Below, piece after piece: positions 1 to 64,000 of a stretch of DNA of 64,000 nucleotides. Position 1 is the first letter of the stretch, and the number at the start of each line of letters is the position of its first letter. The DNA comes from Heterostelium album PN500 (lineage: Eukaryota; Evosea; Eumycetozoa; Acytosteliales; Acytosteliaceae). The notes below the pieces were generated by a model. The model searched no databases. It was not told the origin of the DNA and was given only the letters and a program-made list of their open reading frames with translations. The position numbers were made by a program, and so were the translations under genes. The stretch is from positions 433,941 through 497,940 of the forward strand of contig NW_008805103.1 in NCBI RefSeq assembly GCF_000004825.1, read 5' to 3'.

Positions 1-327
1 GATTCGAAAACAACAACAACAAACACCATTATAATTCCTCTCCGCTCTTACAATTCATTGGAATTGGTGAATCACCTGAATAAACAACAACAAAAAATCT
101 AATAATCATTTCGAATTACCTAAAGTAGTCATTTATATTACTATTTTTATTAAAAGTTATAACTTACAAATATCAATCATCAAGCACACACACACACTTT
201 TTTTATCACACTGATAAAATTTATATATAATTTTTTTAAAAAACAATCATTTTTTAATCAAATTTCATCAATACATATATATATATATCTTACATTATAT
301 TCATATAAAGATAGATAAGGATAAACT
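1..327. other. AT-rich 5' flank of the acyl-CoA oxidase gene
   Basis: No coding exon or RNA gene is visible. The segment contains CAA and CA microsatellites (near 20 and 185), oligo-T runs and a TA-rich stretch (270-300) just before the start codon at 328. This looks like an ordinary dictyostelid promoter and 5' UTR. The end of a gene to the left could lie outside the window. Confidence 0.5.
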
Positions 328-2247
328 ATGGATAGTGTAAATAGAAGAATTTCGAATATCGAACAACATTTGTCGGTTAATAGTTGTTCGGATGCTGTAC
401 AGACCTCGGGAACATTGGAACCGGTCAGACCGTTCAATCCCGACAAGCTGTTTGAGTATCTGTTTCCACACCACTTGGAGATGCGTCGCCAGTTGATTGC
501 AGAGTTTGAGGCACCAGAGAATGAGTTGATGCAACGTGCACCATTCGGTTTGTCATATACACAGGAGCGTGACCTCACCATGGAGCAAACCAAACGTCTG
601 ATAGAGATTGCCAAGCGCTATGTAAAGGTGATCGACTTTGTTCGCGATCCAACTAAAATTGCCGCATGGACACAGTCCTATCGTATGCGTAACATCGCCA
701 CAACCACTCTGTTCGGTGTGCACTTCTCGCTGTTTGGAGCAACGATTCTGCAGCTCGGTACCGACGAACAGCGTGAAAAGTACTTGAAACACGTCGAGGA
801 CTTCTCAATGCCAGGCTGTTTCGCGCTCACCGAACTCGGCCACGGTTCCAACGTACAGCAAATCGAGACACTCGCCGTCTACGACCACTCCACCGAGGAG
901 TTCATCATCAATTCACCAACCATCACCAGTCAGAAATACTTTATTGGTGGCGCCGCCAAGAATGCGCGTTGGACCGTCGCTTTTGCCCAGTTAAAGGTTG
1001 GCGAGAAATATGAGGGAGTGCACGCCTTCCTCATGAGAATCAGAAACGAAGACGGATCTGTCTGCAATGGTGTCAAGATTGCCGATTGTGGTGTCAAGAT
1101 GGCGTTGAACGGTGTCGACAACGGTCGTCTCATGTTCACCAACTACCGAGTTCCACGTGACCAACTGCTCTCCCGTTTCGGTGGTGTCAACAAAGCCGGT
1201 ATCTACAGCTCGCCAATCAACCCAGCAATCAAGCGTTTCGCACACAACATCGGAGCACTCGTCATCGGTCGTTATATCATCTCGATTGGATGTATCAGTT
1301 TCTCAGCGGTTGGACTTCAGACAGCGATCAACTACGCATTCACAAGACGTCAGTTTGGTGAGGACAACAACGAGCGTCAACTCATTACCTACGCCGTCCA
1401 CCAACGTCGTCTCCTCCCACACTTGGCATTCAACTACGGTATCCACTTTGCCAACGATTATCTACTGCGTCTGCTCGCAGAGAAAGAGAATAGAAAGGAT
1501 AAGGAAATCCATGTTTATGCATCGGCGCTAAAGGCATACTCGTCGTGGCACAACAGAAACTGCTTGCAAGATTGTCGTGAGGCGTGCGGTGGACAAGGTT
1601 TCTTGGCTGACAACCTGATCGGTCCATTCAAGTCAGAGACCGATATCTATACAACATTCGAAGGTGACAATGTTCTGATGTATCAACAGGTCGCCAAATA
1701 TATTCTCACAGAGGCACGTCGTAAGCCACCACCCGAATACAACCCACCCTCAGATGCATTCCGCGCCAAGACCGACTCGAAACACTTAAGATCCTTCGAT
1801 TTCCTCTTACAAGCAATGACAGCACGTCTCAACCAATACGTTGTACTCGTTGCCAACAAGCTGATGGAGGCAGTCGGATCCGGTAAGCCAGTGATGGACG
1901 CTTGGAACGACTGTGGTAGTTATATTCTGAATCTCGGTATCGTATTCACCGATAAATTCATTTTGGAGCGTTTCATCGAGGGAGTCAGTAAGTGTCCCGA
2001 TGACAACCAACGCAAGGCAATGTCATTGCTACTCAGCCTCATGGGATTGTTTATCATCAACAGAGACACATGGTTCATCAAGTATCAATTTATTTCAGTC
2101 GATCAATCAGATGCCATCGAAAACGAAATCTCTGATCTTTGTAAAGAAATTGCACCAATCTCTATAGCACTCGCCGAAGGTTTTGGATTCTCAACAAAGA
2201 CAATGGGTCCAATCGGTAGAGATTGGATTGCTGAAAATAGATATTGA
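328..2247 (+). CDS. Peroxisomal acyl-CoA oxidase with N-terminal PTS2
   Basis: The 639-aa product is a FAD-dependent acyl-CoA oxidase, the enzyme of the first step of peroxisomal beta-oxidation (acyl-CoA + O2 to trans-2-enoyl-CoA + H2O2). Family landmarks visible: the substrate/FAD loop CFALTELGHGSN (about residue 164), the TRRQFGE motif (about 338), and the acyl-CoA dehydrogenase C-domain signature EACGGQGFL (about 430). Length fits the family (about 630-700 aa). The C-terminus ends AENRY, so there is no SKL-type PTS1. Instead residues 7-15 read RISNIEQHL, a perfect PTS2 (R-I-x5-H-L). The gene is a single exon. The start ATG at 328 keeps the PTS2 at the expected N-terminal position. A poly-A-like AATAAA lies about 50 bp downstream. 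Confidence 0.95.
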   Translation: MDSVNRRISNIEQHLSVNSCSDAVQTSGTLEPVRPFNPDKLFEYLFPHHLEMRRQLIAEFEAPENELMQRAPFGLSYTQERDLTMEQTKRLIEIAKRYVKVIDFVRDPTKIAAWTQSYRMRNIATTTLFGVHFSLFGATILQLGTDEQREKYLKHVEDFSMPGCFALTELGHGSNVQQIETLAVYDHSTEEFIINSPTITSQKYFIGGAAKNARWTVAFAQLKVGEKYEGVHAFLMRIRNEDGSVCNGVKIADCGVKMALNGVDNGRLMFTNYRVPRDQLLSRFGGVNKAGIYSSPINPAIKRFAHNIGALVIGRYIISIGCISFSAVGLQTAINYAFTRRQFGEDNNERQLITYAVHQRRLLPHLAFNYGIHFANDYLLRLLAEKENRKDKEIHVYASALKAYSSWHNRNCLQDCREACGGQGFLADNLIGPFKSETDIYTTFEGDNVLMYQQVAKYILTEARRKPPPEYNPPSDAFRAKTDSKHLRSFDFLLQAMTARLNQYVVLVANKLMEAVGSGKPVMDAWNDCGSYILNLGIVFTDKFILERFIEGVSKCPDDNQRKAMSLLLSLMGLFIINRDTWFIKYQFISVDQSDAIENEISDLCKEIAPISIALAEGFGFSTKTMGPIGRDWIAENRY

Positions 2248-2683
2248 AACATATTATTTCAAAATACTATAAATATATACTTGTTATTATTATTAAAAAT
2301 AAATTTATAATCCATTTAAATTATATAGAAAATTCTAAACCAAAAAAAAAAAGTAGTTCTCCTTTCATTATTGTGTGTTTTGTTACTTGAAAATATCTGT
2401 TAAATGGTTGTGCAAGATCAGAGTGGGCGACCACAAAAAAAAAAAAACAAAAAAGCCTTTTTAGTTCGAAAAATGAAAAACACAAAAAGATTTAATTAAT
2501 TTAGCAAAACTTGAATGAAACACAACTTCACACACCTTTATCATGACGTTTTTGATCAAAAATTATAATAATGAAAAAAGAATCAGCAAAAAAAAAAGAA
2601 AGGTTTCTCAAAAAACTATTTAATGCACTCCTGAGAAATTTTATTGTTTAGTGTTTAGAAATTAGATATCAATAAAGTTAGAA
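2248..2683. other. Intergenic spacer between acyl-CoA oxidase and SDR genes
   Basis: The spacer holds the 3' flank of the oxidase (AATAAA near 2300), several poly-A tracts and the promoter/5' UTR of the downstream dehydrogenase. A 4-bp hairpin with a GCGA loop at 2423-2434 is the only structure noticed. No gene is seen. Confidence 0.5.
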
Positions 2684-3730
2684 ATGGAACCAATCGTTAA
2701 TGAAAAAGTATGGATTATCACTGGAGCTACTACAGGTTTCGGTTTCATCTTGGTTGAAAAGTTACTCACTCTCGGTCACAAAGTAACTGCCACCACCAGA
2801 AACAAAGATAAGCTCAACCAAAAGGTCACCGAACAATTCAAGGAGAAGCCAGAGGTCTTACAAAGATTCTTGGCTTGTCAAGTCGATCTCTCAGATCTCA
2901 AGTCAATCGAAGCTTGTATTACCCAAACCGTCGAGAAGTTTGGTCGTCTCGATAATCTCGTCAATAACGCCGGTTACTTCACCTTTGGTTTGGTAGAAGA
3001 AATCTCCGACAAGGAGTTCAGAGAGAACTTAGAGGTATATATCTAGAGAGAATTTAATGATCATTAAACACTTTTAAATATTGATTTAATATTAATCTGT
3101 ATAAACAGGTAAACTTTTTCGGTCCAGTCAATTTCGCCAAGTTGGCTTTGCCACACCTCAGAGAGTCAGCCAAGACCAACACCACTGGTCCAAGAATCCT
3201 CAACATTTCTTCTATGTTGGGTATTTGGGGTGAACTTCCAGGTTTTGTTTCCTATGTTTCCAGTAAGTTTGCACTCGATGGTTTCTCTGAAGTCTTACAT
3301 GGTGAACTCAAACCATTGAACATTCACGTTACCAGTGTCAAGCCAGGTATGTATCATTACTAGCAATTTAAAAAACAACAACAAACATTTAAATTTAAAA
3401 ACTAATTAATAATATTCAACTAAATAACTAGGTGGTTTCAAGACTGAAATTCTCATGGCTGAACCAAATATTTCTGCTTTCCACCCACATCCAAGTGGTG
3501 CCTATCCAAATATCAACGAGGAGTACTGCAGAGGTTTGATGGTTTCATTGCAAAAGGGTGATCCATCGAAGCTCTGTGATATCTTGATCAATCAATGCAA
3601 TCTTCCAAACCCACCATTACATTTGATGATTGGAGCTGATGCCTATGACATCGCAAACAAGAAGATGAAGAGAGTTGCCGATGAAATGGAGCAATTCCGT
3701 GCTGAAGCTACTGCTACCGATCTTGCTTAA
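2684..3730 (+). CDS. Short-chain dehydrogenase/reductase, three exons
   Basis: Exons are 2684-3034, 3109-3346 and 3432-3730, joined in phase to give 295 aa. The N-terminal Rossmann fold has the TGATTGFG glycine motif (TGxxxGxG, near residue 12) after a beta strand. The NNAG motif follows near residue 93. The catalytic Ser lies in the NISSM segment, and Tyr/Lys in YVSSK (YxxxK), all in exon 2. This is the classical SDR layout, closest in style to retinol-dehydrogenase/oxidoreductase-like SDRs, so an NAD(P)H-dependent oxidation or reduction of a small carbonyl or alcohol is expected. The substrate cannot be read from sequence. There is no signal peptide or membrane anchor, so it is probably cytosolic. 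Both introns are short (74 and 85 bp) with GTATAT and GTATGT donors. Confidence 0.9.
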
Positions 3731-3819
3731 ATGTATTTCACTCATTTTTTTTACTTTCACAAAACCAATAACTAATTATATGTTTGAATTGATTATTTAT
3801 AAATACAAATAAAATTTAA

Positions 3820-6800
3820 TTATTTATTTTCTAATTTAACCATATTAATACCTTTACGGAAATGGAAAGAATATTTTCTTTTCAATAATAGCACAACAGC
3901 TGTTATTACAATGATACCAAATACAACGGATCCAACGATGATACCAGCTATCTTAGCATTTGATAATCCTGAGTTCGATTGGCCACATTTATCGGGATCC
4001 TGATCAACCAACAAACTGAAATCTGGATCTAATAATGCTGAATTCTCATAGTATGGAATATCGATTCCAACCAATGATGTGGTTATTGTTGAAGATTCGC
4101 TTGAATTTTGCTGACCTGGATTGATTAATTTGTTGGTTAAAGATTGAATACGATAATCGATGATTCCAAAGTTGATGAATCTGGCAAAGAGAGTCTTTCC
4201 ATTGATTTGAAGTTTCAAATATTGAATTTCAGATGATTGTGTGTCATCACTGAAATCAGAGGTGATACATGAACTGTCTGAATCGGAAAGTGACAATGTG
4301 GCATTGATCACCAATTGAAGTGTATTCAGCTTGTCTTTGAATTGATATGAATCAAATCAAAATTGAATATTTCATTGATGATGGTGACATTGAATATTCT
4401 TTGTTTCCAAACGAATAGTTGGATTGTTTCTCGAAGTATTGAAGAGTAACGTTCAATCTTGTTGTTCTATTTGATGCGAGTGTTGTGCTGAATTGATAAA
4501 GTGTTGTGTCTGTTGTTGATTTGTTTTCGAATGACCAATTATCATTGAGTCCAAATTCCAAAACAGTATTTCCTTGTGAATCCAATTCTCTGATCGATGA
4601 GATTGAAATCAATGAATTCAGCGTGTTGGATTTATCTATCTGTGTGGTTGTTGGTTTGGTTGAATCGACATTGGTTGTCACATCGATAAGTTGGAGTGAA
4701 CAAGTTGGTCCAGCCCATCCACTGTTGCATACACATCCATTGTCAGTACATTTACCATGTTCTGTGCATAGAGGTGGACATGTAGTTGGGGTAGTTGTTG
4801 GTGTCGAAGTCGGAGTTGGAATGATAAGATTTGGAATAATTCTTAGAGTACTGCTCGCTCTACCACTACTGATTTTAAGGTCATAGAAGTTGTTTTGGTC
4901 AAATGCTGGAAGGTTCAAAATCATCATTGTAAAAGTACAAAATGTTGGAGCTTGAATAGACATTGAAGGACCATTCGATCTAATGGTTGGAGTAACGTTG
5001 GAAGAGTCATTTCCAAATGATTTGCCATAAACTGTCAATAGTCCACCAGCTGTTGAAATTGGTTCGTATGATTCCAAAAGTAAAGTTGGATTGATTAATC
5101 TTTTAATTGACAGATTATTGGCAATGGCGTTACCAATGAAAAGCTTTTTAGAAACGGCTCCATGCACAGTCAATACGCAGTCGAGAGTTGCTTCACCTAG
5201 ACCATAGGGAATAGGTATTCTGGCCTTATATTTAGCGGATGTACTATCATAGGTAGAAAGAGCGAAAACTCTGGTACTTGGGCAATCCAATACTGCCAAG
5301 GGGAAATGTCTTATCGAAACACCGTCGGTCGAACCATCAACAGTGAAATTCACATCTAAATATTTATCGCTACCAACATCCAGTGTATCTGTGGATGCAA
5401 TTATATTTTGAATTGAAGGTGGAGTGTTTCCAAGAGTATTCGGGCAACTTGAAGCAGTTGAGATGAAAAGTTGACTTGCAAGTGGTGTGAAATATATTTT
5501 TTCCAATGGATCAAAAGCTGATTGTATATTGCCGTTGTATGACTGAGATGTGATTCCATTTGCGTCAACCAGTAGCACTTGATCTTTGAATGTAAAGTTT
5601 TGTTGAACACAGGTTTTGGCATCGATTGAAATTCGAATTGAATAGACACCATTGAATTGATCACCGGAGCTAGCTTGAGAAGGTGTTAAGCTGAATTGGT
5701 ATGGCAAAAAATCTAGATCCGAAGTAACATTAAAAAATGCCTGAGATAATCCATTTGGTGAATCTTGAATAGTGATATCCCATCCAAATGTCAAAATTTC
5801 TTTTCCTGGTGATAAAGAAGGTGAAATAGCACGGAGATCTACTATCATTGGAGGATATAAATCGGAATCTGTATTATACCAAATTAATAAATTAGAAATT
5901 GTCAATTTGATTTTCTTTTTTTCTTTATCTTACTTTTAGAAGTAACTTTAAGAATAGCATTACTAAATTTAGATAAGATTAATTGGCTGTAGATAGGAGG
6001 ATAGGAAACAAGTTCATAGTTAACTACACCTTCGAATAGATTTCTTTGAAGTTGGAAATCGATTTGATACTGGTTGATAAGTGGATTCCAGAATCCAGTG
6101 AACGTGGTCATTCTTTTGTTGATTGCCGAGTTGATGATATTCAATTGTGGTGAGTAATCTTTGATTGGAGTTTTTACACTGAAGAATAACGAGTTGTTTG
6201 ATATTAAATTACTGACATCAAGGATATTATTCTTGAAACTAAATGAAACTATATCTTCGATTGTCCATGCAATGGGTGTAGGAATGGAAGGAATTACATC
6301 TAGCGATGCAGTCATATCACCAGTTTTCCATTGGAGATACTTGTTTGCATAGTTTGTAACTCCGAAATTGAGAGTGTTGTCTTTTAAGTTGCTGATGGAA
6401 ATTCTCTTTTGATAGACACCGTTGAGGTATGTTCCATAGACAAGATCTGCCTGTGTTATTCTGGAGGGTGGATTGATTATATCGACCGCCAAAACGCCGC
6501 TGTCATCAGTTATATTCATTGTAAGAAGAACAGAGTCATATGAAACCGGAACAATATCCAATTTCCAAATACTTGTAACACCAGAATAACTCTTGCCGGC
6601 TATAAATAGGATTTATATATTAGTACTAATAAACTCACAATTAAATTAAATTAATTTATCTCTTACTTATGGTATAAGCAGTTATCAAAGAGCTGGAATC
6701 AAATTGCAAAATGGCATTTCTTGTTGTCGTGTAAGTAGAATCTACCATTAATATGGTAATTGAAAGCGATCTTACTGTACCACTTATACCCATTGGGAAA

Positions 6801-8068
6801 GGCATGGTAGCCACGAATGATCCTCCTTTGATTCTGTCATTATAAATATTTGATACTGGAATATTGGTAGTCGATATCACGCAGTTACCATTATTGGTTT
6901 GAGCCAAAAAACTATTAACTGGAATCACCATAGGATACACTTTTCATAGCAATGAAAACAAATTAATAAATTAGGAAAATAAAAAAAATACTTGTAGTTT
7001 ATAAATTACATACATGTATAATTAAAAATCTTTGGCATTGTGTTTGAGCTAGCAAGTCCTCCATTCATGATATACAAGTCCGCTTGGGTTAGAATGGATG
7101 AGCGAAGTACATATGGCAAATAATAGGTACTCCTCTCGTTATTTCCGAGTACTGGATAGGGTGATCCATACTGGGGTGAAAAGAAATTCGATGAAAGTTG
7201 GTTTATATCGAAATAGTAACCATATGAGAGCATAGCAGCATTTTGTTGTGCAACAATAGAGTTATTCGGGGCGATACCTCTAATCGAAATGAATGTTTGT
7301 GGTGAATTCAAGGTTGTTAATGCTGGTAGTGTTAGATTTCCAAGTACTTTGAATGATGAATACACTGGAAGATTGACACTGCTGGAGTAAGTACAGCTCT
7401 GAGTTCCTTTAAGAGTGACTGTAAATCCATAGTAGGCAGAGGATCTACCGAATGAACCTAAAGAGTCGGGTTGAAAATTGTAGCATTTTGTCAATGTATT
7501 TGCATAATCGAGTGTGTAACCAGCATTGGGATCACCTAAAAGTATCAAACTTAATTTGTTCATCGATATATAATCGAAATATTGAACAGTTGGTAGTTTT
7601 GGTGTGATAACTATTAATTTGTTTAAAAAAAGTTGGTCAAACTCTTTAATCTAATCAAATCTATCTTATCAAATACCTACGATTACAAATAAATTGAACG
7701 TCAGTTGAGTTTTGATCATTGTTTACAGTGTTGGTAAAAGAGAAGGTTGCAGTTATAGGCGAGTTGGAAGCGGTAATAACCACATTAAGATTATATCGAT
7801 GAGAGTACGTGGAAAGGTCTACCTGTTGACCGTTACCTTGAACCCCTATATTTGGACCATTAACGGTTGGATTCCCAAAAACGAGTTGGTCATGTGAAGT
7901 AATACCAAAGTTGACATCTATAGTACATGTTTTCTGTATTAAATTTATGAATGGTGGTGATTGTGTTACTTTATCAATAAAGAAATGTGATTCAACTGTA
8001 TTTGGATTTATAGATATTAAAAGGAATAGAAAAGCAATTTTGCAAATTAAATTCTTATATATATTCAT
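3820..8068 (-). CDS. ComC-like EGF-domain membrane protein, with one frameshift
   Basis: Five exons by phase: 8068-7681, 7610-7014, 6939-6667, 6599-5934 and 5868-3820, all joined in phase 1. The N-terminus is a signal peptide (hydrophobic AFLFLLI core). A long Ser/Thr/Asn-rich beta-sandwich ectodomain follows, then an E-set/IPT-like segment, a cysteine-rich EGF module (CTEHGKCTDNGCVCNSGWAG) and a Ser/Thr-rich stalk. The C-terminus has one membrane helix (IAGIIVGSVVFGIIVI) and a short basic tail. This is the architecture of the dictyostelid ComC/EGF-like adhesion and communication family. The summed exons are 3973 nt, one more than a multiple of three. The extra base lies in the last exon near 4351, where the plus strand reads CAAAT but the paralogue's complement has CAAT. 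It separates the ectodomain frame from the helix. It may be a pseudogene or a sequencing error. Confidence 0.8.
4129..4731 (-). repeat. Gene-conversion tract, copy 1 (inverted relative to 11803-12404)
   Basis: I compared this tract base by base by eye with the complement of 11803-12404. The two match over about 602 positions with one synonymous C/T difference (near 4510) and one extra base here (near 4351). Outside the tract the two genes are clearly diverged on both sides: the EGF module just upstream differs, and the sequence after NKL(I) differs at many sites. The sharp edges are those expected of recent gene conversion between inverted paralogues. Confidence 0.9.
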
Positions 8069-8522
8069 ATCTTAGATAAACAAAGAAATTTTTAAATTCA
8101 AAACAATAATGATTTAAAAAACAAAGTTGTTTTTGTTGTTGCAAGAAAATTCAGACTTTTGCAATTGGATTTACCAAAGGTTATCGCTTTTTTTTTTTTC
8201 TTCCAAAATAAACCAAAATTCGTGTCCATTATGAGAAAACTTTTGCTAAACCACGGTTTTTGATCTAAGATTTCAGCAAAATTCCAAGTTCTATTGAATC
8301 AACACCCGACAATAATGTGGGAGGTCGTAAGAATTGATGAGTTTAGATTTTTTTTTTTGCTGGTCTCAAAAGCTTTCGAGATTTTTTTTATGCAAATTTC
8401 TCAAATGTGATCTTTATTTTTTTTTATATTCGAAAATATATATAGTTGTTTTTTGAAGGAAAAGGCTTTAGTCCAAAAAACAAAACATAAGTTGTTATAT
8501 TAATTATTAATAAAATATAGAA
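8069..8522. promoter_or_regulatory. Shared divergent promoter of the two ComC-like genes
   Basis: These 454 bp separate the start codons of two head-to-head paralogous genes, so both promoters must lie here or overlap into the genes. The segment has several long T runs, a TATA-like AT stretch near 8440 and a less AT-rich island near 8300-8335. No specific operator is recognised. Confidence 0.6.
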
Positions 8523-11500
8523 ATGAAATTGTCTTTTTATATATATCTATTTGTATTTTTTCTTATTATTGTGAATGGTAGTTATGGTTTGACTTTGTTA
8601 AAAAACTCTGTTGTTACCGACACCCAATTCGTTTTGAACGGATACAATAACGCAGAGGGTTGTTACATCACCTATTCGTTTGCTCTCAGTACAAATGATG
8701 CTAAAAAAAATATAACGTTTAAGTGGGATCAAAATGGTTGCTTAGACGGAACACAACAATTATTACTATCTGTATCACAATCACAAGTCATAGCTTCGGG
8801 AGCTTGCTTTTTCCCAGTGGGTACCAAGGTTTACACACTTTCAGTTTATGACACTGCAGGTTTATCATATGATTATAAATGGCGTTCATTTTGTAACAGT
8901 AAGTTATTAAATACTCAAAAAAATTCAAAAAATAATATACTTATTAATTAATCTAACATTTATTTTTCATAGAACCTCAATTTAGTCCAGAATTAAAGTC
9001 AACAATGATGAATGCCTACGGAGATATGTTGGTAACTTTGAAGGTTGAGCCTGGAGTAAAGTATAATGTCGGATATATTTTTGGGGGTTCTGGCTTCAAT
9101 CCAAATTGTTATAGGTTCAGCGATATCGATGGATATGGAAGTTCCATGGCTACATTGACTATATCGTTGAATACCTATTTCTCCTGTCCTTTCACCGTTC
9201 CTTTCACAGCCACTCTATTTGTAAACGATTATGCTATTACCAACATTTCAATTCCAGCACCTTTTAGTTTTCCATACACTACCAATTCTATTAAATACTA
9301 TGGAAATGAATTGAATTTCACCATGAAGACACCTACCTACGATCTTATGAGAACACGTATTCAAGCTAAGAATGTGGATTGTTTTTTCAAGAATTTTGTA
9401 AGTCTTCCAAATGATGATTATGTTGCTGCCACCCGAGTTGGAAATGATGAATATTACCTTATCAACTATCTAAATTACACCTCTATTTTTGGCTATAGAG
9501 TCGTCACTATTGGTACCAATAGAACACAGAGTCCTGAAATAGTATATAATGCAAAGAGTTAGTAAATTAATATATCTTAAATATTTTCTTTTTTAATATT
9601 AATTAATTAATTATTTTTTTCCAGGTTTTTACAACAATGCTGCACTTTCCATCACAAACAATTTCAACGGACAATCAAATACCTATTCATGGTTTCTTAT
9701 AGCAGCGTCTATTTCACAAATGTCAAAGTATTCAGTGGTAATGAAATATAATTCAAGTGTTTTACCAGATCAAAACCTTCCATACCCAATTGGATTTGGT
9801 TCTGGTAATAAGTTATTTGCCCTACTTAAGTTTGTACCGAATTATTCACAGTATTTTTATAGTGTGATTTCAAGTAATAATAAGGATTCCCTACAGAATG
9901 GAAAGTTACTTACGTAAGTTGAAAACTATGATAATAGAAGTTAATTGCTAACCACTTTCTTAGTCGAACAGTTATAGATACTACACCACCCTTGTTAAAT
10001 TCATTTAAATTAATACCTTTTGGATTTCAGACTTTTATTCTTCAGGTCAATATCTCTGATAGTGAATCTGGATTTTTATCGATGACCCAAACCTACCCTT
10101 TTGGAATTACAATTACCCATAGAGACTTGATGGATGGATCTATATATTCTGGTCTTTATGAAAAGCAGGTTTTTGTTCCCAACAATAATAAAGTTAACGT
10201 TTTCGGTTTTACAGTGAAAGATCTAGCTGGCAATAGTAGAGCATATGGAACCAATAGTTTTTTGACCAACTACAATATACTCCCACAGATTCCTTACAAC
10301 GTCAATTTCACAATTGACAATATCATATCATTTATGTTCCTCGACAAGAGATTAAATGTTACCGACAGGATGGCCAATTCAACAGCTTATTTCAGATTAG
10401 ATACACCAAATACTCAGCTTCAACCAAAGATTACCTTTATTTGGGCAAGATTTGGAGATGCAAATTATAATTCCACATTCACTGGATTTTGGAATTCAGT
10501 TATCCAATCCTATCAAATAGACTTTGGCATTAGCATGAATTATATTAGTGGAAGTATCGATTACATCATAGAGAGTAACCCACCAGTTTCCAGGGAGATT
10601 CTAATTTCAAAGTTTGGAGATGTTGCAAAGTTAATTATTGATTCTGCAAGTAAGTTATTTTAATTTATATATCTTTAAAGAAAATATTAATGTTAAAGTA
10701 TATTTTTATTTTTTCAAAAAAGAAATTGATTATCAACCACCAGTCATTACCAATATATTGAAATTTCCAACAGGTTGGGATATTACTATATCAGATCCTA
10801 TCAATGGTCTGAAGATAGCATATTTCAATGTAACTTCTGATCTAGATCCACTTCCCTATCAATATACTTTCACACCATCTGATGCAATCTCTGGAGATCT
10901 CAACTCTGGTGTCTACAGAATTAATTTAAATGGTGTAATGTGTGTGAATCAAAATTTTTCATTTATCGATGGAGTAAAGTTGGTAGATAATGGAGGTAAC
11001 TTTGCTCAATCATTTTACGCAAACCAAGAATCCTACTTTGATCCATTTGAAATGTATCCTGATGTTGACAGTGCAAATCTATTGTACAGCTGTGACTCAA
11101 AGCCCGATACAACTCCACCATCCCTTGTAGTTAGGGTAGATGCAAATCAGCCTCAATATATTTCGGTATTTGTCAATGCTTCTGATCCAGATTCAGGAAT
11201 TTCATCGAGACATAACCCAGTCGTTTATATTACAGGTTTGGGTGATGAATTTATTGTTCCAATGACACACATAGAGGCCTATCAGTTTTATACTATTTAT
11301 CAAGAGCTCATCAAAGTTCCTTTTAATTTCGGAATTGAAAGAACACAATTTGGTATCGGAGTATATGGTATCTGCAATAATCAATTGAACTATTTTGCAT
11401 CTGTTTCGATACAGTCTTTTAATTATACTTTTAGCAATTTCGCAGTTCTTCAAGGAGCTAGTCAAATTTCTGAGGAAGGTGGAGCATTGACGATTAGTGG

Positions 11501-12710
11501 TGCAGGGTTTGGTAACAATAGTTTGTCTATTACTCCATATGTAAGATATTCGCTGGATTCCCATTACGTACCAATTAGTTCACCCAGCTTTTTAACATTT
11601 ACCAATGCCATTATAAATATTCCTGCGTTTGGATCGAATGGTTATGCCGAATTATATTTCAATTATTCGCAAGGATATGTAACCAACATATTAAGGATAA
11701 TTCCGAGTGTAGTACAACTACCCACACAAACTCCCAGTGGTACACCGGCTTCTTGTCCTCAATCTTGCTCTGGTCATGGTGATTGCACACCCACTGGATG
11801 CTTATGCAACAGTGGATGGGCTGGACCAACTTGTTCACTCCAACTTATCGATGTGACAACCAATGTCGATTCAACCAAACCAACAACCACACAGATAGAT
11901 AAATCCAACACGCTGAATTCATTGATTTCAATCTCATCGATCAGAGAATTGGATTCACAAGGAAATACTGTTTTGGAATTTGGACTCAATGATAATTGGT
12001 CATTCGAAAACAAATCAACAACAGATACAACACTTTATCAATTCAGCACAACACTCGCATCAAATAGAACAACAAGATTGAACGTTACTCTTCAATACTT
12101 CGAGAAACAATCCAACTATTCGTTTGGAAACAAAGAATATTCAATGTCACCATCATCAATGAAATATTCAATTTTGATTGATTCATATCAATTCAAAGAC
12201 AAGCTGAATACACTTCAATTGGTGATCAATGCCACATTGTCACTTTCCGATTCAGACAGTTCATGTATCACCTCTGATTTCAGTGATGACACACAATCAT
12301 CTGAAATTCAATATTTGAAACTTCAAATCAATGGAAAGACTCTCTTTGCCAGATTCATCAACTTTGGAATCATCGATTATCGTATTCAATCTTTAACCAA
12401 CAAACTAATCAGTCCAGATCAACAACATTCAGGCGAATCTTCAACAATAACCACATCATTGGTTGGAATCAATATTCCATACTATGAGAGCTCAGTATTA
12501 TTAGATCCAGATTTCAGTTTGTTGGTTGATCAGGATCCCAATAAATGTGGCCAATCGAACTCAGGATTATCAAATGCTAAGATAGCTGGTATCATCGTTG
12601 GATCCGTTGTTTTCGGAGTGATCATAGTGATTGCCGCCGTATTAATATTAAAACGACGTTATGTATTCCGTTTCGATAAAGGTATAAATATGGTTAAAAT
12701 ATCTAAATAA
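8523..12710 (+). CDS. ComC-like EGF-domain membrane protein, intact
   Basis: Exons 8523-8898, 8973-9557, 9625-9913, 9964-10649 and 10723-12710 join in frame to 1307 aa. The signal peptide has a hydrophobic IYLFVFFLIIV core. A large Asn-glycosylatable ectodomain follows, with paired segments matching the neighbouring paralogue exon by exon. Next come an E-set/IPT-like region (EEGGALTISGAGFGNN), an EGF module (CSGHGDCTPTGCLCNSGWAG), a Ser/Thr-rich stalk and one transmembrane helix (AGIIVGSVVFGVIIVI) with a short basic cytoplasmic tail. Family knowledge: such dictyostelid proteins are cell-surface proteins implicated in cell-cell communication or adhesion during development. The gene is head-to-head with its paralogue, and its stalk-coding region is almost identical to it (11803-12404), while the rest is diverged. 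The ligand is unknown. Confidence 0.88.
11803..12404 (+). repeat. Gene-conversion tract, copy 2 (inverted relative to 4129-4731)
   Basis: This is the partner of the tract in the left paralogue. It begins inside the EGF module, two codons before the GWAG motif, and ends just after the codons for LTNK. In this copy the reading frame is open throughout, so it shows the frame that copy 1 has lost. Confidence 0.9.
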
Positions 12711-12873
12711 ATAATTTAAATTATAAATAAGCGATAGATTATAATCTTTTTTTTTTCAATTTGATTAAGTTTAATCAACTTGATTTCAGGTTGATTCTCT
12801 ATGTTGTTACATATAAGTCGGATTATTTTTTTATTTATTTTTCTATCAATATGGCAAATGGTAATGTCTCGTA

Positions 12874-14056
12874 TCATTTACCATCTATCCTACTGATCTC
12901 TGCCAGAATTTCATATTTCTCTTTCCTGTATTTCTCTTCGACGGCCTCGATTTCCGCGTCTCTAAGTTTATAAATCTGTTTGATAATCTCTACAATCTCT
13001 CTATCGTATTCTTTTGTTGAATCCTCGATCTCTGACTTTATATGTCCATCCAAAAGTTTCATAATAGTCTCTACCTCTTCTATTGATAACAAATCTCTCT
13101 ATATATATAAAGCATTTGTTAGTAAACTAAAGTAAATGCTTAAGTTGTTAATAACCCACCTTCTTATTTAATTCTAAAGAAAAGTTTGGATGACCGAATT
13201 TATCTTTTAGCGACAGCATAATTGGTGTTAGTGAGATCGTATTAGAATGTCCGACGTCACGTGTGAACGTCGATGAATAAGACGAACTCTCTGAAGATGT
13301 ATCGTTTTCGTTGTTTTCTATTTTTAATCTATTTATATCTACATGACCTGATGATGACTAGAAATAATAATAATTATTTAAATAGGTTAATAAACTTTAA
13401 TAATCTTTGTAACCAATTATTTTTCTTTTCTTTTTCTTTTTTTACCTTTAAAGAGCTACCATTACTATGATTATTATTATTACCATTGTTAACACTTCCT
13501 GTTCTCGATTTCAAAAGTTTGTTTAGCGATGTCACCCATTCATCTTTATCAAGTGAATCTGTTGCACATATTCTATAGGTTCTCTCGGTGGTTGTAACTT
13601 GAAAACAATTCTTTCTCTTTGACGACAGTCTCTCTTCGCCACTACAACTAATGATTGTCTCTATTGCTATAGATCCTTTCTCTGTAGTCTTTTATTTTTT
13701 TTTTATTAAAGATTTTGTTTGTTTGTTTGTTTGTTTTTAATAATTAATTAATCAATTAATCAAGTTAATGTTACATGATATTAGATAAGCAAAAAACATA
13801 CATGTTGTGTTTTATAATAATGTAAACCTTCTTCGTCAAGTACACACCATCTTTTCTTCCAATTTTTTATTCTTCCACCCTGTTTCGTAACACTTCCTTC
13901 TTTGATGATTGGTATTTTCTGGTAAATCACAACAAAAATAAATGAGTAAATCATGAAAAGCTGAATATATTTATAACCGATTGATTCCGATCATCAATAT
14001 TAGATATTTACATGTTTGATGGGTCTCTCTTTTGATTCTCTTAAATAACCCGACAT
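12874..14056 (-). CDS. PH-domain protein with C-terminal coiled coil
   Basis: Five exons, all joined in phase 0: 14056-14012, 13918-13802, 13688-13446, 13357-13160 and 13098-12874, giving 275 aa. A pleckstrin-homology domain spans about residues 20-120. Its first strands contain KEGSVTKQGG and the WKKRWCVLD motif, and its C-terminal helix holds the invariant Trp (DKDEWVTSLNKLL). PH domains usually bind phosphoinositides or proteins at membranes. The basic loop K-N-W-K-K-R fits lipid binding but does not prove it. After a Ser/Asn-rich linker the last 70 residues are a charged amphipathic helix (EEVETIMKLL onward) that could dimerise. The gene is convergent with the ComC-like gene (163 bp between stops). 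No catalytic domain is seen, so it is probably an adaptor. Confidence 0.8.
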
Positions 14057-15281
14057 TCTCTCCTCGCTCTCTCTTTTTTATATTCTATTATTAAGGCTTG
14101 TATTCTCGATATTTAAATTATAATAAATAATAGTGATTTGATATTGTTTGTATATATATGTTTTATAAATAATTTGAAAAATGAAACAAAAAGGTAAGGT
14201 AAAGTTGATCACACAACACAAATTATTGCTTGCCTGCTCTGCTTGCGTGTTCTGCTTGTTTGACTAATAATCAAATCAATCAGGTTTTGCTTTTATTTAA
14301 ATGTTGTTGTTGTTGTTATTGTTGTTGTGTTTTAATGATATTGGTGTGTGAGTTGTGATTTATCAGTATAATTATAATGAAAAATGTGGTTGTCAAAAAA
14401 ATCAAAAACATAACAAATAAATTAAAGGAGTTTAGATTTTTTGGTTAACAAAATTGGTTTTTTTTTTTTTTTTTCAAAAAATTCAAAAAATTTTTAATGC
14501 GTTTACATGTTTTATTCATTTTGATTATTTACATCATTATCTTATAAATTCTATCTGTGATAGCATTGGTATTACTTTAAGTAAGTTATATAACAGTCGG
14601 ATTATAATTCTTATTGTTATTTCTGTAGCAAAATTGATACTCTATAGATTTTTTAAATAATCCAATCAAATTGTTTGGAACAGTATGATTTAGAAAAGTA
14701 ATAGATTTAGAAATAATACAAAATAGGAAAAAAAAAACATTGTCTTTTTTTTTAAAAAACTTAAAAGTTTTCTCAATTTTTATAATTTTTTCAAAAGTTT
14801 TTTTATCGATAATACCATTTTTGGAATGGTGACAATAATTAGTTTTAATATTGAAGTAATATTCCATTGGTATCTGGAAAGATGACATGGATGGGGGTGG
14901 GTTTTTTCTTAAAAATATGGTAATTTGGAATCTGTATTGTATGAATCAAATAAATGATTTTCTGCAATCCTGAAGAGTCCTTGGTCCTATCTTCTTTAAC
15001 CTTATAAAATAGTTTTTTACTCCTCTTTAAGTAAAGTTTTAAGAAATCTGGATCTTTTATCCTACGAATTGAAACCTTCAAACTAAAGCACTTTCAATCA
15101 AAGTTTAAGATTTCATTTTTTTAAATATATAATTCTCATATACTTATAAAAAATAATTAAATAATAATTTTAATAATTATATTCTTGGTAAGATATCAAA
15201 AAATATTAAAAAGTTTATTTACAGAATATTAATATTTTCTTTTTAAAAAATTAATAAATAGTGAATAAAAAAGAAAACAAA
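14057..15281. other. 1.2-kb intergenic region, no convincing gene
   Basis: Promoter side of the PH gene (to about 14400) and of the lysine-rich gene. The 14450-15080 part contains two overlapping minus-strand open frames (15081-14845 and 14888-14586) that are rich in Lys/Ile/Phe and low in complexity. They match no family I know and lack splice logic. They could be relics of a gene, but I do not call one. Confidence 0.4.
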
Positions 15282-16175
15282 ATGAGTACTTTAGTTGCAA
15301 GAGAATTTGGTGGTTTTCCAAAGTCAGCACCAGTCGAACCACCTACTCAACTCAAACGTCAAAAGATGAGTGAGGACGATCTTTTGTATTCCTTGAAGGA
15401 TATGTACAAAAGTGATTTCAAGGAGTATCCAACTCAACTGGAAATCGAACGTCCCAACCGTTACGATCTGTCCGAAGGTGCCAACGAAGAACTTGATCGA
15501 CTCATGGATGAGGAATTCGAAAAAGCTCACGAGAAGAAGCTGCCAAGCAACGATCCAAAGAGAAAAGAATCAAAGATGAAGAAGAATAAGGACAATAAGA
15601 AGGAGAAGAAGCCAAAGGACAAGAAGAAGGAGAAGAAAGACAAGAAGGAGAAGGATAAGGAGAAGAAGAAGGAAAAGAAGGAGAAGAAAGATAAGAAGGA
15701 CAAGAAGAAGGATAAGAAGTCCAAACTATCAATGTCATCATCTCAAGAGATCGAAAGTGAATTTCCACTGGAAGACACCATCTTTGAGGATCTCGAGCTC
15801 CTGGATTTGTGGGATAGCGACGAGTCAGAAGATGGCTCCATAGAGATTCTGGAGATTGTCGAATTTGAAATCGAGTCTGATATCGATGAGGAAGAGGAGA
15901 TGCCAAAGAAGAAGAAGGAAAAGAAGGACAAGAAAAAGGAAAAGAAAGATAAGAAGGAGAAGAAGCTAGAGGATAAAGATAAGAAGAGAGAAAAGAAGGA
16001 GAAGAAAGAGAAGAAGGAGAAGAAGCAACTCTCAGATGATGGCGAGCAATATCTCAACCTCCAGAAGAAGAACCCTCAAAGTTTAAACCAAGAGTTCAAA
16101 GCTGACACCTCTGATATTCCATGTTACTCTTGGACCTATGTTGATGGTAAACTCTATTCCAACAACAGAGCATAA
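15282..16175 (+). CDS. Lysine-rich low-complexity protein, unknown function
   Basis: Single exon of 297 aa. I chose the ATG at 15282 (context AAAATG) because the upstream in-frame GTG at 15261 is not a plausible eukaryotic start. The N-terminal 95 residues are of normal composition and look folded or partly folded (LLYSLKDMYKSDF, EELDRLMDEEF). Two Lys/Glu/Asp repeat blocks of KKEKK type (about residues 95-150 and 210-255) flank an acidic segment (about 155-210, rich in E, D, S and I). A short ordinary tail follows, with CYSWTYVDGKLYSNNRA at the end. I do not recognise a family. The basic blocks could act in nucleic-acid binding or nuclear localisation. The tail motif WTYVDGKLYS may be worth a search. 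Confidence 0.75.
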   Translation: MSTLVAREFGGFPKSAPVEPPTQLKRQKMSEDDLLYSLKDMYKSDFKEYPTQLEIERPNRYDLSEGANEELDRLMDEEFEKAHEKKLPSNDPKRKESKMKKNKDNKKEKKPKDKKKEKKDKKEKDKEKKKEKKEKKDKKDKKKDKKSKLSMSSSQEIESEFPLEDTIFEDLELLDLWDSDESEDGSIEILEIVEFEIESDIDEEEEMPKKKKEKKDKKKEKKDKKEKKLEDKDKKREKKEKKEKKEKKQLSDDGEQYLNLQKKNPQSLNQEFKADTSDIPCYSWTYVDGKLYSNNRA

Positions 16176-16600
16176 ATCATTAAATCTTATGTAGAAAAAA
16201 AAAAAAAAAACAACTTCTTGAAGTCACAACAAATAAATTGTAAATATTTAAAAAAGTGTTGATATCTCAAATTTTTTTTTTAATATGATAATCATACCCA
16301 CATCCAATAAGTTAAATTTAATAGAGAAAAATAAAAATAAAAATAAAAATAAAACAAAAATCTAAATTAATGAATTGAAAAAAAGTGAATGTATACCAGT
16401 AATAGGACCAATACTTTCATATACCTTTAATTTATTCTGGGGTGTTGAATCAAAAGAAGGTATAACAGAAAATGTACCAAGAAAAAATCGATAAATAAAG
16501 GGATGAAATAATAGATATGATGAACGATAAAATTGAAAAGTCTGAAGTTGAAACATGGAAAGCTCTCTGTAAAACTTTCTATGATTATTTCAAATAATTT
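16176..16600. other. Intergenic, low complexity
   Basis: Contains the 3' flank of the lysine-rich gene, a poly-A run near 16200 and an (AAAAT)n microsatellite near 16330-16352. No gene is seen. Confidence 0.5.
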
Positions 16601-17390
16601 TTTAAACAGGAAGGTAGCATACGTAGAGTTGGAATAAGTGTCAAAACGTGCTTGATATTGGAAATGCTTGAAGCTGCAAATCGATAGATATCGCAGTCGA
16701 TTCAGTCTGCCCAATATCGAAACGATCTTACCACGGTTGCAGTCGATCGCCGAGTTAGTACTATTCTCGGATAGATATTATGTAGTTTCAATCGTGTAAC
16801 ATTGGCAAAGTTAGTCGACAGATCGATGGCAATCGTTGGTTTGTCTATAAATCCAAAGTAGTTAAGTTCTAGTTACTCTATTTTATTGAACCAAGATGGC
16901 TGTGCTTGATTGAATGGAGTCTGCGCATTGAAATAAATGCCAAGTGAAAGTGATCGAAGTGAATCGATATCACTCTGATCATCGATATTAAATGATTTTG
17001 AGTTCCGTTCATCAGTTTGTTCAATGGGAACTTCTCTAGCTTTGGGAATATTGACATTTGGAAGTTGACCACTCCTCGGTAAACTCTTAGCTTTCGAAGT
17101 TCACCAGCTACTTTGAGATCGTCTATGCTCTGTTTGATAGGTATATCAATAAAAGTCATAGAATCAACTTTCCAATACTTGTATAGTGTGTCATTATAAG
17201 TTTCTATCCAACAGTAGATTCTAGGAGTAATAGGTTCATAAATAATAGTTAACTTTGTTAAAAAGAACTTGTAGTTATTATTATTATTATTATCATTTTT
17301 ACTCTATCAATTTTGGTATCCAGAATTCTTATCATTGAGAGGAATTCAATGGGGTCACAAGTCTAATTGCCATATTCTCCAAATATTTTA
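16600..17390 (-). pseudogene. Decayed paralogue of the adjacent LRR gene
   Basis: Conceptual minus-strand translation in several frames tracks the intact gene at 17640-19229 in order. A poly-Asn linker is followed by KFFLTKLTIIY (intact: KFNLSKLTLIY), then WIETYNDTLYKYWKVDSMTF (intact: WIEAYNDALSRYWSVDSMTI), then ELRKLRVY (intact: ELRELRIY), then IAIDLSTNFANVTRLKL (intact: ISIDLSACFINVTQLKL) and LRYLSI. The order is collinear, but the frame changes repeatedly, stops interrupt it, a segment of the middle is missing and the F-box-like N-terminus is absent. Similarity is about half of positions, so the duplication is old. It lies in tandem, same strand, immediately downstream of the intact copy. 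Confidence 0.8.
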
Positions 17391-17639
17391 TTATAATAAG
17401 GGTCGTTTCGACTTATTATTAGTGACTCATCTACTACTTGTAATAGAGAGGACCGTATTTTATTAAATAAATTTATTAAATATAAAACTATTTCTTAATT
17501 TCATTTTTTAACTCTTAAAGATCTCATTGTTTAGAATTTATTTAAAAAAGATTATTAAAACAACATTTTATTTAAAATAATTAAAACATAGTGTGGTTAT
17601 AGTTAAACTATCTTTCTTTGAACTTAAGAATCGAATAAA

Positions 17640-18870
17640 TCAAATAACACATAGACTCTTTGGATATTTATATTTCATATTTTGTCTCAATATATAAGTT
17701 ATTTCCGATGTGTTGACACTGTCATTGTTGATTTCAATGCACATCAAACGAATGTCCTGAAGGGTTGCGTTCTCTGTTGAAAGCTTGACAAGTTGTTGAT
17801 GTCTTTCCGCTGAATTCTGATGATTGTCGATCTTTAATGAAATAATTGATTTGTTATTTGTTATTAATGAATCAAGTATACTGTTATCTGTAATTTTGGC
17901 TGATAGACGAGTGAGTGTAGTTGATTTCAATATTTGAGTTATCAGTGCTGGATCATCGAGAGGATAGAACCCAAGAGTCAGTCTCTGTAGGTTGCATAGA
18001 TAGTGGAACGCAGAGAGTAGACCACCGAAAAGTGAACAACATTCACCTTTAAGCTTGAGAGTGTGAAGCTGATGACCTATCGATGCCATGTCCATGAGGA
18101 AAACAGTTCTGGTCAAACCGGATTGATAATCAATAAACAATGCCGATTGTCTAAGATTGAAGCCGTCTCTCCAGATCTGTCCATGTCTTGCGTGGTTGGT
18201 AATCGATAGGTATCTAAGATGTCTCAGTTCGCTTAATATTGATATTGGCTGGCCGTTGTTCTTGGTCATGGCAGAGTATTGTGCAATTCTATGGTAGGAA
18301 TGACCAAGTTTCAGTTGTGTAACATTGATAAAGCAAGCCGATAGATCGATACTGATCATCGTATTGAGCGCACTCGTTTCGTTATTCCATTCTACGTTGT
18401 GAGCATGATTCAGTTGGAATGATTGGATGCTATGGAACCATGAAGGATCGGCCTTCTCAAAGAGAGCGAATTGATTGAATTGCCCGGTCAGCGACAGCGA
18501 TAGTAGATTGCACTTTTTCGATAGATCGAAAGAACTCACTGGATATTGATACTTTTGTTTCAGTGCGAATCTCTCAAGCTTAGGGAAACTGGCTCCATCT
18601 ACTTTGGCTGATGATTCAAGGTAGATTCTCAGCTCTCTAAGTTCACTGGTGATTGAAAGTTGTTCGACTATCTGGTTATAAGGTAGATTAATGATAGTCA
18701 TTGAATCTACACTCCAATATCTAGACAACGCATCATTGTAGGCTTCTATCCAAAGGTAATGATTTAATTTTACATTATTTTGAGGTAACGAAGATAAAGG
18801 TATAAAAGAATCGATTTGGTTTAAATATATTAATGTTAATTTACTTAGATTAAATTTTAAACAATCATCA

Positions 18871-18910
<40 letters not shown>

Positions 18911-19229
18911 CGTTATTATTATCGTTATTATTGTTATTATTATTTAATTTTAATAATGATCTTTCATATGAAAGTGGATAGTTTTTAATGAATTCAGTGT
19001 TTGATGTCAATGTTGTGATTCTTATATTCACTTTTGCAATGATTTTCACCAACCAATAGTGTGATATCAATGAGAGTGTCAATACATTCCAGTCATGTCG
19101 ATGATATCTAGACTGTTGATTAGCTAATAACTCTATTATATATCTCCAAATGATATCAGGAAGTATTGTTTGATTACTATTCTCTATTGCTATTACTTTA
19201 TTGTTATAAATAGATAATATAGATCCCAT
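17640..19229 (-). CDS. F-box-like/leucine-rich-repeat protein
   Basis: Single exon of 529 aa. The ATG at 19229 (MGSILS) is chosen because upstream in-frame sequence is AT-rich low complexity and overlaps the tail of a TLDc relic. An F-box-like helix set is seen near residues 25-60 (LPDIIWRYIIELL, SLISHYWLVKII). A poly-Asn linker near 100-125 follows, and then irregular leucine-rich repeats to the C-terminus (LRELRIY, LRHLRYLSI, LCNLQRLTLGFY, LTRLSAK). Dictyostelids have large families of such F-box/LRR proteins; the usual idea is SCF-type substrate recognition. Residues 2-6 (G-S-I-L-S) also fit an N-myristoylation site. A decayed paralogue lies just downstream. Confidence 0.75.
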
Positions 19230-19368
19230 TTTTATAACTATTTGTTTTATAAAAAATCTAAAATTGCAAAAAAACAAAATATTTATTGTTTTACAAAATT
19301 GGATAATAAATTTATCTTTGGAAAGTTTTGGTTTTTTTTTTATTACTTGAATACTTTTAATAAACAAT

Positions 19369-20165
19369 TTAAACAAATCCCCAAATCTCCATTCCAACAC
19401 ATTTGAAGTCTTCTTCGTTTGCAAGTGAATCATTATCAAATGTTTCACTTCGAGATGATGTTCCTTCATTAAATAATTATTCACTGTCTAACCACAAACC
19501 ATATTTTCCCTTAAATCTAAAATAATTATTGGAAACGTTAATATAAATTTATAGTAAATCGTTTGATTAATCAATATATCTTACCCAGCACCCATTGAAA
19601 TTCTGTGAGTACGAAACATCTATTCTCTCTTGTCCATTTATATGATTTATAGGTTGGTTTAAATTTCATTAAGAAACACTCACCTGAACCATAGAATGAT
19701 TTTGAAACTTTGATAGATTCCGAATTAAATCCACCAAAAACATAATATAATAGAAATTTATAAAATGATCCAACAAAATAATATTGATTGATTGATTGAT
19801 ACATACATTATTAAAATCTTTTAATAGAATTATACATGTACCCTACGAATAGGTCTTTGCATACATTGTTTTCATTGAGATACCATCTCTTTCAGTCTTG
19901 TACAAAAATACCCAATCTGACAATCTATATAGAACTGGTAGATCAGGAATAACCTAATGTCAAAAAAAAAAAAAAAGAATTGATTAAATTTTAAGTCCAT
20001 GGAATATTATCAAAAATATATGATGATAAGTTATTTACCTGAAGAGTTTCATCTGGAGTAATAAATGTAGATACACCAAATAGTTTTGGTATGTAAACCT
20101 CTTTGTATTCGTCAGACTCTGTTTCTTCGTCTGATTCATATTCTGTACGATTCCAGAGCAGCATC
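19369..20165 (-). pseudogene. Decayed TLDc-domain gene
   Basis: Minus-strand pieces follow the TLDc domain (TBC/LysM-associated, OXR1-like) in order. First a Glu/Asp-rich leader and PKLFGVSTFITPDETLQ, then the SDWVFLYKTERDGISMKTMY segment. Next come GTCIILLKD, FGGFNSESIKVSKSFYGSGE, KSYKWTRENRCFVL, then KYGLWLDSE and the terminal ETFDNDSLANEEDF...EIWGF. At least one intron with good signals survives (CAG/GTAAAT to ATTAG). The frame is interrupted by two in-frame stops (one after KTYS, one after LDSE), and two exon junctions do not keep phase. TLDc proteins protect against oxidative stress or bind V-ATPase. This copy looks dead, although sequencing errors could explain part of the damage. Confidence 0.7.
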
Positions 20166-20585
20166 ACAACAACTCAAAGACATCACCTATACACACACAT
20201 GAGGTCCATATTTATATTAAATATTGAAATATCACGTTTATTTACGATATATAGTGTTTATATAACATTTGCAAAAGCTACCTTAAAGTTTAAAGTTGCT
20301 GAGTTATTTATGTATTATATATATAGAGCAACGAGTTTTATCCATATACAACGGTTATGTAAGTATAAAAGATATCCGTATGGTATTTCATCCATGTGAG
20401 AAATTCAGCATGAATTAGAACGATGCAGTTTTGCGCTTTTGCCCCATATAAATGAAAATATTTTCCACGGAAACAGCGGCCTGGTCTGCTAAAAGGTGTA
20501 GCCAATAGTGATCATCAAATGAAGGACCAATATTCAGATATTCTAATCGAATTTTGTTCCAAAAAGTTGGTAGATACACTATCAA

Positions 20586-20633
20586 AAAAAAGGTGATCTG
20601 TCGAAGTTAACATTGACTTGAATCACCTTTTTT
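20586..20633. repeat. 12-bp perfect stem-loop
   Basis: Six A plus GGTGAT (20586-20597) pairs with ATCACC plus six T (20622-20633) around a 24-nt loop that itself has partial symmetry. The run of T after the stem would suit a Pol III stop, but no A/B box was seen. Function unknown. Confidence 0.6.
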
Positions 20634-20792
20634 GGCACCTCTATGTCTTGTTAAGCCGGGTTGAGGTATTTTCTCTATTCCTTAAACTCTTTGCTTCTTT
20701 CATTTCTTTAATTAATATTAAATTAATCTATTTGGTTCATTTGGGAATCACCTGCAACACCAGTTCTTCTTTTAAAGATGTTGCATCAATAA

Positions 20793-20955
20793 ATCTGACC
20801 TTGTATTTTGAAGTTGGGTAAGTACTGTTTTTTTTGTTTTCTGAATTTTTTTAGAACGAACGCCACATATTTGTGGGTATCATTTGCTTGGATGATAATC
20901 CTTTTCTTTTTTTGAGGAGTTCGTACTTACCCAACTTCAAAATACAAGGTCAGAT
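20793..20955. repeat. 33-bp perfect inverted repeat with 97-bp spacer
   Basis: Left arm 20793-20825 and right arm 20923-20955 are exact reverse complements. The spacer holds two smaller hairpins: CCACA/TGTGG around TATT near 20860, and ATCAT/ATGAT near 20880-20897. The arms contain a splice-donor-like GTAAGTAC on the plus strand (left). It could be a fold-back element, an inverted fragment duplication or a structured RNA. It is not explained by any neighbouring gene. Confidence 0.8.
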
Positions 20956-21323
20956 GTAGTCGGTGAAATGGAAGTATTAAAAGAAAACGTGTATCGTTTT
21001 TTGAAAACCACTCATAATAAATAAAAAAAATTCTTCGTTATTTTAATATTAATTTTTAAATTACATAACTGTTACACACATTGGTAAATTGTAGAGTTTG
21101 GAGAAAAAAAAAAAAAATTACTATTAAAAGTTGTAAATAGTATTGATTTGGGAGTTGATCTATTTGTCTCAAATATAATAACTATCTGATTCTCAGTACC
21201 TAAGAAAAATAAAATCAAGATATCAATTTGTAAAAAAAAAATGAACATCATCAGCAAAAAAAAAACTTTGAGTCAAAATATATATTAACTTTCTAAAATT
21301 TGTTCATTAATATTTTATTAATT

Positions 21324-23184
21324 ATGTCGAATAATGATAAATTAAAAAAAGAAAAAAAGGGTGATGGCGGTGGAGATAGTAGTCAATCATCGGTGTTAAA
21401 AACAAGTTTGTCAGGTGCATTCTATCTGATTGGATTGCAGATGTCCAGTCGTCTGTTTACTTTTCTCTTGAATACATGGATGGTTACTGCGGTTGACAAC
21501 GATGTTCTCGGTGTGTTCTCTATCAAATATATGTTGTTGTCATCAATGATTTTGTTTTTGTCGCGTGAGGCGATACGACGTACTTGCATTCGTGTGGCTT
21601 TGAACGACTACACCACCCTGCAGCGACTGATAAATCTTTCTTGGATGATCATACCCACCGGATTGTTGCTATCGTTCGGAATGGAACGATTGTTCACTCA
21701 TTGGAGCACACCCGAAGAGCTGGCACTGGAGAACTATCAGCTTGGCGTGTACCTCTTCACTCTCGCCTCTTTGCTCGAACTCCTAAGTGAACCTGTCTAC
21801 ATTCTCACTCAAAACATGTTGCTATTCAAAGTTAGAACATTCGTCGAGGGTTCTGCATTGTTTTTAAAAGCTGTTTCAACATACTACTATGTTGTTATTA
21901 AAGATGTTTGTATCATTAAAATAACTATATATATGTGTATGTTATTAACAATTTAAAATTTATAGGATGGATTAAAAGGATTTGGATATGCACAGATTAT
22001 ATATTCTTTGACATTGGTAATTGGATACTATGGTAATTTCATTATTACAATCTATCAAGATACGAACAAACAAGATGATAAATCAATTCAAATTAGATCT
22101 TTAAATCAACTCTTACCAAAACCAATTAAGAACGAGTAGGTAGTTACTTTATATCCATTCAATTAATGAATAGATAACTAATCGGTATTTATCAAACTAT
22201 AGTTCATTTATTAGTGCAGATTTATATAAATTAACAGGATTATATACATGGCAATCGATTCAAAAACTATTGTTAACAGAAGGTGAGAAGTTTGTATTGT
22301 ATTTCTCAGAGAATCTCACCAGTCAAGCTATATTCTCGGTGGTTTCCAATCTTGGATCGCTGATTGCCAGATTCTTTTTCCAACCGATTGAAGAGTCTTG
22401 CTTCTCAATGTTTCCAAAGCTCTTTGGTGAGTCTACTCGTCGTCAAGATTGGTCGGACGGCTCGAAAGTATTGACAATGTTAATGAAGCTGATGATCATT
22501 ATCGCACTGATATTCGCTGCATTTGGACCAGCTTATTCTGAACTACTGTTGAACATTCTCTATAAGAACAAATTCGCAGAATCCAATGCTTCCAATGTAC
22601 TAGGTGTCTATTGTTTGTATGTTGGCTTCATGGCTGTAAACGGTGTCTCAGAAGCATTTGTACATAGCGTTTCAAAAGCAGATCAACTTAAAACACTCAA
22701 TTGGATTCTAATTGTTATTGGATTCATCTATTTAACCGCAACATTTATCCTATCAAAACTCTACGGAACCATCGGTATTATCTTGGCAAATTGTTTAAGT
22801 AAGTAAATAGTAGCTATTATAATTACATTAAGAAAGTTTGTACTAATTATACTATTATAAAATTAATAATATTTAGATATGTTTACAAGAATATTATATA
22901 GTATTTATTTTATGAATCAATTCTTTAAGGGTATTAATGAGTTTTCGATTCGATCTATGTTCCCAAAGATGTCTGTTATCATTATCTATCTATTGTCATT
23001 CGTAGTGACGAATGTATCGAGAATTTACTTTGGCCAAAATCAAACATCGCTATTTGCAGTTCCAACTCTTATTCACATAGGTATTGGTGCTACTTGTTTC
23101 TTAGTTGTCATCATATCATTGTATTTCACAGAGCGATCTACCTTTAGAGATATAAAGAAAGTATTAAGAAACAAACAACAATAA
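21324..23184 (+). CDS. rft1: RFT1, ER lipid-linked oligosaccharide flippase-pathway protein
   Basis: Exons 21324-21905, 21966-22135, 22203-22798 and 22877-23184 join to 551 aa. Multi-pass membrane protein of the RFT1 family, needed for Man5GlcNAc2-PP-dolichol to enter the ER lumen during N-glycosylation. Family motifs seen: the first helix region (SGAFYLIGLQMSSRLFTFLLNTW), REAIRRTCIR in the first loop, GFGYAQIIYS in exon 2 and EGEKFVLYFSENLT in exon 3. The next segment, NLGSLIARFFFQPIEESCFSMFPKLF, is the most conserved block. About 12 membrane helices are expected for the family, and hydrophobic segments are spaced accordingly. The start ATG at 21324 precedes a Lys-rich hydrophilic leader. 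Exon 2's donor (GTAGGT) sits right before an in-frame TAG, which is removed with the intron. Confidence 0.93.
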
Positions 23185-23265
23185 AAAAAACACTATATAA
23201 ATAAATAATATTGTTATAATAATATAATAATAGATCATTTATTATTTATTTTTTGTTTATTATTA

Positions 23266-24799
23266 TTAAGATACTAATACAGACATATTAGTGTAATCAT
23301 GTAACATTGGATTGAAATTTGATTTCGTTTGAGTTTTACCAATGTCAGGCTTGGCGTATATCTTTAGAAAGTCTTTTTGTTTGTAGGATTTGACTTGTGA
23401 GGCATCAAAGTTGTCTCTTGATTGGTTGGTGCGAATGTACATCGAGTGAAGATCACTCCAGTTGGTGGGGAAGAAGATATCGCAACTTCCGGGCGCTGGT
23501 GTTGTGATGTCGTCGTGGTCGATCGATTCATAGCCGCTATTCGGTTGGTTCGGGTGTATCGGCATCTTCTCTTGTACGGTCGGTGCATTCTCGCCTTTCA
23601 CCAACGACGGAATAAAGTCAAAGTCGGCCAACACCAAATGATGCTTCGGGAAGTAGAGTGAGAGAATCTGGAACATCTTCATGCATACGGTAGGCACGAA
23701 TATCGAACGATCGCCAGCAAAGAAGTTCTTGAGCGTCTCGTAGATCTGAGTCAATCCCATCGATGTTTGACCGCCCCACTGCTGTTGATCCATCGCGAGA
23801 TACTCTTTGATAATGGGGTCTTGCAGTCGTTGAAGATCCTCTATGTGCAGATCGGTGGAACCACGCGGAGTCATGACAAACGACTCAAAGATACCGTCGG
23901 AGTTTACGACGATTTTGTCGTGTGGAAGATTATCAATGACCTCTGTCATCAAGATGAAACATTCGTCATCTTCGCGCTTGTGTGTCCAATTGAAAATCGA
24001 TGTGTTGTAGACTTGTACTTTGATGTTTGGATGTTCAACTTTGATACGCTCCAACTGCTTCACCGCTAGCAATCTACTGATTTCAATGATTGTGTATTGC
24101 GCTGTTGCATATAAATTGGGATGCTGATCTCTAAGAAAATTAAGTATACACAGAGCATTCGTACCAGAACCTGCACCAACCTCAAAGATCTTCAATGGTT
24201 TCTTTTCTTGTTTCATCTTACTATTATTATACTTTTCAATGATATATCTACCAATTGCATTTGAATAATATGGCTAAAAAAAGTATAAATGATTAGCAAT
24301 TAAAAGTTTACTTGTACAAGAAATGTAGAATGAATGATTTAGTTACCTGAAATATCTCTACAGGAGTAAACCAAGAATGTTGTGAATCTTTATATAGCTC
24401 TGAAAGATAAATAAGATAATCTTTTCTGTTTTTCAATGTGTTCAACTCTTTGAATCTTGATTTATCGATTGATGTGATAACTTCTTTGCTTGTAAAGTAA
24501 CCATATTCTTTATTATAAAGTGAATCTTGTATGAAATCTCTCATCAACTGTTTCTTTGATGTGAAATTGACTTTAACATTCTTGTTATTTTCTGGTATAT
24601 GTATTTCTTCTTGTTTCTGTAGTCTTGATCTAAGTTTTGGGTTGATATTATATGACGAATTTGATGGTGATGGTGGTTTATTTGATTTATATCTGTAAAA
24701 TGTTGAAGATGATGATGATGATGTAAACTGTGTATATATACTCTTTGTCGTATTCACTCTACTACTTGTAGATAGTGACGAACTAAAAAGAGAATACAT
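23266..24799 (-). CDS. MidA/NDUFAF7-family (DUF185) mitochondrial methyltransferase
   Basis: Two exons, 24799-24347 and 24273-23266, encode 486 aa. The N-terminus is Ser/Thr/Arg-rich without acids for about 50 residues, a good mitochondrial presequence. Then follows an NDUFAF7-like entry (MRDFIQDSLYNKEYGYFTS) and, in exon 2, the SAM-binding glycine loop FEVGAGSGTNA. The EVIDNLPHDKI segment is the DUF185 equivalent of the E-x-x-D-N/A-x-P motif. Family members methylate an arginine of a complex I subunit during assembly (NDUFAF7) or are uncharacterised relatives. This one lacks the usual GDF-TSPE loop of canonical MidA, so it is probably the divergent branch rather than D. discoideum midA itself. 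The substrate is unknown. Confidence 0.82.
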
Positions 24800-25041
24800 T
24801 ATAGATAAATATAATATATCAAAGTAAAGGCAGATCACACAAACAACACAATGAAAAATCAATCACTAAGTAATTCTACCCCACAACCCAAAAATGGAAA
24901 AATGTGTTAAAAATTATTTTGTTTGAAAAACGAAATTGATCAAGTTGTTTGTATGTCTTTTTAAAACATCAATGAACAAGTAATATCTAAAAATATTTAT
25001 GATTGTTAATGTAAAACTATATCTTTTTTTTTATTGGGTTG

Positions 25042-28000
25042 CTAAGATTCATCGGCATCGTCATAGTGAATATTGTCTTCAACTATCTGGTCGTTTTCAT
25101 CGTCACCACTGATCATTTCAAAGAGATCTCTCTTGATGAATTGATCTTTGTATTGGTTCAATATATTTACAATCTCTAAAAACGATGGACGTTCACTTGG
25201 CTCGCCAGCCCAGCATCGAGTGATCAACTTTCGCAGCCAGAGTGGACAGTCGTCGGGCAGCGAAGGTCTGAGGTTCTCGTAGGCCGACTTGGCAGCTGCC
25301 GTAACACCTTCCAGGTTTTCAAACGGTACCTTTCCAGTGTAGATCTCGTAGATCACCAAGCCAAACGAGTAGACATCGACTTTCTCACAGTAGTTCTTCA
25401 TGCCTTTGGTGATTTCGGGTGGTCGCCAACGTGGATTGCATATGCCGGCCAGTGTCATCTCCTCTTCGATCTGCTTGGACAGTCCGAAATCAGAGATCTT
25501 TATATTCTGGAATTCGTCCAACAATATGTTTTTGCTGGTCAGATCACGATGTAACATTGGTGGTGACAACGAATGGAGGTGTGACATTCCAATGGCGAGA
25601 TCACGCATCATCTTGAACATCATAGTCTTGTCCAAATTGCAATGCTTTGAATGTAGAACATCGTACAACGATCCACCACTCATATACTCAGTTATGATAC
25701 AAGGTGGATTAGTTACAATACCCATAAACATAACAACATTTGGATGATGTGATTTACTAAATAAACAACAACAACAATATAATTTTATGTTAATATCATA
25801 TCTCCTTCGCAATTGAAAATAAACAATTCTTACATTAAATTTGAAACTTCTCTTAAAAAGAATTTCTCGGTGATATTTGGATTCTTTAACTTTTTGATTG
25901 CAACCTTGTAGCCATTCCATTCGCCAAGCCAAACCTTTGCAAAACTGCCTTCACCTATCTTCTCACCGAATTGTAAATCATTAAACTCTACAATGTAATC
26001 ACGTTTCTGTAGGAACTCCAAGATCTCATCGTATTTCTCTCTTCTTTTTCTTTCTCTTTCAATCTCTTGATCTTGATCTAATGTCTATTAAAAATAAACG
26101 GGAAATAAGAAATAAAATATAATGAAATAAAGTTAATAAAACTATTATTATTTGACGAGTTAAGAAGGAGAGGTTTGAAAATTCTACAAACATAACGTAC
26201 CCAGAGAGAACCTCTTGCTAATGCCGAAAAGAATATCTTGCCATCCAAATGGTAGAAGATTCTCAATATCTCTGTAAAGTCTGGTCTTGACTCGGAATTG
26301 GGTGACCAACAGCGATTGATCAATTTACGAATGATCAGTGGACATCTCATTGGAATCTTTGGTCTCAAATTCTCAAATGATACTTTAACAGCAACTGTTG
26401 TTCCATCATTAAACTAAAATAGTAAATAAATAAAATGATGATATTAATATAAATATAAATAAATTAGAAACGTAATGGTTGGTTATCTTTGTCTTTACCT
26501 TTTTAAATGGAATGGTATTTGTAAATAATGTCCACAAGATGAGCGAGAATGAATATACATCTACTTTGGTGGTGATCGCCTGTGACTTGATTATTTCCGG
26601 TGCACGATAACGCGGATCGATGGCAGGATCGTTTGGATCTGAAGAGTTGTACTTGATTCCACCGACTTTGACATTGCCAAGCTTATCAACATAGATTGAG
26701 TCGATAGTCAAGTTACCATGAATGATTTCCATTGAATGAAGATGATTCATTGCAGCTGCCAACTCCTTACCGATCTTTAAGAACATTGGCATCTCAATCT
26801 TTACACCATCTTTTATCAGCAGATCATACAAAGTAGTACCCTCCATATACTCTAACAACAGACATTGATGTGGTTGCACTGTATATCCAATTCCAACCAT
26901 TACATTATAATGATTGATACCCCTATATATATTTATTGTTATTATTAAACTTATTATTAGTTTATCTGTTTTGTGGTCGTGCGTTCAATCTGTGAGTTAC
27001 AGTACTACTTACAATATATATTTCATACTCTCTTCTTTTGAGAGATCATTAGATTGACCAGGTTGTGGTTGTTTATATTGTTTCAATGCAAAACGAGTTT
27101 CTCTCCACATTACCTCCCAAATAACTGAATGTTTACCTTCACCCAACTTTCTCTTTATAGTATATTCTTGATAATCAATAGGTTCTTTTTGTTTAAATGC
27201 TATAACATTGATTGATTGATAAACAGTTGTGTTTGATTAATATTCATTGTTAAAAGAAGATAAGGTATGTAAGATAACATAAAACATTAACATACCTAAT
27301 GCAAATTGATATTGATCGAGCTTTGTTTTTTCAACTTCAAACTCTGATATAGTATCATCAAAGAAGTTGGTGATAGACGAACTCGATTGATTGATACCGT
27401 TGCTATTGGTAATGTTGTTATTGTTGTTACTATTGATTTGTGAGGTGTTGAGTCGTCGTGGTGAAGTATGTACGGCAGCTCTAATCTCGAGTGGACGTAA
27501 CTCCAATTTCAATTCCTGTGAAAACTTTTTACTTGATGGCGAATTGAATCCAGTTCCGCTACAACCGATACCGCAGCTACACGACGACGACGTATTGTTG
27601 GTCCACTCGCGATGCAGACTACTCGAACTATTGGTTACATTGGTCCAATCTCTCCAATCACGAGTACGAGGTGAAGTCGACGATCTGTTACTTCCACAAC
27701 TACTGTGCATATGACCAACATGTTGGCTGTGATGATGATGCTGCTGATGACTTGCACTATGACCAATACTACTTCCACTTGTACTATGTGTAATACCATT
27801 ACTATTGCTATTGTTATTGTTGTTGTTATTATTATTGTTACCGAAATTTGATTGTGTTGATAAAAGCGATAATAAATTCTCCAAGTTGTTTATATCAATT
27901 TCCAACTTTTTTTTTTTTTTTTTTTAAAGAAAAGTTAGTTAATCATCATTGTAATTAAGTTTGTTTAATTGATAATGTTTACCTTTTTACATTGTTTTTC

Positions 28001-29641
28001 TAATTTTGGTTTACTTTCATTGTTGTTGTCGTTGTTATCTTCATCGTCTTCGTCATCAGAGAGGTATTGTACTTCGGTGTAACCTTCATCGAGTAGTGAC
28101 ATTTGTTGTTTCAGCTTTACATGTTTGAGTTTCATAGATTCCAAATCTTTCTTGTGAACTCTAATCTTCTCCATCACCTTGATATCTGATGCGATCGGAT
28201 TGTCTTCACTACTACGTCTTATCGATCTAAAGTCGAGTGGTGTCATCAAAGGTTTGGTAGGTACAGACGATCTTCTTTTTCTAATTACATAGCTAATATT
28301 GTTATTATTGATTATATTATTATTGTTATTGTTATTCTCGGAATTTAAACTTGTATTACTTTCAGTTGAATTACTACTATTATTATTGTTGATGTTGATA
28401 TTGCTGTTCTTTTTAGGTGATGTCGGTGGTGAAAGTGAAAATGTAGTGCAATTGGTAATCGGAATAAAGTTTGAACTTGAATTAAGTCTACCACTTGTTG
28501 TTGTTTTGGTGGGTGAAGTATTAAAATGTGTGTTGTTGTTGTTGTTGGTGGTGGTTGTTGTTGTTGGTGTGCTCGTGCGATTCATTTGTGGTGGCGATGT
28601 CGGTGTGTTTGTGGGTGACAATCGTAGGAGATCGTTGAGTGTCGGTGAGAGTCGTAGCTGTTGTTGTTGCGTCAGCAGTGGTGTATTCTGCATCGCTGTA
28701 ATTGCCGATTGTATAACGCTGAAATGATTATTACTATTGTTAATGTTGTTGTTGTTGAAACTACTACCATATAAACTACCTTCAAAAATATTATTTATAC
28801 TACTGGTTCCTGTGCAGTTTGACATTAAGCTGTTGCTTCTACTTCGATTGGCGACACCGGTGTAACGTCGTTTTTCACGCTCTGATTCCACATCGTCGGT
28901 GAATACCAGCATCTCATCGAAATCCTCTGCACACTCATCAATATCACTGCTGCTACTGCTGCTGTCGTCGTTCATTCCATTGTTTGTATGGCCAACACCA
29001 CATACACTAAAGTTCTCTTCCATCCAACTATCGCCATTCTCCCTCGATGACAAATGATTCAAATGATGAAGACTAACATTCCCACTGTTTAACAAAATGT
29101 TACTATTACTATTTTGCTCGGCAACCGAAGTACTTGTTGTAGGACAACAACAATCACCACTATTTTCATTGTCAGACAAGTAAAGTGGATATTCATCGTT
29201 AATATTGTTGGATTGATGTTGTTGTTGTTGTTGCTGGTGAGTATGTATGCTACAGATTGTTTTTGTGTTGATTGTAATGGGATGGTTGTTTATGGTACAG
29301 GTTGAAGTAGTGGTAGCAGTGTCTTGTTGTTGTTGTTGTAAAAGCATAAATGATGAAGTTGTAGAAATAGTGGTAGTTGCCAGACCGATATCATCGCTCC
29401 GCAGATGATGATTCTCAGTGGCAGCAACAGCCAGCAGTTGTTTATTGTTCGTAGTTAAAATAGAGGCAGATGTCAACGACGAGTCTGAAGTAACGGTAGC
29501 CATATTCGTTGTTGAGGGTATCGACGATGTTGTCGCAGTTGACGATGTACTATTATTGATATTATTTGATTGTATTGGTTGTGGTGGTGACGATATTGTT
29601 GTTGATGGTAAATCGATCACTGTTTGTTGTTGAATTAACAT
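25042..29641 (-). CDS. Zak-like protein: pseudokinase plus TKL-type kinase
   Basis: Seven exons by phase: 29641-27983, 27905-27296, 27199-27013, 26922-26499, 26413-26201, 26084-25834 and 25756-25042, giving 1352 aa. The first 750 residues are Ser/Thr/Asn/Gln-rich disorder. A pseudokinase follows (about 760-1020): it keeps the Gly loop (GEGKHSVIWEV) and the ALK lysine, but HRD is replaced by HGN and DFG by VGG. The C-terminal kinase (about 1060-1320) is complete: GEGSFAKVWLGEW, VAIKK, HRDLTSKN, DFGLS, RWRPPE and a conserved CW-x-x-x-P-x-x-RPSF end. Pseudokinase-then-kinase is the layout of dictyostelid Zak1/Zak2 (cAMP-responsive kinases upstream of GSK3). HRDLTSKN with a TKL-type core allows Ser/Thr or dual specificity. 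The pseudokinase probably regulates, as in JAKs. Assignment to Zak1 or Zak2 is not possible by eye. Confidence 0.85.
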
Positions 29642-29996
29642 TCTCGAAAATGAATAAAAAAGATGTAAAACTCTGATTTGATTTATAAATAGAAAGATGG
29701 AAAACTAACTTTAACTACCACTTTCAAAACTCTCTTTTGGAATTTTTACTTTAATTTTACTGTATATTAAATATTTGTTTGATTGGTTGGTTGGTCGCTA
29801 GATTATATTCCTATACATTTGTTTGAATTTACTATTTTATTTTTTATTTATTTTTTTAATGATAAAATTAATATTAATATTTATTTATAATAAAAATAAT
29901 TATATCTATATATATTAACATATATAAATTTAGGGAAGTGAATATGGAGGTGGAAGTGGAAGTGGAATAAGAAGTGACAGATTTATATTATTATTA

Positions 29997-30027
<31 letters not shown>

Positions 30028-31840
30028 TAATATTGTATGATAAATACTATTATTATATTATGATTGTAGTTATTGCGCTTGACTGAGTTGGTTATTATAA
30101 TTATTGGATGATGATTATTTTAAATAAATAAATAATAATTTCTGTGTGACTGACGCCGATTTTAACTTTGTTAAGAGGGAAGAGGAGGGAAAAACAAATA
30201 ATATTTAAACAGAAATATGCAACAGTCAATCAAACTGCTGTTGGTTTGTTTTGTTTTGCTAATTGATTGATGTGTGATCTATTATAAAAATAATAAATAT
30301 GTTGATTGAGTGAGTGTTTTGTTTTTATCACAAAAAGTAATAAAATCGAAAATAAATGTTTGTCACAAAAAAATCAAACCTAAACCTTTTTTTTTATTTT
30401 TTTTTTTGCAGATATTATTTAAAAAATTTGATCCCACCGCAAAAATAATAATAATAATAATTGTTTATTATTAGTTCTCACAGTATGGTATGATGATGAT
30501 GTGATGAAAGTGTCATTTGAAGTGGATTGGTAATTGTATCTATTTTTGATACTATGTGATATCACTAAATTTAAAATAAATATGATATGTCGACCAACCA
30601 CACACATATATATGAAATTGATTATATCAAAAACTAATTCTGTCCTACAAACAAAATAAATGATTGATTGATTGATGTTCCTGTGGAATAATTCTAATAA
30701 TAATTAGATAAGTAAGAATGAAGGAGAAAAAGAATGTTTTTTTTTTGTTTTGTTTTGTTTTACTTTTTTTGTATAAGTTCAAAATAATATTATAGAAAGT
30801 TACTAATTGTATGTTTTGAACGTAAAATTTTTAATAATGTATTATTTATTTTATTTTTCTTTTCTTTACAATTCCTTGGAAAATATTTCAAAGCATTTTA
30901 AATTTATTAATCATTTGTTTATTTACATAATTTTGTTGACCCATTTAATCTTATAGGATGTTTGCAACAACAAAATTTTGAAAAAAAAAAAACAAAAAAT
31001 GTTTGAAAAAAATTAATTCTTTTCCCACTATTTTTCAAATAAAAAAAATAGTTTTTTTGAAAAATTTGATTATCAGTAGCGAATAATTGGAACTCGTAGC
31101 CCATTCCCTCTGTTTGTTTGTTGTTTAATGATGACGAACCAAGTGAACTAAAATTGTTTGCAGACGGTCCAACCTCAAAATATTTTATTTTTTTTGTTTT
31201 TATGTTAAACTTTTTTTTTTTTTACAATCTCAGATATCTGATTGATTCCCAATTCAAATATTGGTTTCAATAATTTTTTATTCGTATTTGGTGTTTTTTT
31301 TTTTCATAGCCTTTAAAAGGTATTAAATTTTTTTTATCTTTTAACCCTTCTGGTTTGTGGATAGATTTTTTTATTTTCTATTGTTTTTTTTTTGTTGTTG
31401 TTTTGTTGAAATAATCTCATTCAGAGCGAAGTTGAAACATTCGTCATTCTATTGATGGTTTTAAAATTATGATAAAACATTGAAAAAGCTGCAAATATGG
31501 TAATGTTTAAAATAATCTCTGTTTAATTTTGACCAAAAAAAAAAAAAAAACATAGTTCTATCTTGAAGGAAGATTAAAATGTTGTATATAAATAAATTCG
31601 AAACTGTTCAGATTTTCCATTATGAGATATTATAACTATTTTCCAAAAGAAACTAAATATCATCAACAAATGTATTTTTAATATTTTATAAATAAAAATT
31701 TGTTTTATGAAGAATAAATGGAATAGTTTAAAATAAATAATCATATCTATACACTCATAAAGAAGAAAAATAGTATATAAAAATAAATATTATGTAAAAT
31801 CAAAACAAATGATTTATTTGTTATTCAACGATTGAGATTT
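29642..31840. other. 2.2-kb AT-rich intergenic region
   Basis: Long promoter side of the Zak-like kinase plus the 3' flank of the RING gene. It contains (ATT)n near 30000, repeated GATT/TTGATT motifs and many A/T homopolymers. Short minus-strand frames near 30420 and 30920 are low complexity. No tRNA boxes or conserved coding segments were seen. It is large for this compact genome, so a complex promoter is possible. Confidence 0.5.
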
Positions 31841-34705
31841 TTAACGCTTTCTTAATCTTTTCAAGGTGGTGCTGTTTCCACTTTTAGTGCTACTGTCACT
31901 GTTGACTAGGAAATCTTCATCCTCAGAGCTAGGGTTATCTTTTCTCTTTGATAAAAAGACTTCATCGTCAGAGTCCAAACTGTCTTCACCTTCTTCGGAA
32001 GATATATCTTTAACCTTCTTTTCCTTCTTTTTCTTTTGTTCTAACTTTTGATCTTCTTCTTCTTCCACATCACTGTCATCTTCTGAAGAAATGGCCATCT
32101 CTTCTTCTTCACTTTCATTTTCATCGTCAGAAATCAATGAAATAGGTGAACTGTCAGAGTCTGGTTTAACTTGGGCATTTGCTTGACGTCTGCTTCTGCC
32201 ATTGGCTGGAAATTCATTGAGTTCCGGGTAGAGATCATCACCCTCCAGACACCAATCACAATCGCCACAACCACCACAGTCACCGTTATGAGCGAGATGT
32301 TTCTCCAGTTCCGAATCTGATGCACTGTCTTCGATAGCCTCCTCTTCGTACTCGTCAATGTATGAATCGTGTTCGTCATCAATGTCCTCACCATCCAAAA
32401 GATCCAAATCATTGAGATCGACAACATCGTCATCGTCTTCATCCTCCTCTGCATAGTGTCTGTCTACATCGAATGCAATATCCAAAGATTCATCGAGATT
32501 GATTGGATTGTTGGCTGTACTCTGTGCTACCAGTGGTCGTCTTACCGCTCTTAGAGTGAAAAGTCTACCACCCAAATGTCTAACATTTGCACCAGGGAAA
32601 TAGGAGGCAAGATTGAAACTTGCATCTGCATCGTCTTGGTCAGAGTCATCGTCGATGAAATCATCGATCGAATCGTCAGAATCATAGTCGTCATCGTCGT
32701 CGTCATCAAATTCAAATTCCTCATCTTCATCGCCATACTCGTAGCCAATCAGTCTCTCCAACTCCTCAGGCGAATACTCTGCCTTTTGTTCCTTGTTCGC
32801 TACTCTAACAACATTCTTACCCTTTCCAGTTTGAACTTTCTAAATTAATATTAATATTAATATATTAGTTAGTTATTCATTTTGAAGTTCAATTGATATT
32901 TATAAATTTAATTTAAAATAAAATAATATTTTAATATTAAACGCTGATAGCTTACTCTTATTGTTTTAAATTTATTTTTACATAGTGGACAACTGTTGGT
33001 TTGTTTGCTCCACTCGTGGATACAATCAAAACAAAAAGTGTGTTCACATCCATCGATCTTTGCCTCCGCAGTATATTTATCGACACAAATAATACATTGT
33101 CTAGCTTCCTCTTCTTCCTTCTTCTTTCTTTCTTTCTCAACTTCCTCCTCCTTTTTCTTTTTCAACTCCTCCTCTTCTTTTTTTTTCTTTTCCTCCGCTT
33201 CCTTTTGATAATTACTATTATAATTTCTATTTTTATTTTTGGTTATGTTACCATTATTATTATTATTATTATTACTATTATTATTTATTTTATTTTCTTT
33301 TTCTTTTTTATCTTTTTTCTTTTTTCTTTTTCTAAAATATTATTTATTTTTATTATTTTTTATTTTTATTTTCTTTTTCTTTATTTTCTTTATTATTATT
33401 ATTGTTGTTGTAGTTTGAATTTGTAGTTGTTGTTGTGGTTGTTGTAGTTGTAGTATTTGATTTATAATTTCTATTATTTCTCTTAAGATTACCATTATCA
33501 GAATTATTATTTATAGTTTCCATTTCTTTTGAAGATTTTCCAGAATTTGAATTATTATTATTATCTATTTGTTGGATTGTTGGTTTTGTTGAAATGGATG
33601 GTTGATTATTGTTATTTTTGGTTTTGTTATTGTGTTTCTGGTGACCGTTATTCTTAATTGTTTCACCATTTTCTAATGGGGATTCTAATAATCGATTTGC
33701 AGGAACTTCTGATTTCCCAGCTATACCGCCACTCTCACTTGAATTTAAATTTGAATTTGAATTTGAATCCACTTTACTTTTCTTATTCCTTTTCTTTTTG
33801 ATTTATTATTATTATTATTGTCATCATTCTCAGTAACGTTACCATTACTATTACCATTTTCATCATCGCCATCATGATTATCACCATCGTCATCAATATT
33901 TTTATTATTTTTATTATTATTATTATTATTATGTTTGTTGCTGTTGTTGACTTTTGACTTTTCTTTATGTTTACTATTATCTTGTACTTTTAATTTCTTT
34001 GGTTGCTCTTGTTGTTGTTGTTGTTGCTGAAGTTCGGATCTTGATTTATCTTTGTTTTTTTTTTTTTTTCTTTGATGATGACTTTTCATTTGATTGACTG
34101 TTGTTATCTTCAGAAGTATCATTATTATTATTGATATTGCTATTTGATGTCGTTGTTGTAGTGGTAGTTGTTGTCGTTGTAAATTCTATTTCTTCTTCAT
34201 CATTTCTATTTGAATGATGTTGATGATTATGTTTATGACTATTGTTATTATTATTATTTGACTTATTTCGTTTTGAAGATTCTTCACCACTATTACTAAT
34301 AGCTCTACTCGTAGTTTTTAACTTTTTCTGTCTTTCTATTTCATCCTCTAGCTCTTTCTTTCTCTGATTGTACTCTTCCTCTAGTTTCTGTCTTGCCAAC
34401 TCTAACTCTTCTATATTACTCTTTTGCTTTTGTTTCTTACTACTATTATTGCTATTACTATTATTATTATTATTATTATTGTCGTTTGATGTCAAAGTAC
34501 TTGTGCTCTTGCTTGTACTACTATTATTAATATCACCTAAGTTCTCTTGATTTTGAATATCAGGTGATTTTCTCTTCTTGTTTGAATCATTGTTGTTACT
34601 ATTATTGTTATTATTCTTATTATTTTTATTGACTACATGACTTGTTGAAGTAGCAGCGGTTTCATCATGAGATAAATGACTACCACTACTATTTCTCTTT
34701 TTCAT
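31841..34705 (-). CDS. RING-finger protein with coiled coil and acidic tail; frame broken at A-runs
   Basis: The start is ATG at 34705. The RING segment has no upstream in-frame Met of its own, so I join it to the upstream frames. The order is: a Ser/Asn-rich leader, a coiled coil (LARQKLEEEYNQRKKELEDE), Asn/Thr/Gln-rich linkers, and a Lys/Glu helix. Then comes a C3HC4 RING (CIIC, C-x-HTFCFDC, CPLC; near 33110-32965). After an intron (32955-32840) an exon of 332 residues (32839-31841) is very acidic. RING proteins of this class are E3 ubiquitin ligases, and the acidic low-complexity tail suggests a nuclear site. The frame shifts in a 15-base A run (34055-34069) and again in a K/R-coding A-rich stretch near 33785-33800. 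An acceptor-like TTTTAG near 33333 suggests another intron whose donor I cannot place. Homopolymer sequencing errors are likely. Confidence 0.6.
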
Positions 34706-34936
34706 GTTGTTGTTTAAAATAAATTTGGGAAAATGAATTAATTAAAAAATTATTGTCGAATTAATCAAATCACACGTGATATGACATACACACATATCGA
34801 GTATAAAAAAAAAAAAATTGTGAAAAATAAAATAAAATTTGAAATAAATAAAATTTTCGTTAATAGAACAATTTGTAATACCAAGAAAAACTAGTAACTC
34901 TCTAATCTTTTTTGATTTGTTTTTGATTGTTTTTTT

Positions 34937-37900
34937 TTATCTTGTTTTATGAATGGATGGAACAACCAATTGATCGGTATAACGGTAGAGATTCTTTGAG
35001 AAGAGTGAAAGGATGTTGGGTTTGTCTGGTCCGGACTCTGCCTGAATCGCCTGTTTGATCGACTCGACCACCTTGTACTTGAGTTGGTCGTGTGGCGCGA
35101 GCTGGTCGGCCATCTGCGGCAGTCTGAGTGGGTCGAACTGCGTAACTCGCTCGTTACGGTTCCAAAAGTGGATTTGGTTCGTCTGGTAGTTGTGCGCTAT
35201 CGGGAGGTCGACAAACAACTCTGAGAGACCGAGCACAGGCTGGCTTGTGCGACTGAAGAATCGGAGTGTCATGAACACGACGTGTGCATCGCGCTTGTGG
35301 ATGAATGGCTCGCGGACGAGATGCGACGACGCTGCCGACAGACAGATGTCGACGATGTAGCGGTGTTGGTGCTGATGCTCCTGGTCGCCACGCAGAATCT
35401 TGAGCAATTCGAGCAACACCACTGGCGGCACCGTCAGCATGCTGACTACGCTTGCAATGGTTTGCTGGCGATACGAGGCGCCATTGATCTTCTTCTTGAA
35501 ATACATCGACAGTGTCTCAAAGTCTGTCTTGGTGAGCACCGACTGAGTCACACCCGGCTTATTAGAGGCATCCAACTCGAACGTCGAGTAATCTCTAACA
35601 TTCAAATGAAACTGTATCGTTTCCGAACTGAATTTCATAGTTAGAGCTTGATGCATTATATCATTAAACTATCATTGACAAAAAAAAAAAAAAACAAGTA
35701 ATAATAATAATAATGTTAGTAATCATCATCATCTTTGTTTAGTTGTTTGTTTTAACATACCTCTACTTTGATTGCAGATCGCAATATATTAAATAAAAAT
35801 GTACAACTCATGAATAATACAATACGTTGGAGTGAAGCTCTAAATTGTCGCATCGGTACTAACCAAGATGATCTGAATCCCTGGTTGTCTAGTGCAACTA
35901 CATTGATACGATGCTCCATTATCAAGTGTATATAGGGAATGGCCATCAATTTCGATCGATGTACCTGTGGATAGAGATTAGCCATAACATTCGTATAGTG
36001 AGCATCTTCAACAATACAATTCTCTGTAGAAACAAATCTAATATCAATTCCATATCTATAATATAATACAATTAATAAACAACATTGTAAAGATAAGGAT
36101 AAACAAAAAAATAATAAAAACTTACACATTTTTATAAATTAATCTAATCTGAGTGGATGATCTTGGTATAACGTAGATCTCTAGTGGTAGGAATTGAGAG
36201 GTACTACTGTTGGGTGTGTAGATGATAGCTTGAATCGAGAATACAATCTCGTTGGAGATGGCTATCGAGTGGAGTAGATTCTCCATATTCATGGATTCAT
36301 TGAGATCCTTCTCAAAGAATGGCAGCAATGGATTAACAAATGGTTGATAATCCAATACTATTTGATTCTGTTTATTTACAACGATTTTAATAGTTGATTT
36401 TGAAAGTGACTTTGTTTGTTTGTTTGATTATAAATAAATATTATTATTAGAACAAATATTACTTTAAGTTTTTTTATAATATAATATTGTTTTGTTAACA
36501 ATTGTACATGTACATACATAATTTAAACATATAAATTCAATTTCCTTTGGTTTAATTGATAGAATTTGGAATGTACTTTGGAACTCTTTGGATATGCGTA
36601 GTTGTTTGACGAGTTGCGATGCCAAATTGATGATTTTATTGATTGCAATTAGATCACTTTTGAAACTTGATAACCAATCTGTTGCCTATATATTTATAAT
36701 ATGTTTAGTTAGTTTGTTGTTTGTTAATTTGTTAGTTTTGTTTATGAATATACTATTATCAAAGTAATATGTAGATAAGATAATTACGGTATCATAAGTG
36801 AATGACCAATTTCCATCGGTTGTGTAGGTGATGTGTTTGTTTGTAATGTTCTTTAACTCTGAAAATGGAGAGAGTTCTGTGAAATCGACACGACAATGGT
36901 TATCGTTGGGGAATGTGATGATCATGTGATCGGCCACTTTGATGAGAGGCTTGGGCAGCAGTGGCTGTGTGAAATTGAATTTGATGTGATCGTCGTTGTT
37001 GATCTGGTAGGAGACACCGCTGTTGGCGGCATTCATGTACTGCACGACACTGGCAATGTTGATCTGAAACTTGGCGATCTCGTACAGACGTTTCACCAAA
37101 CGGTAGATACCCAGTTGAAACTGTTTCGATTGCTGCTGTTGTGCTTGCTCCTGTTGCTGTTGCTGTGACTGCTGTGACTGCTGCTGTTGTTGCTGCTGCT
37201 GCTGTTGCTGTTGCTGTTGCAGCTGCGATACCGATTGTGAAAGTTGTAGTAGATGTTGTTGTGTCTGTTGGTGTTGTGGGTTTTGCTGTTGTTGCTGCTG
37301 CAGCTGCTGGAGTATCTGGTGTAACGGTGAACTATACTCGCAGTCCTTGATCAGTCTGAGTAGCTCTGCATTATCGATTCTCTTTATTTGTGAATCGGAT
37401 GATACAATTGCAGAGTTTAAAGATGGTCTATAATAATAATAATAATAACAATTAGTTAGTAATTAGCTACAATTGTTGTTGTTATTGTTATTCGTTGTAG
37501 GTTATTAACCAGATCACTTACTTTGAATAAATTAAATGAAAAATAGGTAAGAAAGTAGTAGGATGTATAGAGATAACGAGATAGTAGATATCTTTATACT
37601 TTGGGAATCGAATACAAATGTAGTTTTGCTCTGTAAACAGCTGTGAGACGAGAGGTATCTTATAGAAACATTCGAGACGCATAAATAAAGCTGCCTCTTC
37701 AAAGCATGAGAGTAATGAACGTAGTTTGAATGTATTGACAATCGATTTGATCTCTACATAATATGTATTAAGTTTCGCTTCAAATGGTGCTATCAACTCT
37801 GTAAATATTTAAGTACAAAACTAATTAGTAACACTAACAAATAAACTAACATTAATTATTACTATTATTGTTGTTATCAAACTTACCATGATTCTTTGAA

Positions 37901-39873
37901 GATGATAATAAAATATTGAATTTACCAGTTAGTTGGTTCACTGTGATATCAAGATAGTTCGACCCATACAGTTGTACTCTTAGTATTGTGGGTAAAGAGT
38001 CATCTGTAGAAGTAACAATATTGCTTGTTTCATTGGATGATTGTTGTTTCTGTTGATGTTGTGAACTAAATATCATTTTAAAATCATTGATTTGAAAGGA
38101 TTTACAGCTACTACTACTACCACTACTACTTGGTGTGTTGGTATTAGTAGTGCCTGATGTAAGTTGTAATTGCTGTTGTTGTTGTTGTTGATGTTGTTGT
38201 AATTTCAATTTGTTAAGATAATCTTCAAACAATATATTATAAAGATGCTGTACTCTGAAATGAGCATGCAACTCCATTGCTCTCATCAGAATCGTTTCAA
38301 TATTCAACGATGGCTGTTGACATAATAAAAAAAGAAAGGTTATTAGTTTAGTTATTACTTCAACTAGACAATCGATTGTCTATCTATCTTTTTACTTACT
38401 ATTCTTAAAGAACTATCTGATCTTGCGTTCTGTATATTAGGTGTATATGATACATGTAATTTATTACTATCATCGATATATATCTTTATATTCATATGTT
38501 TTTTAACTGTATAAAATAATAGATAGTTAGTTATCAACTGTTTAAAATCTTGATGTGTATAATATAATATTACCATCTAAACTACCAACTGAATTTGCAA
38601 TCTCTTCAGATATCCAAAAGAATATGGTAAGTGACAAATCCTTGCCTTGTACACACTTGATATTACTTCTGAATGCTGTCTTTTTCAATGCATCCATTTG
38701 AGATGATAATGAATCTAGTTGTGCAGATACAACCAATGAATCTAGATTGTTCATAACAAATAGATAATAATAATAATAATAATTAGTAAAGAACAAGATT
38801 GATTTAAAATTCTAATGTTAATATCAAGTAAACATACGTATAATATTATGCAATTCATGTAAAGGTTGTTTGGAATGTGCTAAACGATTCTGTATTCTCT
38901 CGGTGACCTCTTTGACTCTCTCATCTACACGTATCTTTATAGGACCTTTCCCCTCCTTCAGTTGTTGTGAGTATATAAAGAGATTGAACGAGATGAGTAG
39001 CCAACTGTTTGATACACTGGCACCGTCAATCGTCAGGAACGCTTCGTATTCATTCTTCACAGTTAGATAAGCACGTCCATTCTCAACACGAATCGGTTCA
39101 AACTCACTGGGAACATCCGATAAGAACAACTTGTAACATATTATATTGTTGAGCTTGTCGATTGCTCTCGATATCTCTGTATTCGATAGAATAGGTGGTG
39201 GTAATACCATCTACAATACAACATACATAATTTAAAATTATACAAATCAAAACATTAATTAACTAAAAACATATATTTAATAATATTATTATTATTATTA
39301 TTATACATACACCAATATTAACAGGCATTCTCTGATAGGTTCCAGAAGTCATTACATCGACTGCTGTCGGGATGTCATAGATGGGTGCACGCGCATTTAT
39401 GAGATTTTCTTTTGTCAAAATTAGCATATCGGCAGCCTCTCTAAAAAAAGAATCTTCTTTTTCAAGTAATTGTATGATATCCTATTAATTATTATTATTA
39501 CAATAGATAATTAAATTGATATTAATATTGATTTGATTTGAATCGAATTGAATTGAATTGAATTTACATTTGCTTTTGTAAGAGTATCTATATGAGATGA
39601 CCATTTTAATATGACGAGAAGTCGGAGGAATCGCTCTCTTGTCTGATCGAAATAATCTAGGAGTGTACGCTTCTTATCTACATCTTTGAGTGACGGCGAT
39701 ATCTCTGTCAGTCCAATTAAATTATTATATGAATCTTGTACCAATCTATGAATGACCGTTGATAATTTAATTGTTTGTTGTTGTTGTGGTGGTTGTTGTT
39801 GTTGTTGCTGTGAAGTCGATTCAATTGTAGGTGATTGCTGTGATTGTGATTGTGACTGTTGTTGATGATTCAT
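34937..39873 (-). CDS. med14: Mediator complex subunit 14
   Basis: Twelve exons by phase: 39873-39568, 39481-39311, 39210-38838, 38741-38574, 38506-38400, 38313-37887, 37798-37522, 37427-36788, 36685-36518, 36367-36126, 36055-35761 and 35668-34937. They sum to 3906 nt, 1301 aa. The N-terminus after a Gln-rich leader is the conserved MED14 block (KLSTVIHRLVQDSYNNLIGL, then RERFLRLLVILKWSS). In exons 2-3 follow AADMLILTKENLINARAP, the DVMTSGTYQRMP motif and NGRAYLTVKNEYEAFLTI, all typical of MED14/Rgr1. MED14 is the backbone that links Mediator head, middle and tail in RNA polymerase II transcription. Poly-Gln runs near residues 10-35 and in exon 8 are lineage-typical. The last exon is the best-preserved C-terminal domain and is unusually GC-rich in codon use. 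Confidence 0.92.
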
Positions 39874-40758
39874 GTTTGTTTTTTTTGCAAAAACAAATAA
39901 TAATGGAATTCCAAAAGAGAATATGTAGAATTATTTGTTTATTTCTGTTTTGTTTCTACACCTAACTACAGACTACATAAATAACAAACTAACCTAACAA
40001 AGTCTACTAAAGTAATTTATTTTAAACTTGGATAACACCTTTTTTTTTTGTTTTTATATGATACTTTGAAATGATTGTTTTTGAACAACCAATTCTGTGT
40101 TTATTTTTGATTACAAAATTTTTCAAACCGTTAATTTTTGTGTTTTAGCAAAAAAAAAAACCCTCCTTTTAATAAAAAAAAAAAAAAATTGCAAAGTCCT
40201 TGATCAGGTTTTGTAAATATATATTGTCCGATTAATTAATTAATCATATTGTCTTGTTTATATATATCTATGAAATGATTGATTTATTGTTTATTGGTTT
40301 AAAATGGTATTTGTTCAAAGTTTATTTTAACTAGTTAATAAAATAATTTTTGGTAGTGTTCTTTCAACATTTATTCATTTTTAAGATATCTTTTGAAATG
40401 CATACATTATAATAAATCAAAAAATATAATAAAACAATTGTATTTGCATTTTAATTAATGTTTTAAATATATTGTATAAATGAATAAAAAAAAGGAAAGA
40501 AAAAATGATTATTGTTGTAAAATATGTTTTATTTAGAAATTTTGTATAAAAAAGAATAATAACATTAAATCTAGATTAAAAAAAAAAAAATAATTAGTAA
40601 TGAAAAAAAAAAAAAAAAAAAAGTTAAGTAGTAATAAAAAAGATATTTGAGTTAAGTAAGATTCTTTGTATATGGGTGGTGTTGAAAAACACCTTTTGAG
40701 TGTATAATTTGATTATATGTTCACTCAACATCAAGGTTAACTATAAGAATTAACGACT
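39874..40758. other. Intergenic: med14 promoter and histone H3 3' flank
   Basis: AT-rich, with long A runs at 40150-40190 and 40580-40622. No histone-type 3' stem-loop was found just after the H3 stop; AATAAA-like motifs are present instead, consistent with polyadenylated histone mRNA. No gene is seen. Confidence 0.5.
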
Positions 40759-41166
40759 TTAAGCACGTTCACCACGGATACGCTTGGCCAATTGGACGTC
40801 TTTGACCATGATAGTTACTCTCTTGGCGTGGATAGCACAGAGATTGGTATCTTCAAAGAGACCGACCAAGTAGGCTTCAGAGGCTTCTTGGAGGGCATGG
40901 ATGGCAGCAGCTTGGAAACGAAGATCGGTCTTGAACTCTTGGGCGATCTCACGAACCAAACGTTGGAATGGAAGCTTCTTGATGAGCAACTCTGAGGTCT
41001 TTTGGTAACGACGGATCTCACGAAGAGCGACGGTACCTGGCTTGAAACGATGGGTCTTCTTCAAACCAGAAGTTGATGGGTACTTGGAGGCAGACTTGTT
41101 GGCGAGATGCTTTCTTGGGACCTTGGCACCAGTTGATTTACGAGCGGTTTGTTTAGTACGAGCCAT
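40759..41166 (-). CDS. Histone H3, divergent dictyostelid type
   Basis: Single exon, 135 aa with Met. The tail [14 protein letters not shown] is conserved at K4, K9, S10 and K14. The region after K27 is divergent and one residue short (ASKYPSTSG), so the S28 phosphorylation site is missing. The fold helices ([51 protein letters not shown]) are standard. At the position equivalent to human H3 residue 90 it has His, where H3.3 has Gly and H3.1 has Met; positions 87 and 89 are H3.3-like (Ala, Ile). It packages DNA in nucleosomes. Codon use is strongly biased to C/G-ending codons, as expected for high expression. The 5' flank (41167-41500) presumably holds an S-phase promoter. Confidence 0.97.
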
Positions 41167-41958
41167 TGCTAATTGATTTAGTTAAGTTGTTTGGGAATTA
41201 AGAATTGAAAAACTGGAGAGTTTAAAAATTGTTGTTGCTTAAAGTTGATGATTGTTGCTTTTAGTGTGAATATACACTGTTGTTTGTTTTGAGAGATGAT
41301 TGTTTGTTGTTTGAATGAAAAATAAAAATTCAATTGATCACTATTTAAAGACCAAGGTGGAAGTGAATGAACATCAAAAAAAAATAAAAATTTTATTGAA
41401 AAAATTGTTGGCGCCAGAATAATCGATTCCAAAAATCCGGTTGAGTAAACCCTTTTCATAATAATCAAAATAAAAAAGCGCAATTTCCAAATTGTTTTTT
41501 GTAACTGTCATTTTTTTTTTAAAGCACACTTTTCAAATTTTTAAATATTTTAAAAACTATCACCTTTATATTTCTAACAACTAAATTCCTAGAAAAATAT
41601 CTTAATCAATCAATCAGCCAAACGACACAAACAATTTAATTTTTATAGTATGATTCTAGAATTATCTCATTTTTAAGAAACAAAAAAAAATTCATATGAA
41701 AGTTGAGAGTTTGTTGAATATCTCCAAAAACAAAGATTTACAATTATTACGATTGATTAAGTAATTTGTGTAAAGTCATTATTATTCATTAAGAAAATGA
41801 ATGATTGTTAAATTTAATAATATAATAGATTTAAATTTATTTAAATAAAGATTAAATTTTCAAAGTTATAGTATCGAAAAATGATTGATTGATTGATTGA
41901 TTGATTGTTAGATTGATTTTTGTATTAATATTGCTATTATTATTATACACTAATTAAA
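41167..41958. other. Intergenic: H3 promoter and nek2 3' flank
   Basis: AT-rich, with a (GATT)n microsatellite at about 41882-41906. The minus-strand open stretch near 41178-41483 is Phe/Leu-rich low complexity and is not called. No RNA gene is seen. Confidence 0.5.
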
Positions 41959-43511
41959 CTACTTAAAGTTAATTGGTGTTGTGTATGTTCTCTTTAGTTG
42001 AGTGAATTGTGTTTGTTGTGTGTGTTGAGTTGTTGGTAACTGTGAATGTTGTTTAGTTAGCATAGTTGGTTGAGTGTTATTGTTGTATGCAATATTCATT
42101 CTATTTTGATTGTTTTCTTTATCTTGTTGTTGTAATAATATTTGTTGTTGTTGTAATATTACATTATTTACACCAGTACCATTCATCTGTTGTTCCTTTG
42201 CCATTAGAATCTGTTCTTTTGCCAAGATTTCTTGTTCCTTAGCGGCAACAGCTTTTTCACGTTCGATCAACAACTTTTCTTTATTCTTTAGATCCTCTTC
42301 CATTGACTTTAAATTTTGATAACTAAATTGATATGTGTCAGTCAGTTTCTTAAAACTTTATCCATTATACATATACATATATTATATATAAATAACTATT
42401 TATAAATACATACTATTGATTTAACTTTCTTTCTTTTAATCTAAAAGCAATTGGTGGGAATGAGAACAACTCTTCTACAGTTGGACGTTTGGTCATCTGT
42501 GATTATTAAAAAATAAAAATGAATTGTTTTGTTATATTAATAAAATTGGAATTGGTTTGAAAAGATAGATTAAATTATATATTTAGCTACTTACGTTAAC
42601 ATTCAACATTGTTGAAATGACTTGTGCTAGTTCGGTTGAGTAGTGGTCGGAGATTGGGATGTAACGACCGTCACGGATCTTCTCATAGAGTTGATTGTGA
42701 GTGGTGGCGTCGTAAAAGGGTGGACGGTGGGTGGCCATCTCGTAGACGAGACATCCAACTGACCAGACGTCGGACTTGTCGTTGTATTTACCAGTGATCT
42801 GCTCCGGACTCATATAGTGTGGAGTACCGACAAAAGTGTGGGCGTGCATCGAGTTGGTGAGGATCTTGGCAAGACCAAAGTCACCGAGCTTTACATTTCT
42901 ACTCTCGTCCAGGAATAAATTGCCTGGCTTAATGTCACGATGAAGGATGACACCGTCTTTTCTATTGTGAATTTCGTGGAGTGCAGATAAAATTTGGACC
43001 AAAGTTCTCCAAATTACTTCTTCCTCAATGAAAATACTGAAATGATTATTATTATTTAATAAAAGTTAATTAATTGTCGATTTAAATTTATGTAATATTT
43101 TATAGTAGACAGTAGTACATACCGATCACTTTTGCATTTGGAAATCAATTGTGAAAGATCACCACCTGTACAGTATTCCATGATAATGTAAATCTTGGTG
43201 GAGTGTTTATCAATGATTCTGTCGTAGTATCTTACAATGTTTGGATGTCTCAACTTTTGGAGAATATTGACTTCGTTAACCAATAATTGCTTTTCTTTCT
43301 CTTTCATCTCACCATAGCAAATCTCTTTCCAAACCATAATCTATAAAAGATAAAAAGAAAAAAAGAAATGTAAAAGAATGAATTAATTATTGAAATTTAA
43401 AAATAGTCAATAATTTACTATACATACTCTACCATCTTCCTTTCTTCTAATTTTTGATACTGATCCGAATGATCCTTGACCAAGATGTCCTAACACTTCA
43501 TATGCGTCCAT
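41959..43511 (-). CDS. nek2: NIMA-related kinase Nek2
   Basis: Five exons: 43511-43428, 43340-43123, 43036-42595, 42496-42414 and 42322-41959, giving 396 aa. An N-terminal Ser/Thr kinase starts at residue 4 with GQGSFGSVSKIRR. It has WKEI (the VAIK-type Lys), EVNILQKLRHPNIVRYYDRI, HRDIKPGNLFLD, DFGLAK, and a GTPHYMSPEQ activation segment. The kinase closely follows vertebrate NEK2 in order and spacing. After the kinase lies a coiled coil (EEDLKNKEKLLIEREKAVAAKEQ) and a Gln/Thr-rich tail, as in Nek2. Family role: centrosome cohesion and mitotic entry at the centrosome. Tail length is similar to D. discoideum Nek2 (about 400 aa). The start ATG sits at the first Met, directly before the kinase fold. 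Confidence 0.93.
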
Positions 43512-44295
43512 TTTCAAATGTAAATACTAATACTATTTATTATTATTATGATAAAAACACAAAACACAAAACACAAAACACAAAAACAATACAAAATAAA
43601 TAACAAATAACAAAAAAACAAAAGATATTAATTAATATTAATAGTATAGAATATTAAAATATGATTTTAATCATCAAGCTTTTGCACTCAGTATGTAAGA
43701 AAAAAAAAATTTTTGTAACAAATAGGAGGGATTCTTTAACGGACATATTAAATTTGAAAATTTGAATTTTTCAAAAACACAATTTTTTTTTTTGTTTTTA
43801 AAAAAGTAAAAGATATTATTGATTTAAGGTTGTTATATATTATTAATTTGCAATAAATAGAACTAGTACTGGTTGATTATCATATGATTACAACCAACAT
43901 TGTCTTTCTTTACTTATCAAATTTATCAGCATTATTGTTATTATTGTTACGAAAATAAAAATAAAAATAAACAAATAAAATAAAAAAATATCACAAACAA
44001 TGAATTTTATTTCAATTTAATATAGTATTCTGATCAGTCTATTTCTTTAGTTTTATCTCTCTCATTTTTGCACATTGTTAATAAAAACAAAACAATTTTC
44101 ACGGTCATCCTTCTTTGTAACGTTTTAAAATGTGAAATTAATTTTTAAAAATTAAATTTTATTTTTTCAATTATGCGCTTCTGACACGACCTTACCCCGC
44201 TGTGTGGCTGAGTGTGCGAGTTGGAGTATGCTGTGTTGGAACGAAGCTTAACTAAAGGCGAGTCTCTTGATTACCACACACAGAAAGAGGATACA
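43512..44295. promoter_or_regulatory. Divergent promoter region between nek2 and rpl35a
   Basis: 784 bp separate two divergent genes. It is mostly AT-rich, with an (AACAC/AAAAC) repeat at about 43557-43585. The 120 bp before the rpl35a start (44175-44290) are strikingly less AT-rich, as expected for the promoter/5' leader of a highly expressed gene. A tRNA-like A box string (GTGGCTGAGTG) occurs here but has no B box. Confidence 0.5.
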
Positions 44296-44785
44296 ATGTC
44301 AACCAAGTATGTCATTATCTATCTATCTATCTATTCATTATCTATCATACTAGTTATCATCGTATTTAGGGATAGAGAGTGAAAGATGAATGATAGTTTA
44401 AAGAGAGAGAAAATAGAGAGGAAAGAGAAAGATACTAACGCGCTCTATTTTCACCTACCTATTATGATTATCTAGATTACATTCAACAGGAGTCGTTTTG
44501 GGATACAGAAGATCAAAGGCCACCCAATACCCAAACATTTCTTTGGTCAAGATTGAAGGTGTTGCCACCCGTGAAGACTCAACTTTCTACATTGGAAAGC
44601 GTGTTTGTCTCGCTCGTCGTGTCAAGAAGTCCCCAAAGAACCCATCAGGACACAAGCTCATCTGGGGTAAGATCTCCAAGTCACACGGTAGCTCTGGTGT
44701 CGTCCAAGCTCGTTTCCCAAGAAACTTGCCACCAAAGGCTATGGGTGCCAAGGTTAGAGTTATGTTGTTCCCATCTGCCATCTAA
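44296..44785 (+). CDS. rpl35a: Ribosomal protein eL33 (L35a)
   Basis: Two exons, 44296-44306 and 44476-44785, encode 106 aa. The first exon has only M-S-T and two bases. I chose the acceptor at 44475 (ATCTAG) over the stronger-looking ACAG at about 44490 because only it keeps the L35a frame (KLHSTGVVLGYRR). Family landmarks: LVKIEGVATREDSTFYIGKR, KLIWGKISKSHGSSGVVQARF and LPPKAMGAKVRVMLFPS. It is a structural protein of the 60S subunit. The tiny first exon is typical of ribosomal protein genes. The intron (169 bp) contains a long purine-rich tract. Confidence 0.95.
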
Positions 44786-45086
44786 ATCAATTATTTGGTA
44801 GAAAAATGATAAAATAAACCTGTTGTCGCGAGTTCCTCTAAATTAAAACTAAACTCTCTCAATCAATCAATTCTCTATTACTCTTTCCACTTCCTTCCTC
44901 TATTCTCACAACACAACAACAATACTTTTTCAAAAGTTATAAGATATAGGTTGCTACACTACAGAAAAAAAAAACGCAGGAAATTGAAGTAAATATATGA
45001 TAATTGCATAATAGTTCAGTTAGTTGTTTAAATTACATTATTTATTTACATATTGATAGTAGTTAGTTATTGATACTGTTATTAAA
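44786..45086. other. Convergent 3' spacer
   Basis: 3' flanks of rpl35a and of the RPEL gene. AATAAA lies about 28 bp after the rpl35a stop. No gene is seen. Confidence 0.5.
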
Positions 45087-46487
45087 TTATGGATTGTTTC
45101 TTATACTATCTTTGTTGATTGACATCATCTCTTCGTCGTCTTCGTCTTCATATTCGTCGTACTCATATTCCAAATCTGGATTGTCTTTGATTGTAAATTG
45201 ATTATCACCATAATCATCATTTTCGTCATCCGATTCTATTTCTTCACTATATTCTTCATAGTATTCTTCTTCATTATTGTTATTATTATTATTATCTATT
45301 TCTGCGCATTGTTGTTGTTGTTGAGAATCATCTTTAGACTTTAAAAGTATTCTATTTGAGACAAGTTTATCTTTAGTTGGTCTATTACTGAAATGATTGT
45401 TTAGTACATTCTTTTTGCTATTACTACTACTACTATTATTATTATTACAATTGTCATCGTCATTATCATTGTTGTTGTCGTGTTGATTCTCCTCTTTATC
45501 TTCAAATAGAATATGATTACCCAACAGCTTATCTTTGGTCGGTCTACTCTCCACCTTTGAATTCAACAAATGTTTAGTTTGATTAAACTTTAATATATTC
45601 CTTTTGTTTTGAATAGATGGTGATGATTCATTATCTAAAATAGCGTATAAATTTAATTAGTATCTAATATTAGATAATCTAACATAAACATATCAACTTG
45701 TTGTTACCTTTTAATATATTACGATTGGTTAGATCATCTGGTGTCGGTCTATTGATTAGTTTACGATCGAGTCTACTGTTTGAATGTTGTTGTTGTTGCT
45801 GTTGTCTGTCGGGATCCTCTTGGTTCTTGATGATCTTGCTGTCTACGAGGTGGTAGTGCGTCGGACGGTTGTCTAGCTTCTGATTGAGTTGTGTCGCGGT
45901 CTGTTGGAATTGAAGTTGCTTCTTCTTTGATTGCAACGCCGGTGCGACATCGGTCTGCGCTTGATATACGATATTGGTGTCGATCAACTGGTTGATATCC
46001 GGTCGGTTGTACAGCTTTGCATCCAGCTGGTGTGTGGTTCGTTTGAATCTTATCTTGCTTTGTCTATCATGAAACGACGGAGACACTGCCAAACTTGCTA
46101 AACATATAGTATAAAAAAAAAATAAATAATTTATTATTATTATTAATAAAATATTCTTGTTGTTATCGTTGTTGTTGTTGTTATTGGCTTGACTTTTAAC
46201 ACACTCACACAATGAATAAACAATGCATTGAAACACTCTCTCACATACACACCTGCGCATAAATAACAACAGACATAAACACACTTCTTACATCTTTCCT
46301 TTCCACTACTTCCTATACGCATCTTTCACTACCGCATCTTTCTTTCACTACTCTTCCCTTCCTTCAATTATCTTTCTATTAATTTACACTTTAATATTCC
46401 ACGATCCAGTAATTCATTGGGGGTGTCTCTATTATCTAATTTCAATTCAATGGTATCACATACTTTATTGAATTGTTCTTCATTCAT
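45087..46487 (-). CDS. Protein with six RPEL-like actin-binding repeats
   Basis: Three exons joined in phase 1, 46487-46388, 46097-45708 and 45634-45087, give 345 aa. Six copies of the RPEL pattern (K-x2-x-R-P-x4-L-x4-I-L) are seen: KLDNRDTPNELLDRGIL, KLYNRPDINQLIDTNIV, KLDNRPTHYHLVDSKII, KLINRPTPDDLTNRNIL, KVESRPTKDKLLGNHIL and HFSNRPTKDKLVSNRIL. Five have the exact R-P; the first has R-D. RPEL motifs bind monomeric G-actin (as in MRTF and phactr proteins), so this is probably a G-actin sensor or buffer. No catalytic or DNA-binding domain is visible. The C-terminus is acidic (EEEYYEEYSEEIESDDE). The first intron is about 290 bp, long for this genome. Confidence 0.8.
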
Positions 46488-47121
46488 TTTTTTATTAATA
46501 ATAATAATACATATAGATAGACAATTTAATAAATATGTTCAAATTTAAAGGATTGATGATGTTGTCGCAAGTGATTTGATTTAAATCTCCCTCCATTTTT
46601 TTTTATTTTATTTTTTTTTTTAATTTTTCTTTATTGTAATTTTATGATTTTTCCAACCATTTAGTTTTTGTCCAACTTTGACCAATCAGTCTGGAGTTCA
46701 TGATTGTGTAGAATTGTGAGGTTTTAGGAAGAAATTTAAATTCTAGAGTTGAAAAGTTGTCATGATCTTTAATTAATATTAATAATAATAATGGATCATC
46801 ACTCAAACAGCGAATGCCGACATAAACGTGGTTAGTATACTTTTGGTGAAAAAACATACACTAAAACACATTTAAATAAAAATTGTCCACCACTCTTGTG
46901 ATATTTGCAATGAATGAAATATTGATCAAAAGTATTTAAAAATAATCAATAAATCTATTCAAATCATATAACTTCCCACCTAATTTTTCATTTCATTTAA
47001 ACACTGAATAATTACTTTAACTAATTATTCGTAATATATATTTTTGTATCTATCTTCTACTAAAAAAAAACAAAAAAAAACAAAATAAAATAAAATAAAA
47101 TTAAATAAACTAAATAAAACT
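46488..47121. other. Divergent spacer with a doubtful short frame
   Basis: Promoters of the RPEL gene (left, minus) and of the small secreted protein (right, plus). A 71-codon minus-strand frame at 46857-46642 (MFFHQKYTNHVYVG..., KDHDNFSTLEFKFL, SWTKTKWLEKS) has mixed composition and could be a small gene or a relic. No family is recognised and no second exon was found, so I leave it here instead of calling it. Confidence 0.4.
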
Positions 47122-47696
47122 ATGAGTAGAGTATTAATTTTATTAATAATTGGATTAGTTTGTCTATCATCACTAGCAAATGTAAGTATTTGTAGTAAAT
47201 TAAATATATTTATTTGTAAATATTCCATTGGCAATTTCATATTAAATCAGAACTTTTCCAATTTAATATATCGATAATAATAATATTAAATATTTATATT
47301 ATTTATTTATAGGCAGGTATAATTTTCTCAAAGATAACAGGTGGTACAAAAGTTAGTGTATTCATCAATGTTCCATCGGCAACTGCAGCGTCTCGTAGAG
47401 GAACATATGCATTCAGAGATGAATATAATCGTCATATGCTTCAACAGTTTTCCACTAACTTTGACAATATATTTGCAAAATTCAAAATTGCCGCACCATT
47501 CCAATTCAAAATCGATCCAAGCTCTGAATATTTCTTGGTGATCAATGGTGATGAAGGAAACAAATCAGCCAAATGGGAGTTGGGTGAGGAGAATGGTAAT
47601 CAAGATATGCTCTGGGCGGAATCACTCTTTGAGAATCCAAATCTCGCTAGAATTCTAAATCCCTCAAAAGATTTAGTAAACGTTTCAAATTATTAA
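47122..47696 (+). CDS. Small secreted protein of unknown function
   Basis: Two exons, 47122-47181 and 47313-47696, encode 147 aa. Exon 1 is exactly the signal peptide (M-S-R then LILLIIGLVCLSSLA), with cleavage expected near the intron. The mature part has no cysteine, is rich in Asn, Phe and Lys/Glu, and has segments such as KITGGTKVSVFINVP and FQFKIDPSSEYFLVING. That composition suggests a small beta-rich fold. No known domain is recognised. No membrane anchor or GPI-like tail is seen, so it is probably secreted or lumenal. Convergent with ap5s1, with only 134 bp between stops. Confidence 0.75.
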
Positions 47697-47830
47697 AGTA
47701 TTTTGTTTGACTTTCAACCAGATCTCAACAATAAAGTTAAAAAATATAAATAAAATAAATAAATTTATTTCTTATAAATAATATAATATACAATATTGTT
47801 TTTATTTTGTAAACAAACAAAGTAAACTAA

Positions 47831-48748
47831 CTAACTGTTGGATGATGCAATGATTGATTTGGTATGTTTTACATATTGATTGGATGAAAATAGTAATTGT
47901 CCATTTGGCAAGTAATGATGTAAAAGTAATAATATATCTTCACTCTTTGTAAATATCTATATTTTCCATTTATTGTAAGATGTTAGTTAGTTAATCAACT
48001 ATTGTCATACTTTAATATAATAGTATAGCATTATACTAACCTCTTGTATTGATGATTTCGAAATTACATTCTTAAAGAAATCTAAAAGTATATTATTAAA
48101 CATATTCAAAAAGTTTATAACAAGTAATCTATTTTCATCAGGTTCACATATTACTGTGAAACAAACACTACATACATATAACATACTAAGTTAGTTCTTA
48201 ATATAATAATAAATTATATATATATATGTTTTTTCTTACCCTAACATCTGTTTCCATATTACATATTTTGAGGTACTAAAGTATTGTGATGCAGAGGAGA
48301 TAGAATCGTTTGCTGGCGATATGACGGGTGTTGTTTGTAGTTTGGGTGGTACGATTCTAAAGATTCCATCTCTTGGGCCGTTGTCACTGTTTCTCGATGA
48401 CATACCGGAACTACCCGATGCACCGGTTCCACTGGTGACGGGTGGAGCACTTCCACTTGAAAGTGCAGCTGCAACCTGTTGCTGTTCTCGCTGTCGCTGT
48501 AGGAATGCCACTGCCCAATCGGGATAGGCACGCTCATCAGGCTTGGTATTATCACACTGATATTTAAACTGATGTTCACTAAGAACTCTCTGTACAACGG
48601 CAGTCTGTCGTCTCTGCATCATCTCATCATTACCATCGGAAGTGTAGAACTGTGAGCAATACACTACAAAATCTGAACTTCCACCACTTCCACTAACTGT
48701 TGTTGTTGTTGTTGATGGTAATGAATGTATAAGCAATCCATATACCAT
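47831..48748 (-). CDS. ap5s1: AP-5 adaptor complex sigma subunit
   Basis: Exons 48748-48240, 48167-48041 and 47956-47831 encode 253 aa. The N-terminus MVYGLLIHSL and the following VVYCSQFY strand match the start of AP5S1. The C-terminus has ILLLLHHYLPNGQLLFSSNQYV, which lines up with the human LPHGQLLFLNDQFV block. In between are a short low-complexity Ser/Gly/Pro insert and a longin-type core. AP-5 is a late-endosomal adaptor linked to spatacsin and spastizin. Sigma subunits are the small longin-fold subunits of adaptor complexes. Length is slightly above the human 200 aa because of the insert. The match to AP5S1 is by motif recall, not by search. Confidence 0.78.
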
Positions 48749-50044
48749 TTTTAACACTAACACTTTATATATATATACACTACACTTTAACCAAAATGAT
48801 CATTTTTTTTGAAGCAATCAGATTTTTTTTTTTGAGATTTTTTTAAATTATTTTATATTAGTCAATTGATAGTTGTTTTTTAATTAAATAAAATTAAAAT
48901 AAACAGTGTACAATGAATATAGTTATTTCTTTATGACATAAATAACAATTGGTATACATTGTCGATAGTTATTGAAATTTGGTCAAATTTGGTTTTACAA
49001 TTATCTTATACTTTTGTTTCCAAGATTCTTCAACATCATGACTTTTAGATTTAATCGATATTATAGCTATTCACAGATATAATTAATTTAAAGAGAATTC
49101 ACAAAATTTCATACGACTACAATAAACTTGCCTGTATCACTTTCACTTTTTCACAAAACACACCACGATAAGCATCACAGTATAACTCTACAACAAGCCA
49201 ACAAAACAACCACCAAATGTCGTTTGCTAAGCGAGTTAGTTACATTAACCTGGTTTTTTCACTTTTATTGCTAATTTACTCACACAACCAAATCTTTTCA
49301 TAATTTCTAATATAGTTAAAACAGAGTTTTTTAAATATAAAAGTTCTAACAAGATTTAATAAAACTTTAATTTAATGTTTATTCCAAAGATTCTTCTTAA
49401 ATATCTTATAATGATAAAAAAAATGACAAAAAAAACGACAATCACTGATTTTACAAAATTATTTAATATTCATCATCTATGTAATGAATCATTAAGCAAT
49501 ATTTATTAATCTAAATATCTGAATGAATATTTATACATATAAATATATATTTATAAATGTCTATGTGGCTCATTCGATTTGGTCAACAGTAAAACAATGA
49601 CTCACACCTCTCTGACTTATTTTTTTTTTTTTTTCATTTTTTTTAAAAACCAAAATCCACACTCTTGGCAAAAAAAATAAATAAAACAACAAAACAATCA
49701 GCATCTTCACTATTTTGATTTAAAGTTAATTAGAAACTTCATACAAGCAGCAAAAAAAAATATTTACTTTTTTGTTTTTTTTTTCTTTTGACTTTGATTG
49801 AATTTTGTTGTTTTTAAATAGAGACAAAATTTAAAAATATTAATAATCATTTATTTGTATTATTTTTATTATTTATTTTATTTTTATATATTATAGGTTT
49901 TTTTTGTTTATATTGTTGTTATATTAGTAGTTAGTAGTGAAAGAAAAGGAAAGAAAAGAAAAGAAAAGGAAAAAACAAAAAAGATAGAAAATTAGTTTTT
50001 TTTTTTTTTAAATATTTATATATAATAAAATAATAATTTAGATA
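48749..50044. promoter_or_regulatory. 1.3-kb divergent promoter between ap5s1 and sec31
   Basis: Contains T-rich tracts, and a less AT-rich block at about 49130-49260 with CACAACAAG- and ACCACCAAA-like words. A purine-rich A/G tract (AAAGAAAAGGAAAG type) lies about 100 bp upstream of sec31. No open frame or RNA gene is seen. The size suggests 5' UTR introns or a complex promoter. Confidence 0.45.
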
Positions 50045-53000
50045 ATGTCGAAATTAAAGGAAATTCAAAAGCAAGCGACATTTGCATGGAGTCCATTGGT
50101 AGATAAACCAGATCTGATGGCAACCGGTACTGTTGCCGGTACAATCGGTTTGGACTTTGATACCAGCTCAAAGTTGGAGTTGTACTCATTGGACATCACC
50201 GGTCAATCACCACAGATGACTCTGAAAGGAACGGTCAACGCAGACAGTCGTTTTCATAAATTGGTATGGTTACCATCGCATGCCGGTCAACCCAACGGTT
50301 TAGTTGTTGGTGGTATGGAAAATGGTTCAATCGGTATCTGGAATCCATCAAAAATATTAGCGTAAGTTTGTTAATCATCAAATCAAAAGCATCAAATCAA
50401 TCATAAAGATATAATTAGTTTAGTTTAACTAATCGTTTCATTTTCCTTATATATTATATCATTATATATATATATATATTAGTGGTGAAGATGCACACGT
50501 TGGAACTGGACAAAAACACAGTGGTCCAGTACAAGCATTGGATTATAATATTGTACAACCAAACTTGATTGCATCTGGTGGAAATGATTCAGAAGTATGT
50601 ATATATATTTACTTGACATTCATATATATATATATATAAATGTTGTATTTTGTTTATTTACATTTTTATTTTCTTTTAATAATATTATCAGTTATTCATT
50701 TGGGATTTGTCAAATCCAAGTTCACCATCTGCTTACTCTCCAGGAAACAAAGCTCAACAATCAGAGATTACTTCCATTTCATGGAATAGAAAAGTTCAAC
50801 ATGTAAGTTCAAAAAAAAAAAAAAAAAACAATGTGTTTTTCCAACTTCATTTTCACTTTTACTTACTTACTTCATTTCATTTTTATTATTTTGTTCAAAA
50901 TAAAGATTATTGCATCAGCATATTATAATGGTAATACCTATGTTTGGGATTTGAAGGCAAGAAGATCGATTATAAACTTTAGTGATAGAAACAGAAAGTG
51001 TTCGACAAGATCGATTCTTTGGAATCCAAACGAGGCGACCAGCATCGTTACCGCCTCGGAGGACGACGACCACCCAGTCATCCAGACCTGGGATTTGAGA
51101 TATATTAACACTCCACTGAAAACACTGGAGGGACATCGTCGTGGTGTCTGGGGATTGTCGTGGTGTCCGTTCGACTCGAGCCTCTTGCTCTCCTGCGGCA
51201 AAGACAACCGTACCATCTGCTGGAACATCGAGAAGGGTGAGATTCTCTGTGAGTTTGAATCGAGCACCGACTCGAATCACTGGAACTTTGACGTGCAATG
51301 GTCGCCACGTATCCCAGCGGTCGTCGCCACCTCGTCGTTCGGTGGAAACATCAATGCTTTCTCGTTGCAAGACGTCAATCCACGCGCTGCTACTCCCGCG
51401 CCAAACGCACTTGGCGTCGTCGAGCCAGTTGCCGCACCGCTCTTCAAGCACACACCATCGTGGTTGCAGCGTCCAGTCGGTGCCGCCTTTGGATTCGGTG
51501 GTAAGATCGCTGTGTTTGGCCGTCGCAAACCAGTTGGAACCAGTCCAGGTGCACCGGGCACTGTTGCCGCACAGCAACGTACCATCCACATCTCACAGGT
51601 CGTCACCGAGCAAGGTTTGTTGGAGCGTGCCGACAAGCTGGAGAACGTATTGAAACAGCGAAACTACGAGCAATTCTGCGAGGAGAAGATCAACGCATCG
51701 ACCTCCGCCGAGGAGAAAGCGACCTGGGGATTCCTTAAGGTGCTCTTTGACGAATCCAGTCGTAAGAAGATTCTCAACTATCTTGGACACGACGTCGAAT
51801 CCACACAAAATGAATTACAAAACTTCCTAAAGACACTTCCAGAACTAAAGATTTCCAGTGGTGATAAAGAGAATAAACAAGATAGCCAACAACAACAAGA
51901 GGATGAACAACAACAACCAACAGAAAATGGAGATAACAATTCAACTGAAGGTGGAGAGAAGAAGGATGTTTTCAGTTTGTTCAAATCATCGACTGACGAA
52001 TTGCCATTGGAGGTTGTCAAGAATTTGAATATCGTTCCAATCTCGTTCCCAAAGGACGGTGACGAACAATTGATTACCAGATCTTTGTTGATCGGTGACT
52101 TTGCCACTGCTGTTCAGTGTTGTTTGCGTTTGGGTCGTATGGCAGACGCGTTGATTTTGGCATCGTGTGGAAGTACCGATCTCTGGAAGAAGACACAACA
52201 AGCCTATTTCGAAATCGAACAACGTCCATTCACCAGAGTTCTCAGTTGTATTGCACGTGAAGACTTTGCCACTCTCGTCCAGAGTGCCGACCTCAAAGAC
52301 TGGAAGTCGACACTCTCCATCCTCTGTACCTACGGTACCGAGGAGAACTTCAAGCGTTTGGCCGGTGTGCTTGGTGACCGTCTAGACGCCGCTGACGACA
52401 CCGAAGCAGCCACTCTCTGCTACATCTGCGCCTGTGACATTGACAAGACCGTCAACATCTGGACACGTTCACACGCATCCAATAAGGAGTCGAGCAACAG
52501 CGAACTCTTGAATCTCATTGAGAAGGTCAGCATCTTTAGAAGCGCAACCAACTCCACCACATTGTCCAACGACACACTCGCTTCGAAATACTCCAAGTAC
52601 GCAGAGATTCTCGCTTCTCAAGGTCACTTGACCGATTCACTCCGTTATCTCTCTGCACTCAACACCACTCACCCATCTTCTGACCCAAGCGGACTCGTTC
52701 TCTTGGATCGTGTCTATCGTGCCGCTCCAAATGTACAAGGTATCGCTCCACCACCCTTCCCATTCCCAATCGTCGATGTCTATCCATCTGGAGGTGCTCC
52801 ACGTACTCAATTCCAACAACCAATTCAAAATCAACAACAACAACAACAACAACAACATCATTCCAACAACCAATAATGAACAGACAACCACAACCACCAC
52901 AACCAATCCAATCACAACCATTCCAAATGGGTGGAGGAGTTGCTCCTCCATTCGGTCAGCAACAACAACCACCACAACCAATTCAATCACAACCACCTCA

Positions 53001-53859
53001 AGTCGGTGCATTCCCGACTGGCGTTAACATGAATCGTGGCGGTCCAATGACAATGCCACCACAGACTGGAGGATTCGTATCACAACAGCCACCACCACCA
53101 GTTTCACACCAATTGCCACCACAAGCTCATCACCTCAGTCCACCAACTTCCTCCATGTTACCACCAACCTCACATCAAGTGATTCCACCAATGACACACC
53201 AACACAATGTTCCACCACCAATGACACACCAACACAATGTGTTACCACCGATGGGTCACTCTGGTATGCCACCACAACCACACCACTCACATCCACCAAC
53301 CGTCCCACCAACCAACAACAACATGATGCCACCATCTCCAGTTGTCCCAGTCGGTAGTCTCTCACCGGTAACACCATTGTCGCCACCAACTCACTCTGCT
53401 CCACCAATGACAGCCACAGCACCCAAGCCAACCGCCACCTCAAGCCACGATTCGCCAGCTACCACCTCGTTCACCGCTCCACCTCCAAAGGCCAACGTCC
53501 ACAACACTCCACCAAGCAATCCACAACCAACACCAGAGATGAACGAAAAGATCAGCGCGCTGATTGGATCACTCCAAAAGTCACTCCAAGACCTTTTGGC
53601 GGGTGGTGCCAACAAACAAAAGTGGGACGATGCCAACCATCGTATCCAAAACCTCATCAACAAGCTCAATAAGAACGACCTATCGCCATTGGCAATCAAC
53701 GCACTCGAGGGTGTCATCTCATCGATCATCGAAGGTGATTTCAAGACTGCCAACAGCAAATATCTTCAGGTAACATCAAGCCCATTCTGGAATGAAATTG
53801 GTTCTCAATCAATGATTGGTTTGAAGCGTATCATTGATCTAGGTTTGAAACCAAATTAA
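50045..53859 (+). CDS. sec31: COPII coat protein Sec31, in two overlapping frames
   Basis: Exons 50045-50361, 50483-50594, 50692-50802 and 50906-52876 give 836 codons in one frame. The C-terminal part continues in another frame, 52876-53859 (327 codons), the stop of the first overlapping the ATG of the second by one base (TAATG). WD40 repeats fill the N-terminus (DLSNPSSPSAYSPG, WDLRYINTPLKTLEGHRRGVWGLSWCPFD). A helical coatomer element follows, then a Pro/Gln-rich segment and a C-terminal SRA1-like helical domain (residues in 53540-53850, second frame). Sec31 forms the outer COPII cage with Sec13 at ER exit sites. The second frame holds the essential Pro-rich and C-terminal parts, so the break is probably a 1-base error or mutation in the CAA repeat near 52830-52870, not two genes. 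Confidence 0.88.
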
Positions 53860-54477
53860 AAAAACCAACAAACCAATTATATAACTTCCCCAAAAAAAAT
53901 AAAATAAAATAAAATAAAATAAATAGTTTAAAATTAGAAAACATTGTGATTTTTGAAAAAAAAAGAAATAGAAACTATGTCTATGTCCTCTCCACCCTCT
54001 TGATACATAAAGTCAGAAGCGAGTTCTCAAATTGCCTTTCATTTCTTTAAAGAAATAGAAACAACATTATAATATCATATTTATTAAAGCAATCAACTTA
54101 TATGTCGGACCAGAATTATCGCCTCTGGTTCAAGCTTTTGTTATGTAAAAGAGTATCTATGGAGGACATAGAAACTTATATCTTGCAGATCTTCAATTGA
54201 TTTTGTAAAGCTGTAAAGTCCAGATTATCTGGATTCACGGAGTAGCTGTTTGATGGCGCGTAAACATGATATCCAAAAAGCTTTGACTAGACTCACCTAT
54301 CATTCCTATTTGTGTTTTGTGAGGAATGTTATCACTCTCCAAAATCAAATGAATGTCATACTGATAAAGCTATCTTACCTCATCAATGTACAATTGAGAC
54401 AAGTATATTTAAATCCTAAATTCAATGAGATAATTACTCTTTTCTGAAAAAATCATAATTTTTTAATTTGAACATAG
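53860..54477. other. Intergenic with a short coding relic
   Basis: sec31 3' flank to about 53930. At 54102 an ATG opens 32 residues (SDQNYRLWFKLLLCKRV...) with less AT-rich codons than the surroundings, and further protein-like stretches follow in other frames to about 54290. This looks like debris of a decayed gene. I recognise no family. Confidence 0.4.
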
Positions 54478-56703
54478 AAACTGATAGTGAATATTTAGAA
54501 TCCAATCAATCTGACAGATTTTATCAATGTTTTGTGAATGCATTCAATAGTTTTTCTCACAGAAATTGTATTGGTGTAAGACCTGTTGCAAATGAGCCAA
54601 CTGTAAATTGGTTAACATTTAAAGATGTTTATCAAAATTCTGAAATGTTTGGATCTGCTTTAAAAATAAATGTTAAAGTAAATATTAAAAATATCTTATG
54701 TCTTTATTTTTAATTATTAATATTTTATTTTAATTTTCTAAGTATGAATCAAGAGTTGGAATAATGCTCAATAATGTTCCTGAATGGTATTTCGTAGAAT
54801 TTGGATGTCTATTTTATGGATACACTCTTATTCCTATCAATCATTATATCAGTATGTTCAATTAAAAATATTGTTTTATTTAATTTGATTACTAATTAAT
54901 AATAAAATTACAGATAATGATCAATTATTGAATATCCTTAAGATTGGAGAACCATCAGTTCTTGTGGTTTCAAAGATAACATTTCCAAAATTACTAAATG
55001 TGATAAACAACTATTCAAATTTAACATTGATCATACATGTTGGTGATGATTATGATCAAAATTTGAAAAATCAACTTCCACAACAAATCAAATTCAAATT
55101 ATATTCTGAATTCTTATCTACTGTTTCTGAAATTGCTCCACATTCACCATTGATCAATGGTATTTTATCAATTGGTAAGGATAATTTGTGTTATAATTAT
55201 ATTTATAAGTTTTATTTTATTTTATTATATAATTAATTTAAAAATAAATATTATCATTTATTAAAAAAGTATTTTCAACTGGTAGTACTGGTGTTCCAAA
55301 AGGAGAGATATGCAAAGATAGAGATACTACCAATTGTTTAAAAGCCTTTTCTTTATTGAAAATAAGCCTTATTTCTATCAGTTATCTTTCTCTTTGTAAG
55401 TTAGAATCTGTTTTATTTCATTATTAAATTGAGAAATATAACTAATCATTTAAAATAGCTCATACTCAAAGGAAAATGGATTTAAATAGCATTTTTCTTG
55501 GAGGTAGATTTATAATTTACTCTTTGGGCACAGAGATAGAACCATTTATTAAAGAGTGTTCAATGGTTAGACCATCATATTTCTGGAATTTCCCAACGTA
55601 ATTAAATTAAATTTTTTTATTTTATCTTATTTTTATTAATTAATATTTCATAATAGATTTTATAATCAAATATATTCAAAGTATCAAAGAAGATTAGAAA
55701 TAATAAAGAAAGAACAACCAAATCTTTCAAATGATGAAGTTGATTCAATAGCAATTAGAGAAACAACAAATGTTTTTGGAGATAGAATTCAACACATATC
55801 AGCAGGAGGTGCTAAAATAGCTCCACATATTGAAATATTTTTGAAGAAATGTTGGGGAAATCGCTTTTATAACCACTATGCTTGTACTGAATCATATGGT
55901 ATTGCATCTAATGGTAGAATTATAAGTGATGTAGAGTATAAAATCAATGCAATACCTGGTTTCAGAGATGAAAGTCCATTTCCAGTTGGTGAATTAATTG
56001 TCAAATCACCAAGAACTATTGAAGGTTATATCAACAAAGATGGTTCAAATGAAAAGAATTTCAGAAATGGATGGTTTGCCACTGGTGATATCGTTGAAGA
56101 ATATGAACCTGGATACATTAGAATCCTTGAGAGAGTTAGTTTCTCTTTCAAATCATCATTTGGAAGATTTATATCGTAAGTTTTCTTTTTTTATTACAAT
56201 TTTAAAAGAATATTTATTATTAATTTAAAACCTTGATGCAGACCCGAAATCATTTAATCAAATTTTTATTCATCATCTTTGATTAGAAATATATTCATTT
56301 ATGGAACATCATTACATCCATTTTTGGTTGGAATAGTTGTACCTTCTCAATTGGCTTTGGAGAGATTCAATCTAACATATGATCAATCAAATATTGATCA
56401 ACATCAAGATCTGAAAGAATCTATCATCAATGAAATAAATATCATATCAAAACAAAAGAATGTAAGTAAAATTAATAAAACAACCAGGATTTAACTTTTT
56501 TTCTAATTTTCTAATATATTTAATAGATTATATTTTGGGAAATTCCAAAGGCAATAAAATTGGATAATACCATTTGGACTGTTGATAATCATCTTTTAAA
56601 TGGATCTTTCAAATTCGATCGAAAAGAAATCACAAAATACTATCAAGAATCTTTGGATCAATTATTATCAGGTATAAATGAAAATGGTAGTTCATTCTTC
56701 TAA
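54478..56703 (+). pseudogene. Long-chain acyl-CoA synthetase, probably damaged
   Basis: Exons by phase: 54478-54677, 54743-54851, 54914-55174, 55270-55395, 55459-55597, 55657-56175, then a tail from about 56285 to 56461 and 56527-56703. Adenylate-forming signatures are clear: TGSTGVPKG (the P-loop-like motif) opens the core, then ISAGGAKIAPH, YACTESYGIASNG and GWFATGDIVEEY. The C-terminal motif is FKSSFGRFISPE (family FKLSQGEFVSPE). The tail (WTVDNHLLNGSFKFDRKEI) fits long-chain synthetases. Two problems: no first exon or start Met is visible before 54478, and the exon after 56175 opens with P-E-I-I then an in-frame TAA. A later acceptor at about 56284 keeps frame but would drop that conserved segment. 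It activates fatty acids to acyl-CoA if functional. Confidence 0.6.
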
Positions 56704-57171
56704 ATCAATCAACTTTTCTAAAATCTATCATTAATAAATCTTTATTTTTTTGAACCCTTAATCTAGGTTTTTGAAAACAGGGGTAGAATTTCTCTTATTA
56801 TGTTAAGTAAAGTTGTGGTAACATTTAATTTAAAGGATGGGTTGTATTACTATTATTATGAATTAAATAGTTTGACAAGTAAATCATTCTTTTTGTATAA
56901 GAATTCAAGAAACAAAAAAATAAAATAAAAAAAGAAATTAATTATAAATTTTACTTACCCTTAAAGTGATCAAAGATTTGACTTAATGATCGAAATTTAC
57001 AGTTTTAATAAAGAATTCTCTTTTTTTTAATATTAAATTAATTTTTTCATTTATTTTTTGCAAATATTCTTAGTTTTTTAATCAATCTAAAAACTATCTT
57101 GTTCGTGCCTATCTTCTTTTTAAATAGGAATTTTATAATTTTTAAAATCAAGTTATAACAATTATAAGAAG
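56704..57171. other. Intergenic
   Basis: Downstream flank of the acyl-CoA synthetase and promoter of the nucleotidyltransferase. AT-rich, no gene seen. A less AT-rich patch at 56760-56830 has no open frame. Confidence 0.5.
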
Positions 57172-58972
57172 ATGGAATTACAACCATCATCATCATCGGA
57201 TGAAAAAGAAAATCAATTCTTTGAAGTAAAGTATCATACACACAAATTTTAATGGGAGAAAAAAATTTCATATATTAATTAAATTTTTCTTATAAAAGTT
57301 GGGTAAATCTATTTTAAAAAGAAAAAATATAGATGCAGAGTTAATATTCTTTTGTAGAGCTGGTAGTCACAGTTTCAATTTGAATGTGGAAACAAGTGAT
57401 TCCGATTACTTTGGTGTGTATGAGATCGATATTGATTTGGTGTTGTCTGGCAGTGTCACCGCTCAACAGTCGCTGATCGACGGACACGAACCAGAGGATT
57501 TCGTAATGTATGAAATCGGTAGATTCGCAGAGTTACTACTGAAAGGAAATCCAAAGTTAATAGAACCGTTGTTCACTACCAACTATTGTTATGTCGCACC
57601 AAAGTGGCGAGAACTGGTCGAGCGACACCGCCATGCTTTCATCAGTCAACTGGTTATCTATCACTACATTAGCTATAGTAAAACGATGATGGGGGATGCC
57701 AAGCGACTTACCTCCAATAACAATAGCGGGAAGAAGCCAATGAGTACCGAGCTCAGCAGCAATCATTCACCAAACAAGAAGCTGTATCATACGATTCGTC
57801 TGTTGAACGAAACCGTTAGGATGTTGGACGGCAAGGATCCAGAGGTGTTTCTCACAGGCGAGCATCGTGAATACATCATGAGTATTCGTCGTGGTGAGAT
57901 TGAAATAGAGAAGCTCGAACAGGAGGTCGCTCGACTGTATATGATCATCGACGAGAAGATGCAGGTGATGCAATCGACCAACCCAAACAACATTCCAAGC
58001 GTTGCCGACTCCAAGTTGATCGACAACTGGGTAATCTCATGTAGAAAACAAACTATGTTGTCGGCAAACAATAGCGAAGAGTATTTCTCAATGGATGAAT
58101 TAAAGTTGGATGTGGAGTCATCGAGTGATTTGATAAAGAATGTTTATAGCAGAGCACTGGAGGTATTACGAGATAACAAAGTAGATGGTTCAGTGTTGTA
58201 TATCGGTAGAACAGGTAGTCATCTTCATAATCTTCAGGTGGAAGACGTCTCTAGTGACGATTGGTTCGTGGTGTTTGCTGCATCGCTCGATCATGTATTC
58301 TCAATCGAACCGACACCGACAAGATTGGAATCGATTCAAGTGCAATCCACCACGACATCCGGTGCACAGGCAGAGAAAGAATCGGCTAGCAGTAGAGATA
58401 CCTATGTGAATGGTGTACAGTTGATCGAAGTAGGTTACTTCCTATCTCTATTGTCACAGGGTAATCATCGTGCAGTAGAATTGTTCTACGCAGAGCAACA
58501 ACCAACAACCTCATTACATTGTAAAGCATGGAATCTACTTAACCAACATAGCTACATGAGTTACAACTTTATGCAACATTGTTGGGGTGTTGCACAAGGT
58601 CAACTTGCAAAAGTTAAATCATTACTTAAGAATAACAACAGCGGCGATGAACAACAACAACAGCAACAACAACAACAACAACAAATTAATAAGCATCTAT
58701 ATCATAGTTTCAGATTGTTAAAGTTATCGGAACAAGTTGCAGATAGTAGCAGTAGGTTAGAGGTGACCGTTTCAAGTGAGAGTAGAGATAGCTACTTGAT
58801 GATTAGATCGAATCAACAGCCACAACAAACACAATCAACACTTCAGAAATGTACAGATATCTCAAACAAAATAACAATAGCAATCAAAGAAAAGAAGAAT
58901 CAAGAGCAAACCAACAACAAATTAGTATTGGCCAACTGGCTAGCAAAACTTAGAAAATCATTATCAAAATAA
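57172..58972 (+). CDS. RlaP-like nucleotidyltransferase, tandem domain
   Basis: Two exons, 57172-57225 and 57299-58972, encode 575 aa; the ATG at 57172 supplies the start that exon 2 lacks. The first domain has the polymerase-beta-superfamily signature of the RlaP (PF10127) group: AGSHSFNLN followed by DSDYFGVY, with the D-x-D (about residues 52 and 54) as metal ligands. An IGRFAELLLKGNPKLIEPLF helix follows, the usual next block. A second copy (about residues 310-560) has GSHLHNLQ and the VGYFLSLLSQGNHRAVELFY block. There the D-x-D has become SSDD, so it may be inactive. RlaP proteins are predicted RNA-repair or RNA-modifying nucleotidyltransferases in bacteria, phages and some protists. The activity is not established. 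A Gln run lies near residue 470. Confidence 0.78.
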
Positions 58973-59058
58973 ATAAAATAAAATCGAATGAATATATTTT
59001 CGCATTTATTTTTCATTCATCTTCATTATCAATATCTTTTTGTATCAACAAACAAAAC

Positions 59059-59543
59059 ATGACTACAAATAATAATAATAATAAAAACAATGTAAACAAC
59101 AACAACAATAACAATACAAATAAACCAAAAGCAAGTCTTTGGGAAAGATGGATTGTATGTTATCAAAGTCAATCTATTGATTCGGTAGTTTTAAATTTAA
59201 AATGTTAATATTCTTATAAAAATAAACATAAACATAAACTATAGGCTATAAATCCAAAAAAAGATTGATACTTAGTGCTAGTTTATTGGCTATTTCGTGT
59301 GTTGGATTATATGTAGATTCGCTAAACCCAAAGGATAATCCATTTACAACACCGTTCGAACGAAAAGATATAACTTATAGAACTATAGATTATCGTAAGC
59401 CTGCCGGTCAGCGTGTTACAGTCACTCGTAATGGTGTGGTAATCGAAGGTGGTCCAGATAACATCAAACCAAATCAAAATCAATCTGAGACATCAACAAC
59501 AACAACAACACCAACAGCAGACATCTCAACTGAAAACAAATAG
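59059..59543 (+). CDS. Small single-pass membrane protein, unknown
   Basis: Exon 1 is 59059-59154 (Asn-rich leader, then PKASLWERWI) and exon 2 starts near 59245 (YKSKKRLILSASLLAISCVGLYV onward). One hydrophobic helix after a basic cluster is followed by a soluble domain with FERKDITYRTIDYRKPAGQRV. About 123 aa in all. The obvious donor (GTATGT at 59155) and acceptor (CTATAG at 59243-59244) do not keep phase by one base, so either the splice sites differ or there is an indel. The layout (short N-terminus, basic stretch, helix) would suit a mitochondrial inner membrane or ER membrane protein. No family is recognised. Confidence 0.55.
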
Positions 59544-59822
59544 AATATATATAATAATAATAACTATCGATCTACAATAAGTTACACAAAACAACTATCA
59601 ACGTTTCATTTTCACACTAAAGTTCACATTGATATAATATCGCATTATTCATTGTAAGATGAACTTTTAATTCCAAGAAAACATATTAAAGTTGTCCAAT
59701 AGAATAACCAACAAAAACAAAAAATAAAAAAATATTTTTAAAAAATTAATTTATATAACTTTTAATTAAATAGTGTGTGTGAAGTTGTGCAAGTGACTTG
59801 TATATATCAGATATTTATTATA

Positions 59823-60900
59823 ATGAATGAAGCAGATTTAAATACAAATAGTGATAGTAATAATGGTGGTGGTGGTGGAGATAATATTAATAGACATGAA
59901 GAGTTACAGAAACCACCTGTATTGAATGGAACGATTTTCAATCCAGTGTTGAAATCTAAACTGAAAAGCAGTGATACCATTCATGTAAATAAATTGCAAC
60001 CTGGCAAAAACAACATTGGTAGAGCTGCTATCAATCATATACATTTCAAAGTTGAGAATGTCTCTAATTTTCATGCTACTTTGGGTATGTAAATAGTTAG
60101 CTTGAGTGATGAACAATAAAGTGCAATGGATTGATAGATTGATTAACACTTTTAATCTAAATATCTATCTATAGAGGTCAGTGATACATCGGTCTCAATC
60201 ATAGATTTGAATAGTAGAAATAGAACTATCATTATGGTTCCACCAAGTCAGGAGTTATTGACGCTCAACCCCAACACATCATATTACTTAAAGAATGGAT
60301 CAAAGATATGGATAGGCAGCGTTTGTTCGATTGTTAATTTCAGTTTTGCACCGACTTCACCATCTCCTCCAATTCCTCAACAACAACAACAACAACAGCA
60401 ACAAACTACATCACCAACAAATAATATTACAGGTTCAAAGAGAAAGATTGATGATGAGAGTGTTGCTGCTCCTGTTCCAACAGGAACTACAACGACAACA
60501 ACAATAGCATCGTCATCATCCTCATCGAATGCTGTTATAACATCATCGTCATCCAGCGATCATATCGTTAACAGTCAAGAGGAACGTGATGGTACACTAT
60601 CTCCATTCTCTTCAACTCTGTTACATAAAAAGAAAAAGGTTGATGACAATACCACCATCAATAACACTGATACCATCAATAACAATAGTAATAACAATGA
60701 CGAAGTTGGAGGTAGAACTATTGTCAATGATCAAAGTAGAAGCGCAATTGATATCAATACCAATAGAAATAGTAATAGTAATAGTAATACTCTTCTAGAC
60801 AACAATAGTAACAATAATAACAATAATAATGATGAAATGAACTTGGATGATATGATTACAAATTTAACTGATAAACAACAACAGAAACAGCAGCAGCAAG

Positions 60901-60959
<59 letters not shown>

Positions 60960-62564
60960 GAACAGAGTATCCAAGAACCACAACATCAGCAGCATATAGA
61001 AGAGCAACCTCCACAACAACAACAAACAACAATAGATGAACCAGAAAAACAAACAAACAGCGATAAAAGAAGTCAGTCTGGTAGATCACAAGAGCAAGTC
61101 CAAGATAATATGAGTATACTAGCTCCACAAATACAAGAGGAGGATGACGATGAATTGGAACTAGAGAAAAATAATGAGAATGAAAAAGAAAAAGAGAAGG
61201 AGAAGGAAAAAGAAGTAGAGATGCAGGTAGATGAGGAGGAGGAGGAAAATATAGATTTAAGTAAAACCAACAATAAACAACAAGCAGAAAACCAAAAGAA
61301 TAGTAATCAAGAAGTGGAAAGTGAAATAGAAAAAGAAGATATACAAATGGATACCTCAGATAGTGGAAATCAAGATAAATCAATAGAGGAAAATGAAAAA
61401 GAGAAGAATATAGATAGCGCGAAAAATGTAACAGAAATAAATAGTAAAGACAATCAAACAAAAGATATAGTAGATGACTGTAATGATAATGACGATAACA
61501 TAGCACAAGAAACAGAATCAATTACAACAAATATAACGACAAATGAAATAACTAAAGAAATAGAAACAGAAAATAAAGAAAAAACAGACAAAGGAGATAG
61601 AGATGTAGAAAAAGAGAAGGAAATTGAAGAAGAGGAAGAGGAAGAAGTCATTGTCAGTCAAGATGAAAAAGAAAAGGAAAAGAAAGACATTAAGAATAAG
61701 GAGAAGGAAAAAGAAAAAGTAGAAGAAGAGGAAGAAGCGGAAGAAGAAGAAGAAGAAACAAAATCAACACCAAAATCATCTCAAACTAAGTCATCAAGAT
61801 CAACAACTAGGAAGTCATCGCAACCAAAATCAACACCTCCACCTAAATCACCTAGAAAATCGAGTGCAAAACCAAGAGCATCATCTCAGCAAGATAAAGA
61901 CTCACCGTCACAACACCCACTTTCTAATTCAGAACCACTGGAATCTAAACGTTCCGATACAGCGAAACCAAAGATTATTTTCACTTCACTCGATGAATCG
62001 ATAGTCAACCAACTGACCAAGCTTGCCAAGTCGATGGGCGCTCAGATCGTCGACAATCCCGAACACTGTACGCATTTGCTGTGCGACGGAATCAAGAGAA
62101 CTGCCAAGATGCTCGTTGCCATCTCCACCGGCAAGTACATCGTCGACAAACAATGGCTGAAAGACTGCAAGAAAGTGGGTCACATTCTCAAGGAGGATCA
62201 ATATATAGTGCGCGACAAGCATGCTGAGGCAGAGTGGAAGTTCAACCTGGCCGAGTCACTCCAGTTGGCGCGACACCACCACCTATTCAGTGGTTACACA
62301 TTCCACATAATGGAGAACAGTGTGCCAGCGAGTTCATTCCTCACCGAACTCGTAGAGATAAACAAAGGCAAGCTCATTAAGAGCGTTACACAGAGTGCTG
62401 TCAACTCACACAAAGATCTCATTGTCATCGCCGGCGAAAAAGACAGGCGCAAAGCGAAATCTCTAGTCGAAGAATTCAACCTTGTTATTCATTCCGGTGA
62501 ATTGATACTTGTTTCAATACTTAGACAACAGTTGAATCTAAGTGAATGTATAATTTACCAATAA
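59823..62564 (+). CDS. FHA-BRCT protein with MDC1-like architecture
   Basis: Exons 59823-60084 and 60175-62564 encode 883 aa. An N-terminal FHA domain lies at about residues 35-145 (NNIGRAAINHIHFKVENVSNFHA, IIDLNSRN, NGSKIWIGSV). The core FHA GR and the N of SRN are visible, whereas the usual S-x-x-H is N-F-H. A long disordered middle follows: Ser/Asn-rich, a poly-Gln run (about 320-355), then Glu/Lys-rich repeats to about 620. The C-terminus is a tandem BRCT pair (about 685-880: IIFTSLDESIVNQLTKLAKSMG, CTHLLCDGIKRTAKMLVAISTG, YIVDKQWLKDCKK). FHA + disordered linker + tandem BRCT is the layout of MDC1, which binds phospho-H2AX and recruits DNA-repair factors. Homology to MDC1 itself is an inference from layout. 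Confidence 0.82.
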
Positions 62565-64000
62565 TAATAATAAAAAAAGAAATATAAATATACAATTGTT
62601 TAAAAATCTATCCTTTTTTAATATTACGCTTTATTGATAATAAAAAAACTGGATTTTACAATATTTACTACTTTCACCCCCTCCTCATGTTCACACACTA
62701 ATATTATTAATTTATTTTTAAGTTTATTTGCAATTTGTTTTTGGGGTGGAGATCTCACACTTAGTTATCATAGAAATTCTCATTTTTTTGAAACCAATAA
62801 TTTGCAAACACATTTAAATATGGATGTTTTTTTTTGTTTTTTTTTTTGCTTTTGGATTGTCAAACAAACACTCTTTCTTGTTGAGTTTCACAACACAACA
62901 CCAAACGAGTATTTTATACAGAACATTGTTTTATAACATATATTATTTTTATTATTTATTTGCAAAGAATGAAACAAACAAAATAATAATAAAGGAAAAT
63001 AGAAAAAAATTAAAAAAAAAGAATAAAAAATAACAAATAAAAAGTTGACAAGATTTTTCAAATAAAATTAAGATAAAAATAACAACAACTTAAACAAATT
63101 TGTAAGTCAATCATTAATCAATAATTATATTATACTTTTTAAACAATTGTATTTTAAATGTTTGTTGTCAAGTTCAACTCGATTTTTATTAAATTAAATT
63201 TTTAATATAAAATGGGTTGGTTTCCTGCAAAACATCTCTTTTTTACACCACATTCCTCCTCAATTTAATTTTTATTTTTGTTTTCTATTTTACAACAACA
63301 CTTTGGCTTATTGTATTGTTTTAAACACATTCAAATCATCAGGTTTAGTCAGATTGCTATTGATGGAAGGATTTGACTATAGTCATTTATAAATAGTGTT
63401 GTTGAAAGAGTGGTTTTAGCTTTACTTCTATATGTGTCAATTCAATCAATCTATTGGCAATTTTATATATTTTTGCATAAATTATTTACAAACTCTCAAT
63501 TTGTTTATCAATAATTGGGTCGTGAAGATGTGTCATTAATGATAGCTTTTCTTTAAACCATTTGTAAATAAACAACAGTCTCATATTATTAATAGAAGAA
63601 ATTTACATTTTGTTATAGATAGGATAGAGAAGTCTTAACTTAATAAAATAGAGTATTTATTTAAAGAAAAAAAGTAGTTTTCAACAAAATAATAAGCAAT
63701 GTTAAATTATGTTATGTTATGTTTGTTGTTATCAATATGATCCATTTGTAGATTAAAAAAGTCATTGGAAATGAAAATTTTGTTGCCTTTTATAATCGAT
63801 TGTAAAGAAATGCACTCACTCTAAGCAGCAAGCAAACAAGCAAACAACCTTATAGAAATTTGGAATAATAAAAATATGAAATCAATACAAATCAATCAGT
63901 CTATACACTTCATACGACAGATGTTCATATCATTAGCATGACAACTAACACTACCTACCTACCTATTGAATACATATATGTCAAGACAACACACACCCAC
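62565..64000. other. 3' end of window, no gene seen
   Basis: 1.4 kb of AT-rich sequence with oligo-T/A tracts. Open frames at 62634-62936 and 62824-63033 are Phe/Asn/Lys-rich low complexity. TACC repeats near 63950 and a CACA-rich end may belong to the promoter of a gene beyond the window. Confidence 0.5.

Follow-up and report, generated by a model that had tools for sequence, protein, structure and literature searches.

Evidence for recurrent gene conversion in the membrane-proximal module of clustered ComC-type surface-protein genes of Heterostelium album

Recurrent interlocus gene conversion very probably keeps the membrane-proximal modules of neighbouring surface-protein genes alike within gene clusters of Heterostelium album, whichever way the neighbours are oriented. 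Our main case is a pair of divergent genes, A and B, in a window of 64,000 nt from H. album PN500 (GCF_000004825.1, NW_008805103.1, forward strand, 433,941-497,940); all data come from this single assembly of one genome. The preliminary description of the window had proposed a recent gene conversion between these two genes, and the proposal holds up. The sequences flanking the shared tract are homologous and in register, with dS of 2.4 and 1.3, and the tract itself has one synonymous and no amino acid change over 200 codons.

A and B are old paralogues within a very large family of ComC-type surface-protein genes. They are divergent neighbours of five exons each (Table 1), and their exons 1-3 are barely recognisable as related. 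The reference frame of gene A is a single open frame of 1146 aa obtained via GT-AG splicing, with intron phases 1,1,1,1 and Pfam matches to DUF7743, DUF7035 and EGF. Gene B encodes a product of 1307 aa with, by eye, a signal-peptide-like start and a C-terminal transmembrane stretch. Pfam places DUF7743 at residues 421-529 of this product, DUF7035 at 647-769, DUF7034 at 783-874, an EGF module at 990-1017 and ComC_SSD (PF22933) at 1025-1246, the last at 70.9 bits, above the curated cut-off of 24. No ComC_SSD match at E <= 0.01 was found in the reference frame of gene A, which stops within the domain. The region between the two start codons is a possible divergent promoter common to both genes; a promoter scan there returned nothing above chance with bacterial-type patterns. 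A tRNA scan of the whole 64-kb window found none.

Table 1. Coordinates of genes A and B and of the zones of differing similarity between them (positions within the window)
Feature	Positions	Strand	Description
Gene A	3820..8068	-	exons 8068-7681, 7610-7014, 6939-6667, 6599-5934, 5868 onward
Gene B	8523..12710	+	exons 8523-8898, 8973-9557, 9625-9913, 9964-10649, 10723-12710
Intergenic region A/B	8069..8522	.	454 bp, 25.6% GC, between start codons
Zone 1, gene A	4129..4731	-	EGF module end and most of ComC_SSD; 603 bases
Zone 1, gene B	11803..12404	+	residues 1006-1206; 602 bases
Premature stop, gene A	4352..4354	-	created by extra T
Zone 2, gene A	3921..4128	-	94% identical to B, 12/208 mismatches
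Zone 2, gene B	12405..12612	+	residues 1207-1276, ComC_SSD end to membrane helix start
Zone 3, gene A	3820..3920	-	transmembrane/cytoplasmic tail, diverged, homologous, in register
Zone 3, gene B	12613..12710	+	transmembrane/cytoplasmic tail, diverged

The near-identical tract, which we call zone 1, had been described as about 602 bp long with one synonymous difference and one extra base, and alignment verifies both. The single mismatch, at 4508 in A and 12026 in B, is synonymous, and A has one additional T near 4354. Over 200 codons dN is 0 and dS is 0.008, with a change at 1 of 131 synonymous sites. When the mismatch positions were shuffled 10,000 times, runs with one mismatch or none reached 50 aligned sites at most, compared with the 602 observed. 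The tract had also been assigned to the membrane-proximal stalk and the last part of the EGF module; Pfam agrees, placing most of ComC_SSD within it together with the second half of the EGF module. The two copies are inverted in head-to-head genes as described, with an outer span of 4129-12404 (8.3 kb) and start codons 454 bp apart.

The extra T shifts gene A out of frame, and the reference frame consequently lacks about half of ComC_SSD and the membrane anchor. Downstream of the premature stop, 177 tail codons are still open in the matching frame and end at a stop at 3822-3820. The extra T may be either a recent change or a sequence error. It is a type of change typical of read errors.

On both sides of the shared sequence the genes are strongly diverged, although the preliminary description had this exactly right only for the 5' side. 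There, within the same exon, identity over 347 aligned codons is 50% for DNA and 41% for protein, with a dS of 2.4. On the 3' side, the first 208 bp are still 94% identical and similarity collapses only afterwards, in the transmembrane and cytoplasmic region. These 208 bp form zone 2, with dS 0.11 and dN 0.05 over 70 codons (zone edges are approximate to a codon); its synonymous counts differ from those of zone 1 (Fisher p = 0.006), and it is probably the product of an older conversion. Zone 3 follows, with 66% identity in DNA, 58% in amino acids and a dS of 1.27 over 31 codons, and the sequence beyond the two stop codons is likewise diverged. A series of dS values of 2.4, 0.008, 0.11 and 1.3 across one exon points to copying of DNA, not to constraint on the protein.

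A third lineage, the C2 trio, served as an outgroup. In the ectodomain part of the last exon, A and B share 40% of their amino acids, and either shares 34-40% with the C2 trio. Over the EGF module, ComC_SSD and tail, A and B are 91% identical, and either is 51-53% identical to the trio. Judged on pairwise identities, the tract is thus discordant with the rest of the gene. The C2 lineage is too distant to polarise the sole silent difference in zone 1. Within the trio's own variable block, dN clearly exceeds dS in just one 40-codon window of one pair, a value for that window only.

We then have, for A and B, the marks by which interlocus conversion is recognised: diverged homologous sequence bounds the tract on both sides, identity extends to synonymous sites (and, in a second pair described below, to parts of an intron), and the shared fragment is longer than overall divergence predicts (602 versus 50).

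Similar tracts occur in other clusters of the family, whose SSD is listed at 159 places in the genome. The second listed head-to-head pair within 12 kb, C14:643k-/652k+, combines a diverged ectodomain with SSDs that are 99.1% identical in DNA and identical in amino acids across 249 codons. The identity breaks off at the EGF module on one side and within the cytoplasmic tail on the other, and the tract includes identical parts of an intron. In the six-gene C14 array, SSD identity is 95.6-99.1% in 15/15 pairs, and the ectodomain, taken 750-1250 bp upstream, is 40-53% identical in 14/15. Among neighbouring genes more broadly, 55 adjacent pairs were listed, 31 submitted and 24 computable, a non-random sample made up of the best-scoring SSD loci and regions that we chose. 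An SSD identity of at least 95% with an ectodomain identity of at most 65% was found in 7 of the 24, A/B being included among the pairs computed; these seven come from four clusters, four of them from C14. SSD dS is 0.02 in the C5 pair, 0.04 in the C3:159k pair and 0.05 in the C14 pair. Homogenisation is not universal, since SSD identity falls below 85% in 4/24 pairs, and plain recent duplication is common too, since both parts are alike in 9/24. Homogenisation of the SSD alone is also seen between directly repeated neighbours, so neither the A/B pair nor its inverted geometry is special, and inverted geometry is unnecessary as a cause. Even across contigs, conservation is higher in the SSD than in the ectodomain (L023/L020: dS 0.59 in the SSD, 1.54 upstream), and constraint or wider exchange may thus account for some of the general contrast.

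An alternative that we consider improbable, though the most serious of those weighed, is an assembly or consensus artefact in which reads of two moderately similar tracts were mixed. The gene-breaking extra T lies within the tract and may be an error. Set against this reading, two changes separate the copies, which simple pasting of one contig a second time would not produce; the similarity declines by way of a 94% zone instead of stopping at one edge; and the SSD-only pattern recurs in other clusters, where identities grade from about 85% to 99%.

The pair could instead stem from a recent duplication, or from unequal crossing over that left chimeric genes with a common 3' half, and several arrays that are alike over whole genes attest to recent duplication in the family. 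For A and B this is very unlikely: the similar stretch is flanked on either side by homologous sequence of old divergence, and a single crossover would have carried the 3' end with it and, where the copies are inverted, would have yielded an inversion and not a duplication. Given the divergence of the tails and of the sequence after the stop codons, we reject unequal crossing over and whole-gene duplication for this pair.

Still less likely is that the inverted tracts act as a switch for flipping the promoter segment, their identity being maintained for this purpose. The geometry permits it: a common intergenic region lies between the inverted tracts, which are separated by about 7 kb, and near-identical tracts occur in each of the two head-to-head pairs listed within 12 kb. 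Yet direct neighbours are homogenised alike, so inversion is not required. A flip would move both promoters together with their ectodomains and merely swap stalks and tails, and a crossover between inverted copies creates no identity by itself.

The least likely reading is that the SSD protein was under strong purifying selection and no DNA was transferred. The domain is indeed conserved, as its listing at so many places shows, and exceeds the ectodomain in conservation even between contigs. For A and B, however, the near-absence of synonymous change in the tract beside a dS of 2.4 in the 5' flank rules out selection alone; the C2 trio is just 54% identical to gene B in zone 1, and the C14 pair is identical in intron parts.

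Under gene conversion, non-reciprocal copying would have passed between A and B, for example when a break in one gene was repaired with its neighbour as template. The copied stretch would end where homology is lost, at the EGF module on one side and the membrane helix on the other. Two or more episodes are probable, an earlier one that extended into zone 2 and a later one that covered zone 1, and the same process would act in other clusters of the family between direct as well as inverted neighbours. Conversion acting within clusters would keep neighbours similar in the stalk module even as their outer parts diverge. The SSD may be a structural module near the membrane that is common to the members, and the outer domains may form a variable surface for recognition or adhesion, where divergence would prevent copying or selection would act against it.

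Paralogues are well known to undergo gene conversion, and in surface-protein multigene families interlocus conversion produces short gene-internal tracts between linked paralogues with diverged flanks. The present case differs from this general picture in that the membrane-proximal stalk is copied and the outer part spared. A partial literature search, by titles and abstract openings, found no report of gene conversion in this ComC-type family. Like other members of the ComC/ComC_SSD (PF22933) family, A and B have a C-terminal supersandwich domain adjoining an EGF module. The comC entry in Table 3 of PMC4931340 gives a signal peptide, a transmembrane domain and EGF domains, and is limited there to group 4, whereas ComC_SSD is listed here at 159 places. 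A parallel in arrangement is tgrB1/tgrC1 of Dictyostelium discoideum, described in PMC5288501 as a divergent pair over a 523-bp promoter; like A and B, these are divergent transmembrane cell-surface genes with a short common region, 454 bp between start codons in our case. PMC12324515 describes local recombination, duplication and inversion in the tgr family and locus, with recombination sites reported within the binding regions as well, whereas the copying in A and B is seen in the membrane-proximal module. The proteins also differ. Those of tgr genes have IPT/TIG repeats, and A and B have the order DUF7743-DUF7035-(DUF7034)-EGF-ComC_SSD; no TIG family was found by Pfam in either at E <= 0.01, and a TIG-like stretch was seen by eye only.

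What is noteworthy is that conversion appears confined to the membrane-proximal module, leaving the outer domains free to diverge, and that several clusters of this very large family show it. As a speculation to which we give little weight, the family, with some 160 genes or more, could be a two-layer recognition repertoire, in which conversion keeps the SSD interchangeable among cluster neighbours while outer domains diverge, and in which the A/B and C14 pairs are paired receptors with a role like that of tgrB1/tgrC1 in D. discoideum. If the conversion itself is borne out, it would show how a social amoeba may preserve structural compatibility across a large recognition or adhesion repertoire as this diversifies, and the two divergent pairs are the first candidates for self/non-self recognition in this lineage.

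Genes A and B are divergent ComC-type surface-protein genes in a 32.9-Mb genome of 39 contigs, in which the window is C38:433941-497940. Small introns, the Pfam families found, the size of the genome and 32.7% GC together suggest a dictyostelid, probably Heterostelium (Polysphondylium) pallidum. Spliced at GT-AG sites, both have five exons, with intron phases that match except for the third. The 1307-aa product of B has Pfam matches to DUF7743, DUF7035, DUF7034, an EGF module and the membrane-proximal ComC supersandwich domain, ComC_SSD (SSD); as judged by eye, a hydrophobic helix comes next and then a short tail. Gene A matches DUF7743, DUF7035 and EGF, and its frame ends early within the ComC_SSD region, where an extra T produces a premature stop. 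The 177 codons past this stop remain open in the matching frame, and the A/B differences 3' of it lean to silent sites both in zone 2 (dN 0.05, dS 0.11) and in the transmembrane and cytoplasmic tail of zone 3 (dN 0.33, dS 1.27); the frame break is therefore recent, or a sequence error. Near the pair lie an ORF of 639 aa (328-2247), which may be an acyl-CoA oxidase, and one of 297 aa (15282-16175) in which lysine and glutamate are very abundant.

Positions of the A/B features and neighboring ORFs within the window
Feature	Position	Strand	Remark
Gene A, start codon	8068	-	head to head with B
Gene B, start codon	8523	+	head to head with A
Tract (zone 1), A	4731-4129	-	
Tract (zone 1), B	11803-12404	+	
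Zone 2, A	4128-3921	-	
Zone 2, B	12405-12612	+	
Zone 3, A	3920-3820	-	
Zone 3, B	12613-12710	+	
Premature stop, A	4354-4352	-	inside ComC_SSD region
ORF near pair	328-2247	+	
ORF near pair	15282-16175	+	

Across the tract, A and B differ by one silent mismatch and the extra T, just as the preliminary description had it. The strong divergence that it placed on both sides holds 5' of the tract, where 347 aligned codons of the same exon show 50% DNA and 41% protein identity and a dS of 2.4, but not directly 3', where the next 208 bases contain only 12 mismatches and old divergence (dS 1.3) begins beyond this 94% zone. Four levels of dS are found within one exon: 2.4, 0.008, 0.11 and 1.3. Compared with shuffled sequence, exon 4 is recognisably related between the genes (z 32), and exons 1-3 are barely related or not at all (z 2.3, 2.3 and 0.4). 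When no more than one mismatch is allowed, the longest A/B run spans 602 aligned sites; with the mismatch positions shuffled 10,000 times, it reached 50 at most. Synonymous changes number 1 in 131 sites in the near-perfect zone versus 5 in 48 in the 94% zone (Fisher p 0.006), a contrast suggesting that copying took place two or more times, in episodes differing in age.

Three tandem genes on contig C2 of the same genome supplied a reference for comparison. In the segment of the last exon that precedes the EGF module, identity is 40% for A-B, 34-38% for A-C2 and 38-40% for B-C2; judging from these values, the lineages are an old three-way split in this part. Had no transfer occurred, the A-B difference should be about as large as that of either gene from C2. 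Over the EGF module, SSD and tail, A-B identity is instead 91%, versus 51-53% for A-C2 and B-C2, with the value for A pooling both pieces that flank its premature stop. An assembly error behind the tract identity is quite improbable, and it would leave the pattern across clusters unexplained. Protein constraint is excluded, as synonymous sites are identical too, and the diverged tails and sequence past the stop codons exclude both a simple crossover and recent gene-end duplication. With these three excluded, non-reciprocal transfer between A and B, in either direction, is the remaining explanation; the gene conversion proposed in the preliminary description is well supported by the zone contrast in dS as well as by the C2 comparison.

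ComC_SSD genes are numerous. Searching the genome with ComC_SSD gave at least 150 scored matches among 197 candidates, and with the B-tract protein at least 135 among 204; combined, there are at least 164 matches at 159 or more places. Among the places listed, 55 adjacent pairs lie within 12 kb: 50 on the same strand, three tail to tail and two head to head (A/B and C14:643k-/652k+). Such a neighbor is present for 83 of the 159 listed places. For P. pallidum, 110 IPT/TIG and 25 EGF-like proteins have been reported, with comC placed among genes with limited conservation (PMC4931340); the portion of that paper available to us gives no ComC_SSD gene count. Given the low EGF-like count in that portion, either its method would have missed most of the at least 159 listed places or many of them would lack a recognisable EGF module.

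The sequence analysis covered 55 of the 159 listed places (5 loci, the 30 best-scoring SSD loci with 1.5-kb flanks, and 26 stretches, some overlapping). The inverted copies L011/L012 (C31:40k- / 135k+), about 94 kb apart, share 97.5% identity over 2.4 kb including upstream sequence, which looks like a recent dispersed duplication. L016/L017 (C38:7.4k / C3:1137k), on separate contigs, share 95.5% over 2.4 kb.

The second head-to-head pair has an SSD identity of 99.1%, and upstream identities of 69% (0-400 bp), 55% (400-800 bp) and 45% (800-1200 bp); the 400-800 bp stretch averages 48% over 150 random pairs of compared loci. Its tract starts just 5' of the EGF module, ends in the cytoplasmic tail and takes in parts of an intron, the middle of which differs. 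The proteins match DUF7034, EGF-like and ComC_SSD. An outward chain of exon-like open frames runs on each side, with open frames on the other strand too; in its middle the pair may resemble A/B.

Similar contrasts occur in other clusters. In an array of six genes on C14, five of them on the minus strand and one on the plus strand, SSD identity is 95.6-99.1% in 15/15 pairs, and identity 750-1250 bp upstream is 40-53% in 14/15, the exception (92%) being a recent tandem duplicate. The direct neighbors C3:159k/163k (SSD 98.8%, SSD dS 0.04) and C5:1167k/1171k (96.1%, 0.02) have ectodomain stretches at 54% and 53%. In a non-random sample of 24 of the 55 listed adjacent pairs, SSD identity of at least 95% accompanied ectodomain identity of at most 65% in seven, A/B among them (98.2% and 55.6%); these seven fall in four clusters, 4/7 in C14, and are hence non-independent. 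Four pairs had SSD of 85-95% with ectodomain at most 65%, nine had SSD of at least 85% with ectodomain above 65%, and four had SSD below 85%. The C2 trio (L036, L037 and L038, C2:713600-729400, tandem) is a mosaic, with dS near 0 in the DUF7035-side and EGF-SSD blocks and up to 1.1 in the middle block. The N-terminal part is strongly diverged between L036 and L038, and L037/L038 have about 27 nonsynonymous versus 4 synonymous changes in one 40-codon window.

Several pairs of C27 with C38 or C7 have SSD identities of 84-85% and upstream identities near 50-55%, and L023/L020, from clusters on different contigs, have an SSD dS of 0.59. That SSD likeness exceeds ectodomain likeness across contigs too counts against a purely local reading.

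In D. discoideum, tgrB1/tgrC1 have a common 523-bp promoter (PMC5288501), compared with 454 bp between the A and B start codons, and their locus is described as a hotspot of recombination in which duplications and inversions occur (PMC12324515). A recognition role for A/B-type genes may be suggested by analogy only. Conversion would recur between cluster neighbors, direct and inverted alike. Copying probably halts at the EGF module and membrane helix either because divergence of the outer domains and tails is too great for them to act as template or because selection opposes changes in those parts. The pattern fits recurrent local gene conversion, which may keep the membrane-proximal module alike in some clusters.
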